Below are positions 1 through 49,489 of a DNA stretch of 49,489 bases, piece after piece; position 1 is the first letter of the stretch, and the number at the start of each line of letters is the position of its first letter. The notes below the pieces were generated by a model. It was not told the DNA's origin. It saw only the letters and a list, made by a program, of their open reading frames with translations, and made no database searches. The position numbers were made by a program, and so were the translations under genes. The stretch comes from Candidatus Eiseniibacteriota bacterium. Its GTDB lineage: Bacteria; Eisenbacteria; RBG-16-71-46; JACRLI01. Where the stretch lies: positions 1 to 49,489 of the forward strand of contig JANXVU010000079.1 of assembly GCA_025351485.1 (NCBI GenBank), in the 5' to 3' direction.

Positions 1-1101
1 GGCCGCCCGCTGCGCAACTCCACCGTGACCACCATCGCCCCGACCGGGACGATCTCCATCATCGCGGGCTGCTCCTCGGGCATCGAGCCGCTGTTCGCGC
101 TGGCCTATTCGCACATCGTCGGCGAACGTCACCTGACGTTCGTGAACCCGATCTTCGAGAGCATGGCCCGCGAGCGCGGCCTGTACTCCGAGAAGCTGAT
201 GGCCGACCTGTCGCACCACGGCACGGCGCATGGCCTGCACGGGATTCCCCTCGAGGTCCAACGGGTCTACGTGACCGCCCACGAAGTGGAGCCCGACTGG
301 CACGTGCGCATGCAGGGGGCGTTCCAGAAGCACACCGACAACGGCGTGTCCAAGACCATCAACCTGCCCAACAACGCCACCACCGAGGACATCGCGCGGG
401 CCTATCTGCGCGCCTGGGAGGTGGGCTGCCTGGGAATCACCGTGTTCCGCGACGGTTGCAAGGGCCAGCAGGTGCTGCACATGGGCACCAACCCGGACCA
501 GAGCGTGGTCTCGGGGGCCACGGAAAAGGAGGGGCAGGTGGGCCCGCTGCACACGCCGACCACCGGCGTGAGCCGCACCCTCAAGCCGCGCCCGGCCATT
601 GCCACCGGAGCGACCTACCGCACCCGCACGCCGCTGGGCACGGCCTTCATGACCGTGAACCGAAACGGCTCCGAGGAGCCCCTCGAGGTGTTCGTGATGG
701 TGGGGAAGGCCGGCACCGAGACCTCGGCCGTGGCGGAAGCCATGGGCCGGCTGATCTCGCTGGTGCTGAGGTTGCCTTCACCGCTCACTCCGACCGAGCG
801 CATGAAGGAAGTGGTGGACCAGCTCCTCGGGATCGGTGGCGGGCACTCGCTGGGCTTCGGGCCCAACCGCGTGCGCTCGCTCCCCGATGCCATGGCCCAG
901 GTCCTGGCCACGCACCTCGGGCTTGCCTCCGCGCAGAAGGATGCGGAGGCGGCCGAAACGGCCGAGATGACCTCGACCGCGACGGCCACCCTGGAGCCTC
1001 CGCGGCGACAGGGCGACCTGTGCCCGTCGTGCGGACAGGCCACCTTCGTGTACGAGGAAGGCTGCAAGAAGTGCCACTTCTGCGGCCACAGCGAGTGCTA
1101 G
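1..1101 (+). CDS. nrdJ: Adenosylcobalamin-dependent ribonucleoside-diphosphate reductase (class II), C-terminal part
   Basis: This class II ribonucleotide reductase converts ribonucleotides to deoxyribonucleotides in the cytoplasm using adenosylcobalamin. The frame is open from base 1, so the N-terminal half lies outside the window; about 366 residues remain. The visible part begins just before the PTGTISIIAGCSSGIEP stretch typical of the catalytic barrel. Further on come the SKTINLPNNAT and GCLGITVFRDG blocks of the same family. A low-complexity linker leads to a four-cysteine zinc-ribbon tail (CPSCG, then CKKCHFCG) that ends the protein, as in many class II enzymes. A strong terminator follows. 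Family assignment is secure; how much is missing is inferred from the usual length of the family. Confidence 0.93.
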   Translation, partial: GRPLRNSTVTTIAPTGTISIIAGCSSGIEPLFALAYSHIVGERHLTFVNPIFESMARERGLYSEKLMADLSHHGTAHGLHGIPLEVQRVYVTAHEVEPDWHVRMQGAFQKHTDNGVSKTINLPNNATTEDIARAYLRAWEVGCLGITVFRDGCKGQQVLHMGTNPDQSVVSGATEKEGQVGPLHTPTTGVSRTLKPRPAIATGATYRTRTPLGTAFMTVNRNGSEEPLEVFVMVGKAGTETSAVAEAMGRLISLVLRLPSPLTPTERMKEVVDQLLGIGGGHSLGFGPNRVRSLPDAMAQVLATHLGLASAQKDAEAAETAEMTSTATATLEPPRRQGDLCPSCGQATFVYEEGCKKCHFCGHSEC

Positions 1102-1131
1102 GAGGATCCTGAAGCAGGATCAAGAGGCGGA

Positions 1132-1162
1132 AGGCCCCGGAGCCCAGGCTCCGGGGCCTTTT
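1132..1162 (+). terminator. Rho-independent terminator after nrdJ
   Basis: A perfect 13-bp inverted repeat (1132-1144 with 1147-1159, GGCCCCGG core) is followed at once by TTTT. It lies 30 bases after the nrdJ stop and separates it from the next gene. Confidence 0.85.
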
Positions 1163-1289
1163 CATTTCGGGGCGCCGGCCGCTTTGGCCGGGAATTGACG
1201 CTGGGCGGATCGGGGGCGCATAGTCGCGCGGGTATCGAGGCAGCGTGAAGGGCCGTCCCGCGGCCCGGGGAACCCAGGAGGGATAGCCG

Positions 1290-2321
1290 ATGATCTGTTC
1301 GAGTTGCGGGCGAGAGCTGCCGGAAGGCGCCTCGTTCTGCCCCTATTGCGGTGCGCGGGCCGGCGGCCCGGTTGTTCCGCCGCCGACCCACGGGGAACCC
1401 GGATCCTCGGATTCCCCGGCGATGCCGGAAGGCGCCCCCGGGCCCGCCGTCGCCCCCGAACCGGCTTCCGCGCCGCCGGGCTGGCCGGCTGCTGCCCCTG
1501 CGGTCTCACCCTACACCGCGCCCTATTCGGCACATCCGCCGCTTCCCCCGCCTTCCGATCCGAACGCGATCGAGTGGTTGCGCGAGGGCTGGGCCGCCTT
1601 CGTGCACCGTCCCTGGCCGCCGGTGCTGTTCATGTTCGTCTACTGCTCGGCGCTCTTCGGCTCGAGCTTCTTCCGGATCCTCGTGTTCGGGAGCAACGTC
1701 GAGCGGGGCGGGGCGGGGTTTGCCCTCTCGGGCCTGTTCTCGATGGCCGTCAATGTCCTGCTCCTGCCCATGGCCTATTCCCTGCAGTTCTATTTCATCG
1801 CCGAGCAGCGCGGCGAGAACCCGGACTGGCAGCGGTTCCTCGCGGGATATTCGAGGCCCTGGCAACTGGTGGCGAGCCAGGTGTTCGTGTCGGTCCTGGT
1901 GGTGGCGGCGGTTATCCCGGCTCTGCTGATGTTCGGCCTGGGCGGGCTCTTCGCGACCCTCTTCCAGGGTGGCATTCGAAGCCACCTGGAGTCCATGCTC
2001 GGCCCGGCGGTGCTGGCATTCGCCCTGTGGATGCTGGTGGTGGCCGCGGTGGCCTTCTTTCCCACGCTATTCGCGCCGATGCTCATCGTGGACCAGCGGC
2101 GGGGACCGATTCGCTCGCTCCAGGCCAGCTGGGAACTCACCCGGGGGGCCAGGCTGCAACTGCTGCTGCTGGCGCTGGTCAGCATTCCGATCGTGATCGC
2201 CGGGGTGGTGTGCCTGTTCGTAGGAGTGCTCGTCAGCATCGGCTGCCTGGCTTCGGCCTACGCGGCGGCCTACCGGGACCTGCTGCGCCGGCGGGGGATC
2301 CCGGACCGGGAGGTCTCCTGA
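1290..2321 (+). CDS. Zinc-ribbon integral membrane protein of unknown function
   Basis: The 343-residue protein starts with a zinc ribbon (CSSCG near residue 3 and CPYCG near residue 18). A linker of about 70 residues rich in Pro and Ala follows. The rest is a hydrophobic region with about four to five predicted membrane segments (for example around FMFVYCSALFG, AVNVLLLPMAY, VFVSVLVVAAVIPALLMFGLG and LLLLALVSIPIVIAGVVCL). The late motif with WELTRG before the last segment pair resembles membrane proteins of the DUF4013 or GDPD-membrane-domain type. The start is supported by AGGAGGG at 1276-1282. It stands alone between a terminator and the arsR-type gene. Function is unknown. Confidence 0.75.
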   Translation: MICSSCGRELPEGASFCPYCGARAGGPVVPPPTHGEPGSSDSPAMPEGAPGPAVAPEPASAPPGWPAAAPAVSPYTAPYSAHPPLPPPSDPNAIEWLREGWAAFVHRPWPPVLFMFVYCSALFGSSFFRILVFGSNVERGGAGFALSGLFSMAVNVLLLPMAYSLQFYFIAEQRGENPDWQRFLAGYSRPWQLVASQVFVSVLVVAAVIPALLMFGLGGLFATLFQGGIRSHLESMLGPAVLAFALWMLVVAAVAFFPTLFAPMLIVDQRRGPIRSLQASWELTRGARLQLLLLALVSIPIVIAGVVCLFVGVLVSIGCLASAYAAAYRDLLRRRGIPDREVS

Positions 2322-2390
2322 TCCGGCAGATCCCGAACCTTCCAAGAGTTTCCACGCGCGGTACAATCCCGGAGTCTTTCATGTCCTAAA

Positions 2391-2410
2391 ACTTAGGTAG
2401 TGACCTAAGT
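2391..2410. promoter_or_regulatory. Perfect palindromic operator candidate upstream of arsR-type gene
   Basis: ACTTAGGT at 2391-2398 and its exact reverse complement ACCTAAGT at 2403-2410 flank the 4-base spacer AGTG. It lies in an A/T-rich patch 100 bases upstream of the ArsR-family gene, the usual place for an autoregulatory operator. A possible -10 (TACAAT, 2362-2367) lies just upstream, so repressor binding would block early transcription. That ArsR binds here is inference. Confidence 0.6.
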
Positions 2411-2509
2411 AATGAATGGGCGCAAGATCTCCTCGATGCCCGCGCGATGCGCGGTCGTCCCGGTCCGCTCCGTCGGCATGCGGCCGGTTGAACGCGGGAA
2501 GGACGAAGA

Positions 2510-2866
2510 ATGCCCCGAGGCGCGGCAGCAACCCGTGCGGCGCAGCCCATCGATGAGGTGCTGCGCGCGCTTTCCGATCCCACCCGCCGGCGGGTGGTGG
2601 AGCGGCTCTGCCGGGGCCCCGCTTCTGCCGGAGAGCTGGCGGAGCCCTTCGACATGGCCCTGCCTTCTTTCGTCCAGCACATGAAGATCCTGGAGGGGAG
2701 CGGGCTGGTTCAATCCACCAAGTCCGGCCGAGTCAGGACCTACCGGATCGCACCCCGTCGATTCAAGCTTGCCGAAGACTGGCTGGCCCGCCAGCGCTCC
2801 CTGTGGGAACGCCGGCTGGACCAGCTCGACGACTACCTCGCCGCCCTCAAGGAGAAGCGCCCATGA
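2510..2866 (+). CDS. ArsR-family winged-helix transcriptional regulator
   Basis: This 118-residue protein has the ArsR-type winged helix: [16 protein letters not shown] forms the first helices, the [20 protein letters not shown] region the recognition helix, and [16 protein letters not shown] the wing. No cysteine pair of the metal-sensing CVC type is present, so it is unlikely to be an arsenic or cadmium sensor. It belongs with the metal-free ArsR regulators commonly encoded beside AHSA1/SRPBCC proteins. Its stop overlaps the start of such a gene (ATGA, 2863-2866). A GGGAAGGA ribosome site precedes the ATG. It probably represses its own operon through the palindrome at 2391-2410. Confidence 0.9.
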
Positions 2867-3345
2867 CATCGGATCCGCGCTGGAAGATCGATCCGCGGCT
2901 CGACCTGGTCCTGGAAAGGGTCATCGACGTCCCCCCCGAACTGGTCTGGGCGGCCTGGACCAGGCCCGAACACCTCTGCAAGTGGTTCACCCCGGCGCCC
3001 TGGACGACGGTTGAAGCCGAGGTCGACCTGCGCCCCGGAGGCATCTTCCGCACCACCATGCGTTCGCCCGAGGGAAAGGACTTTCCGAACACCGGGTGCT
3101 ACCTGGAAGTCATCCCCAACGAGCGCCTGGTGTTTACGGACGCCCTGCTGCCGGGATTCCGCCCCGCGGAAAAGCCTTTTTTCACGGCGATCGTGACCCT
3201 CGAGCCATATGGAACCGGCACGCGCTACACCGCCATTGGCAGGCACCGGGACGAGGCGGGGCGAAAGCAGCACGAGGAAATGGGTTTCCACACCGGCTGG
3301 GGGAAGGCCCTGGATCAACTGGTGGCCGTGGCGAAGCTCATGTAG
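2863..3345 (+). CDS. AHSA1/SRPBCC (START-like) domain protein
   Basis: This 160-residue protein has the AHSA1-type SRPBCC fold, a ligand-binding or co-chaperone-like domain. The diagnostic start of the fold is visible: [19 protein letters not shown] followed by KWFTPAPW. Then come the [13 protein letters not shown] strand pair and the C-terminal helix [13 protein letters not shown]. The ATG at 2863 is chosen because it overlaps the arsR stop; an in-frame upstream codon at 2803 would overlap the regulator by more than 60 bases. The ArsR-AHSA1 pair is a common two-gene unit, with regulator and SRPBCC protein co-transcribed. The ligand is unknown. Its 3' end overlaps the convergent HipA-like gene by 8 bases. 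Confidence 0.9.
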
Positions 3346-4126
3346 GGGATGATCCGCTGGCGCGCCCGGTGGCTCGCAACACGAAGGGCCGTGGCGCCTT
3401 GAGCCGCTTCCACAGGAAGGCCTCGTAGGCCTTTCGGCGCCGTGGGAGCATCGAGCCTGGAGCGCCGGCCGGCGGCAGCGGTTCAAGGAAGGAGTCCGGC
3501 ACGCGAGCCACGGCTTTTTCCAGGGTCTCCCGGGTGAGCAGCGCCGCCAGGACCTCATCGGTCCCGGGGAGGCCCGTCGCGCGATCGTGGAACAGGTGCC
3601 GCGAAAGATCATAGGAGTCGGCGCGCGGGGAGTCCTCGGTGACCCGCCCCCAGTTGTGCTGGAACGGGAGCGCGGCCCCGTGATCGATCAACCACACCTC
3701 GCCCGCCCGATCCTTCATCAAATTCGGGTTCTTCGCCGTGCGGTCCGGGTTCATCACCAGCGCATCCAGCCACAGCAGGCGCCACGCGAACCCGTCGGGA
3801 AGGGCCGCGGCCTCCCCGGTGTCCAGATCGCGCGCGCCTTCCAGGACCCGAAAGCCCAGATTGATTCCTTCGCTCGCCCGTAGCAGGTCGCGCAGTTCCT
3901 CATCCCGGTTTTCACTCGGGATTTCCCGGCCAATCGAGATCAGCGTTCGAGCGGGGACCCGCAGCCCCAGCGTCTCCGCCAGCTCCGCCACGACGATCTC
4001 CGCCACCAGCGCGCCCGGGCCCTGGGCCGAGCCCCGCAGCTTGGTGAAGAACATTCCTTCCGCCGTTTCCACGGTCACTGGCCAGGAACTTCCGAGCTTG
4101 GGAGCGGGGCCCACCCGCAGCGCCAT
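3338..4126 (-). CDS. HipA-like kinase (stand-alone HipA_2 type)
   Basis: This 262-residue protein resembles the compact HipA-like kinases rather than full HipA toxins. A nucleotide-binding N-lobe ([31 protein letters not shown]) precedes a catalytic block with [19 protein letters not shown] and the metal-binding segment [15 protein letters not shown]. These match the N-x-D-x-x-x-x-N and D-H-G features of the HipA/PI3K-like fold. The C-terminal third is helical and basic. No HipB-type antitoxin is adjacent. The gene lies 26 bases downstream of arfB on the same strand, so the two may be co-transcribed. The substrate is unknown. No clear ribosome site is seen before the ATG. Confidence 0.75.
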
Positions 4127-4152
4127 CGGGATTGGCGCCCCGGCGCCGAGGC

Positions 4153-4584
4153 TCAGTCTTCCATCCGGGTGCGCCGCGTGGACTTGGTGCTCGAGCGGCG
4201 CTTCTTGGCCTCCAGGCGGCGTTCCCTGGAAGCCTTCGTCGGCCGGGTCCGGGTGCGCTTCTTCACCGGCAGCAGAGCCTCGCGCACCCAGGCGGCGAGC
4301 CTCTCCGCGGCGGCCCGGCGATTGCCAAGCTGGGTCCGGTGGGCCTGGCTGACCGCCCGGAGCGTGCCATCCGGGTGGATCCGCTTTCCCAGGCGCTCGG
4401 CGAGCCGGGCCCGGGCCGGCGCCTCCAGGGCGGCCGTGGCCAACACGTTCCAGCGCGCTTCCACCTTGGTTTCCAGCTTGTTCACGTTCTGGCCGCCCGG
4501 GCCGCCGCTCCGGGAGGTGAGGAATTCCAGCTCCGCCGGCGGCAGGCGGCGGTTGGGGGCGAGGTCCAGCTTCCAGTCTTCCAT
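4153..4584 (-). CDS. arfB: Alternative ribosome-rescue factor B (ArfB/YaeJ peptidyl-tRNA hydrolase)
   Basis: ArfB frees ribosomes stalled at the end of truncated mRNAs by hydrolysing the peptidyl-tRNA. The 143-residue length is typical. The catalytic GGQ loop is clear (SRSGGPGGQNVNKLETKVE), and the C-terminal tail is very basic (KKRTRTRPTKASRERR and onward), the part that enters the empty mRNA channel. There is no stop-codon recognition domain, which excludes RF1 and RF2. A TATAGT box lies six bases before the ATG, so the message is probably leaderless. It heads a two-gene unit with the HipA-like kinase. Confidence 0.93.
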   Translation of the reverse strand: MEDWKLDLAPNRRLPPAELEFLTSRSGGPGGQNVNKLETKVEARWNVLATAALEAPARARLAERLGKRIHPDGTLRAVSQAHRTQLGNRRAAAERLAAWVREALLPVKKRTRTRPTKASRERRLEAKKRRSSTKSTRRTRMED

Positions 4585-4590
4585 TCCCGC

Positions 4591-4620
4591 ACTATAAGCC
4601 GAACGGGGCGTTCTCGTTGA
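4591..4620 (-). promoter_or_regulatory. Promoter for arfB, probably giving a leaderless mRNA
   Basis: Read on the reverse strand, TATAGT (4596-4591) ends six bases before the arfB ATG, with a weak -35 (TCAACG, 4620-4615) 18 bases upstream. Transcription would begin at or next to the ATG, and no Shine-Dalgarno sequence is present. Confidence 0.45.
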
Positions 4621-4645
4621 CCCCTGCTGGCATCTCTGGTACCTT
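4617..4645 (+). promoter_or_regulatory. Possible promoter for the polyprenyl synthase gene
   Basis: TTGACC (4617-4622) and TACCTT (4640-4645) are separated by 17 bases, about 80 bases before the chosen start. The -10 is poor, so this is tentative. Confidence 0.35.
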
Positions 4646-4727
4646 TCCCGCTGATCCGCACCCCCAATTTGAAGCCTTTGGCAGGCACGCTCAGCCGTCC
4701 GGCCGCATCCGGTTGGAAAGGAATCAT

Positions 4728-5708
4728 TTGAAGACCATCTCCCTAGCCACTGTCCAGGAGCCCGTCCAGCCGGAGCTCCAGGCAGTGACCCGGAGGCTCG
4801 GCGACCTGAGCCGGTCGGAGACCGGCCTCATCCGGCAGGTGGGCGAGCACGTCCTCACCGGAGGCGGCAAGCGGCTGCGGCCGACCCTGCTGCTCCTGGT
4901 GGCCAAGATGGGCGGGCAAAACCAGGACCTGGCCGAACTGGCCGCCACGGTCGTGGAGCTGGTCCACACGGCGACCTTGATCCACGACGACACCGTGGAC
5001 GGCAGCCAGCTGCGCCGCGGGCGGCCCACCGTGAACCGGGCCTTCAATCACTCGGTCTCGATCATCATGGGCGATTTCGTCTATTCGAAGGCCTTCGCCC
5101 TGCTGGCCGAGCGCCAGCTCTATCCGCTGATCGAAGTGCTGGCGCACGCCACGCACCAGATGAGCCGCGGCGAAATGATTGAAATGGACTTGAAGCACAA
5201 GGTGGAGACCACCGAGGAGGAGTACCTGGACATGATCGACGGCAAGACCGCGGTCCTGTTCCAGGCTTCCTGCGAGATCGGCGCGTACCTGGGCCATGGC
5301 GGCCAGCACCGCGACGAGTTCAAGGAGTTTGGCCGGTCCTTCGGGCTGGCCTTCCAGATCGCCGACGACCTCATGGACCTCACCGGTGACGAAGCGGTCA
5401 TCGGCAAGGACCGCGGGAATGACTTGCAGGAGGGCAAGGTCACGCTCCCGTACATCGCCGCCCTCCGCAATTCCCCGCCGGAGGAGCGAGACCGCTACTC
5501 CGAGCTGATCGCGCACCCCGAGAGCATCAACGGCGGATGGGACGACATGGTCCAGTGGGTGCGGCGCCGGGGCGGCGAAAGCTACGCCCGCGACCGCGCG
5601 CTGGCCTTTGCGCGGCGGGCCACCGAAATCGTGGCCGGCTTCCCGGAATCCGAATCCAGCCGCGCTCTCGCGGACGCCGCCGCCTACGTGGTGGACCGCC
5701 CTCTCTAA
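4728..5708 (+). CDS. Long-chain trans-polyprenyl diphosphate synthase
   Basis: The enzyme extends allylic diphosphates with isopentenyl diphosphate to make the side chain of respiratory quinones. The 326-residue length is normal. GGGKRLRP is the conserved Gly-Lys-Arg block. LIHDDTVDGSQLRRGRPTVN holds the first Asp-rich motif DDxxD, and FQIADDLMDLTGD the second, followed by GKDRGNDLQEGKVTLP. The TTG at 4728 is preferred over upstream in-frame codons because GGAAAGGA lies just before it and the extra N-terminal sequence looks non-coding. Octaprenyl or heptaprenyl product length cannot be read from the sequence. Confidence 0.92.
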   Translation: MKTISLATVQEPVQPELQAVTRRLGDLSRSETGLIRQVGEHVLTGGGKRLRPTLLLLVAKMGGQNQDLAELAATVVELVHTATLIHDDTVDGSQLRRGRPTVNRAFNHSVSIIMGDFVYSKAFALLAERQLYPLIEVLAHATHQMSRGEMIEMDLKHKVETTEEEYLDMIDGKTAVLFQASCEIGAYLGHGGQHRDEFKEFGRSFGLAFQIADDLMDLTGDEAVIGKDRGNDLQEGKVTLPYIAALRNSPPEERDRYSELIAHPESINGGWDDMVQWVRRRGGESYARDRALAFARRATEIVAGFPESESSRALADAAAYVVDRPL

Positions 5709-5754
5709 GGACATTCATGAGCATGAGCTTCGACTCCCGCCACGCGGCGGGCCT

Positions 5755-6123
5755 GTGACTTCACGCCAGTTCGCCGAGCGCGCCGCGCGGATGCTCCACG
5801 ACCGCAAGGCCGAGGACATCCTGGTCCTGGACCTGCGGAAGCTGGGCGCGGTCTCCGATTTCTTCATCGTTGCCAGCGGCATCTCCTCGAGCCACGTGCG
5901 CGGTCTGGCCGACTACGTGGACGAGGAGATGAAGAAGCTCGGCCAGCGCTCGTGGCACCTGGAAGGCTACGAGGCCGAGCGGTGGGTTCTCATGGACTAC
6001 GTCAACGTGGTGGTCCACATTTTCCATCCCCAGACGCGCGAGTTCTACATGCTCGAGCGGCTGTGGGGCGACGCGGAGAAGTTCCCGATTGATTTCCTCG
6101 TATCTAAGCAAGGCGGTTCGTAG
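5755..6123 (+). CDS. rsfS: Ribosomal silencing factor RsfS (YbeB/Iojap)
   Basis: RsfS binds ribosomal protein L14 on the 50S subunit and blocks subunit joining in starving cells. The 122-residue protein shows the typical signature: KAEDILVLDLRKLGAVSDFFIVASG, then SSHVRGLADYVDEEM, GYEAERWVLMDYVNVVVHIF and FYMLERLWGDA. The GTG at 5755 gives the expected N-terminus (TSRQFAERAARMLHDRKAEDI); a longer in-frame form would overlap the previous gene by 100 bases. Its 3' end overlaps argS by 35 bases, so translation of the two may be coupled. Confidence 0.92.
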   Translation: MTSRQFAERAARMLHDRKAEDILVLDLRKLGAVSDFFIVASGISSSHVRGLADYVDEEMKKLGQRSWHLEGYEAERWVLMDYVNVVVHIFHPQTREFYMLERLWGDAEKFPIDFLVSKQGGS

Positions 6124-7735
6124 CGCCGCCACCGAGGCCGGCTATTCGCTGGACGGCCCGGTGTCGCTCGAAACCCCACGGGACCCCGCGCACGGCGATC
6201 TCAGCACCAACGTGGCCATGCAACTGGCCAAGGGTGCGGGCAAGCCACCCCGCCAGGTGGCCGAAAACATCGTCGCCCACCTGAAGCAAGGCCTCGATCC
6301 GAGCCGCATCGGCCCGCCCACCATTGCCGGACCGGGCTTCATCAATTTCATGTTCCAGCCCGCGCTGGTGCACGAGGGCCTCCAGGAGATCCTGGGGGCC
6401 GGCCCCGCCTTTGGCCGCTCCGAGTGGGGATCCGGGCAGAAGGTGCTGCTGGAATTCGTGAGCGCCAATCCGACCGGCCCGCTCAACGTGGTCAGCGCCC
6501 GCGCTGCCGCGGTGGGGGATGGGCTCACCAGGCTCTTGCGCGCGTGCGGTTTCCAGGCCGACTCCGAGTTCTACGTGAACGACGCCGGCAACCAGGTGCG
6601 GATGCTGGGCGAATCGGTCAAGGCGCGCCTGCTGGAACTGGACGGCAAGCCCTTCGAGATTCCCGAGAACGGCTATCACGGCGAGGACGTGCGCGACATC
6701 GCGCGGGCCATCCGCGAAGCGGGGCTCGAGGAAAAGCTCCGGGAAGAGGACGCCCGGGAGGGCGGCGCGTTCGGCCAATGGGCGGTTTCCTTCAACCTGG
6801 CCCGCCAGAAGGCCGATCTCGAGCAATACGGCGTGCGGTTCGAGCGCTTCTTCCACGAGAGCGAGATCCACTCCCGCGGCCTGGTGAAGGAATCCCTGGA
6901 CGACCTGCGCTCCCGCGGCTACATCGAGGAAAAGGACGGCGCGCTGTGGTTCCGGTCCACCGATTTCGGGGACGACAAGGAACGCGTGGTGGTGCGCTCT
7001 AGCGGAGAGCCGACCTATTTTCTGGCCGACACCGCCTACCATCGCGAAAAGCACGCGCGCGGATACGGGCACGCCATCGATTTCTGGGGCCCCGACCACC
7101 ACGGCGCGGTCCCGCGCATCAAGGCCTCCATGGCGGCCCTGGGTTATCCGGCCGACTGGCTGGAAGTGGTCATCGTCCAGCAGGTGAACCTCAGGCGGGG
7201 CGGCCAACTGGTGGACATGAGCAAGCGCGCCGGAAACCTGGTCACGCTGCGCGAACTGGTGGACGAGGTGGGCGTGGACGTGGCGCGGTTCTTCTTCCTG
7301 ATGCGCAGCGTCACCTCGCACCTGGATTTCGACCTGGACCTGGCGCGCGAGCAGTCGGACAAGAACCCGGTGTTCTACGTGCAGTACGCCCACGCCCGCG
7401 CCTGCAGCGTGGAGCGCTTTGCCGCGGAAAACGGCGTGGACGGGGCGCAGGCGGACTTCTCGCTGCTCAAGGAGCCCGAGGAGATGACGCTCATCAAGGA
7501 GCTCATGAAGCTGCCCCTCGCGGTGGAGATGGCGGTGCGGCTGCGCGAGCCGATGAGGGTCACGAACTATCTGACGTCGGTGGGACAGATGTTCCACCCG
7601 TTCTATCACAAGCACCGCGTGGTCACGTCGGAACCGGCCCTATCGGCCGCGCGCCTCCGGCTGGTGAACGCAGTGCGGCAGGTGCTGGGCAACGGCCTCG
7701 CACTGCTCGGAATTTCGGCCCCGGAGAAAATGTGA
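6089..7735 (+). CDS. argS: Arginyl-tRNA synthetase with divergent HIGH motif
   Basis: This class I synthetase charges tRNA-Arg. The 548-residue protein has the N-terminal additional domain (LETPRDPAHGDLSTNVA), the Rossmann catalytic core, and the C-terminal DALR-type anticodon-binding helices (NPVFYVQYAHARA). The segment after ANPTGPL (residues 126-132), where HVGH normally stands, reads NVVS (133-136). The KMSKS counterpart is MSKRAG from residue 377. The TTG at 6089 is the only start that leaves a full N-terminal domain, and it overlaps rsfS by 35 bases. Its stop overlaps the next start (GTGA-type). The overall family call is secure. Confidence 0.94.
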   Translation: MISSYLSKAVRSAATEAGYSLDGPVSLETPRDPAHGDLSTNVAMQLAKGAGKPPRQVAENIVAHLKQGLDPSRIGPPTIAGPGFINFMFQPALVHEGLQEILGAGPAFGRSEWGSGQKVLLEFVSANPTGPLNVVSARAAAVGDGLTRLLRACGFQADSEFYVNDAGNQVRMLGESVKARLLELDGKPFEIPENGYHGEDVRDIARAIREAGLEEKLREEDAREGGAFGQWAVSFNLARQKADLEQYGVRFERFFHESEIHSRGLVKESLDDLRSRGYIEEKDGALWFRSTDFGDDKERVVVRSSGEPTYFLADTAYHREKHARGYGHAIDFWGPDHHGAVPRIKASMAALGYPADWLEVVIVQQVNLRRGGQLVDMSKRAGNLVTLRELVDEVGVDVARFFFLMRSVTSHLDFDLDLAREQSDKNPVFYVQYAHARACSVERFAAENGVDGAQADFSLLKEPEEMTLIKELMKLPLAVEMAVRLREPMRVTNYLTSVGQMFHPFYHKHRVVTSEPALSAARLRLVNAVRQVLGNGLALLGISAPEKM

Positions 7736-8646
7736 GCATCGTCGTCGTCGGATCCATGGGCCTGGATGACGTCCAGACCCCGCACGGCTCCGTCCAGGGC
7801 GTCCTGGGCGGTTCGGCTTCCTATTTCTCGGTCGCGGCGCAGCACTTCGCCCCGGTCAGCCTGGTCGCGGTCGTGGGCAACGACTTTCCGCGCGACTACG
7901 TGGAGATGTTCCGGGGCCGCGGGATCGGGGTGGAGGGGCTGGAGACGGTCCCCGGCTCCACGTTCAAGTGGCGGGGCCGGTACGGCGACGATCCGGACCA
8001 GGCGTTTACCCTGGCCACGGAACTCGGCGTGTTCTCCGATTTCCATCCGAAGCTGCCCGAGAGCTACCGCGGGGCCAGGTTCGTGTTCCTTGCGAACATC
8101 GATCCCGAGCTCCAGCTGCACGTGCTGCGCCAGGCCGGCGGCCTGAAGATCCTGGACACCATGAATTTCTGGATCGACGGCAAGCGCGCCGAGCTGCTGC
8201 GCACGCTGCTCGAAGTGGACGTGGTCATCCTGAATGGGCAGGAGGCCCGGTCCCTCACCGGGATCGCCAATATCTACAAGGCGTGCGAGGTGATCTCGAG
8301 CTACGGCCCCAAGGTGATCGTGATCAAGATGGGCGAGAACGGGTCCTTGCTGTTCACCCCCGAGGACGTATTCCTTCTGCCGGCTTTCCCGGTGGAGCGG
8401 GTGGTGGATCCCACCGGGGCCGGCGATACCTTCGCGGGCGGCTTCGTGGGCTGGCTCGCCCGGTGCGGCCGGCTGGACCGGGACGCCTACCGCCAGGCCA
8501 TGGTCATGGGGACGGTGCTGGCATCCTTTACCATCGAGGATTTCAGCCTGCGCGCGCTGATGCGTGCCACGCTGGAAACGGTGGGGGCCCGGGCGGCCAA
8601 GCTCCATGATATGACGCAGTTCCCGGCTCCCGGGGGACTCGGGTAA
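7732..8646 (+). CDS. PfkB-family carbohydrate kinase
   Basis: This 304-residue ribokinase-like enzyme phosphorylates a sugar or nucleoside. GGSASYFSVAA near residue 30 is the N-terminal substrate-site motif. DPTGAGDTFAGGF, with catalytic Asp at residue 232, is the anion-hole motif near the C-terminus. NGQEARSLTG and VIKMGENGSLLF are the usual intervening strands. The GTG at 7732 overlaps the argS stop. PfkB members cannot be assigned a substrate by eye; the truncated lid resembles the adenosine-kinase or ribokinase branch. The gene closes this operon and is followed by a terminator. Confidence 0.9.
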   Translation: MSIVVVGSMGLDDVQTPHGSVQGVLGGSASYFSVAAQHFAPVSLVAVVGNDFPRDYVEMFRGRGIGVEGLETVPGSTFKWRGRYGDDPDQAFTLATELGVFSDFHPKLPESYRGARFVFLANIDPELQLHVLRQAGGLKILDTMNFWIDGKRAELLRTLLEVDVVILNGQEARSLTGIANIYKACEVISSYGPKVIVIKMGENGSLLFTPEDVFLLPAFPVERVVDPTGAGDTFAGGFVGWLARCGRLDRDAYRQAMVMGTVLASFTIEDFSLRALMRATLETVGARAAKLHDMTQFPAPGGLG

Positions 8647-8666
8647 ACGGATTCCTTGATCCATCC

Positions 8667-8706
8667 AGTCCCCCGTGCCCGCCCCGGCGCGGGGGACTTC
8701 TTATTT
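8667..8706 (+). terminator. Rho-independent terminator after the PfkB kinase gene
   Basis: A perfect 9-bp stem (AGTCCCCCG at 8667-8675, CGGGGGACT at 8690-8698) is followed by a T-rich tract (TTCTTATTTT). Confidence 0.8.
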
Positions 8707-8742
8707 TGCACTGTAAAATCTTTTGCCATTGAATCTCCCTTC

Positions 8743-8775
8743 TTGACTCGATGGGCGCAGGTGGTACTCTTATAT
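8743..8775 (+). promoter_or_regulatory. Probable promoter and start of a long leader for the unknown two-domain gene
   Basis: TTGACT (8743-8748) is followed 16 bases later by TACTCT (8765-8770), which runs into TTATAT (8770-8775). The 80 bases around it are strikingly A/T-rich for this genome. The leader to the first supported start would be about 150 bases and has several short G/C-rich inverted repeats; I cannot match it to a known riboswitch. Confidence 0.45.
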
Positions 8776-8907
8776 GACCCTTTGCGGGGGAGGTCGCGAA
8801 CCCCTCTTTCCGCAGGGCTGTTGCCATGTCCGAAACGCCCATGCAGCCCTGCCCCCGGCGTGTCGGACGGTGTGCCGCGACGGTCCGTCTACAAGGTTCG
8901 TTGAGGC

Positions 8908-9789
8908 TTGGTTCAGGTCCCAAAGTCAAGGAGGACTGCCCTGACACACGAAGCCACCAAACCTGCCTGGATTCTGGAGGCGGAGCAGCAGGTCCGCGCA
9001 CTGGAAGGAATCGAAAGAGTCGCCATCGTGTGGGATGGCCGCTCCATCAGCGAAATCCACATCGTGTCTTCGAGCGATCGCGCCCCGCGGCTTATTTCGA
9101 GGGACGTGGAAACGGCGTTGAAGGCCCGTGAAATCAAGGTGGACCACCGGGTGATCAGCGTCGCCCAGGTCCGCAAGTCCGTGAATGGCGATGCGGCGCA
9201 CGCCACCAACGGCCATGCGCCCGTTGAGCCTTCTCTCGAGTTGCCTCCACCGGGACCCGCGCTGCTCCCGATCCAGGGCACGCGTATCGCGGACCCTCGG
9301 CCCCGCGCGATTCGTCCGGGCTATGCCAACGGCACCGATCCCGAGGGCGAGGAAGCTTCCGCGCGGTTGCGGTTCCAGAGCGTCAACGTCATGAACGTGG
9401 GATTTCGGGCCACGGCGGACGTGGAGCTCTCCCTCCTGGGGCAGGTCGTGCTCGGCACCAGGAGCGGGATCGGGTCCAGGATGGGCACCCCCCGGCTGGT
9501 GGCCTCGGCCGCCCTGGAGGCGTTGAAACAGCTGGTGGCCGAGGACGTGGAGTTCGGCCTGGAGGCCATGGACTTCGTGGAGATCGGTGGCCAGCGCGTC
9601 GCGATCGTCGCGATCGTGTGCCTTGAAGACCGCCGTCAGCGAGTCCTGTTCGGGACCGCGGCGGTGGAAGGGGATCCGCACCAGGCGGTGGTCCACGCCA
9701 CCCTGGATGCGCTGAACCGGTCGTTTGGACGGCTGCTGCAGAGGGAGAGAATCGAGTACGAATTGAGACCGACTTCCATCGAGGTCTGA
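8908..9789 (+). CDS. Conserved two-domain protein of unknown function
   Basis: The 293-residue frame encodes two compact alpha/beta domains joined by a Pro-rich linker (about residues 105-150). The first (LEAEQQVRALEGIERVAIVW, then SISEIHIVSSSDRAPRLISR and VDHRVISVAQV) looks like a small ferredoxin-like fold. The second (RLRFQSVNVMNVGFRATADV, then LGQVVLGTRSGIG and VVHATLDALNRSFGRLL) has regular strand-helix alternation. I recognise no catalytic motif. The TTG at 8908 has no good ribosome site, whereas AAGGAGG at 8928-8934 sits six bases before CTG at 8941. The true protein may therefore start at 8941 and have 282 residues. It lies upstream of a peptide ORF and an HD-GYP gene. Confidence 0.7.
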   Translation: MVQVPKSRRTALTHEATKPAWILEAEQQVRALEGIERVAIVWDGRSISEIHIVSSSDRAPRLISRDVETALKAREIKVDHRVISVAQVRKSVNGDAAHATNGHAPVEPSLELPPPGPALLPIQGTRIADPRPRAIRPGYANGTDPEGEEASARLRFQSVNVMNVGFRATADVELSLLGQVVLGTRSGIGSRMGTPRLVASAALEALKQLVAEDVEFGLEAMDFVEIGGQRVAIVAIVCLEDRRQRVLFGTAAVEGDPHQAVVHATLDALNRSFGRLLQRERIEYELRPTSIEV

Positions 9790-9872
9790 GCGAAGGTCAA
9801 GTACGAGCGAAGCGCCAACCTTCCTGTCAGAATTCACTGGCACGATGGACACACTTCTGAGGAGGTGCGCGC

Positions 9873-9962
9873 ATGAGCTTCATCAATCTGGACTTGCTGG
9901 AGCTGGTCGGGGTTCTCCTGATCGGCTTCTACCGAGCGGGTTGGGGCCCGGGTGGGCCGTAA
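9873..9962 (+). CDS. 29-residue hydrophobic peptide, candidate signalling peptide
   Basis: An ATG at 9873 follows GAGGAGG (9859-9865) by seven bases, one of the best ribosome sites in the window, and opens a 29-codon frame ending in TAA. The peptide begins MSFINLDLLELVG, continues with a short hydrophobic stretch (VGVLLIGFY), and ends in the Gly/Pro-rich tail RAGWGPGGP. It lies between the unknown two-domain gene (84 bases upstream) and a membrane HD-GYP gene (200 bases downstream). It could be a secreted signal peptide precursor, a small membrane protein or a translated leader. No family is recognised. Confidence 0.55.
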   Translation: MSFINLDLLELVGVLLIGFYRAGWGPGGP

Positions 9963-10001
9963 GCAGTTGACCTAGTAGGACGTCGGTCTCAAATATTCAG
10001 C

Positions 10002-10018
10002 CGGGAGCTCAACTCCCG
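10002..10018 (+). other. Small stem-loop between the peptide ORF and the HD-GYP gene
   Basis: CGGGAG (10002-10007) and CTCCCG (10013-10018) pair around a five-base loop. No T tract follows, so it is not a classical terminator. The rest of 9963-10161 shows only short G/C-rich repeats and no recognisable site. Confidence 0.4.
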
Positions 10019-10161
10019 CGCGGGGGGCAGGACGTCCTCCGAAGCCTCCATGGCGCGCGGAATGAAAAGCGCGCAAGTCCCCGGTGCCGGAGATGGACAT
10101 CCGGGCCGACCCGGCGAAGGGGAGTCCGCGTCCGGGCGCCCCGAACCTCCAAGGATCGTCG

Positions 10162-11526
10162 ATGACCCAGTCCCACCGCTCCCTGCCGGTCCAGATCTTC
10201 GTCGTGACCATCCTGCTCGGCGGTCTCGGGGCCCTGTGGCTCATGGGCCTGCAGTACCCGGTCCCGCCACTCACCCCGTTCCTTGTCTGGACCCTCATCC
10301 TGCTCGCCACCGAGTCCACCGGGCTGGACCTTCCGAGTGGCGGGTTCATCACCGTGTCCGGCGTGGTGGATTTCGCGGGGATCCTGTGCTTCGGCCCGCT
10401 GCTCGTGGGCTGGGCCGACGTCGTGAGCGTGCTCATCTTCCAGGGCCTGTGGAAGAAGACGCCCATCACCAAGGTCGCCTTCAACGCCGGGCTGTACGCG
10501 CTCACCACCGCTGCCGCGGGCAGCGTCTACGTGCTGTTCGGCGGCCGCTTCGGAGACACCCGGTTCATGCACGACCTGCCCGCCCTGCTGGCCATGGGGG
10601 CGGTCTATTTCTCGGTCAACAGCGCCGCGGTATCCGGCGTGCTCGCCCTGGTGGAGCGGCGGAACGTGCTGAGCGTGTGGAAGGACAACTTCCGCTGGGG
10701 GCTGCTGCAGCACCTGTCCATGCTGCCGCTGGGCATGCTGCTGGCGCTCTTTACCCTGACCGGCGGACTGGTGGCCGCGAGCCTGGTGGTGGCCCCGCTG
10801 TCGCTGGCGCGGTTTTCCTTCGCCGCCTACCTGCGCTCGCGGTCTGACCTGAAGGAATTCGTGCGGGCGATCTCCCGGGTGCTGGACGCGGTGGATCCCT
10901 TCACGCGGGAGCACAGCCTTCGGGTGGCCGGCTATGCCGTGCGCGTGGCGCGCCAGCAGCGCCTGCCCATTCATGAGATCGAGATGATCGAGTATGCCGC
11001 GCTGATGCACGACCTAGGAAAGATCACTTCCGAGGCCCGGCCGCTGATCGAAAAACCCGGGCTCCTGACCCAGGACGAAAAGCGGGTCCTCAACAGCCAC
11101 CCCACCGTGGGGGCGGCCCTCTTCGAACAGGTCAAGTCGCTGCGGCGCGCCGCGGAATACGTGCGCGCCCACCACGAGCGCCTGGACGGGCGCGGATACC
11201 CGCAGGCGCTTACCGCCGAAAAGATTCCCATGGGAGCGCGCATCCTCACCGTGTGCGACTGCTTCGACGCCATGACCTCCGACCGGCCCTACGTGCGCGC
11301 CCGGTCGCCCGAGGAAGCCGTGCTGGAACTGCACCGCCACAGCCTTACCCAGTTCGACCCGGCCGTGGTGGAGACCTTTGTCCGCTTGTTCGAGCAGGGG
11401 CGGTTGGACGACATTCTGCGCTCGCCCCGGCGCGTCCCCGAGCCTGAGTTCGAGCCCGTGGCTGCGCCTGCCCGCGAGGCGGCGCCCTACATTCCATCGC
11501 ACGCGGCCGAGCCGCAGCCCGCCTGA
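10162..11526 (+). CDS. Membrane-anchored HD-GYP domain phosphodiesterase
   Basis: HD-GYP proteins hydrolyse cyclic di-GMP or related dinucleotides. The first 230 residues form a hydrophobic domain with about seven to eight membrane segments (from IFVVTILLGGLGALWLMG to AASLVVAPLSL), resembling MASE-type sensory domains. The cytoplasmic HD-GYP domain follows: HD at residues 283-284 in LMHDLGK, then HHE at 337-339 and GYP at 345-347. The ATG at 10162 is chosen because AAGGA lies just upstream; an in-frame GTG at 10084 would add 26 residues without a ribosome site. The membrane domain might sense a ligand, possibly the peptide encoded upstream (speculation). The stop overlaps purM. Confidence 0.88.
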   Translation: MTQSHRSLPVQIFVVTILLGGLGALWLMGLQYPVPPLTPFLVWTLILLATESTGLDLPSGGFITVSGVVDFAGILCFGPLLVGWADVVSVLIFQGLWKKTPITKVAFNAGLYALTTAAAGSVYVLFGGRFGDTRFMHDLPALLAMGAVYFSVNSAAVSGVLALVERRNVLSVWKDNFRWGLLQHLSMLPLGMLLALFTLTGGLVAASLVVAPLSLARFSFAAYLRSRSDLKEFVRAISRVLDAVDPFTREHSLRVAGYAVRVARQQRLPIHEIEMIEYAALMHDLGKITSEARPLIEKPGLLTQDEKRVLNSHPTVGAALFEQVKSLRRAAEYVRAHHERLDGRGYPQALTAEKIPMGARILTVCDCFDAMTSDRPYVRARSPEEAVLELHRHSLTQFDPAVVETFVRLFEQGRLDDILRSPRRVPEPEFEPVAAPAREAAPYIPSHAAEPQPA

Positions 11527-12539
11527 TGAAATACGCCGACGCCGGAGTGGACCGCTCCCGGGCGATGGAGGCGCGCGAGCGCATCGGCAAGCTGGTGCGC
11601 TCCACGTGGGCCCCCGGCATGGAGGGGTTCGGGGGATTCTCGGGCGGCTACGCGTTTCCCGGAGATCCGGGCCGTCTGCTGACCTCCACGCTGGATGGGG
11701 TGGGCACCAAGATCAAGATCGCCGTGGCCGCGGGAAGGCACCGGGGCATCGGCGAGGACCTGGTGAACCACTGCGTGGACGACACGTTGGTCCACGGCTC
11801 CACTCCGATGTTCTTCCTGGATTACTTCGCGGCTGCGAAACTGGATCCGGATGTCATGGTGGAGGTCCTGGAGGGCGCGGCCGCGGCCTGCCGCCGCGAA
11901 GGCGTGGCCATCCTGGGCGGGGAGACCGCGGAGCTTCCAGGGCTCTACACCGAGCCGGACTATGATTTCGCGGGTTGCATGGTGGGCTGGGTGAACCGGG
12001 CCGACTGGATCGATGGCCGCTCGCTTGTTCCGCTCGATGTGGTGATCGGGCTGCCCAGTTCCGGGCTGCACACCAACGGTTACTCGCTCGCCCGCGCGGC
12101 ACTGCTGGGAAAGGGCGGGCATGCGCTGGACGCGCCGGTGCCCGGGAGCGGAGTCGCGCTGGCGGATGCGCTGCTGGCCCCTCACCGTTCCTACAGCCCT
12201 GCGCTCAAGTGCCTGGGCTCGCTGCGTCCGCGCGGCATGGCCCACATCACCGGCGGCGGCTTCACCGAAAACCTGCCGCGCATTCTGCCGGACGGGCTGG
12301 GGGTGGAGTTGGAACCCTGGCCCCTGCCGCCGCTCTTCGAGTGGATCCGCCGCAAGGGCGAGGTCGGGGACGAGGAAATGCGAAGGGTGTTCAACCTCGG
12401 GTACGGGTTCCTGATGCTGTTCGAGGCGGCCCGCGCGGAGGAAGCGTTTGCGCTCCTGGAAGGAGCCGGCCAGCAGCCCCGGCGACTCGGCCGGGTGTCG
12501 GCGGGCGCGGGAGTCCGCTTCCAGGGTGGTTCCCCCTGA
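11526..12539 (+). CDS. purM: Phosphoribosylformylglycinamidine cyclo-ligase (AIR synthetase)
   Basis: PurM closes the imidazole ring in step five of purine synthesis, using ATP. The 337-residue protein has the N-terminal GVGTKIKIA and DLVNHCVDDTLVHGSTPMFF blocks of the ATP-grasp-unrelated PurM fold. Then come AILGGETAELPGLY, GLPSSGLHTNGYSLAR, and the late HITGGGFTENLPRILP. The ATG overlaps the HD-GYP stop (TGATG). Its position here, apart from the purB-L-Q-F cluster at 30-37 kb, means the pathway genes are split over at least two loci. Confidence 0.95.
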   Translation: MKYADAGVDRSRAMEARERIGKLVRSTWAPGMEGFGGFSGGYAFPGDPGRLLTSTLDGVGTKIKIAVAAGRHRGIGEDLVNHCVDDTLVHGSTPMFFLDYFAAAKLDPDVMVEVLEGAAAACRREGVAILGGETAELPGLYTEPDYDFAGCMVGWVNRADWIDGRSLVPLDVVIGLPSSGLHTNGYSLARAALLGKGGHALDAPVPGSGVALADALLAPHRSYSPALKCLGSLRPRGMAHITGGGFTENLPRILPDGLGVELEPWPLPPLFEWIRRKGEVGDEEMRRVFNLGYGFLMLFEAARAEEAFALLEGAGQQPRRLGRVSAGAGVRFQGGSP

Positions 12540-12554
12540 GCCTCGCGGTTCCGC

Positions 12555-12584
12555 TTGCGCGATTCGCGCCGGCGCTTCTATAAT
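12555..12584 (+). promoter_or_regulatory. Sigma-70-type promoter upstream of the sigma-54 activator cluster
   Basis: TTGCGC (12555-12560) and a consensus TATAAT (12579-12584) are 18 bases apart. It precedes the activator gene by about 200 bases; the leader 12591-12788 shows no other clear element. Confidence 0.55.
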
Positions 12585-12788
12585 CCACTTCCCAGAAGTC
12601 CCGAGCCCTTCCCCCAGGAGCGACCCGGAACCGCGTTTCAAGTCCCCGCTCTTTCGCCCGGTTTACCGGGATTTCCGTTCGACCCGTACCCGTGTATCTT
12701 TCAGTCAGGCTCGAGCCCTGCTTTCCAGGCCCGGCCTGCCTTCCGAACCGGCTTCCCTCGCCGGCCCGACCCCCGGAAGGAAACCTAG

Positions 12789-13785
<997 letters not shown>

Positions 13786-13808
<23 letters not shown>

Positions 13809-14529
13809 ACGCGCGCTGGTGACCGGCGCGACCGGGGGCCTGGGGCGCGCGATCGCACTGGAGCTCGCGCGGAGCGGTCATTCGCTGCTGCTGCACCACC
13901 GCTCGCACGAGGCCGGAGCGGTGGCGCTGGCAGACGAGGCGCGCGCCCTGGGAGCCGAGGCGGAAACCTATCGCGCCGACCTGGAAAGGCCCGAGGAGGT
14001 GCGCGACCTTTTCGACCGGGTCTCGGCCGAGGGCGGCGTGGACATCCTGGTCCACACCGTCGGCATCTTCCTGATCCGGAGCCTGGCCGACACATCCTTC
14101 GAGGACTGGGGCCTGGTGCTGCGCAACAACCTGGATCCGCTGTTCCTGTGCGTCCATGCGGCGTTGCCCGGCATGCGCGAGCGGGGGTGGGGAAGGATCG
14201 TGACCTTCACCGCCGCGTCGGCCGAAGGCGCCGGCGGCGCCCGGCACATGGGCGCGTACATGGCGGCCAAGGCCGCGGTGCTCTCGTTCACGCGCACCCT
14301 GGCGTTGGAGGAGGCGGCGAGCGGGATCACGGTCAACGCCATCGCTCCCGGAATCATGGACACGCCCGGCGCGGGCCCCGGGGTGAGGCGGAACCCGGAA
14401 AAATTCGTGCCCATGGGGCGCCTGGGAGAGCCGGTCGAAGCCGCGCGCGCGGTGGAATTCTTGTGCCGGGATGAATCCGGCTACATCACCGGCGCGCATC
14501 TGCCGGTGGCCGGAGGCTACGGGCTTTGA
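13786..14529 (+). CDS. Short-chain dehydrogenase/reductase (SDR)
   Basis: This 247-residue classical SDR is an NAD(P)-dependent oxidoreductase. The dinucleotide motif TGATGGLG is at residues 13-20. Catalytic Ser145, Tyr158 and Lys162 are present in TAASAEG and YMAAK. The C-terminal VNAIAPGIMDTPG and GYITGAHLPVAGGYGL match FabG-like reductases. The lysine/arginine-rich start (MDRKAKPRRALVTG) suggests NADPH preference. It overlaps the activator upstream and the barrel gene downstream. Substrate is unknown; no acyl carrier protein gene is nearby, so a role in fatty-acid synthesis is not supported. Confidence 0.9.
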
Positions 14530-15446
14530 TGGGCAGGCTGCAACTGTGCCGGGCACCCTCGCGGCTCTGGGCCTGCGCCGCGCTGCTGGCCTCGGGCCTC
14601 CTGCTGTCCGGCCGCGGCGCCCTCGCCGGAGCCTGGACCCGTGATCCGGGCTCGGGTTACCTCAAGCTGTCCTACGGCGCGTCCTCGTCCAACGATCAGT
14701 TCGGTTTTGACGGTCTCACCCGGCCCATCCTCGAAGGGGTGACCGACTACCCGTTCGCCGACCGCAGCCTGTACTTCTACGGCGAATTCGGATTGCGGCA
14801 AGGCCTGACCCTGGTGGGGGAGGCCGCGATCAAGCGGATCTTCATCCACGACCGCATCTATCGGTCGCGCACCGTGGGACTGGGGAACCTGGGCGCCTCC
14901 CTGCGCGTGCGGCTGCTCGACTCGGGCCCGTGGGTCGCTTCCGCCGAGGCCGGGGTGAGCCTCCCGAGCGGCTACCGACGAAACCTCAAGCCTCCCCTGG
15001 GCGCGGGGCAGGCGGACTTCTCGCTTGCGGGCAACCTGGGCCACTCGTTCTATCCTGTGCCGGCCTATGCCACCGCCTCGGCCGGCGTGCGTTTGCGCTC
15101 GCGCATGTTCCTTTCCTCCACGGATCCCGAGGTGGTTTCGTTCGGCAACGAATCAAGGCCGAGTTACTCGGACGAGTTCTTCTACAGTGTGGAGGGAGGC
15201 TGGTCCCCGGCGGGGAAGCTGCTGCTGCGGATCCACCTGCAGGGCCTGCGCTCGCTGCGGTCCTCCGGCAGCGCGTTCTCGCTCACCGATATCCCGACCA
15301 CCCAGCGCTACCTGAAGGCGGGCGGCGGTGCGACCTGGAGTCTTTCGCCACGGCTCGCCCTGGACGCCGACCTCTCCGGGACACCGACCGGCACCAACAC
15401 GGCGCGCTCGGTGGACATCAGCCTGGGAGTGGCGCTGCAGTGGTGA
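14529..15446 (+). CDS. Predicted outer-membrane beta-barrel protein
   Basis: The 305-residue protein starts with a signal peptide (residues 1 to about 34, ending near GALAGAW). After it come alternating amphipathic strands such as GYLKLSYGAS, SLYFYGEFGLRQGLTLVGEA, SLRVRLL and YFLG-like turns. It ends in VDISLGVALQW, a terminal aromatic residue typical of BAM-assembled barrels. The pattern resembles porin-like families such as the phenol-degradation MetA type, but no family is certain. The ATG at 14529 overlaps the SDR stop (TGATG). It lies directly upstream of a periplasmic molybdoenzyme and cytochrome c gene, so it may carry substrate or electrons across the outer membrane. Confidence 0.7.
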   Translation: MGRLQLCRAPSRLWACAALLASGLLLSGRGALAGAWTRDPGSGYLKLSYGASSSNDQFGFDGLTRPILEGVTDYPFADRSLYFYGEFGLRQGLTLVGEAAIKRIFIHDRIYRSRTVGLGNLGASLRVRLLDSGPWVASAEAGVSLPSGYRRNLKPPLGAGQADFSLAGNLGHSFYPVPAYATASAGVRLRSRMFLSSTDPEVVSFGNESRPSYSDEFFYSVEGGWSPAGKLLLRIHLQGLRSLRSSGSAFSLTDIPTTQRYLKAGGGATWSLSPRLALDADLSGTPTGTNTARSVDISLGVALQW

Positions 15447-16567
15447 GGCGCGCCGTTTCGCGCCGGGAGTTCCTGCGCCAGCTTGGCGTGGGCATCGCGG
15501 GAGTGACCCTGCTGCCGGTATTCCAGGGGTGCGACTCCAACCTGATCGAGCCGATCGCCCGGCCGGCCACTTTTGCGTTTCTCACCCCGGCTCGCGACCT
15601 GTTCGTGCAGAACGGCGCGCAGGCCTCCACTCCCAACTGGCAAATGCCCGACCTGGATCCGGTGGCCTGGAGGCTCCAGGTGGACGGGCTGGTGGCAAGA
15701 CCCGCGACGTACGCCCTGCCGGAACTCAAGGCGTTGGCAGCGGGCGAAGAGATCACCATGCTCAAGACATTGCAGTGCGTGTTCGATGCGCCGCTGCTTT
15801 CGTCGGTGACCGGGCTGGCCGGAAACGGGGCATGGACCGGGATCCCGCTCCGGCGGGTGCTGGAGGACTGCGGGGTGGATCTCGCGCGCGCGGTGCGAAT
15901 CCGGTTTCACGGCTCGGAGGGTTTCGGCAACAACCTGAAGATCGGCAGGGTGTTTGGCCCCGGCTCCCTCGGATTGATTCCGGCGTGCATCGCATGGAAC
16001 TTGAACGGGGCGGCCTTGACCCGCGAGCATGGCGCCCCTGCCCGGCTGATCGTCCCGGAGACCTACGGCTACAAGAACGTGAAGTGGCTCACCCGGATCG
16101 AGGTGACCGCATCCGACGCGCCGTTTGGGACTTACCAGGACCACGGCTTCTTCGACGCCGGCACCCTCTCGGTGAACTCGCGCACCACCGTGCCCCTGAA
16201 CTCCTCCGGGATCGCCCCGGGCCCTCACGAAGTGGCCGGGTTCGCGCTGGCGGGCGAGGGGCCCGTGAGCGCGGTCGAAGTGCGAGTGGACGCGGGCGCA
16301 TGGTCGGCCGCCGAGATCGTCCCGTTCGAGGAGATCGTGCGGCAGGAAGGATTTGACCCGTCCCAACTGGAACAGGTGCGAAGCGCCCGCAGCTACCCCT
16401 TTCCGGGAGTGTGGGCCCGCTGGCGCTACATCTGGGATGCGCTGGCGGGCGTGCACACGCTGGAAGTGCGGGCCCGGGACGGCGCGGGCAATGTCCAGCC
16501 CGCCGTGGACGGCGACGTGCGGAACGGGACGAACGGCATCATGAAGATCACGGTGTCCGTCGGCTGA
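15443..16567 (+). CDS. Tat-exported molybdopterin-dependent oxidoreductase (sulfite oxidase/YedY fold)
   Basis: The 374-residue protein starts with a twin-arginine signal, SRREFLR at residues 6-12, then a hydrophobic core. Cys30 follows in VFQGC, a possible though imperfect lipobox. The molybdopterin domain (about residues 60-230) holds the likely molybdenum ligand Cys112 in TLQCVFD. Around it are GNGAWTGIPLRRVLED, RFHGSEGFGNNLK and PETYGYKNVKWLTRIEV. A C-terminal Ig-like dimerisation domain of the sulfite-oxidase type follows (VSAVEVRVDAGAW, WRYIWDALAGVHTLEVRA). The GTG at 15443 overlaps the barrel stop. The substrate is unknown; the triheme cytochrome next door is the obvious electron partner. 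Confidence 0.87.
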   Translation: MRRAVSRREFLRQLGVGIAGVTLLPVFQGCDSNLIEPIARPATFAFLTPARDLFVQNGAQASTPNWQMPDLDPVAWRLQVDGLVARPATYALPELKALAAGEEITMLKTLQCVFDAPLLSSVTGLAGNGAWTGIPLRRVLEDCGVDLARAVRIRFHGSEGFGNNLKIGRVFGPGSLGLIPACIAWNLNGAALTREHGAPARLIVPETYGYKNVKWLTRIEVTASDAPFGTYQDHGFFDAGTLSVNSRTTVPLNSSGIAPGPHEVAGFALAGEGPVSAVEVRVDAGAWSAAEIVPFEEIVRQEGFDPSQLEQVRSARSYPFPGVWARWRYIWDALAGVHTLEVRARDGAGNVQPAVDGDVRNGTNGIMKITVSVG

Positions 16568-16617
16568 AGCCGGCGCGCCCGCGGCTCGGCCGCGCACGAT
16601 GGAATCGGAGGCCTGAA

Positions 16618-17628
16618 TTGTCCCAGGGATTTCGAGTCTCTCCCCGTCTCGCCGCCGTTGTGGCGGTGCTGGCGCTGGCCGTCGCTTCGTGCCGGCTCCT
16701 GGATCCCAACCCGGGACCGCCGCCGGTCGGGCCGGGTGGGGGAGGCCTGCCGGTGCCTTCGGACACCACGGTCTCCCAGCAGAAGGGCGGCGCCGTTTAC
16801 GGGGCGCTGTGCGCCCGCTGCCACGGCGACTCGGCCGAGGGGTCCAGCTTTGCGCCGGGCATCCAGGCCGCCACCGGGATCGGCCAGGTGGCCCGCCGGG
16901 GCAAGGGATCCATGCCCGCATTTCCCTCGGTGACCGATGCCGACGTCAACTCCATCGAGCTGTTCCTGGGGCATTTCGTCCAGACCAGTCCGCTGGATGG
17001 CCCCAGGCTCTTCAAGAGCTTCTGCGCCCGCTGCCACGGGGACTCCGCGCGGGGCGGCTCCGGACCGGGCCTGAAGGGCGTGAGCGGCATCTTCGCCGTG
17101 GTGCGCTCGGGGCGGGGCAAGATGCCCGCCTTTCCGACACTCTCCAATCCACAGATCGGCGCCATCGAGGCCTTCCTGCTCTCGCTGGCCCCGCTGGGCG
17201 CCGACTCGGTATCCAACGGCGGAGTGATCTTCGCCCGGTACTGCGCCCGCTGCCATGGGGACAGCGCCGAGGGGGGCGTGGGGCCGAATATCCGGGGCGC
17301 GACCGGGATCCGCACCATCCTCGCCCGGGGCTTTCCGCGCCGCATGCCCCCCTTCGCGTGGCTCACGTCGACCCAGGTCAACGCGCTGGAGACTTTCCTG
17401 GCCCACTTCCCCGCGGGCGGTGGGGATCTGGCGCCGGCGCACGCGCGGACTTCCATCTACCGGGCCAAGCCCGCTGCAGGCCTCGATTTGACGCCCGAAC
17501 CGGGCGTTGGTAGAGTCACCCGCGTTCCCAGCCCGGAGACAAACCGGCCCCCGAAGGCGGTTCGCCCCACACTTCCAATCCGGAGAAAACAGGGCCCATG
17601 GCAAAGAAGACCCTCCGTGTCGGCGTGA
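16618..17628 (+). CDS. Triheme cytochrome c lipoprotein (three tandem cytochrome c domains)
   Basis: The 336-residue protein starts at a TTG with GGAGG six bases upstream. A lipoprotein signal ends in AVASC. Three similar class I cytochrome c domains follow, each with CARCHGDS: heme-binding CxxCH motifs start at residues 65, 136 and 209. Each domain has its own distal methionine (GSMPAF, GKMPAF, RRMPPF), so each heme is probably His/Met-ligated. The roughly 72-residue period indicates duplication within the gene. The last 55 residues are basic and overlap a promoter and the next gene's start, so they may be little more than read-through. It probably accepts electrons from the molybdoenzyme. 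Confidence 0.88.
   Translation: MSQGFRVSPRLAAVVAVLALAVASCRLLDPNPGPPPVGPGGGGLPVPSDTTVSQQKGGAVYGALCARCHGDSAEGSSFAPGIQAATGIGQVARRGKGSMPAFPSVTDADVNSIELFLGHFVQTSPLDGPRLFKSFCARCHGDSARGGSGPGLKGVSGIFAVVRSGRGKMPAFPTLSNPQIGAIEAFLLSLAPLGADSVSNGGVIFARYCARCHGDSAEGGVGPNIRGATGIRTILARGFPRRMPPFAWLTSTQVNALETFLAHFPAGGGDLAPAHARTSIYRAKPAAGLDLTPEPGVGRVTRVPSPETNRPPKAVRPTLPIRRKQGPWQRRPSVSA
17488..17516 (+). promoter_or_regulatory. Promoter with a perfect inverted repeat in the spacer, for the Gfo/Idh gene
   Basis: TTGACG (17488-17493) and TAGAGT (17511-17516) are 17 bases apart, inside the end of the cytochrome gene. ACGCCCG (17491-17497) and CGGGCGT (17501-17507) form a perfect 7-bp inverted repeat around AAC, overlapping the -35 and spacer. 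This could be a repressor site or a weak hairpin. Confidence 0.5.
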
Positions 17629-18611
17629 TCGGCATCGGCGCGGCAGCCCAGGTCAATCACCTGCCCGCGCTCAAGAAACTCCCCGACGTCGAAATCGTCG
17701 CGCTGTGCGACACCGATCGCGACAAGGCACGCCGCGTCGCGCAAAAGTTCGGCGTGGAGCAGGTGAAGTTCAACCTCGACGACTTTCTCAAGGTCGAGGG
17801 CATGGACGTCGTGCACGTGTGCACGCCCAACTATCTCCACGCGCCCATGAGCATCGCGGCGCTCCAGGCCGGCAAGCACGTGTTGTGCGAAAAGCCGATG
17901 GCCCGTAACTCGGAAGAATCCGAAGCCATGGTCAAGGCTGCCAAGGCCGAAGGCCTGCAGTTGATGTGCGCCTTCAACAACCGCTTTCGCGCGGACGCGC
18001 AGTTCGTCAAGCGGGTCATGGACAAGCACGAGCTCGGCAACATTTACTACGCCAAGGCCGGCTGGCTGCGCCGCCCCGGCGCATGGGGCAGCGAGCACTG
18101 GATGAGCAACAAGAAGCGCTCCGGCGGCGGCGTGCTGATGGACCTCGGCGTGCCCATGCTGGACCTGGCGCTGTGGTTCCTGGGGCAGCCCCGGGTGATC
18201 AGCGTGAATGCCTCGACCCACGTGAGCGACGAAGAGAGCGGCGTCGAGGACCTGGGAGCGGCCTTCCTGAGGTTGGAGGGCGGGGTGACGCTGTCCCTGG
18301 AAGTGAGCTGGACGCTGCTCATGGAAAAGGACTTCCCGTACCTGAACCTGTACGGTTCCTCGGGCGCGGCGCTGCTCAACCCGCTGCGGCTGCACCGCGG
18401 CATGCACGGGAACCTGGTCAACGTCACCCCCAACCTGGATGCCTCGCGCAACGTGAAGGAGTCCTACGAGAACGAGATCGCGCACTTCGTGGATTGCATT
18501 CGCAAGGGCACCACGCCCATTTCCTCGGGGGAGGAGGCGCACGCGGTGATGAAGGTGATGGACGCGATCTACAAGTCGGCCGCGACGCGCAAAGAGGTCA
18601 AGGTCAGTTAG
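17598..18611 (+). CDS. Gfo/Idh/MocA-family NAD(P)-dependent oxidoreductase
   Basis: The 337-residue protein has the N-terminal Rossmann domain (GVIGIGAAAQVNHLPALKKL) and the family's EKPMA motif, with catalytic Lys99 in CEKPMARNSEE. The alpha/beta C-terminal domain includes GGVLMDLGVPMLDLALWFLG. These enzymes oxidise or epimerise sugars, inositols or related alcohols, often for cell-surface glycans. The ATG at 17598 has a plausible ribosome site (CCGGAGAAAACAGGG). It overlaps the preceding cytochrome frame by 31 bases but has its own promoter candidate. The substrate cannot be read from the sequence. Confidence 0.92.
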   Translation: MAKKTLRVGVIGIGAAAQVNHLPALKKLPDVEIVALCDTDRDKARRVAQKFGVEQVKFNLDDFLKVEGMDVVHVCTPNYLHAPMSIAALQAGKHVLCEKPMARNSEESEAMVKAAKAEGLQLMCAFNNRFRADAQFVKRVMDKHELGNIYYAKAGWLRRPGAWGSEHWMSNKKRSGGGVLMDLGVPMLDLALWFLGQPRVISVNASTHVSDEESGVEDLGAAFLRLEGGVTLSLEVSWTLLMEKDFPYLNLYGSSGAALLNPLRLHRGMHGNLVNVTPNLDASRNVKESYENEIAHFVDCIRKGTTPISSGEEAHAVMKVMDAIYKSAATRKEVKVS

Positions 18612-18612
18612 C

Positions 18613-20193
18613 GTGAGCCATCGCGCCGGGGGCCCCTCGGGCGGGCGGCGCGGTGGACTGCCGGGATTCCCGCGCGTGGGGCTGCTGTGCGCTTTGGCCG
18701 GTCTCGCCATGGCCCTGGCCTTCCCGGACTGGGAGCAGCCCTGGATCACGCTGGTCGCCCCGGTGGTCCTGGGCCTGGCCCTCGAGGGGCTCGAGCGCGC
18801 CGACCGCCCCGGCGCGCTGCGGCAGGCGTTCGGCCGCGGCTGGTGCTTCGGGGTGGGCTTCTTCGGCCTCGCTCTCTTCTGGATCGCTCGCCTGCCGCTC
18901 AAGGAACTCAAGCACGCCTGGGTGCTCTATCCGGGCCACTTCCTGCTGGTCTCCTATCTTTCCTGCTTCACCGCGCTCGCCGCCCTGGGCTACGTGCTGC
19001 TCCGCCGGCTCGGCCTGGCGCGCTGGCTGGCTTTTCCCCTGGCGTGGCTGGGAGGTGAGCAGCTCAAGGCCATCGGGGAGATGGGATTTCCGTGGCTCTC
19101 CCTGGGCTACGCCTGGTTCCGCACTCCCCAGCTGATCCAGTGGGCCTCCTGGGGCGGGGTGGCCGCGGTCTCGCTGTGGGTGTGCGGATGCGGCGGGCTT
19201 CTGCTCGAGGCGCTGCGCTCGCGCTCTGCTCCGGCGCGCTTCGGGTGGGTCCTTGCCGCCGCAGGTCTGTTTGCCGGGGCATGGTTCTCCGGGGACCGCA
19301 TGGCGCGAGACCTCCCGCACGCGCGGGAGATCCGGGTGGCCATCGTCCAGCCCAACATCTCCGGAGACATCAAGTGGAACCCGAAGTACCTCTTCCAGAA
19401 CCTGGCGGTCCATGTCCGGCTCACCGAGGAGGTGGCCCGCCGGAATCCGGACCTGATCGTGTGGCCCGAGACCGCCGTGCCGTCGTACTTCCGGTTCGAC
19501 CCCGAGGCCTTCCGCGTGGTGACCGACCTGGCCCGGAGGGTGCGTATCCCGCTCCTCACCGGATTTCCCGACGCCCGCCTGGGCGGGGGAGATGTGCCGC
19601 TTTCCTACAATTCCGCCACGGTGCTCGATTCCACGGGACGCCTTGAGCGCATCTACGACAAAATGCACCTGGTGCCGTTCGGGGAGCGGATGCCGTTCCA
19701 GAGGCTCTTTCCAATCCTGGGCCGGCTGGACTTCGGGCAGGCCGAGTTCACTCCCGGGAAGTCACCCCTGGTTCTCCAGGCCGGCCCGGCGCGCGCGGGC
19801 GTGCTCATCTGCTTCGAATCCATCTTCGCGGAGCCGTCCCGTTCCGAGGTCCATTCGGGCGCCGACCTGCTGGTCAACATCACCAACGACGAGTGGTTCG
19901 GCGCGCGCCACGCGCCCTGGCAGCACGCTTCGATGGCGGTGTTCCGCTCGGTGGAAAACCGGGTTGGGATGGTTCGGTGCGCCAACACCGGGATCAGCTT
20001 CGTGGTGGATCCGGACGGCCGCATCCGGGCTTCGACTCCCGCCTTCCAGACCCGCCTGGTGGTTGAACGCGTCCAGTTGAAGGCCTCGGACAGCGCTTTC
20101 ACTCGAGTCGGTAACAGGTTTGCATCCATCATGTTGTGGGGTTTGATCCTAGGGTCCATGGGAGGGGCGGCGCGTTCCCGCTTGACGACGTGA
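18613..20193 (+). CDS. lnt: Apolipoprotein N-acyltransferase
   Basis: Lnt adds the third acyl chain to the N-terminal cysteine of lipoproteins at the inner membrane, a diderm trait. The 526-residue protein has about seven membrane segments over the first 230 residues. The periplasmic nitrilase-like domain has catalytic Glu286 (WPETAVP), Lys350 (DKMHLVPFGE) and Cys400 (GVLICFESIF). A final membrane helix near the C-terminus is followed by a basic end (ARSRLTT). The GTG at 18613 lies directly after the Gfo/Idh stop. It works with the Lol genes at 42-44 kb and supplies mature lipoproteins such as the cytochrome upstream. Confidence 0.95.
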   Translation: MSHRAGGPSGGRRGGLPGFPRVGLLCALAGLAMALAFPDWEQPWITLVAPVVLGLALEGLERADRPGALRQAFGRGWCFGVGFFGLALFWIARLPLKELKHAWVLYPGHFLLVSYLSCFTALAALGYVLLRRLGLARWLAFPLAWLGGEQLKAIGEMGFPWLSLGYAWFRTPQLIQWASWGGVAAVSLWVCGCGGLLLEALRSRSAPARFGWVLAAAGLFAGAWFSGDRMARDLPHAREIRVAIVQPNISGDIKWNPKYLFQNLAVHVRLTEEVARRNPDLIVWPETAVPSYFRFDPEAFRVVTDLARRVRIPLLTGFPDARLGGGDVPLSYNSATVLDSTGRLERIYDKMHLVPFGERMPFQRLFPILGRLDFGQAEFTPGKSPLVLQAGPARAGVLICFESIFAEPSRSEVHSGADLLVNITNDEWFGARHAPWQHASMAVFRSVENRVGMVRCANTGISFVVDPDGRIRASTPAFQTRLVVERVQLKASDSAFTRVGNRFASIMLWGLILGSMGGAARSRLTT

Positions 20194-20211
20194 GTATTTG
20201 TATGCAATAAT
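20182..20211 (+). promoter_or_regulatory. Promoter for the subtilase gene
   Basis: TTGACG (20182-20187) and AATAAT (20206-20211) are 18 bases apart, in an A/T-rich island overlapping the lnt stop codon. Confidence 0.5.
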
Positions 20212-20257
20212 CTGCATTGGTCGGTGGCGGTGACGTCGTGAAAGGGACGCGCCCCCC

Positions 20258-20446
20258 ATGCGTGGATACGATTCGATTTTCGAGCAGCGCTATTCCCGGG
20301 ATGCTTCGTCCTGCAGGGAAGGGCGCTTTTTGCTGGCCATGCCGATCCCCAGCCCGATCCCCTTCGCGCCCGTCCGCCAATTCCTGAAAGTCCTGCTCCA
20401 CGTGGTGCGCCGCCCGGCGAACATGGGCACGGGGGTGCGGTGGTAG
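20258..20446 (+). CDS. Possible short leader ORF before the subtilase gene
   Basis: A 62-codon frame starts at an ATG about 40 bases after the promoter candidate and ends seven bases inside the subtilase gene. Its middle has a Pro-rich stretch (PIPSPIPFAPVRQF) and the end is basic. Only a distant GGGA precedes it. It could couple translation to the protease or be non-coding. The 20194-20439 gap otherwise holds only the promoter. Confidence 0.2.
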   Translation: MRGYDSIFEQRYSRDASSCREGRFLLAMPIPSPIPFAPVRQFLKVLLHVVRRPANMGTGVRW

Positions 20447-22665
20447 CCTTGCTACGGACCTGGATGATCGCCCTGCTGCTTGCGATCGGCGAAGCCGCCG
20501 CGTACGCCTCGCCCCGCCCGATCGCGGACGACCGCGTCACCTCTCCCGACATGACCGCCACTCCCCGCGCGGCCGAGCCGCGCGCGCGCATGCGTCTGCT
20601 GGGCCTGCGCCACTCCGACCACCGCCTGGACTTTCACGCGGTTGGCAGCGGGATCGTGAGCGTGGTGATCATCGGGGATCCTTCGCCGGCGGCCCTCGAA
20701 GGGGCCGGGGCCGAACTGGTCACGAGCGGAGAAGGCTTCTTCACCGCCCGCCTCGCGGAAGCATCGCTGGGGCGTCTTGCCGCCGTTCCGGGCGTCCGCA
20801 CCCTGCAGATCAGCCGCCGTGAAGATCCCGAACTGGATGTGTCCGCGACCATGGTCGGCGCCACCGCCGTGCACGGCTCCTCGGCGCCGCCGTGGAACGG
20901 CTACACCGGAAAGAACGTGGTGTTCGGCCTGGTGGACACCGGGATCGACTGGACCCACGGCGACTTTCGCGACCTCGCCGGCCACAGCCGGATCCTGTAC
21001 ATGTGGGACGAGACCGACGCCACCGGCCCGCACCCGGCGCTCTATCCCTACGGCAGCGAGTGGACCCGCGCCCAGATCGAGGCCCCCGGCACCTGCCGCG
21101 AAGTGGACACCCAGGGCCACGGCACGCACGTGGGCAGCATCGGCGCCGGCAACGGCGCGGCCACCGGCAACGGCAAACCTCCCTACACGTACGTGGGAAT
21201 GGCTCCCGAGGCCGACCTGGTGGTGGTGAAGACCGACTTCAGCAACACCGGGGTGATCGACGGCGTGAGCTGGATCTTCCAGAAGGCCACCCAACTCGGC
21301 AAGGACGCGGTGGTGAACCTTTCGCTGGGCTCCAACTACGGGCCGCACGACGGAACCGACCCCGAGGAGATCGCGCTGGACGCGCTCTCCGGTCCCGGCC
21401 GGATCATCGTCAAGGCCGCCGGCAACTCCGCCGGAGAGAAGCGCCACGGCAAGGTGATGGTGAAGCCCGGCCTGACCGCCACGGTTTCCTGGACCGTCTC
21501 CAACTACACTCCGAGCCAGCAGAACTACAACTATTTCGATCTGGACGCGTGGTATTCCGACCAGGACAGTCTGACTTTTACCCTGCTCTCGCCCAACGGC
21601 CAGACCCTGGGCCCGGTGCCGGTCGGCTACTACACGCCGCAGGCCGTGAGCACGCCCGACGGGGCGCTCTACGGAGAGAACGGCACTCAGCTCACGCAGA
21701 ACGGGCTGCGCCACCTATTCATCGAGGTGTGGGACCCGCAGATCGGGCAGGCGCCCGCCGTCGGCACCTGGACGCTGCGCCTGGACAACACCCGGTCGGT
21801 GCCCGCGCAGTTCGACAGCTGGCTCGCCGGCTACAACCTGGGCGACGGGATGGGCGCGGCCACCACGTCCGCCAACTGGGATTCGACCGGCGACATCACC
21901 ACGCCCGGGACGGGCCACAAGGTGATCACCGTGGGCGCCTTCACCACCAAGGGCTGCTGGAAGGCGCTCGGTTACGCCCACACCCTGTGCTACGTCGCCA
22001 ACCCGGCGCCCGGCGGGATCGCGTTCTTCTCTTCCCGCGGCCCCACCCGCGATGGGCGCATGAAGCCTGAGTTGTGCGCTCCCGGATTTGGCGTGGCCGG
22101 GGCCCTGTCGGGCTCCACCACCGCGCCCGCGGGATTCACGGTGGAGGACGGCGTGCACATGATCGACCAGGGCACCAGCATGGCCTGCCCGCACGTGGCC
22201 GGCGCGCTGTGCGTGATGCTGCAGAGGTATCCGCACATGGGACCCTCGGAAGCGCTCACGCGATTGACCCTGGGCGCGGTGCGCGATTCGGCGGTGGGCG
22301 CCACGCCGAACAACACATGGGGCTGGGGCAAACTGAGCCTCGCGGGCGCCATGGCCACGCCGGCCGCGGTGGACGGACCATCTTCACCCGCTCCGCTGGC
22401 GATGGAGGCGGGCCCGAACCCGTTCCGTGGCCGCGCGGCGGTACGCGTCTCGTTTGCCCGGCGGGGGCAGGCCAAGGTTCGGGTGCTGGACGTAGCCGGC
22501 CGCAGCGTCCGGACGCTGCACGACGGGGTGGTGGAGCCCGGGACTCGCGAATTCCTGTGGGACGGCACCCGCGAGGGCCGGATCCGCTGCGCCTCGGGCA
22601 TCTACTGGGTGGAAGTTTCGCAGGACGGGGCACGGGACCGGAAACGCCTGACCCTGGTGCGTTGA
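20440..22665 (+). CDS. Secreted S8-family (subtilisin-like) serine protease with C-terminal FlgD-like domain
   Basis: The 741-residue protein has a signal peptide (MIALLLAIGEAAAYAS), then a propeptide of about 100 residues. The subtilase domain has Asp166 (VDTGIDWTHGDF), His227 (GHGTHVGSIGAGNG) and Ser580 (GTSMACPHVAGALC). About 170 residues are inserted between the oxyanion region (NSAGEKRHGK) and the serine block, forming a beta-sandwich-like part. The last 90 residues form an Ig-like module (GPNPFRGRAAVRVSF, VRVLDVAGRSVRTL, SGIYWVEV) of the FlgD/T9SS-associated type. The GTG at 20440 has a weak ribosome site. Cell-surface or secreted protein turnover is likely. Confidence 0.92.
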   Translation: MVALLRTWMIALLLAIGEAAAYASPRPIADDRVTSPDMTATPRAAEPRARMRLLGLRHSDHRLDFHAVGSGIVSVVIIGDPSPAALEGAGAELVTSGEGFFTARLAEASLGRLAAVPGVRTLQISRREDPELDVSATMVGATAVHGSSAPPWNGYTGKNVVFGLVDTGIDWTHGDFRDLAGHSRILYMWDETDATGPHPALYPYGSEWTRAQIEAPGTCREVDTQGHGTHVGSIGAGNGAATGNGKPPYTYVGMAPEADLVVVKTDFSNTGVIDGVSWIFQKATQLGKDAVVNLSLGSNYGPHDGTDPEEIALDALSGPGRIIVKAAGNSAGEKRHGKVMVKPGLTATVSWTVSNYTPSQQNYNYFDLDAWYSDQDSLTFTLLSPNGQTLGPVPVGYYTPQAVSTPDGALYGENGTQLTQNGLRHLFIEVWDPQIGQAPAVGTWTLRLDNTRSVPAQFDSWLAGYNLGDGMGAATTSANWDSTGDITTPGTGHKVITVGAFTTKGCWKALGYAHTLCYVANPAPGGIAFFSSRGPTRDGRMKPELCAPGFGVAGALSGSTTAPAGFTVEDGVHMIDQGTSMACPHVAGALCVMLQRYPHMGPSEALTRLTLGAVRDSAVGATPNNTWGWGKLSLAGAMATPAAVDGPSSPAPLAMEAGPNPFRGRAAVRVSFARRGQAKVRVLDVAGRSVRTLHDGVVEPGTREFLWDGTREGRIRCASGIYWVEVSQDGARDRKRLTLVR

Positions 22666-22673
22666 AGCCGTTC

Positions 22674-22713
22674 GCCGCCCGCTTTTGACAGGGGCGGCCT
22701 CGTACTTTACATT
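22674..22713 (+). promoter_or_regulatory. Promoter for asd overlapping a hairpin; probable leaderless mRNA
   Basis: A consensus TTGACA (22685-22690) and TACATT (22708-22713) are 17 bases apart. Only six bases separate the -10 from the asd ATG, so transcription should start at or next to it; no ribosome site is present. The -35 sits in the loop of a hairpin (GCCGCCC 22674-22680, GGGCGGC 22692-22698) that may end the subtilase message. Confidence 0.6.
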
Positions 22714-22719
22714 CGACCC

Positions 22720-23724
22720 ATGAAGAAAGTGAATGTTGCGATCGTCGGCGCCACCGGGGCCGTCGGCCAGGAGATGCTGCGCATCCTGGACCAGCGCTCC
22801 TTCCCGGTCGACCACCTGCGGCTCTTTGCGAGCCGGAATTCCGCGGGCGCCAGGATCCCGTTTCGCGGAACCGACACCATCGTCGAAGACCTCGAGCAAG
22901 CCGACTTCGCCGGGGTCGACGTGGCGCTCTTCTCCACCGGGGCTGAGCTGGCGGCGCTGCACGGCCCGCGCGCGGCCAAAGCCGGCGCGCTGGTGGTGGA
23001 CAACAGCACCGCATTTCGCACCGACGATGCCATTCCCCTGGTAGTGCCCGAAGTGAACGGGCACCTTCTGGCCGCCCGCCCGCCGATCGTGGCCAATCCC
23101 AACTGCTGCGCCATTCCGCTGGTCCAGGTCCTGGCCGTGCTGCACCGGCTCGCCGGGCTGGAGCGCGTGTTGGTCAGCACCTATCAGTCCGTCTCGGGCA
23201 CCGGCAAGGAGGCCATGGAAGAGCTTCGTCGCCAGTCCGTCAGTCACCTGGCCGGCGAGGACGATCCGCCGCAGGTCTATCCCCGTCCGATCGCCTTCAA
23301 TTGTTTCCCGCACGTCGACGCGTTCACCGAGAACGGCTACACCCGCGAAGAGCTCAAGGTGGCCCAGGAGTCGCGCAAGATCCTGGGGCTTCCGGACCTC
23401 AGAATGAGCGCCACCTGCGTGCGCATCCCGGTGTTCCGCTCGCACAGCGAATCGGTCACGGTGGAGATGCGCCGTCCGGTCACTCCGGGCGAGGCGCGGG
23501 AGGCCCTGCGTGGCGCCGCCGGAATCGAGGTGTGGGATGATCCGTCGCGGTTGCACTACCCTACGCCTCGCGATGCCGAGGGCGGCGATAGCACACTCGT
23601 CGGACGGATCCGCGAAGACCTTTCGCAGCCCGGCGCCATCTGCCTGTGGCTCTGCAGCGACAATCTGCGCAAGGGCGCCGCGCTGAACGCGGTGCAGATC
23701 GCCGAGCACGTCCTGTCGTCATGA
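22720..23724 (+). CDS. asd: Aspartate-semialdehyde dehydrogenase
   Basis: Asd reduces aspartyl phosphate to the semialdehyde, the branch point for lysine, methionine, threonine and diaminopimelate. The 334-residue protein begins VNVAIVGATGAVGQEMLRIL (NADP site). The catalytic Cys is in VANPNCCAIP (residues 129-130). YQSVSGTGKEAMEEL, the substrate-binding RIPVFRSHSESVTVEM and the C-terminal DNLRKGAALNAVQIAE are all conserved. A double Cys replaces the more usual Cys-Ser/Thr. The ATG lies six bases from a -10 box, suggesting a leaderless message. It overlaps ecfT (ATGA). Confidence 0.95.
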   Translation: MKKVNVAIVGATGAVGQEMLRILDQRSFPVDHLRLFASRNSAGARIPFRGTDTIVEDLEQADFAGVDVALFSTGAELAALHGPRAAKAGALVVDNSTAFRTDDAIPLVVPEVNGHLLAARPPIVANPNCCAIPLVQVLAVLHRLAGLERVLVSTYQSVSGTGKEAMEELRRQSVSHLAGEDDPPQVYPRPIAFNCFPHVDAFTENGYTREELKVAQESRKILGLPDLRMSATCVRIPVFRSHSESVTVEMRRPVTPGEAREALRGAAGIEVWDDPSRLHYPTPRDAEGGDSTLVGRIREDLSQPGAICLWLCSDNLRKGAALNAVQIAEHVLSS

Positions 23725-24485
23725 GCGGAACCCTCGTGTGGGGCCGCGCCGTCGCGCGCCGCGGCGCATTCTCGCGGCTGGATCCCCGGACAAGGCTCGC
23801 CCTGCTCCTGGTCCTGCTGGTGGGGATCCCTTCGCTTCCCGGCCTGCCGGTCGTGCTGGCGCTCGCCCTGGCTTCGCCCCTGGCATCCCGCGCCCTGGGC
23901 ATGCCGGCCGGATTCACGCGCGGCATGCTGCGCCTGGCCCTGATCCCGCTGCTCTTCACCGTGGCCGCCAACTGCCTCTACGGCCCTGGATCGGGCCTTC
24001 TGCCCAGCCCCGGCCTGCATGGACTGCGCTCGGGCCTCCTGCACTCCCTGCACTTCTGGCTCACCTGGTTCCTGTTCTCGCTCTTCTGGGCCACCACCAG
24101 CCCCGACGAACTGTTGCGCTCCATGCGCGGATCCGGACAGACCGCGCCCGGCCCGATGCAGGACTTCCGCCTTACGGTAGAGCTTGCGCTGCGGTTCGCT
24201 CCGCTGGTCGGAGAGGAGGCCGAGCGGCTGGTGCTGGCCCAGACCTCGCGCGGTGTCGAGTGGGGCGGCAACGTGGCCCGGCGGGCGGGGCAGGGCGTGG
24301 GGCTGATCGTGCCGCTGGTGACCTCCTCGCTCCGCCGCGCCGAGGCGCTGGCCGACACGCTGGTCGCGCGCGGCTACGGATCGGGGCCGGCGACGCGGGC
24401 CCACGAGTACCGATGGCCCTGGCGCGAGGGCCTGATCCCGGCCGGGGCCGCCGGCGCGCTGGCGCTGCTCTCGAGGCTCCGGTGA
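23721..24485 (+). CDS. ecfT: Energy-coupling factor transporter transmembrane protein (EcfT/CbiQ family)
   Basis: EcfT is the scaffold membrane subunit of ECF vitamin and metal importers. The 254-residue protein has about five hydrophobic segments (ALLLVLLVGIPSLP, VVLALALASPL, LRLALIPLLFTVAANCL, FWLTWFLFSLFW). Its two coupling helices carry Arg-Gly motifs: LAQTSRGVEWG and ADTLVARGYG. It sits directly upstream of truA, as ecfT does in the ecfA1-ecfA2-ecfT-truA order of many Firmicutes. No ATPase (EcfA) or substrate-binding (EcfS) gene is in the window, so those must lie elsewhere. Start ATG overlaps the asd stop. Confidence 0.85.
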   Translation: MSGTLVWGRAVARRGAFSRLDPRTRLALLLVLLVGIPSLPGLPVVLALALASPLASRALGMPAGFTRGMLRLALIPLLFTVAANCLYGPGSGLLPSPGLHGLRSGLLHSLHFWLTWFLFSLFWATTSPDELLRSMRGSGQTAPGPMQDFRLTVELALRFAPLVGEEAERLVLAQTSRGVEWGGNVARRAGQGVGLIVPLVTSSLRRAEALADTLVARGYGSGPATRAHEYRWPWREGLIPAGAAGALALLSRLR

Positions 24486-25246
24486 CCGGCGACACCCGCC
24501 GCTACAGGTTCGAAGTGGAGTACGACGGCGCGCTTTTCCATGGCTGGCAGTTCCAGCCGGGCCGGCGCAGCGTTCAGGGCGATCTCGAAGCGGCGTTCTC
24601 CGCACTGCTCCACGAAAAGGTGACCGTGTACGGCGCGGGCCGCACCGATTCGGGGGTGCACGCCCTGGGACAGGTGGCCCACATCAACACGGCCAAGCCC
24701 GTAGTCCCCACCCAGCTGGAATTCAAGATCAACGGATTCCTGAAATTGGACCTGGCCATCCGCGGCATGCGCCGGGCCCACCCGGAGTTTCACGCGCGCC
24801 ACTCGGCCACCGCGCGGGTCTACCGCTACCACGTGGCCTTCCGCAAATCGCCTCTGGCCCGCGGACGGTCGTGGTACACTCGCGCCACGGTGGATCTAGG
24901 GCTGTTGAAGCGCGAGACGCGCCGGATCCTGGGCGAGCACGACTTCAAGTGCTTTTGCGCCCGCAGCGGCCGGCACGAAGATACCGTGTGCGAAATCCGC
25001 CGCGCCGACTGGAAATCCTGGCCCGGCGGCATCTATCTGGAGCTCGAAGCCAATCGCTTCGTGCATCACATGATCCGGAACCTGGTCGGAACCCTGGTGC
25101 CGATCTCCCAGGGCCGCTGGCCAGGCCCGAGTCTCACCGAGTTGCTCAAGCGCGGAGACCGCACCCTGGCCGGGCCCACCGCGCCGGCCCGCGGCCTCTG
25201 CCTCGTCCGTGTCCACTACCGCCCGCGCCCTGCCCGCAGGGCTTGA
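24482..25246 (+). CDS. truA: tRNA pseudouridine synthase A
   Basis: TruA converts uridines 38-40 of the tRNA anticodon arm to pseudouridine. The 254-residue protein opens with the strand RYRFEVEYDGALFHGWQFQP and has the catalytic Asp56 in GAGRTDSGVHALGQVAH. Then come FHARHSATARVYRYHV, HDFKCFCA and RFVHHMIRNLVGTLV. The GTG at 24482 overlaps the ecfT stop (GGTGA) and gives the normal N-terminus. The final strand is GLCLVRVHY. All parts of the family are intact. Confidence 0.95.
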   Translation: MTGDTRRYRFEVEYDGALFHGWQFQPGRRSVQGDLEAAFSALLHEKVTVYGAGRTDSGVHALGQVAHINTAKPVVPTQLEFKINGFLKLDLAIRGMRRAHPEFHARHSATARVYRYHVAFRKSPLARGRSWYTRATVDLGLLKRETRRILGEHDFKCFCARSGRHEDTVCEIRRADWKSWPGGIYLELEANRFVHHMIRNLVGTLVPISQGRWPGPSLTELLKRGDRTLAGPTAPARGLCLVRVHYRPRPARRA

Positions 25247-25256
25247 AAGGGGACCC

Positions 25257-25916
25257 ATGAAATTCTTTCTCGACACCGCCAACCTCCAGGAGATCCAGGA
25301 GGCCGCTTCGCTTGGAGTGCTGGACGGCGTGACCACCAATCCTTCCCTGGTGGCCAGGGAAAAGGGCGACTACCTCGAGAACCTGATCAGGATCTGCGAG
25401 ACCGTGAAGGGACCGGTGAGCGCCGAAGTCGTGACCACCGAATACGACTCCATGGTGGAGGAGGGCCGCAAGCTGGCCAAGGTGCACAAGCACATCGTGG
25501 TCAAGATCCCGATGATCCGGGAGGGCGTGAAGGCCATCAAGACCCTCAGCAGCGAAGGGATCAAGATCAACTGCACGCTGATCTTCTCGGCGGTCCAGGG
25601 GCTCATCGCCGCCAAGGCCGGGGCCACCTACCTGAGCCCGTTCGTGGGACGCATCGACGACACCGGGCACGACGGCATGGTGCTGGTGCGGGACATGGTC
25701 CAGATCATCGAGCTGCACGACCTCGAGGCCCAGGTGTTGGCGGCCAGCCTGCGTCACCCGATGCACGTGCTGGAGGCCGCGCTGGCCGGGGCGCACGTTG
25801 GGACCATGCCCAAGTCGGTGTTCGACCAGTGCTTCAAGCATCCCCTGACCGACATCGGGCTGGCCCGCTTCCTGGAAGACTACAAGAAGTCGCAGGCGCA
25901 GGGCGCCGCCGGCTAG
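25257..25916 (+). CDS. fsa: Fructose-6-phosphate aldolase / small transaldolase (TalC family)
   Basis: The 219-residue protein is a small class I aldolase of the transaldolase family. MKFFLDTANLQEIQEA and GVTTNPSLVAREKG are the first conserved blocks. The Schiff-base lysine is Lys83 in HIVVKIPMIREGVKA. TLIFSAVQGLIAAKAGATYLSPFVGR and the C-terminal TDIGLARFLEDYKK complete the fold. By eye, aldolase and transaldolase activity cannot be told apart. The ATG at 25257 has AAAGGGG just before it. It lies 10 bases after truA, so it is probably in the same operon as asd-ecfT-truA. Confidence 0.92.
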   Translation: MKFFLDTANLQEIQEAASLGVLDGVTTNPSLVAREKGDYLENLIRICETVKGPVSAEVVTTEYDSMVEEGRKLAKVHKHIVVKIPMIREGVKAIKTLSSEGIKINCTLIFSAVQGLIAAKAGATYLSPFVGRIDDTGHDGMVLVRDMVQIIELHDLEAQVLAASLRHPMHVLEAALAGAHVGTMPKSVFDQCFKHPLTDIGLARFLEDYKKSQAQGAAG

Positions 25917-25935
25917 TTCCAGCCAACCCGGCTCC

Positions 25936-25968
25936 CGGGCGGCGCGTCCCACGGGGGCGTGCCGCCCG
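25936..25968 (+). terminator. Strong hairpin between the transaldolase and HtrA genes
   Basis: A 15-bp stem (25936-25950 with 25954-25968) with two G-T pairs surrounds the loop ACG. The following TCCTGTTCC has few consecutive T, so it is either a weak intrinsic terminator or a 3' protecting hairpin. Confidence 0.55.
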
Positions 25969-26037
25969 TCCTGTTCCCGGCGGCCGGATGGAAGTTCAAG
26001 GTTCTCTTGCAACAGTTTCACGGGAGGAATCAAGCGA

Positions 26038-27174
26038 ATGAAGATTCGAAGCTGGGCGCCGCCGGCGCTGCTGGCCCTTGGGATCGCCTCGGGCATGGCC
26101 CGGGCCGCGGATCCGGGCATCGTCTCCGGCACGGGCGGGGATGCCATCGCCGGATCTCGCCAGAGCGCCATTACCCGGGCGGCGGCACGCGCCGGCGCGG
26201 CGGTGGTCTCGATCAGCGTCATCCAGACCCAGGTGGTGCAGGAGAGCCCGTTCTTCTCGTTTTTTCCCGATGAGTTCTTCGAGCGGTTCTCGCCGCCCAT
26301 GCAGTACCGCCGCGAGGTCCCGGGGCTCGGCTCGGGATTCATCATGAACAAGGAAGGCTACATTCTCACCAATTCCCACGTGGCCCAGGGGGCCCGCCAG
26401 ATCAAGGTCACCCTCACCGACGGCCGGCAGTTCGAAGGCAAGCTGATCGGCAGCGACCCCAACTTCGACCTGGCGGTCATCAGGATCGAGGGGGCCAATC
26501 TGCCGGTGGCCGCGATCGGGAACTCCGACGAGTTGATCGTGGGAGAGTGGGCCATCGCCATCGGCAATCCGTTCGGGTATCTCCTCAACGATACCAAGCC
26601 TTCGGTGACGGTCGGAGTGGTGAGCGCCACCCGCCGCGACATCAAGCCCGAGGCCGGGACGAGCGCTGTGTACAAGAACATGATCCAGACCGACGCGGCC
26701 ATCAATCCCGGCAACTCCGGCGGGCCGCTGGTGAACAGCGTGGGCGAGGTGATCGGGATCAACACGTTCATCTTTTCCAAGGGTGGGGGCTCGATCGGGC
26801 TGGGATTCGCCATCCCGATCAACACCGCCAAGAAGGTGTTCGACGAGATTCTTCAATTCGGCCACGTGCGCAACGTGTGGATCGGGGTGCAGGTGCAGGA
26901 CATCACGCCTTACCTGGCACAGGGCATGAGCCTCATTAATCGCGACGGCGTGATCGTAAGCAAGATCGAGCGGGGCAGCCCCGCGGCACGGGCCGGAATC
27001 CGGGTGGGCGACATTATTCGGAAGGTGAATGGCGAGAAGATCCGCAATTCCGACGAGGCCGGGCGGTCGATTTTTGGGGCGGGGGTGGGAGATTCGGTGA
27101 CGCTCACCACCGAGCGCGACGGCAAGGAGCAGGAGGCGAAGCTGGTGCTGGGGGAGGCGAAGGATTCGCCGTAG
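26038..27174 (+). CDS. Periplasmic HtrA/Deg-type serine protease with one PDZ domain
   Basis: The 378-residue protein has a signal peptide (ending at GMARAAD) and a trypsin-like domain. His114 is in NSHVAQGA, Asp144 in NFDLAVIRI and Ser227 in NPGNSGGPLVN. The loop FFSFFPDEFFERFSPP before the domain is typical of DegP-type LA loops. One PDZ domain follows (about residues 285-370, WIGVQVQDITPYLA and GSPAARAGIRVGDII). A single PDZ makes it DegS-like rather than DegP-like in layout, yet it has a cleavable-looking signal rather than a clear anchor. GGGAGG precedes the ATG by 10 bases. It likely degrades or senses misfolded envelope proteins. Confidence 0.93.
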   Translation: MKIRSWAPPALLALGIASGMARAADPGIVSGTGGDAIAGSRQSAITRAAARAGAAVVSISVIQTQVVQESPFFSFFPDEFFERFSPPMQYRREVPGLGSGFIMNKEGYILTNSHVAQGARQIKVTLTDGRQFEGKLIGSDPNFDLAVIRIEGANLPVAAIGNSDELIVGEWAIAIGNPFGYLLNDTKPSVTVGVVSATRRDIKPEAGTSAVYKNMIQTDAAINPGNSGGPLVNSVGEVIGINTFIFSKGGGSIGLGFAIPINTAKKVFDEILQFGHVRNVWIGVQVQDITPYLAQGMSLINRDGVIVSKIERGSPAARAGIRVGDIIRKVNGEKIRNSDEAGRSIFGAGVGDSVTLTTERDGKEQEAKLVLGEAKDSP

Positions 27175-27208
27175 GTCATCGGTCCGGCTCGCGAGCCTTG
27201 GGGCCTGC

Positions 27209-28324
27209 GTGGCGCTCGGCGCGGCCATCCTGGTCGCGTGGCCGGTCGCCGCGCCCGCGCAACCCAAGGCGGGAGATGCCCGCCCGGGCGATTCCTTCGC
27301 GGCGGGCGCCGATGTAAGTTCCTTGCCCGCGATCATAGCGCACGGCGGCGTATACCGCGACGAGCTCGGCACCGGGGATGCGCTGTCGATCCTGCGCCGG
27401 CACGGCCTGCGGTGGGTGAGGCTCCGCCTGTGGCACGCGCCCGCGGATGGCCGCTGCGGCCTGGCCGGGACCCTGGCCCTGGCGCGCCGGGCGCATGCCC
27501 AAGGCTTTTCCATCTTCCTCGACCTGCATTACTCGGACACCTGGGCCGATCCCGGCCGCCAGGATCCGCCCGCTGCATGGCGGCACATCCGCCCCCTGGC
27601 CCTTGAAGACAGCGTCCGCCTTTACACCCGCGATGTCCTGCGCGCGTTTCTCGCCCAGGGGACTCCGCCCGCGCTGGTCCAGCCCGGCAACGAGATCACT
27701 TCGGGAATGCTGTGGGACACGGGCCGCGTGGGCGGGCGTTTGGATACGCCGCCGCAGTGGCGCAGCCTCGGCCGCCTGCTGAAGGCGGCTACCCGCGGCG
27801 TGCAGGAGGCCTCGCCAGGGCGGCCCGGCCCGGGAATCGTCCTGCACGTGGACCAGGGAGGCAACCGCGCGACTTGCCGATGGTTCTTCGATCATCTGAA
27901 AGACGCGGGGGTGGAGTACGACGCCATCGGCGTGTCGTTCTATCCATGGTGGCACGGCACGCTGGCGGGGCTCCGGGACAACCTGGATTTCATGGCGGAG
28001 CGCTATCACAAGGATGTCTACGTGGTGGAGACGGCGTACCCGTGGACGTTGCAGTGGTTCGATTCCACCGCCAACGCCGTGGGCCGGCCCGCGCAGCTCC
28101 ATTCGGGATACGAGGCCTCGGAGTCGGGACAGGCCGCCTTCGTGGGTGATGTGGTGCGTGCCGTGAGGGCCGTGCCCAGAGGGCGAGGGCGGGGAGTCTT
28201 CTACTGGGGGGCGGAGTGGATCACGGCGCGCGGAGCGGGATCGCCATGGGAAAACGCCGCGCTCTTCGATGACCGCGGAAATCTACTGCACGCCGCCGAC
28301 TCGCTGGGGACATCCGCCCGCTGA
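27209..28324 (+). CDS. Secreted glycoside hydrolase family 53 (arabinogalactan endo-beta-1,4-galactanase)
   Basis: GH53 enzymes cut beta-1,4-galactan of pectin side chains. The 371-residue frame holds the (beta/alpha)8 barrel: GADVSSLPAI with the missing-residue-type opening, RLRLWHAP, FLDLHYSDTWADPGRQ, the acid/base Glu162 in QPGNEITSGMLWD and the nucleophile Glu274 in VVETAYPWT. YWGAEWI is near the C-terminus. From the GTG the signal peptide has no positive charge. Starting at ATT 27164, six bases after GGGGAGG, would add 15 residues with a basic start (RRRSSVRLA). That start would overlap the protease gene by 11 bases. Confidence 0.88.
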   Translation: MALGAAILVAWPVAAPAQPKAGDARPGDSFAAGADVSSLPAIIAHGGVYRDELGTGDALSILRRHGLRWVRLRLWHAPADGRCGLAGTLALARRAHAQGFSIFLDLHYSDTWADPGRQDPPAAWRHIRPLALEDSVRLYTRDVLRAFLAQGTPPALVQPGNEITSGMLWDTGRVGGRLDTPPQWRSLGRLLKAATRGVQEASPGRPGPGIVLHVDQGGNRATCRWFFDHLKDAGVEYDAIGVSFYPWWHGTLAGLRDNLDFMAERYHKDVYVVETAYPWTLQWFDSTANAVGRPAQLHSGYEASESGQAAFVGDVVRAVRAVPRGRGRGVFYWGAEWITARGAGSPWENAALFDDRGNLLHAADSLGTSAR

Positions 28325-28345
28325 GGCCGACGGGGCCGCGGCCGA

Positions 28346-29341
28346 CTATGGATCCCCGCGCCTCACGGGCTCCAGCGGCCCTCCGCACTGCGAACACTTT
28401 TCGGCGCCCCGCGCGAACTGCAATCCGCACGCGGGGCACCACCGTTCGGCCCCGCGTTCCCAGATTCGCGAATCCTGCCCCTTGAGCTCGCGAATCTTTA
28501 CCCACATCTCTGTCAGATCCGACTCCGCGAGGCGCACCGTGCCCGCATCACGCTTTCCCGAATCCACGCCCTGCAGCGAAAGCGAACCGCCCAGGCCGAT
28601 CCGGAGCCGGCCGTCCTCCAACTGCCGCGCATCCAAGGCCTGCAGCGGAAACTCCTGGTCGCCGTCGGGCCCGTCGAGCAGGAGGCCGGTGTCACGGAGC
28701 ACCACCCGCAGGGTGCGCCGGGTGAGCACCGCGGCCAATGCGAAAAGTCCCGCCGCGAATCCCGCCAGGATGAACAAGGCCCGGAAGTCCGGGTTCCCGG
28801 CGGTCAGGAACAGCACCACCACCAGGACGAAACCCGCCAGCATGGTTTCAGACCTGCCATCCCACGGCGGCACCGCCACGTGGAGCACCCGCGGCTCCAG
28901 GCGGAGCACCGGGCGCTCGGGGGCGGACTCCGGGGGCGCGACCTCCGGCAGTGCGTCCCAACGGGACTTCCAGCGGTGGTCGCAGTTCCAGCACTTCCAT
29001 CGGGCGCGAAAGAAGGGCAGGGGGAGGCCGACCAGGAACCATGACAGGAACACCAGCCAGCGCATGGGCTGGTCGCGCCCCACGCGCAAGGACCCGCACG
29101 AAGGACAGCGGAGCGGCACCTGCGCCGCCACCGGCCGGCGGAGGATGCCGAGCACCGCCGAGGCGCGCTCCACCTCCGTGGTTCGCACCCGCAGCCGGAT
29201 TCCTCCCAGCGCCTGCCCGTAGATCGACACCAGGCCCTCCCCCTCCAGGAGAGCTTCGATTCCTTGCTCCTCCAGCGCCCCTCTGGCCACGTGGGCTTCG
29301 GGGTGGGAGGAGAACGTGGCCAGAGTCACAAAGTCATCCAT
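28346..29341 (-). CDS. DUF2007-type protein with zinc ribbons and membrane segments
   Basis: The 331-residue protein opens with a DUF2007 domain (MDDFVTLATFSSHPEAHVAR, then GALEEQGIEALLEGEG), a small fold thought to bind ligands. A zinc ribbon follows (CPSCGSLRVGR and CWNCDHRWKSR). Two to three membrane segments are visible (WLVFLSWFLVGLPLPFF; MLAGFVLVVVLFLTAG; ALFILAGFAAGLFALAAVL). A cytoplasmic beta-rich part and a second zinc ribbon (CPACG, CSQCGG) end the protein. The ATG at 29341 is preferred because the DUF2007 domain starts there. It is the only gene on the reverse strand between 5 and 49 kb. Function unknown. Confidence 0.8.
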   Translation of the reverse strand: MDDFVTLATFSSHPEAHVARGALEEQGIEALLEGEGLVSIYGQALGGIRLRVRTTEVERASAVLGILRRPVAAQVPLRCPSCGSLRVGRDQPMRWLVFLSWFLVGLPLPFFRARWKCWNCDHRWKSRWDALPEVAPPESAPERPVLRLEPRVLHVAVPPWDGRSETMLAGFVLVVVLFLTAGNPDFRALFILAGFAAGLFALAAVLTRRTLRVVLRDTGLLLDGPDGDQEFPLQALDARQLEDGRLRIGLGGSLSLQGVDSGKRDAGTVRLAESDLTEMWVKIRELKGQDSRIWERGAERWCPACGLQFARGAEKCSQCGGPLEPVRRGDP

Positions 29342-29399
29342 GGTTCCATAAGCCTCTACCCGTGAGGGGCTTCTGTCAATCCGACCGGCCCGAACCACC

Positions 29400-29429
29400 T
29401 TGACGCCAGCCAGAATTTGCAGTTATGGT
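29400..29429 (+). promoter_or_regulatory. Promoter for the secreted protein gene at 29.5 kb
   Basis: TTGACG (29400-29405) and TATGGT (29424-29429) are 18 bases apart, in the divergent gap between the DUF2007 gene and the secreted-protein gene. Confidence 0.5.
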
Positions 29430-29449
29430 AATCCGCATTCTTCTAGATA

Positions 29450-29472
29450 TTCCGGCAACATGATGGCCGGAA
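29450..29472 (+). repeat. Inverted repeat in the leader of the secreted protein gene
   Basis: TTCCGGC (29450-29456) and GCCGGAA (29466-29472) form a perfect 7-bp inverted repeat with a nine-base loop, about 65 bases upstream of the start codon. Confidence 0.5.
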
Positions 29473-29536
29473 AATGCCCCGTCGCCTCCGTGGCACAGGG
29501 GATCGCAGCGCACCATGCACCAGAAGGAAAATCCCC

Positions 29537-30193
29537 ATGCGCCAAGCTACCACCGTGGTCTCCTCAGCCTTGTTCATTCTCGCGCTGGCCTCCCTTGCCG
29601 GCGCCCAGACCCGCACCCCGTGGCAGATGCACGACGGCCTGGAAGTCACGCCGTCCAATCCGCTCGGGTTGGTGCAGTTCACCTGCAGCCCCAGCCAGCA
29701 CGGCGATGTCTGCGAATACGACGTCGCCACCATTCCGGCCGGCGCCGATCCCGGCTGGGGCCCCGCTCCGGACGGCCAGATCATCAACTTCAGCATTCCC
29801 TCGCGCGTCTGCCAGGCTCCGATCAGCTGCATGGCCTACGGCGACTTCACCTATTTCCAGACGTTCGTCGACATTCCGGTCAACGTCCAGGTGACCCAGT
29901 TCACGATCGCCTTCAACGGCATGGATGACGGCTCCCGGGTCTCGATCTTCAACTCGGTGTATCCTACCGGGCTGGTCATTCCCGGCAGCTACGTGTTCCT
30001 GGGCGGCACCGGCACCGCCGATCTCAAGAACTATGTGGTGAGCGGCGAATTGAACCGCGTGGTGATCACGCAGGTGGACGACTGCTGCTCCGAGAACAAC
30101 CTTCGAAGCGCCGTGGTGGTGCTCAACGGAACGGACCTGACCACGGCGGCCAAGGCCGTCAACTGGGGCAAGCTCCGCCGCAGCTACCGCTAG
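29537..30193 (+). CDS. Secreted beta-rich protein ending in an NWxxLRxxYR tail
   Basis: The 218-residue protein has a clear signal peptide (TTVVSSALFILALASLAGAQ). The mature part looks all-beta, with FTIAFNGMDDGSRVSIFNS and the Cys-Cys pair VDDCCSENNL suggesting a lectin-like or carbohydrate-binding jelly roll. Four other cysteines may form disulfides. The chain ends in AAKAVNWGKLRRSYR. The last ten residues match those of an unrelated secreted protein at 38 kb, so the tail may be a sorting or anchoring signal. The ATG at 29537 has AAGGAAA upstream and gives a normal signal length. No enzyme motif is seen. Confidence 0.75.
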   Translation: MRQATTVVSSALFILALASLAGAQTRTPWQMHDGLEVTPSNPLGLVQFTCSPSQHGDVCEYDVATIPAGADPGWGPAPDGQIINFSIPSRVCQAPISCMAYGDFTYFQTFVDIPVNVQVTQFTIAFNGMDDGSRVSIFNSVYPTGLVIPGSYVFLGGTGTADLKNYVVSGELNRVVITQVDDCCSENNLRSAVVVLNGTDLTTAAKAVNWGKLRRSYR

Positions 30194-30212
30194 AACCGCA
30201 TCGTCGCGTCAT

Positions 30213-30246
30213 GGGGCCGGCCTTCCACGGGAGGGCCGGCCCTTTT
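30213..30246 (+). terminator. Rho-independent terminator after the secreted protein gene
   Basis: GGGCCGGCC (30214-30222) and GGCCGGCCC (30234-30242) form a perfect 9-bp stem followed by TTTT. Confidence 0.85.
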
Positions 30247-30407
30247 CATGGCCGGGGCTGGCGCGGGGCCGCCCGCTTCTGCTATGTTTCCGACATCAGT
30301 TCATCTATCCGTTCCGCCGCGCCTCGATTTCATCTTCCAGAGCGCGTCCGTTCGCAGCGACGAACCGGGCCCGTTGGGCCCAGCAAAGGGTCCTGAGAGA
30401 CTCCCTC

Positions 30408-31700
30408 ATGATCGATCGCTACACCCGGCCTGCCATGGGCCGCATCTTCAGTGAAGCGCACCGATACGAGCTGTGGCTCGACGTGGAACTTGCCATGTGC
30501 GAGGCCCGGGAGGCGGCGGGCCCGGTTCCTCCGGGCACGGCTGCCGGGATCCGCTCCAGGGCGCGCGTGAGTCCCGAGCGCGTGGCCGAGATCGAAGCCG
30601 TCACCCGCCACGACGTCATCGCATTCCTCACCGCCGTCGCCGAATCGGTGGGCCCGGACTCCCGCTTCCTGCACTGGGGCATGACCTCCTCCGACCTCCT
30701 GGACACCGCTCTTTCGCTGCAACTGCGCGAGGCCGGGGAGCTCCTGGTGACCGGAGCGCAGGCGTTGCTCAAGGCCTTCGCTGAAAAAGCCAACGAGCAC
30801 CGCCGCACGGTGATGGTGGGGCGAACCCATGGCATGCACGCCGAGCCCACCACGCTGGGCCTGAAGCTGCTCGGCTTCTACGATTCCCTGCGGGCCGACC
30901 TGGAGCGCCTGGACCGAGCGGTCCGGCGAATTTCCGCGGGCAAGTTTTCCGGGGCGGTGGGCACCCTGGCGCAACTCTCGCCCGAACTGGAAGAGGATGC
31001 CTGCCGGCGGCTGGGCCTCGTTCCCGCCCCCGTGGCCACGCAGGTCATCTCGCGCGACCGGCACGCCGAGTTCCTGGGATCGCTGGCCCTGATGGCCGCG
31101 ACCCTGGAAAGGTTCGCGCTGGAGATCCGGCACTTGCAGCGGAGCGAGGTGGCCGAGGTGGAAGAGCCGTTCGGCAAGGGCCAGAAGGGCTCCAGCGCCA
31201 TGCCCCACAAGCGAAACCCGATCGTCTCCGAGCGCATCTGCGGACTGTCGCGCCTCATGCGCGCCAACGCCCAGGTGGGGCTGGAGAACATCGCGCTGTG
31301 GCATGAGCGCGACATCTCGCACTCCTCGGCGGAGCGCGTCGTATTGCCGGACAGCTGCATCGCGCTGGACTACATGCTCCACATTTCCCTGGAGCTCGCA
31401 CGAGGCATGGTGGTGCGGGCCGAGCGCATGAAGCAGAACCTGGACTCTTCCCGCGGACTGGTGTTTTCCGAGGCGGTGCTGCTTGCCCTGGTGGACACCG
31501 GCATCACCCGGGAAGAGGCCTACGCGCTGGTCCAGGCCTGCGCGATGAAGACCCTCGAAGACGGATCCACTTTTCTGCAAAACCTGGAAGCTTCCTCCGA
31601 GGTGACCCGGCGGCTGCCGCCGGAGCGCCTTCGGAAGTGTTTCGAACTCGAACATGCCTTGAGGCACATCGATGCCATCTTCCACCGGGTCCTTGGTTGA
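30408..31700 (+). CDS. purB: Adenylosuccinate lyase
   Basis: PurB cleaves SAICAR and adenylosuccinate in purine synthesis. The 430-residue protein starts with the conserved MIDRYTRPAMGRIFSE. It has HDVIAFLTAVAE, GMTSSDLLDTALSLQL and the GRTHGMHAEPTTLGLK histidine block. The flexible signature loop is KGSSAMPHKRNPIVSE, with catalytic Ser at 262-263. It is the first gene of a compact purine cluster; its end overlaps purL by 29 bases. The ATG has only a weak upstream ribosome site. The 160-base gap before it holds the terminator at 30213 and a possible -10 (TATGTT, 30283). Confidence 0.95.
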   Translation: MIDRYTRPAMGRIFSEAHRYELWLDVELAMCEAREAAGPVPPGTAAGIRSRARVSPERVAEIEAVTRHDVIAFLTAVAESVGPDSRFLHWGMTSSDLLDTALSLQLREAGELLVTGAQALLKAFAEKANEHRRTVMVGRTHGMHAEPTTLGLKLLGFYDSLRADLERLDRAVRRISAGKFSGAVGTLAQLSPELEEDACRRLGLVPAPVATQVISRDRHAEFLGSLALMAATLERFALEIRHLQRSEVAEVEEPFGKGQKGSSAMPHKRNPIVSERICGLSRLMRANAQVGLENIALWHERDISHSSAERVVLPDSCIALDYMLHISLELARGMVVRAERMKQNLDSSRGLVFSEAVLLALVDTGITREEAYALVQACAMKTLEDGSTFLQNLEASSEVTRRLPPERLRKCFELEHALRHIDAIFHRVLG

Positions 31701-34014
31701 GGGCGCGCTCGCGGCCGCGTCGCTGATCGACGCGGACCTCGAAGCCGGCCTCCGGGGCCGCGGACTGAACCTCAAGATCGACGAAGCCCGCCGGCTCGCC
31801 GCTGCGCTGGGCCGCGATCCCGCGTGGCCGGAACTGTTCCTGTTCGACGCCATGTGGAGCGAGCACTGCTCCTACAAGAGCAGCCGGCATCTCCTGAAGA
31901 AGTACCTGCCCACCGAGGGCGCTCATATCCTGGTCGGAGTGGGCGAGGACGCCGGGGTCATCCGCGTGCCCACCGCGGACGGCGACTACGCCGTGGTCAT
32001 GGCGCACGAGAGCCACAACCATCCTTCGCAGGTGCTTGCGCACGAAGGGGCGGCCACCGGCGTGGGCGGGATCATCCGCGACGTGGCCTGCATGGGCGCC
32101 GAGGTGATCGGCATCCTGGACGCGCTGCGTTTCGGGGATCCCTTCGGCGCCAATGCGGCGCGGGTGCGCACGGTGATGCGCGGGGTGGTGGAGGGAATCG
32201 CGCACTACGGCGACGCCGTGGGCGTGCCCAACCTGGGCGGCGACGCGGAATTCTCCCCGGTCTACGACGAAAACGTGCTGGTGAACGTCGTCGCGATGGG
32301 CGTGTGCCGCGCGGAGGACATCATCCACAGCCGGGTCCCGGCCGCGGCCGCCTCGGAGCCCTACGATCTGATCCTGGTGGGCAAGCCCACCGATTCCAGT
32401 GGCCTCGGGGGCGCCTCGTTCGCCTCGGTGACGCTCACCGGAAGCCAGGAAAGCCTAGGCGCGGTGCAACTGCCCGATCCGTTCCTCAAGCGGGTTCTGC
32501 TGGCGGCGCAACAGGACGTGCAGCGCATGCTGAAGGAGTCCGGGGCCGAAGTCGGGTTCAAGGACCTCGGCGCCGGCGGCATCGGCTGCGTGGCCTCCGA
32601 GATCGCGGCCGCCTCCGGGTTCGGGGTGGAGATCGACCTGGACCTGGAAACCAAGGTCCCCGACGACCTGCCGGCAGAATTCGTGCTGGTGGCCGAGACC
32701 CAGGAGCGCTTCGCATGGGCGGTGCCGGCGCGGCTCACGCCGGAAGTCCTCCGGATCTACAATGAGCGCTTCGGCCTTCCAAGGATGTACCCGGGCGCGG
32801 GCGCTCGCATCCTGGGCCGCTTCGCCGGCCACGGCCGATTCGTGGTGCGGCACGGGGGGCGGGTGGTGGCGGACGTGCCCAACGAATTGATCACCTCCGG
32901 GATCTCGGTGCACCATCCGGTGCGTCGGCGCGCGGCGCCCGCCCCGCTGGCCACTCCCGCGGTTCAAGACGTGCTCGCCCTGCTGGAGTCGTGGTCCTCG
33001 TCCCCCGCGGCCGCCTCCCGCCGCCCGATCTATCGGTTCTACGACAGCGAGGTGAAGGGCCGGGCGATCCTGCGCCCCGGGGAGGCCGATGCGGGCATGT
33101 TCCTGCTGCGGTGGGGCGGGCCGGAAGGGATCGCGGTGACCGTCGACGGCTCTCCGGGACCGCTGGAAGCGGATCCGCGCGGCGGGGCGGGCATCGCGGT
33201 GTGCGAGGTGTGCCGCAACCTGGCCGCCACCGGGGCCGAGCCATTGGCGCTGACCGATTGCCTGAACTTCGGCAACCCGGAAGATCCCGACGTCATGGGC
33301 GAGTTCGAGGACGTGCTGGAGGGCCTGGGCCAGGCGGCCCGCGCGTTCGGCGTCAAGGGCGGCGGCCCGCTGCCGTTCATCTCCGGAAACGTGAGCCTCT
33401 ACAACCAGCGCAGCGGCGCCCGCAGCATCCCCCCCTCGCCGATCGTGGCAGGCGTGGGGCTCGTGCCGGACTACGGCTCGGCCACCACTCCGCGGCTGAA
33501 ACAGCCCGGAAACCCGCTGATGTTCCTGGGCCGCCGCCGCGGCGCCTTTGCCGGCTCCTGGGCGGCCGCCTCGGTGGGCCTCGGCGGGCGTGGCGCGCTG
33601 CCCGATCCGGCCGAACTGGGAGCCCAGGTGCGGCGCGAGGTGGACCTGGTGCTGGAAGGGATCCGCGCGGGCCGGGTCCATGCCGCGCACGACGTCGCCG
33701 AAGGCGGAGCGCTGTGGACGGCCCTGGAGATGGCCATGGATTCCGGGGATCCGGAGCCGCTCGGCATTGCCGTGGAGGAAGAGTTCGCCCCGTGGATGCT
33801 GGAAGAGCACTGCGGATTCCTGCTGGAAGTCTCGCCCGGGGATTCCGGGGAACTGCAGCGGCGTGCGCGGGAGTCCGGGCTGGAATGTTTCGCGTTTGCG
33901 CGGATCATTCCGGGAGGCACGCTCCGGCTGCGGCAGGGGGCCATCGAGCGCAGCGTGGCCCTCGCCACCCTGGCGGAGGCGCGCTCCTCCGTGCTGAAAG
34001 GCATCGTGCCATGA
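31672..34014 (+). CDS. purL: Phosphoribosylformylglycinamidine synthase, subunit PurL (small type)
   Basis: PurL is the ATP-dependent synthetase subunit of FGAM synthase, step four of the purine pathway. At 780 residues it is the small PurL of PurSLQ complexes, lacking fused PurS and PurQ parts. Motifs include LFDAMWSEHCSYKSSRHLLK, HESHNHPSQVLAHEGAATG, GGIIRDVACMGA, KDLGAGGIGCVASEIA and, in the second half, GDCLNFGNP-like DCLNFGNPEDPDVMG and HDVAEGGALWTALEMA. It depends on PurQ for ammonia and PurS for bridging; both are encoded next. The start overlaps purB by 29 bases and the stop overlaps purQ (ATGA). Confidence 0.95.
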   Translation: MPSSTGSLVEGALAAASLIDADLEAGLRGRGLNLKIDEARRLAAALGRDPAWPELFLFDAMWSEHCSYKSSRHLLKKYLPTEGAHILVGVGEDAGVIRVPTADGDYAVVMAHESHNHPSQVLAHEGAATGVGGIIRDVACMGAEVIGILDALRFGDPFGANAARVRTVMRGVVEGIAHYGDAVGVPNLGGDAEFSPVYDENVLVNVVAMGVCRAEDIIHSRVPAAAASEPYDLILVGKPTDSSGLGGASFASVTLTGSQESLGAVQLPDPFLKRVLLAAQQDVQRMLKESGAEVGFKDLGAGGIGCVASEIAAASGFGVEIDLDLETKVPDDLPAEFVLVAETQERFAWAVPARLTPEVLRIYNERFGLPRMYPGAGARILGRFAGHGRFVVRHGGRVVADVPNELITSGISVHHPVRRRAAPAPLATPAVQDVLALLESWSSSPAAASRRPIYRFYDSEVKGRAILRPGEADAGMFLLRWGGPEGIAVTVDGSPGPLEADPRGGAGIAVCEVCRNLAATGAEPLALTDCLNFGNPEDPDVMGEFEDVLEGLGQAARAFGVKGGGPLPFISGNVSLYNQRSGARSIPPSPIVAGVGLVPDYGSATTPRLKQPGNPLMFLGRRRGAFAGSWAAASVGLGGRGALPDPAELGAQVRREVDLVLEGIRAGRVHAAHDVAEGGALWTALEMAMDSGDPEPLGIAVEEEFAPWMLEEHCGFLLEVSPGDSGELQRRARESGLECFAFARIIPGGTLRLRQGAIERSVALATLAEARSSVLKGIVP

Positions 34015-34826
34015 GCGGCCGCATCGCCCTGCTGCGCTTTCCAGGAGTAAATTGCGAGGCGGAAACGGCCCTGGTGCTGGAGCGCGCCGGGGCGCGCGTG
34101 GATTGGATTCAGTTCGGCGACGTGCTGGACCCGGACGACTACGACGGCTTCGTGCTGCCGGGAGGATTTTCCTACGAGGACCGCGTTCGCGCCGGAGCCG
34201 TGGCCTCGCGCTCGGAATGGATGCGGGCGCTGGAAACGGCGGACGAGGCGGGCAAGCCGATCCTGGGAATCTGCAACGGGGCCCAGGTGCTCGTGGAATC
34301 CGGCATCGTGCCTGGCGGGCCCGCACGAGCGGTGCGTCTCGCGCTGGCCGCGAACGGCGGGGAGGGCCGCGGAGGCTATCTGTGCCGCTGGGTGCACGTG
34401 GAAGTAACCCTGTCCGCCTGCCCGTGGCTGCGGTCGCTGGACGGCACGCGCTGGCCGGTCCCGGTGGCGCACGGCGAGGGGCGCTTCACCAGCCTGGATC
34501 CCGAGGTGATCGCGGGCATCGAAACCGGGTCCCTTTGCCCGCTGCGATACGTGGACCCCGAAGGCAAGCTGGCCTCCGGCGGGCCGTGGGATCCCAACGG
34601 CGCCGTGGGATCGGCGGCGGCGGTGTGCAACGAACGCGGCAATGCCGTGGCCCTGATGCCGCACCCGGAGCGCGCGGCCTGGCTCCGGCAGGTTCCGGAA
34701 GGCGCGCCGGGCGAATGGGGCGCGCGGCGGCGAAGCGCGCGCACGGCCGCGGCGCTGGAGGCGCCGGGTCCGGGCCAGGCGCTCTTCGATGCCTTTGTCC
34801 ACGCTGCTTCCGGGGTGCGGGTATGA
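34011..34826 (+). CDS. purQ: Phosphoribosylformylglycinamidine synthase, glutamine amidotransferase subunit PurQ
   Basis: PurQ hydrolyses glutamine and passes ammonia to PurL. The 271-residue class I amidotransferase has RIALLRFPGVNCEAETALVL, LPGGFSYEDRVRAGAVAS, the nucleophile Cys88 in GICNGAQVLVESGI and the late MPHPERAAW with the catalytic His and Glu. It is about 40 residues longer than the B. subtilis form, mainly in the region AANGGEGRGGYLCRWVHVE and at the C-terminus, closer to the archaeal or PurQ-long type. Start and stop overlap purL and the purS-like gene, so the three subunits are translationally coupled. Confidence 0.94.
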   Translation: MSGRIALLRFPGVNCEAETALVLERAGARVDWIQFGDVLDPDDYDGFVLPGGFSYEDRVRAGAVASRSEWMRALETADEAGKPILGICNGAQVLVESGIVPGGPARAVRLALAANGGEGRGGYLCRWVHVEVTLSACPWLRSLDGTRWPVPVAHGEGRFTSLDPEVIAGIETGSLCPLRYVDPEGKLASGGPWDPNGAVGSAAAVCNERGNAVALMPHPERAAWLRQVPEGAPGEWGARRRSARTAAALEAPGPGQALFDAFVHAASGVRV

Positions 34827-35359
34827 TTTCGGACGCGCTCTACGTTACGCTGCGCGTGCCGGATCCCTCCGCGCTGACGGCGCTCGCGGCGCTCCGGCTC
34901 ATGGGGCCGAAGGCTCCGGTTCGCCTGGAACGCGGACGGGTGTGGTGGGTCTCGGGGGATCCGGGCGCTTTTGAAAGCAGCCAGGGCGTGTGGTTCAATC
35001 CCAACAAGGAACGCGGGCTTCGCTGGAACGCCGCCGGCGGTTTTGGAGAGCGCCGGGAAAGGGAGCGCTGGGTGTTCGTGCGCGACCGGTCCGGTTCGCC
35101 CGAGGCCGGTGCGCTCCGATCGATGCGGGAGCGGGGGCTCCCCGAACCCTTGGGCCTGCTGAGCGCGACGGTATGGCGCCTGCAGGCGCCGGAGGGAGTT
35201 TCGCCCGACGAGGCCGCGCAGGCGGCGTCCGTGGTCCGGTCGGCTTTCCAGGGGTTGCTGGTCAACCGGCATTCGCAGGCGCATCGCGTGGGTCCCGCGC
35301 CGGCATCGCTCACGGAACTGGAACAAGTGCTTTCGGAACTGAAGCGGGAGGCTTCTTGA
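34823..35359 (+). CDS. Divergent PurS-like protein with a large insertion
   Basis: The 178-residue protein sits exactly where purS is expected, between purQ and purF, and no other purS is in the window. Its start resembles the first half of PurS: strand LYVTLRVPDPSA, helix LTALAALRLMG, strand VRLERGRVWWVS. Its end resembles the second half: strand LSATVWRLQAP, helix DEAAQAASVVRSAFQGLLVN and final strand SQAHRVG, where PurS has a helix followed by LLANP and a strand. Between them are about 75 extra residues, including the conserved-looking GVWFNPNKERGLRWN. PurS is normally about 80 residues. The identification rests on position and secondary-structure order, so it is tentative. Confidence 0.6.
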   Translation: MISDALYVTLRVPDPSALTALAALRLMGPKAPVRLERGRVWWVSGDPGAFESSQGVWFNPNKERGLRWNAAGGFGERRERERWVFVRDRSGSPEAGALRSMRERGLPEPLGLLSATVWRLQAPEGVSPDEAAQAASVVRSAFQGLLVNRHSQAHRVGPAPASLTELEQVLSELKREAS

Positions 35360-36786
35360 TCGAGGCGATCCATTGGAGGGAAGAGTGCGGCGTGGTGGGC
35401 GTGTTCGGCGCGCCGCAGGCCGCCGAGTGGGTCTACAGCGGCCTGTACGCCCTGCAGCATCGCGGGCAGGAGAGCGCCGGGATCGCCAGCATGGACGGTG
35501 GGCGGCTGCTGGACTACAAGAACCTCGGCCTGGTGAGCGACGCGTTCCGCGGGGGCCAGCTGGATCGCCTCACCGGACCTTCGGCCATCGGCCATGTCCG
35601 CTATTCCACCACCGGGCGGAACACCCTGGAAAACGCCCAGCCCATTTCGGTCAGCACCCGGCTCGGAGGCGTGGCCCTGGCCCACAACGGAAACATCGTA
35701 AACGCCCAGGAGCTCCGGCGCGAGATGGAGGCACGGGGATCCATCTTCCAGTCCACGTCCGACTCCGAGATCATCCTGCACGCGCTGGCCCGCGCCCAGG
35801 ACGCCACGTTCGAAAAGTGCCTGGCGGAGGCGCTCTCCCAGGTGGCGGGCGCGTATTCGCTGGTGGTGCTCACCTCCGAGGCCGTGTACGGGATCCGCGA
35901 CCCGCACGGATTTCGCCCGCTGGTGCTGGGGGAGAAGGACGGCGCGCACGTGCTGGCTTCCGAGACTTGCGCCCTGGATATCCTGGGCGCGACCTACATC
36001 CGCGAGATCGAACCGGGCGAAATGGTGCGCCTGGACGCCTCCGGGATCACCAGCTGGCAGCTCTTCCCGCCGAGCCCGCGCAAGTGCGTGTTCGAACTGA
36101 TCTATTTTTCGAGGCCCGACAGCATCGTCTTCGGGGAGTCGGTGCACCAGGTGCGGCGCGCCCTGGGAGAACGACTCGCCGACGAGCATCCGGCGGAAGC
36201 CGACCTGGTGATCTCGGTTCCCGACTCCAGCAACGCGGCCGCCCAGGGCTACGCCTCCCGACTGGGCCTGCCCTATGAACTGGGGCTCATTCGAAACCAC
36301 TACGTGGGTCGCACCTTCATCAACCCGTCCCAGGCGGTGCGGGAGCAGGGAGTGCGGGTAAAGTTCAACGTCGTCCGGAGCATCCTGGAAGGCAGGCGGG
36401 TGGTGGTGGTGGACGATTCGATCGTAAGGGGCACGACCAGCCGCAAGCTGGTGAAACTGCTCCGCCGCGGAGGGGCCAAGGAAGTGCATTTCCGGGTGAG
36501 TTCTCCGCCCATCGAGTGGCCCTGCTTCTACGGCATCGACACCCCGGAGAGGCGGGACCTGATTGCCAGCACCCACAACCTGGAAGAGATCGGGACCTAC
36601 CTCCGGGTGGACTCTCTGGGGTACCTCAGCATGGAGGGCCTGCAGTTGGTCCAGAGGCAGCCGGCCACCTTCTGCTACGCCTGTTTCGGTGGAAAGTACC
36701 CGGTTCCGTTCAAGGGGATGCCGACTAAGTTGTCTATGGAGAACGACTTAGAAGGTGAAAAGCACCCCGTGGACAGTACCCCTTGA
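35356..36786 (+). CDS. purF: Amidophosphoribosyltransferase
   Basis: PurF makes phosphoribosylamine from PRPP and glutamine, the first committed step of purine synthesis. The 476-residue protein begins MIEAIHWREECGVVGVFG, so Cys11 would become the N-terminal nucleophile after removal of a ten-residue propeptide. The glutaminase domain has GHVRYSTTG and LAHNGNIVNA. The PRPP loop is VVVVDDSIVRGTTS. Cysteines in PRKCVFELIYF, WPCFYG and CYACFGG match the four ligands of the Bacillus-type [4Fe-4S] cluster, suggesting oxygen-sensitive, cluster-bearing PurF. The TTG at 35356 has GGGAGG four bases before it and overlaps the purS-like stop. Confidence 0.95.
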   Translation: MIEAIHWREECGVVGVFGAPQAAEWVYSGLYALQHRGQESAGIASMDGGRLLDYKNLGLVSDAFRGGQLDRLTGPSAIGHVRYSTTGRNTLENAQPISVSTRLGGVALAHNGNIVNAQELRREMEARGSIFQSTSDSEIILHALARAQDATFEKCLAEALSQVAGAYSLVVLTSEAVYGIRDPHGFRPLVLGEKDGAHVLASETCALDILGATYIREIEPGEMVRLDASGITSWQLFPPSPRKCVFELIYFSRPDSIVFGESVHQVRRALGERLADEHPAEADLVISVPDSSNAAAQGYASRLGLPYELGLIRNHYVGRTFINPSQAVREQGVRVKFNVVRSILEGRRVVVVDDSIVRGTTSRKLVKLLRRGGAKEVHFRVSSPPIEWPCFYGIDTPERRDLIASTHNLEEIGTYLRVDSLGYLSMEGLQLVQRQPATFCYACFGGKYPVPFKGMPTKLSMENDLEGEKHPVDSTP

Positions 36787-36811
36787 CAGGAATGGGGTTT
36801 ACTGTTATATT
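36783..36811 (+). promoter_or_regulatory. Strong sigma-70-type promoter for the PEP-CTERM gene
   Basis: A consensus TTGACA (36783-36788) and TATATT (36806-36811) are exactly 17 bases apart, overlapping the purF stop codon. It is the best promoter in the window. Confidence 0.75.
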
Positions 36812-36853
36812 TTCTGTGTTGATGTGAGGCCCAAAGATCGCTCAGTCTTAGGC

Positions 36854-36880
36854 AGCCGGCCAGTTCCGCCGGTTTCTTTT
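36854..36880 (+). terminator. Intrinsic terminator inside the leader of the PEP-CTERM gene (attenuator or end of a small RNA)
   Basis: AGCCGGC (36854-36860) and GCCGGTT (36868-36874) pair with one G-T pair around a seven-base loop and are followed by TCTTTTT. It lies about 40 bases after the expected transcription start and 70 bases before the gene. Confidence 0.6.
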
Positions 36881-36948
36881 TGGACCTTCATAAACATAAC
36901 GCATACGCGATGTGTCTTGGACGTTCATGCGGTCAACGGGAGAGACGA

Positions 36949-37521
36949 GTGACGAATAAGCTAGTGGCTCTGATGGTTCTTCTAGGCGGACTCGCCGCCG
37001 GCGAAGCGCGCGCGCTGCCGGCGGTCGCCCTTGACTACAACCTGACTGCCCTCGGCTCGGACAATTACAAACTCGACTACTCCCTGGCAAACCTTGGGGA
37101 AGCGGGCGGGATCAATGAACTGATCCTGTTCTTCAACTCGGACGATCTGCCGGGCGCCGACTTTCCGCCCTTGAGCATCGAAGACCCGGCCGGCTGGGAG
37201 CACTCCGGCTCGGGCGCAGTCATTCCTCCGGATCCTGGGCATTACGCCTGGTCGGTCGATTGGGTGGATGCCGACCCCAACGATCCGGGCGTGGTCCAGG
37301 GCGAGTCCCTGGGCGGATTCTCGGTTTCGTTCCACTGGTCCAACCCCGATGCGCCTCCGGGCTCGCAGTTCTTCGAAGCCTTCGGCGCGCGCCCCAACGA
37401 GGGCACGACCGCCGTCACACCCGAGCCCAATGCGCTGGCGCTCATGGGTTCCGGATTCGGGATGCTCGGCCTGGCCGGGTATTTCCGCGGCCGTCGCCGT
37501 AAGGTCGAGGAATCCAAGTGA
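36949..37521 (+). CDS. PEP-CTERM secreted protein
   Basis: The 190-residue protein has a signal peptide (KLVALMVLLGGLAAGEARAL) and a beta-rich body with GGINELILFFNSDDLPGAD and GGFSVSFHWSNPDAPPGSQ. It ends in a PEP-CTERM sorting signal: the PEP motif (TPEPNALALMGSGF), a transmembrane stretch and the basic tail RGRRRK. An exosortase would cleave at this signal; none is in the window. The GTG at 36949 is chosen because GGGAGA lies five bases upstream and the signal peptide starts there. It overlaps the next gene (GTGA), which is its paralogue with a different C-terminus. Confidence 0.88.
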   Translation: MTNKLVALMVLLGGLAAGEARALPAVALDYNLTALGSDNYKLDYSLANLGEAGGINELILFFNSDDLPGADFPPLSIEDPAGWEHSGSGAVIPPDPGHYAWSVDWVDADPNDPGVVQGESLGGFSVSFHWSNPDAPPGSQFFEAFGARPNEGTTAVTPEPNALALMGSGFGMLGLAGYFRGRRRKVEESK

Positions 37522-38084
37522 GGCGCCTTTTCGCAGCGGTCCTGGTGGGCCTGCTTGCGTTTGCGGGTCTGGCCCATGCGGGCGGGACCATGGTGGTTTA
37601 TAAGCTTTACCATTTTGAGGGTGCCGGCTGGATCCAGTACTACCCGAGTGACCTGTTCCCCGCGGGTGGCGACCAGGCCGGCGCCAACCGCTGGCGCTAC
37701 GACTACATCCTGTACAACAACTCGGCCCCGGGCGCGATCAACACGCTGCAGGCTTTCTTCAACAGCGACGGCCTGCTGCACGCCGACCCGCCGCCTGCGG
37801 CTGTGACTCCGCCGGCGGGCTGGAGCCCGACCTATTTTGCTCCGCCGTTCGGCCAGCAGGCGTGGCGCGAGCGGTTCCGTAACCTGGCCAGTCCCGTGGC
37901 GGTCGGTTCGTCCTTCGGCCTCTACCAGGTGGAATTCTTCTGGCACGACGCCGTGCTTCCCGGCTCCCAGCCCTACGACGCCCAGTACTCGACCGGTTCC
38001 GAAACCGGCCAGACGATTCCCGTGCGGCGCTCCACGCCGGCCGGGAATACCAACTGGAGTGCGATCCGCAAGCTCTACCGCTGA
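37518..38084 (+). CDS. Secreted paralogue of the PEP-CTERM protein, ending in an NWxxIRxxYR tail
   Basis: The 188-residue protein starts with a signal peptide (LFAAVLVGLLAFAGLAHAGG). Its middle aligns with the preceding protein: WRYDYILYNNSAPGAINTLQ, FFNSD followed by AD, PPAGW, then VGSSFGLYQVEFFW and LPGSQ. The PEP-CTERM signal is absent. Instead it ends STPAGNTNWSAIRKLYR, matching the tail of the protein at 29.5-30.2 kb. So two tandem copies of one secreted domain carry two different C-terminal signals. The GTG at 37518 overlaps the previous stop, so the pair is translated together. Function unknown; a surface or matrix role is likely. Confidence 0.75.
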   Translation: MRRLFAAVLVGLLAFAGLAHAGGTMVVYKLYHFEGAGWIQYYPSDLFPAGGDQAGANRWRYDYILYNNSAPGAINTLQAFFNSDGLLHADPPPAAVTPPAGWSPTYFAPPFGQQAWRERFRNLASPVAVGSSFGLYQVEFFWHDAVLPGSQPYDAQYSTGSETGQTIPVRRSTPAGNTNWSAIRKLYR

Positions 38085-38096
38085 TGCCGGTGAAGT

Positions 38097-38135
38097 GAAC
38101 GGGCGGACCCTTCGGGGTTCGCCCGTTCTATTTCT
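38097..38135 (+). terminator. Strong hairpin terminator after the tandem secreted genes
   Basis: A 14-bp stem (38097-38110 with 38115-38128, one G-T pair) closes a TTCG tetraloop and is followed by TATTTCT. The TATACT at 38164-38169 further on may be the -10 of the next gene, with a poor -35; nothing else stands out in 38085-38248. Confidence 0.75.
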
Positions 38136-38248
38136 GCACGTGCGATCCTCGATCCGCCCGCGTTATACTTTATGACACTCACAATCCAAGCGTCGACCGC
38201 CTGGCTCCCAGGCGGCGACCCGTCCATCCGCCCACCTGGAGGTTTCCC

Positions 38249-39814
38249 ATGCGTCAATCCCAGGGGACTGCCATCGTCCTCGCACTGCTCGTGGCCGCTT
38301 GCCTGCTGGTGGCTGCCCCGGCCTCGGCCCAGACCCCCAAGACCATGAGTTACCAGGGCCTGCTACTCGGGCCCGCCGGGGGCGCGGTGACCGATGCCAG
38401 CTACGACCTTACCTTCAAGCTTTACGATGCTTCCGTGGGGGGGACGCTGCTGTGGACCGAAGCGCACACCGGGGGGGCCAACCACATTCCGGTGAGCAAG
38501 GGCATCTTCAGCACCGTGCTTGGAAGCATCACCCCATTGAACCTGCCTTTTGACAAGCCCTACTGGCTGGGGATCACGGTGGGTGCCGGGCCGGAACTGA
38601 CGCCGCGGGTGGCGCTGAACTCCTCCGCCTACGCCGCCCGGGCGCGGGCCCTGGAGTTGCCCTACACCGAGAGCTTCAACACTTCAAGCGATCTTCTGTT
38701 CCTGACCAACAACGGAACCGGCAATGTCCTGAGCGCCATCCTCCCCAATCCTCCCAACAGCGGGCACGCGATCTTCGGTGCAGCTTCCGGCACGGGCGGC
38801 GCCACCGACATCGCGGGAATCTACGGTTTCCAGAACTCTCCCGGGCCCGGGCCGCGCAGCTCGGGAGTCGTGGGCGACAACTTCGAGGTCGGTGGCACCG
38901 GGTACGGGGTCAAGGGCCTGGATCGCGGCGCCGGGATCGGGGTGTACGGTACGTGCAACGTGGGCACCGGCGTTTACGGAGTTACGGTTTCGGGCGAGGC
39001 GATCCACGGCAGCGCGCCGTGCACGGCCACGAACTCCGTCTGCATCCACGGAGACATCCCGGGTCCCACGGTGGGGAACAGTTCCTCTGCGGTGCGGGGA
39101 TCGAATGGTGGTACGGCCGGGAGCGGAATCGGGGTGTGGGGATCCCAGGCCGGAAGCGGCTACGGCGTCTATGGAACCGTGACCGGCGCGGGTTGGGGGG
39201 TGCGGGGGATTGCCGGACCCGGCGGCACCGGTGTGTACGGCGGTGGCGGGCTCTATGCCGGCTTCTTCTCTGGAAATGTCACCGTGGCGGGAAACCTGGT
39301 CGTGAGTGGTTCGGTGACCAAGGGCTCGGGCTCGTTCAAGATCGACCACCCGCTGGATCCCGAGAACAAGTATTTGTTCCATTCATTTGTCGAATCCCCT
39401 GACATGAAGGACATGTACGACGGCGTGGCGACCACCGACTCCGATGGCGAAGCCGAAGTGAAACTTCCCGACTGGTTCCAGGCCCTGAACCAGGACTTCC
39501 GCTACCAGCTTACCGTGATGGGTCAGTTCGCCCAGGCCATCGTGGCCCGCAAGATCGACGGCAACCGGTTTGTGATCCGCACCGACAAGCCGGGCGTGGA
39601 AGTTTCCTGGCAGGTCACCGGCATCCGTCACGACGCCACGGCCCTGGCGCACCGGATCAAGGTGGAAGTGCCCAAGCCCGAATCCGAGCGGGGACTGTAC
39701 CTGGACCCATCAGCCTACGGCAAGGGACCGGAGCGGGGAGTGGAGTACCGCCGCGAGAATGGCGGGCAGGCCAGCCAGATGGGCTCAAACATCACGCCGG
39801 AGAGCGGCAAGTGA
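38249..39814 (+). CDS. Large secreted surface protein with Gly-rich beta-repeats
   Basis: The 521-residue protein has a signal peptide (VLALLVAACLLVAAPASAQ). An N-terminal beta-sandwich-like domain follows (SYQGLLLGPAGGAVTDASYD, LYWTE-type strands). From about residue 188 to 340 there is a series of roughly 13-20-residue repeats built on G-x-G-V-Y/W-G (GIGVYGTC, GTGVYGVT, GIGVWGSQ, GYGVYGTV, GWGVRGIA, GTGVYGGG), suggesting a beta-helix or trimeric-adhesin-like stalk. The C-terminal part (GSFKIDHPLDPENKYLFHSF and following) is a conserved-looking globular region seen in many surface proteins of uncultured bacteria, as I recall it. GGAGG six bases before the ATG supports the start. Confidence 0.8.
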   Translation: MRQSQGTAIVLALLVAACLLVAAPASAQTPKTMSYQGLLLGPAGGAVTDASYDLTFKLYDASVGGTLLWTEAHTGGANHIPVSKGIFSTVLGSITPLNLPFDKPYWLGITVGAGPELTPRVALNSSAYAARARALELPYTESFNTSSDLLFLTNNGTGNVLSAILPNPPNSGHAIFGAASGTGGATDIAGIYGFQNSPGPGPRSSGVVGDNFEVGGTGYGVKGLDRGAGIGVYGTCNVGTGVYGVTVSGEAIHGSAPCTATNSVCIHGDIPGPTVGNSSSAVRGSNGGTAGSGIGVWGSQAGSGYGVYGTVTGAGWGVRGIAGPGGTGVYGGGGLYAGFFSGNVTVAGNLVVSGSVTKGSGSFKIDHPLDPENKYLFHSFVESPDMKDMYDGVATTDSDGEAEVKLPDWFQALNQDFRYQLTVMGQFAQAIVARKIDGNRFVIRTDKPGVEVSWQVTGIRHDATALAHRIKVEVPKPESERGLYLDPSAYGKGPERGVEYRRENGGQASQMGSNITPESGK

Positions 39815-40356
39815 GGCCCGCGCTTCTCCTGGCGGGAGCTCTCGTCGTGCTGGCTTTGCCGGCTGCCTCCACCACCTTTGCCCAGACCAGCCTCGGGGCG
39901 AGCGTGTTCGCAAGCGGTGGCGCGGCCACTTCCGGAGTGAACTTCAGCATCCTCGGCACCGCCGGTCAGAACATCGCCGGCCAGAGTACCGGGGCCCCCA
40001 ACTCGGTGTGCTCCGGCTTCTGGTGCCAGGGCGCGACCACCGTGGTGGCCGTGCCGGGAGACGGGGAATCGCGAGGCAGGGTGGAATTCGCGCAACTGAG
40101 CTCCAACCCGGTGAGAGGCCCGGTGCAGTTCATGATCTACCTTCCACGTGCGGGGTCCGTGGAGCTGAAGATCCTGGATGTTCGCGGGAGCCTGGTCCGC
40201 ACTGTTCTGCAGGGCGCCGGCGTACCCGGAGAACACCGCTTCTCTTGGGACGGCCGACCCCGGGGAGGCGGCGCGCTGACCTCCGGCATCTACTTCGCGC
40301 GGCTCACCGTGGATGGTCGGCCGGAACCGGCTCGCAAGATGCTGGTGATGCGTTAA
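39811..40356 (+). CDS. Secreted protein with C-terminal FlgD-like Ig domain
   Basis: The 181-residue protein has a signal peptide (LLLAGALVVLALPAASTTFAQ). A short Gly/Ser-rich domain follows (SGVNFSILGTAGQNIAGQST, with Cys pair CSGFWCQG). The C-terminal 90 residues form a FlgD-like/T9SS-associated Ig module: LSSNPVRGPVQFMIYLP, VELKILDVRGSLVRTVL, and GIYFARLTVDGR ending in RKMLVMR. The same module ends the subtilase at 22.6 kb. The GTG at 39811 overlaps the stop of the beta-repeat protein, so the pair is co-translated and may act together at the surface. Confidence 0.82.
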   Translation: MRPALLLAGALVVLALPAASTTFAQTSLGASVFASGGAATSGVNFSILGTAGQNIAGQSTGAPNSVCSGFWCQGATTVVAVPGDGESRGRVEFAQLSSNPVRGPVQFMIYLPRAGSVELKILDVRGSLVRTVLQGAGVPGEHRFSWDGRPRGGGALTSGIYFARLTVDGRPEPARKMLVMR

Positions 40357-40422
40357 GAGCGTCCGGTTCCATTTCTAGCGCGCGGTGGGACGCCGGGTGG
40401 AACGATCCCGCGCCCCGCCGCG

Positions 40423-40452
40423 TTGACATCCCCCCGCAGGCCTCCGTATAGT
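40423..40452 (+). promoter_or_regulatory. Sigma-70-type promoter for lysS
   Basis: A consensus TTGACA (40423-40428) and TATAGT (40447-40452) are 18 bases apart. Confidence 0.7.
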
Positions 40453-40472
40453 CCGGCAAACGTCCGTCGGAA

Positions 40473-41996
40473 TTGCGTTTGCACCCAAGGAGGCCCGTCA
40501 TCGCGCTGTCCGAAGTCCAGCGCCTGCGCCGGGAGAAGCTGGCCAGGCTGAAGGAACAGGGGATCAACCCCTACCCCTATAAGTACGAGCCCACCCATCA
40601 CGCGGACCAGATCCTGGGCTCCGCGGAGCACTTCGAGTCCCACCCCGAAGAAAAGGTCCGCGTGGCGGGCCGCATCATCTCGCACCGCGGGCACGGCAAG
40701 GCCGGGTTCATGCACCTCCTGGACGAGTCGGGCAAGATCCAGGCGTACTGCCGCCAGGACGAGCTGGGGGAGGAGGCGTTCGAGCGCTGGCGCGACCTGG
40801 ACCTGGGCGATTTCGTGGGAGTCTCGGGGCCGGTGTTCCGCACCAAGACCGGCGAGATCACCGTCAAGGCCGAATCGGTCGAACTGCTCTCCAAGTCGCT
40901 GCGCCCGATGCCCGCGAAATTCCATGGGCTCAAGGACGTGGAAACCCGCACCCGGCAACGCTACGCCGACCTGATCGCGAACCCCGAGGTGCGCGACGTG
41001 TTCCGCAAGCGGAGCGCGATCATCACCGCCATGCGCCGGTTCCTGGACGGGCGGGGTTTCCTGGAAGTGGAAACGCCCATTCTGCAGCCCATCTACGGAG
41101 GCGCGTTCGCGCGCCCGTTCGTCACGCACCACAACGCCCTGGACAGCGAATTCTTCATGCGGGTGTCCTTCGAGTTGTATCTGAAGCGGCTCCTGGTGGG
41201 CGGGTTCGAGCGGGTCTACGAGATCGGCCGGGATTTCCGCAACGAAGGCGTGGACCGCACCCACAACCCCGAATTCACGCAGATGGAACTGTACCAGGCG
41301 TACGCCGACTACCACGACATCATGGACATCACCGAGGCCATGGTGAACGAGATCGCCGTGTCGGTGTTTGGCGCCACGCAGCTGCAGTTCGGCGAGCACA
41401 CGCTGGACTGGAAGGCGCCCTGGCCGCGGCACTCGCTGTTCGAGTTGCTCAAGGCAAAGATCGGCGTGGACCTCTCGGACGGCGACCGCGAAAAAGCCCG
41501 CGAGGCGTGCCGGCAGGCCGGGCTCACGGTGGGCCACGACTGGGACTACGGCAAGTCCGTGGACGAGCTCTTCAGCGCGGTGGTTCAGCCGCAGCTGATC
41601 CAGCCGTGCTTCGTGATCGACTATCCCCGGGACCTCTCGCCGCTGGCCAAGGAGAAGCGCGGCGCGCCGCACCTGGTGGAGCGATTCGAGGCCTTCGTGG
41701 CCGGCATGGAGATCGCCAACAGCTTTTCCGAGCAGAACAGCCCGCTGGCCCAGGAAGAGGCGTTCCGCCGCCAGGCCGTGTTGCGCGCGGAAGGAAACCA
41801 GGAGGCGCAGCCCGAGGACCGGGATTTCCTGCGCGCCCTGGAGTACGGCATGCCTCCGGCCGGTGGGCTCGGGGTGGGTGTGGACCGGCTGGTGATGCTG
41901 CTCACCAACCAGCACACCATCCGGGAGGTGCTGCTCTTCCCGCACCTGCGTCCCGAAACCGCGCTCGAAGAGATCGCCGAAGAAGAAGCGGAGTAG
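40473..41996 (+). CDS. lysS: Lysyl-tRNA synthetase (class II)
   Basis: This class II synthetase charges tRNA-Lys. An N-terminal OB-fold anticodon domain ([40 protein letters not shown]) precedes the catalytic domain. Motif 1 includes [23 protein letters not shown]; motif 2 is [25 protein letters not shown]; motif 3 is [14 protein letters not shown]. Length from the TTG at 40473 is 507 residues. That TTG has no ribosome site, while AAGGAGG at 40487-40493 is six bases before ATC at 40500. The real protein may start there and have 498 residues, which removes the unlikely sequence RLHPRRPV. Identity is secure either way. Confidence 0.94.
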
Positions 41997-41997
41997 C

Positions 41998-43233
41998 TTG
42001 TCACCCGCGACCTTCATCGCCCGGCGCTACCTCAAGCTGCAGGGATCCAGCGCCTTCATTGCCTTGATCAGCTTCATCGCCGCGGTGGGCGTGTTCGTCG
42101 GCGTGGCGGCCCTGACCGTGGTGCTCGCGGTCATGAACGGGTTCCAGAGCGAGGTCGAGGCGCGCATCACCGGCACCAACGCCCACGTGGTGCTGCTGCC
42201 GCTCTCTGATCCCGAGTGGCGCAGCTTCGAGGGCCCGGTGGCCCGGGTGCGGGCCAGCCGAGGAGTGCTGGGCGCAGCCCCTTTCATCTATGCCAAGGCC
42301 CTGGTTCAGAACGGCGAGGCGGCCGACGGCATGGTGGTCAAGGGCGTCGACCTGGCCGCGGAAGCTTCCGTCACTTCCCTGGCGAAAAACCTGGACCCGC
42401 CGCTCGCGCGCCTGCCCGACACCACCGAGGGCGGCTACCCCGGCATCGCGCTGGGCCGCGACCTGGCGGACCGGCTCCATGTTTCGCGCGGCGGCCTGGT
42501 GCAGCTCTACTCCCCTCGCAACGCCGTGCGCACCACCCTGGGCGTGGTCCCGCGCGCCCGGACCTTTCGGGTGGTGGCGTTCTTCAGCAGCGGCCTCTAC
42601 GAGTACGACTCCAGCATGGGCTTCCTTTCCCTTCACGCGGCGCAGGATTTTTTCGAGATGCCAGGGGCTGCCACCGGCATCGAGGTGCGCATCGACCGCA
42701 TGTACCGGGCCCGCGAGGTGGCCGCCGAACTGCTCGCGCGCTTTCCGGGCGAAAAGCTGCGCACCAACAACTGGATCGACCTGAACCGCAATCTTTTCGA
42801 GTGGATGCGCAAGGAGCGCCTGGTGATGTCCATCCTGCTCGGCCTGATCGTGGCCGTGGCGGCAGTGAACATCGTGTCCGGGCTGCTGATGGTGGTGCTG
42901 GAAAAGAAGCGCGACATCGGCGTGCTCAAGACCCTGGGCGCCTCGCCGGCGTTCGTTCGGCGCATCTTCCTGGTGCAGGGCCTGTGGATCGGGGGGACGG
43001 GGGCCGTGCTGGGGCTCGTGGCCGGCCTCGTCCTGTGTTTCCTGCAATGGAAGTACAGCCTGATCCGTCTGCCGGGCGAGGTCTATTTCATCGAGTCGCT
43101 GCCGATCCGGGTGCTTCCCCTGGACGTGGTCGTGACGGCCGTGGGCGCGCTGGGCGTCAGCCTTGCGGCGGCATGGTATCCGGCGTGGTGGGCCTCCAGG
43201 CTCCCCCCGCAGGAAGCGATCCGGTACGAGTGA
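41998..43233 (+). CDS. LolC/LolE-type lipoprotein-releasing ABC transporter permease
   Basis: The 411-residue protein extracts mature outer-membrane lipoproteins from the inner membrane. It has an N-terminal membrane helix (FIALISFIAAVGVFVGVAALTVVLAVMNGF), a large periplasmic domain (about residues 50-255) and three C-terminal FtsX/MacB-type helices. RLVMSILLGLIVAVAAVNIVSGLLMVVLEKKRDIGVLKTLG contains the coupling-helix LKTLG. Only one permease gene is present, so the transporter is probably a homodimer with LolD, as in LolF-type systems. The TTG at 41998 has CGGAG upstream. It lies directly behind lysS and overlaps lolD (GTGA). Confidence 0.9.
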   Translation: MSPATFIARRYLKLQGSSAFIALISFIAAVGVFVGVAALTVVLAVMNGFQSEVEARITGTNAHVVLLPLSDPEWRSFEGPVARVRASRGVLGAAPFIYAKALVQNGEAADGMVVKGVDLAAEASVTSLAKNLDPPLARLPDTTEGGYPGIALGRDLADRLHVSRGGLVQLYSPRNAVRTTLGVVPRARTFRVVAFFSSGLYEYDSSMGFLSLHAAQDFFEMPGAATGIEVRIDRMYRAREVAAELLARFPGEKLRTNNWIDLNRNLFEWMRKERLVMSILLGLIVAVAAVNIVSGLLMVVLEKKRDIGVLKTLGASPAFVRRIFLVQGLWIGGTGAVLGLVAGLVLCFLQWKYSLIRLPGEVYFIESLPIRVLPLDVVVTAVGALGVSLAAAWYPAWWASRLPPQEAIRYE

Positions 43234-43925
43234 GCGCCGGCACGTTTGCCCTCCAGGGGCAGGGGATCACCAAGATCTATCACGCCGCCGGGCGCGAAAT
43301 CCAGGTGCTGGGCGGCGTCGACCTGGTCGTGAACGCGGGCGAGTGGGTGTGCATCACCGGCAAGTCCGGCGCGGGCAAGAGCACCCTGCTGCGCATCCTG
43401 GGCACCCTGGAGCCTCCCACGCATGGCCAGATTCGCCTTGGAGGAGAGTTGGCGACCGGGCAATCGGAAGGGGATCTGGCGCGTCTAAGGAGCAGGAGGA
43501 TCGGGTTCGTGTTCCAGTTCCACCACCTCCTGGGCGAGTTCAGCGCCCTGGAAAACGTGATGATGCCCGCGCTCCTCGCAGGCGCGGCTGAGCCCGAGGC
43601 GCGGGGCCGGGCGCGGGAGCTGCTGAAGGCCGTGGACCTGCTGGACCGGGAAGGGCATCGGCCCGGCGAGCTTTCGGGCGGCGAGCAGCAGCGGGTGGCG
43701 GTGGCCCGGGCCCTGGTCAACAATCCCGAAGTGGTGCTGGCGGACGAGCCCACCGGAAACCTGGACCCGATCCGGGCGGCCGAGGTGGAGGATCTCCTCT
43801 CCGGCCTCGCCCGGGACCGGGGGGCGGCCCTGCTGGTGGCCACGCACAATCCGGGGACCTCACGGAAGGCCATGCGTGTATTGAACTTGGAGGGGGGGCT
43901 TGTGCGCGAGGCGGAGTCCCTTTAA
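43230..43925 (+). CDS. lolD: Lipoprotein-releasing ABC transporter ATP-binding protein
   Basis: LolD powers lipoprotein release with the permease encoded just upstream. The 231-residue ATPase has Walker A GKSGAGKST, the Q-loop FQFHHLLGEFSALENV, the signature LSGGEQQRVAVARAL, Walker B VVLADEPTGNLD and the H-loop VATHN. The phrase HLLGEFSALENVMMPAL is characteristic of LolD rather than of FtsE or MacB. The GTG at 43230 overlaps the permease stop, which supports a single operon. The gene ends before an A/T-rich gap with an inverted repeat. Confidence 0.92.
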   Translation: MSAGTFALQGQGITKIYHAAGREIQVLGGVDLVVNAGEWVCITGKSGAGKSTLLRILGTLEPPTHGQIRLGGELATGQSEGDLARLRSRRIGFVFQFHHLLGEFSALENVMMPALLAGAAEPEARGRARELLKAVDLLDREGHRPGELSGGEQQRVAVARALVNNPEVVLADEPTGNLDPIRAAEVEDLLSGLARDRGAALLVATHNPGTSRKAMRVLNLEGGLVREAESL

Positions 43926-43950
43926 GGTGAATGTGGGTTCGGGATCGTCC

Positions 43951-43964
43951 GATATAAGGATATC
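43951..43964. promoter_or_regulatory. Inverted repeat overlapping a possible -10 before mcsA
   Basis: GATAT (43951-43955) and ATATC (43960-43964) flank AAGG; TATAAG (43953-43958) inside it could be a -10, though no good -35 is seen. It does not match the CtsR heptamer or CIRCE consensus. Confidence 0.35.
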
Positions 43965-44028
43965 AGTTGCCGCCAGCGTGTCCTCGCGGGCGGAACCCGG
44001 CCCCAGGGCGAGGTCCCGGAGGAGTCCC

Positions 44029-44547
44029 ATGGTCTGCCAGGTGTGCGGAAAATCCCCGGCTTCGGTCCACTTCACGGAGATCGTGAATGGGAAGATGTCG
44101 GAACTACACGTGTGCGAGGCCTGTGCCCACGAGAAGGGGGTCCAGCCCGCCCAGGGCAAGGGCAAGTTCTGGATCAGTGACCTGATCGCGGGCATGATCG
44201 ACGAATCGGCCTCCGGCGACCAGGAGCGGATTGGCCACATCCAGTGCGCGGGCTGCGGGCTGCTCTACTCCACCTTTCGCGAGACCGGGCGCCTTGGCTG
44301 CCCGGCCTGCTATGAGTCTTTCGGCACCCAGCTCCGCCCGGTGCTCCGCCGCATCCACGGTGCGATCCGGCACGTGGGCAAGACGCCGGCCCGGGACGAG
44401 GGTCGCGTCGAGCGCCGCCGCGCGCTCACCCAGCTCCAGGATGCGCTGGACCGCGCCATCGAGCACGAGGAATTCGAGCAGGCCGCCGAGCTCAGGGACA
44501 AGATCATGAGCCTGGAGCCCGGGGCGGCTCCCGGATCGCCCTCATGA
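44029..44547 (+). CDS. mcsA: McsA-type zinc-finger protein with UVR motif, activator of protein arginine kinase
   Basis: McsA binds and activates McsB. The 172-residue protein has four CxxC pairs (CQVC, CEAC, CAGC, CPAC) forming two zinc fingers. The C-terminal UVR-type coiled helix is LQDALDRAIEHEEFEQAAELRDKI. The segment VHFTEIVNGKMSELHVCEAC is the family signature. GGAGG six bases before the ATG at 44029 selects this start over an upstream in-frame codon at 43900. It overlaps mcsB (ATGA) and lies just after the inverted repeat. In Firmicutes ctsR precedes it; here lolD does. Confidence 0.9.
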   Translation: MVCQVCGKSPASVHFTEIVNGKMSELHVCEACAHEKGVQPAQGKGKFWISDLIAGMIDESASGDQERIGHIQCAGCGLLYSTFRETGRLGCPACYESFGTQLRPVLRRIHGAIRHVGKTPARDEGRVERRRALTQLQDALDRAIEHEEFEQAAELRDKIMSLEPGAAPGSPS

Positions 44548-45596
44548 GCCAGGCCCTGGAAGAACTGGCCCGCCGTCCCAGCCGCTGGCTGGACGCCACC
44601 GGGAATCATTCCGAGACCGTGCTTTCCACCCGGGTGCGCCTGGCGCGCAACGTAGTGGGTTCGGCCTTCACGCACCGCGCCCGAGAAGAGCAGCTCCATC
44701 ACGTCATGCACAGCGTGGTGAGCGCGTCGCACAAGACTTCGGGACTGGCCCATGGCCTGCTGCTTCGAATGGGCGACCTGGAGGCGCTGGACCGCCAGTT
44801 CCTGGTGGAGCGGCACCTGGTCAGCCACGACCTGGTCGAGGGCCCCAGCACCCGGGGCATCCTGATCGGGCCGGACGAGACCCTGTCGGTCATGATCAAC
44901 GAGGAAGACCACCTCCGGCTCCAGGCCATCCACTCGGGGTTCCAGCTCTCGGAGTGCTGGCGGTCCGCGAATGCCCTGGACGACGAGCTGGACAGTTCGC
45001 TCGAGTACGCTTTTTCCGAGGAACTCGGATACCTTACGGCCTGTCCCACCAACGTGGGCACCGGGCTGCGGGCGTCGATCCTGGTGCACCTGCCGGCGCT
45101 GGTGCTGACCAAGCAGATCAACAAGGTGTTGCAGGGCGTGACCCAGGTGGGGCTCGCGGTGCGCGGATTCTACGGCGAGGGCTCCGAAGTGATGGGCAAC
45201 TTCTTCCAGGTGAGCAACCAGACGACGCTCGGCCAGAAGGAGAAGGAGACCGTCGAGAAGCTCGAAGGGGTCACGCGGCAGCTGATCGAATACGAGGAAC
45301 GCGCGCGCGAGGTGCTGCTCCGGGACGCGCGCACCCAGATCGAGGACAAGATCTACCGGGCGCTGGGAACTCTCAAGTACTGCCGGAGCATCCATTCTCA
45401 GGAGACCCTGAATCTGTGTTCCGCGGTCCGGTTCGGCGTGGCCCTGGGCCTGGAATCGCTGCCCGAGTTGCCGGTGCTCAACGAAATCCTGGTCTTCTCC
45501 CAGCCGGCGCATCTGCAAAAGCTGCTGGGCAGGGAGATGCAGGCGCCGGAACGCAACGTGGCCCGCGCCGGTTACGTCCGAAACAAACTGAACTAG
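44544..45596 (+). CDS. mcsB: Protein arginine kinase McsB
   Basis: McsB phosphorylates arginine residues and so marks proteins for ClpC-ClpP degradation. The 350-residue protein has the guanido-kinase fold: the N-terminal phosphate-site motif STRVRLARN, the catalytic-loop-like EEDHLRLQAI and CPTNVGTGLRASILVHLPAL with the reactive-site cysteine. The motif FYGEGSEVMGNFFQVSNQTTLG and EKLEGVTRQLIEYE are typical of McsB rather than creatine kinase. The ATG overlaps the mcsA stop and clpC follows 40 bases later. Substrates and trigger are not visible. Confidence 0.94.
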   Translation: MSQALEELARRPSRWLDATGNHSETVLSTRVRLARNVVGSAFTHRAREEQLHHVMHSVVSASHKTSGLAHGLLLRMGDLEALDRQFLVERHLVSHDLVEGPSTRGILIGPDETLSVMINEEDHLRLQAIHSGFQLSECWRSANALDDELDSSLEYAFSEELGYLTACPTNVGTGLRASILVHLPALVLTKQINKVLQGVTQVGLAVRGFYGEGSEVMGNFFQVSNQTTLGQKEKETVEKLEGVTRQLIEYEERAREVLLRDARTQIEDKIYRALGTLKYCRSIHSQETLNLCSAVRFGVALGLESLPELPVLNEILVFSQPAHLQKLLGREMQAPERNVARAGYVRNKLN

Positions 45597-45636
45597 CAGC
45601 CGGCCTCGCGCCGGCGGTCTGGATACCGAGGGAGCC

Positions 45637-48075
45637 ATGCACGACAAATTCACGGAGCGGGTGCGCAAGGTGATGTACCTGGCACGCGAGGAGGCGGCCA
45701 GGCTTCAGCACGATTACATCGGCACGGAGCACCTCCTTCTTGGCGTGGTGCGCGAGGGAGAGGGCATCGCCGCGACGGTCCTGAACAACCTCGGCCTCGA
45801 CCTGGACCAGATTCGCCAGGCCGTCGAAAGCATGGTTTCCAACAGCGGCGGCACGCTGACCATCGGGGAGATCCCGTTCACTCCCCGGGCCAAGCGGGTG
45901 CTCGAGCTGGCCGTGGACGAGGCCCGCCAGCTGGGGCACAACTACGTGGGGACCGAACATCTGTTGCTCGGCTTGATCCGCGAGGGCGAAGGCGTGGCCG
46001 CGCGGGTGCTGATGGAACTGGGTGTGGACCGCAAGAAGGTCCGAGAGGAAACCCTGAAGCTGCTCGGCGGAGCTCCCAGCTCCGGCGCGCAGGAGAAGGA
46101 AGAAAAAGTGGAAACCCCGGCCCTGAACCAGTTCGGCCGCGACCTGACCCAGCTCGCCCGCGAAGGCAAGCTGGACCCGGTGATCGGTCGTGATTCCGAG
46201 ATCGAACGCGTCATCCAGGTGCTGAGCCGCCGGAAGAAGAACAACCCGGTGCTGATCGGGGAGCCCGGAGTGGGCAAGACGGCCATCGCCGAGGGTCTCG
46301 CGCAGCGCATCATCGAGGCCAAGGTTCCCGAGATCCTCAAGGACAAGCGCATCGTCACGCTGGACCTTGCGGCGGTGGTGGCCGGGACCAAGTACCGCGG
46401 CCAGTTCGAGGAGCGCCTCAAGGCCGTGATGAACGAGATCCGCGACTCCAAGGACACCATCATCTTCATCGACGAGCTGCACACGATCGTCGGCGCCGGC
46501 GGGGCCGAGGGGGCGATCGACGCGTCCAATATGCTCAAACCGGCCCTGGCGCGTGGCGAGCTGCAGTGCATCGGCGCCACCACGCTGGACGAGTACCGCA
46601 AGTACATCGAGAAGGACGGCGCGCTGGAGCGGCGCTTCCAACCCATCATGGTGGACCCGCCGTCGCTGGAACAGGCCATCCTGATCATCCGTGGGTTGCG
46701 CGACAAGTACGAGGCGCACCACGGCGTGAAGATCTCCGATGAGGCGGTGGAGGCGGCGGTTCGCCTGTCCGATCGCTACATCAGCGACCGCTTCCTGCCG
46801 GACAAGGCCATCGACGTGATCGACGAGGCCGGCAGCCGCACGCGCCTGTCCACGGCCAACGCGCCCGTGGAGATCCGCGACGCCGAGAAGAAAATCGACG
46901 AGGTGGTCAAGGAAAAGGAAGCGGCCATCGGCGCGCAGGAGTATGAAAAGGCCGCCAAGTTCCGCGACAAGGAACGGGAATTGCGCTCCCAGCTCAAGGA
47001 GCTGAAGAAGAACTGGAGCGAGACCAAGATGGACAAGGAGATGGTGGTCGATGCCGAAGTGATCGCCAAGGTCATCTCGGTCATGACCGGCATCCCCATC
47101 GTCAAGCTGGAGCAGAAGGAATCCCAGAAGCTCCTGAAAATGGAGGAAGTGCTGTCGCGCCGGATCATCGGCCAGCCGGAGGCGGTCGCCGCGATTTCCA
47201 AGGCGGTCCGCCGCAACCGGGGCGGGCTCCGCGATCCGCGCCGCCCGATCGGCTCATTCGTGTTCCTGGGCCCGACCGGAGTGGGCAAGACCGAGCTCGC
47301 GCGGGTCCTGGCGGAGTTCCTCTTCGATGATCCCGACGCGCTCATCCGCATCGACATGAGCGAGTTCATGGAGAAGTTCAACGTCTCGCGGCTGGTGGGC
47401 GCCCCTCCGGGCTACGTCGGCTACGAGGAGGGCGGCCAGCTCACCGAGCGGGTGCGCCGCAAGCCCTACTCGGTGGTGCTGCTCGACGAAATCGAGAAAG
47501 CGCACCCGGACGTGTTCAACCTGCTCCTGCAGGTGCTGGACGACGGGCAGCTCACGGACAGCATGCGCCGCAAGGTGAATTTCAAGAACACCGTGATGAT
47601 CATGACCAGCAACCTGGGCTCGCGGCTGATGCGCGGCAAGGGGTCGCTGGGGTTCCAGAAGCAGGACACCGAGCACACCTACGACCAGATGAAGAACACG
47701 GTGATGGACGAGGTCAAGCGGGCGTTCAACCCGGAATTCATCAACCGCATCGACGACATCATCGTCTTCCATCCGCTCGGCATGACTGAAATGCAGAGCA
47801 TCGTCGGAATCCTGCTCGACCAGTTGCGGCTGCGCCTGTCGCAGCAGCGCATCGAGCTCGAGGTGACGCCGGAAGCCACGGAGCTCCTGATCAAGCGTGG
47901 GTTCGACCCGCAACTCGGAGCGCGGCCCCTGAAGCGCGCCATCCAGAAGCTCCTCGAAGACCCCCTCGCTGACCAGGTTCTGAGCGGAGCGGTCAAGGAA
48001 GGATCGCGAGTGAAGGCAATGGCCCAGGGCGAGGAGATCGTTTTTGAGCAAGACGCTGTCGCAACCCAGTCCTGA
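45637..48075 (+). CDS. clpC: ATP-dependent Clp protease ATP-binding subunit ClpC
   Basis: ClpC unfolds arginine-phosphorylated or adaptor-delivered proteins and feeds them to ClpP. The 812-residue protein has two N-terminal Clp repeats ([19 protein letters not shown] and [19 protein letters not shown]), an AAA module with [18 protein letters not shown], a UVR coiled-coil (residues about 420-455, [20 protein letters not shown]) and the second AAA module with [18 protein letters not shown]. It has the LGF-type loop absent from ClpA. No clpP is in the window. Its 3' end overlaps the likely bamA start by 32 bases. GAGGGAG precedes the ATG. Confidence 0.95.
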
Positions 48076-49489
48076 CCCCATCCCGATGAAGCCGGGCGCC
48101 GGTCCCCCCGAGGAGCCGGCGCGCTGGCGTTTCCGTGCCTGGTGGCCGGCGATCCTGGCCCTGGCGGTGCTGCTGCCGTGTCCCCGGAGTTCCATCGCGC
48201 AGAACCAACCGCCCGTTTCGCATGTCCTGAAAGGGGCGCCGCCCGGCGCATTTGACCGTTCCGCGGTCCAGTCCATCGAGCCCCTGGAAAGGGGCGCGGA
48301 GATCGAGTCGGTCTACGTGGAAGGGCTGGTGCGGGTGGACTCCTCGCTGGTCCTGCGCAAGTTCGGAGTCCGCCCGGGCAAGCCTTTCCTGATGGAAGCG
48401 GTGCGCCAGGGGCTGCACGCGCTGTACGCTCTCGGCTACTTCTCGGATTTGCAGGTAAGCGCCGACACGTTGGACGACGGCAAGCTGGCGCTGCTCCTGG
48501 AGGTCGAGGAGCGGCCGACGGTGGGCGGAGTCGATTTCGTGGGCAACAAGCACGTGGACTCCTCCAAGCTCAAGACCGCCCAGTCCCTGAACCCGGGCGA
48601 CTGGGTGGACGAGGAAGGCCTGGTCTCCGAGACCGCCAAGCTGCGGGAGTACTACCGCGGCGAGGGCTACGCGGGCGCCCGGGTGAATGCCAAGCTGGTC
48701 CCGCCGGGCTCGCGCACCCCCGCGGTGGTCTACGACATCGAGGAGGGCGACAAGGTCAAGATCCTCGCCATCCAATTTGCCGGTAACAGTCACTTCGAGG
48801 ACAAGCAGCTCCGCAAGGAGATGGAGGCCAAGCCCAAGGGCTTCCTGCGCGGCGGCACCTACAAGCCCGACGAGGTGAACGAGGATGCCTCCCGCATCGC
48901 CACGTTCTACCGCGATCACGGCTACCGCGACGCGGTGGTGCACGTGCCCACCATCACCTACGACTCCACCGGCAGGAACATCACCGCGGAATACAAGGTG
49001 GACGAGGGCGCCCGGTATCGCTTCGGGATCACCCGCTATGCGGGATCGAGCCTGCTGCCCGATTCGGCGCTGGCGCGCTTCGTGACCTACAAGACGGACG
49101 ACGTCTACAGCGAGGCGCAGATCCGCAAGTCCCTGGAAGGCCTGTACCAGGCGTTCCAGGAGCGCGGCTACATCTTCGTGAACGTCGACCCCCAGATGGG
49201 GGTGCGGGACACCACGGTGGATCTCCAGTACGCGATCACCGAGGGCAAGATCGCCCACCTGCACGAAATCCACGTGACCGGCAACACCCACACCAAGGAA
49301 AAAGTGATCCGCCGCGAGCTGTCCATGCGCCAGGGCGATGTGTTCCGGCGCTCCGGATTGCAGCGCAGTCAGCGCGACGTCTTTGCCCTGGGGCTGTTCT
49401 CGGACGTGGGCATCGACTACAAGCCTTTGCCGGAACCGAATCCGAACGGGGACGTGGACCTCACCTTCAAGATCGCGGAAAAGCAAACC
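48044..49489 (+). CDS. bamA: Outer membrane protein assembly factor BamA, N-terminal part
   Basis: BamA inserts barrel proteins into the outer membrane. The frame is open to the end of the window: 482 codons with a signal sequence (FRAWWPAILALAVLLPCPRS) and five POTRA repeats. Repeat signatures are IESVYVEGLVRVDSS, VGGVDFVGNKHVDSS, ILAIQFAGNSHFED, FGITRYAGSSLLPDS and LHEIHVTGNTHTKEK. The barrel lies beyond the edge. The TTG at 48044 has AGGAG seven bases upstream and overlaps clpC; an alternative ATG at 48086 just after clpC has no ribosome site. It processes the barrel proteins encoded elsewhere, for example that at 14.5 kb. Confidence 0.92.
   Translation, partial: MSKTLSQPSPDPIPMKPGAGPPEEPARWRFRAWWPAILALAVLLPCPRSSIAQNQPPVSHVLKGAPPGAFDRSAVQSIEPLERGAEIESVYVEGLVRVDSSLVLRKFGVRPGKPFLMEAVRQGLHALYALGYFSDLQVSADTLDDGKLALLLEVEERPTVGGVDFVGNKHVDSSKLKTAQSLNPGDWVDEEGLVSETAKLREYYRGEGYAGARVNAKLVPPGSRTPAVVYDIEEGDKVKILAIQFAGNSHFEDKQLRKEMEAKPKGFLRGGTYKPDEVNEDASRIATFYRDHGYRDAVVHVPTITYDSTGRNITAEYKVDEGARYRFGITRYAGSSLLPDSALARFVTYKTDDVYSEAQIRKSLEGLYQAFQERGYIFVNVDPQMGVRDTTVDLQYAITEGKIAHLHEIHVTGNTHTKEKVIRRELSMRQGDVFRRSGLQRSQRDVFALGLFSDVGIDYKPLPEPNPNGDVDLTFKIAEKQT

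Follow-up and report, generated by a model that had tools for sequence, protein, structure and literature searches.

The stretch of DNA analysed here, referred to below as the window, is the 49,489-nt contig JANXVU010000079.1 of a Candidatus Eiseniibacteriota bacterium. Two of its genes, both on the + strand together with the features described for them, encode exported proteins that end in a very similar way. Protein 1 (29537-30193; 218 amino acids from the ATG at 29537) begins with a Sec signal peptide, MRQATTVVSSALFILALASLAGAQ, mapped to positions 29537-29605 as MRQATTVVSSALFILALASLAGA with a probable cleavage site placed by an AxA motif. Its C-terminal tail, NWGKLRRSYR (30161-30190), is followed by the stop codon TAG at 30191-30193. 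Protein 2 (37518-38084; 188 amino acids from a GTG start) carries a Sec signal peptide, VRRLFAAVLVGLLAFAGLAHA, at 37518-37580, also with a probable cleavage site, and ends in NWSAIRKLYR (38052-38081) ahead of the stop codon TGA at 38082-38084. Neither protein gave a Pfam or NCBIfam match. These two genes had been described in the initial annotation as unrelated secreted proteins sharing a tail at the very last residue, and this description proved correct in each respect: both tails directly abut the stop codon, a Sec signal peptide is recognisable on each carrier, and BLASTP did not connect the two bodies at E ≤ 1e-4. An AlphaFold model of a window protein built from a two-sequence input was uninformative (pLDDT 38).

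Immediately upstream of protein 2 lies a tandem paralogue (36880-37521, + strand; 38% identity to protein 2 over 110 amino acids, E 2e-9), which bears a PEP-CTERM end in place of the tail, hereafter the WG-YR tail. This end, AVTPEPNALALMGSGFGMLGLAGYFRGRRRKVEESK (37411-37518, + strand), comprises the motif, a transmembrane stretch and a basic cluster (RRR). Judged from its sequence, the tandem pair is an exchange of a known sorting signal for a new tail on homologous bodies. PEP-CTERM is a live system in this genome, as typical PEP-CTERM ends also occur elsewhere in it and it encodes an exosortase (E 3e-72). A neighbouring exported protein (39811-40356, + strand) has a FlgD_ig C-terminal domain resembling that of type A cargo of the type IX secretion system, T9SS (PF13860, E 9.5e-11), and FlgD_ig has 93 matches in the genome. 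Since PEP-CTERM ends, FlgD_ig/T9SS-like ends and the WG-YR tail all occur there, the genome holds at least three C-terminal classes. Two other window genes are recorded here: 38249-39814 encodes a 521-amino-acid exported protein with an N-terminus similar to the mosaic adhesive trimer N-domain NF053851 (E 1.4e-6, under the curated cut-off), and 27209-28324 encodes a glycosyl hydrolase family 53 (galactanase-type) protein (PF07745, E 1.2e-95).

Occurrence and anatomy of the tail

The genome was searched with the DNA form of the pattern W-x-x-hydrophobic-[KR]-x-x-Y-R-stop, using the reversed pattern as a control. Twenty matches were obtained against none for the control, the two window tails being among them. 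Nineteen of the 20 close open reading frames (ORFs) that run for about 190-400 codons and clearly begin with a signal peptide, and the remaining one (L003) is a 49-codon fragment. The 19 bodies fell into 17 BLAST clusters. As 19 signal-peptide-bearing ORFs with 17 body clusters share it, the tail is a genome-wide feature of this organism, far beyond chance. A tighter pattern with W-G fixed was then applied to 47 genomes of the phylum and gave 589 matches (table sum) versus one control match, with 44 of the 47 genomes positive. Clustering of 161 tail proteins resolved 76 body clusters, which rules out common descent of the bodies.

Placement was examined in a 1.33-Mb sample of the same genome. 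The core motif was terminal in 7 of 930 called proteins and internal only twice in 372,697 residues; from these two internal cases, about 0.005 terminal matches are expected in the sample. Across the fetched loci the core was terminal 159 times and internal seven times. A chance origin of the tail is ruled out by these counts and by the reversed controls. Export was called for 162 of 174 closed tail ORFs versus 197 of 443 other ORFs from these loci (Fisher p 1.5e-32). The calls were made with a plain hydrophobicity rule, which is crude and has a high background of 44%. The background is high because neighbours of tail genes are often exported too, and the comparison is a fair one since the loci had been chosen for the tail and not for the N-terminus. 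Several tail ORFs that failed the rule are incomplete or mis-started frames. Both the end-of-chain placement and the enrichment for signal peptides anticipated in the initial annotation were thus confirmed.

A logo of 217 non-redundant tails read T/S-P-V-E-x-[ST]-[ST]-W-G-x-I-K-[AS]-L-Y-R, followed by the stop. Its only strong positions are [ST] at -10, W at -9, G at -8, I/L/V at -6, K/R at -5, Y at -2 and R at -1. Conservation amounted to W 100%, G 95%, I 76%/L 13%/V 9%, K 92%/R 7%, Y 100% and R 96%, with [ST] before the W in 94%, the values for W, K/R and Y being partly built in, as these residues were fixed in every search pattern. G was fixed in some searches and was absent from the first pattern, where it was still found in 18 of 20 tails, while [ST], the upstream P-V-E and the L were never part of the search patterns. 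Position -3 tolerates S, T, R or N. A synthetic peptide of the tail would read SPVESSWGSIKALYR.

No transmembrane helix was found in the tail when the last 40 residues were scanned in 19-residue windows, the Kyte-Doolittle value never exceeding 1.53, and an internal transmembrane-like stretch was found in 0 of 161 tail proteins. The last 10 residues are hydrophilic (mean Kyte-Doolittle -0.65), with a net charge of about +2.4, and the spacing of W, I and Y fits one face of a helix. Amphipathicity is mild (mean z 0.78 vs shuffles of the same residues), and in at least 5 of the 161 proteins the signal peptide resembles one with a lipobox. For a 14-member tail family, AlphaFold predicted a cohesin-like body (pLDDT ~90) with cohesins as the best PDB matches; the terminal helix (173-182) is unpacked in this model and has a pLDDT of ~45, yet it is the most conserved part. 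Because the tail combines this conservation with an unpacked, low-pLDDT helix, the simplest reading of the model is that it would be an exposed linear motif read by another molecule, probably a protein.

These properties also bear on the possibility that the tail acts on its own as an amphipathic anchor in the membrane, its W/I/Y-K/R helix lying in a leaflet with no dedicated receptor. The C-terminal anchors of DacA/PBP5 offer a precedent, in which an exported protein is held by a short amphipathic C-terminal helix, and the helical W/I/Y spacing, the positive charge and the modelled helix of the tail are compatible with such a role. However, the tail is hydrophilic, shorter than a DacA/PBP5 anchor and conserved residue by residue, and its amphipathicity is only mild. 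The residues at -8 (G, 95%), -2 (Y) and -1 (R) keep an exact spacing to the stop, a specificity far beyond what lipid binding calls for. The tolerance of S, T, R or N at -3 also speaks against it, and a second anchor would be needless on the proteins with a lipobox-like signal peptide. We consider this explanation unlikely.

Bodies and taxonomic spread

NCBIfam analysis of the bodies matched 145 tail proteins to 25 families. The choice-of-anchor families V, J, L, W and E were found directly on tail proteins (NF038128, NF038133, NF033208, NF041895 and NF041928), and further body matches were to the ScyF PEP-CTERM, MXAN_6652 MYXO-CTERM, TQXA, and rhombosortase- and myxosortase-dependent M36 families. 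The matched families are ones whose C-termini elsewhere bear different, interchangeable sorting signals. The choice-of-anchor families are defined by body domains, and the tail would be a new anchor type on them. In the window's own genome, the bodies include choice-of-anchor L, LamG-like and NHL types. Overall, the tail is carried by selected extracellular-type proteins (NHL, beta-helix, LTD and choice-of-anchor). No T9SS C-terminal domain (CTD) or CTERM domain model was present among the 25 NCBIfam families on the 145 proteins, nor any T9SS CTD model among the Pfam matches listed (25 of 44), and the tail itself is not represented by any sorting model in Pfam or NCBIfam. Based on the NCBIfam families, the WG-YR tail and the T9SS CTD/CTERM signals look mutually exclusive, which is a further pointer to a sorting role.

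Tail proteins often stand in tandem arrays (L063 and L083). A tandemly repeated tail family with a predicted cohesin-like fold was noted at L063, L083, L089, L172, L174 and other loci. The tail could in principle be a ligand that docks proteins on a cell-surface scaffold, in the manner of a dockerin on a cohesin. The unpacked short helix on a linker, the one large tail family with a cohesin-like body and the common tandem arrays would all suit this arrangement, which is hard to separate from an anchoring signal by sequence; the tail neighbourhoods, however, contained no scaffold bearing a repeated, co-distributed binding domain, and we regard it as distinctly improbable.

When 84,980 named species genomes were scanned, at least 119 stretches matched. 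Among the matches listed, Ca. Eisenbacteria is foremost, followed by Krumholzibacteriota, Latescibacterota, Cloacimonadota, Coatesbacteria, Fermentibacteria (Aegiribacteria), Poribacteria, UBP1, a 'Gemmatimonadota' bin and other bacteria. Krumholzibacteriota have up to 25 tails per genome, Effluviviaceae 34, DHS20C21 50 and Latescibacterota 2-15. Coatesbacteria have six, of which five were checked and found genuine on a complete chromosome (G047), and Cloacimonadota have one real tail protein per genome. Among the named matches listed, no genuine tail was found in Bacteroidota; the only listed matches in well-known groups (Cellulosilyticum, Arthrospira, Bacillus and Salinimicrobium) were rejected, having no real ORF behind them. 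WOR-3 was not counted as tail-bearing because the one tail gene there has an exact copy in a second bin from that accession series. The two copies, L132 (CP070795.1, WOR-3) and L100 (CP070727.1), come from bins of nominally different phyla, suggesting an error of binning or assembly.

Within the phylum, sub-family f5 has few or no tails, and the final residue there may also be K, H or Q. Its low-copy loci contain choice-of-anchor V, LTD and a 'DTNGDG' family, and no shared enzyme was found in them. Exported f5 proteins ending in WWQRMWPSN, WWERLWK or WWERIWGSR (L229:585-1955 and 1996-3330; L201/L220) possibly represent a second tail class. In Poribacteria, two adjacent proteins, one of them LamG-like (L061:2007-2738 and 2766-3125), end in KLATAWAELKR and LASTWSKLKYE; these look like a reduced form of the tail that has the [ST]-W-x-x-L-K core and lacks the Tyr-Arg end. 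In three Cloacimonadota genomes the single tail gene is followed by a conserved protein of 105-120 amino acids with an N-terminal hydrophobic stretch (L158:2366-2680, L091:5446-5763 and L067:204-566).

Comparison with known sorting systems and search for a partner

Several known systems, PEP-CTERM/exosortase, LPXTG/sortase, GlyGly-CTERM/rhombosortase and MYXO-CTERM/myxosortase, likewise place a short C-terminal region on many unrelated signal-peptide-bearing proteins, and they resemble the tail in numbering tens per genome and in being interchangeable on the same bodies. The LPXTG, PEP-CTERM and GlyGly-CTERM signals are tripartite, consisting of a motif, a transmembrane helix and a basic cluster (PMC3237569). 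Tail proteins agree with CTERM proteins in the signal peptide (162/174) and in having no other transmembrane segment in the body (0/161). The tail itself differs from PEP-CTERM and its kin: its motif is the last 10 residues, with no transmembrane helix and terminal basic cluster after it, and it occurs in genomes without an exosortase. Since the helix is absent, the tail is not a tripartite CTERM signal; the helix expected beside the Gly-rich motif of a GlyGly-CTERM substrate of rhombosortase is likewise lacking.

The initial annotation had suggested that a co-occurring membrane enzyme be sought by phylogenetic profiling. An exosortase was found in 33 of the 47 phylum genomes, the window's own among them. 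The general exosortase/archaeosortase model found no member in five genomes that carry tails and are at least 90% complete (G008, G023, G027, G037 and G044), one of which, G008, has 18 tails, while G033 has an exosortase and no tail. Because five near-complete tail genomes do without the enzyme, and with G033 as the converse case, exosortase/archaeosortase was rejected as the partner. Despite the exosortase and the PEP-CTERM proteins that accompany the tail in its own genome, one of them in the window, it is very improbable that the tail is a CTERM variant handled by an intramembrane enzyme of exosortase/archaeosortase or rhombosortase type, as these genomes and the missing helix both speak against it. 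A second, short exosortase-family protein was observed at G000:C140:20918-21181, with about a dozen relatives in frames of mostly ~190-230 amino acids, compared with ~300 for the exosortase.

A search of 8-20 kb tail loci returned only common families as recurrent neighbours (FlgD_ig proteins, DegT aminotransferases, epimerases and nucleotidyltransferases) and no partner candidate. A PorV-like protein was present in four tail loci, which is not above rough expectation. The membrane enzyme looked for has thus not emerged: exosortase/archaeosortase is excluded and the neighbourhoods have so far yielded no other partner.

T9SS CTDs (TIGR04183/PF18962/PF13585 and FlgD_ig ends) offer the other close parallel, being likewise transmembrane-free C-terminal signals on Sec-exported proteins of FCB bacteria, and T9SS markers co-occur with the tail. 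SprA_N was detected in 39 of the 47 phylum genomes, 25 of the 26 good ones, and in 14 of 20 other genomes, the six without it including two chance-match genomes. The C25 peptidase family, to which the T9SS sortase PorU belongs, was present in all 34 genomes tested and in none of 14 control genomes. C25 does not discriminate, because the tail-free G033 and, according to published work, Bacteroidota have it too. No SprA_N was detectable in the complete Coatesbacteria chromosome G047, which has five genuine tails; a divergent SprA is possible there, as C25 and 22 FlgD_ig domains are present. The distribution of SprA and C25 fits a T9SS-like route without proving it. T9SS has been placed in several FCB phyla, and its CTDs are compact immunoglobulin-like domains the end of which tolerates extension (PMC11285876). 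In contrast to such a CTD, the Ig-like domain of ~70-100 residues that defines T9SS cargo (TIGR04183, TIGR04131, PF18962 and PF13585), the tail consists of ~10 residues fixed to the stop.

Proposed function of the tail and its significance

In the predicted proteins the tail sits at the chain end of exported proteins with unrelated bodies, and it is exchanged with a known signal on homologous ones, as would be expected of a new sorting signal. We therefore propose that [ST]-W-G-x-[ILV]-[KR]-x-x-Y-R-COOH is probably a linear, transmembrane-free C-terminal sorting signal, whichever route it serves. The sorting or anchoring role put forward in the initial annotation gains further backing from the choice-of-anchor bodies and the PEP-CTERM swap on the window paralogue, the function being deduced by comparison. 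Tail proteins would leave the cytoplasm via Sec, as their N-terminal signal peptides strongly suggest; having no further transmembrane segment, they would then be soluble. The final ~10 residues would be shown on a flexible linker, as a short helix in the low-confidence model. A periplasmic or outer-membrane receptor may recognise the face formed by W, I and Y together with the K/R side and the free carboxyl end, and may hand the protein to the cell surface or the outside, or fix it there. We infer this recognition and the surface or extracellular destination, as well as possible processing and a possible T9SS link, from the comparisons above.

For the route, a T9SS-like passage across the outer membrane, of a type widespread in these FCB-type phyla, is the leading candidate, a tentative one that we rate well below an even chance. 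Bacteroidota, the main T9SS phylum, are tail-free among the named matches listed, CTDs are folded, and Coatesbacteria lack a detectable SprA_N, all of which count against it. A separate system is about as likely. Such a wholly separate FCB-type surface-sorting system, with a receptor or enzyme of its own other than exosortase, sortase, rhombosortase, myxosortase or T9SS and with recognition of the free Tyr-Arg, is a serious possibility, though short of an even one. It is highly unlikely that the tail is instead a quality-control mark for a periplasmic protease or chaperone: some periplasmic proteases typically recognise a free C-terminus, but the tail is fixed on selected extracellular-type proteins and not on a general class, and its basic Tyr-Arg end is unlike the known degrons, which are hydrophobic.

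The open-access literature on these phyla and on sorting and secretion returned no description of the tail. If the proposal is true, a transmembrane-free class is added to the known C-terminal sorting signals. The tail would then be a text-searchable marker of the surface or secreted proteome in Eisenbacteria, Krumholzibacteriota, Latescibacterota, Coatesbacteria and others, phyla that are known largely from metagenome-assembled genomes. Because it is so easy to count, a partner search by phylogenetic profiling is directly possible, in the same way that counting of PEP-CTERM opened the search that led to exosortase as its partner. If the route is T9SS, this secretion system would read a second, very small signal; if separate machinery is found, the tail would be categorically new, and for now it is akin to the known C-terminal sorting signals.
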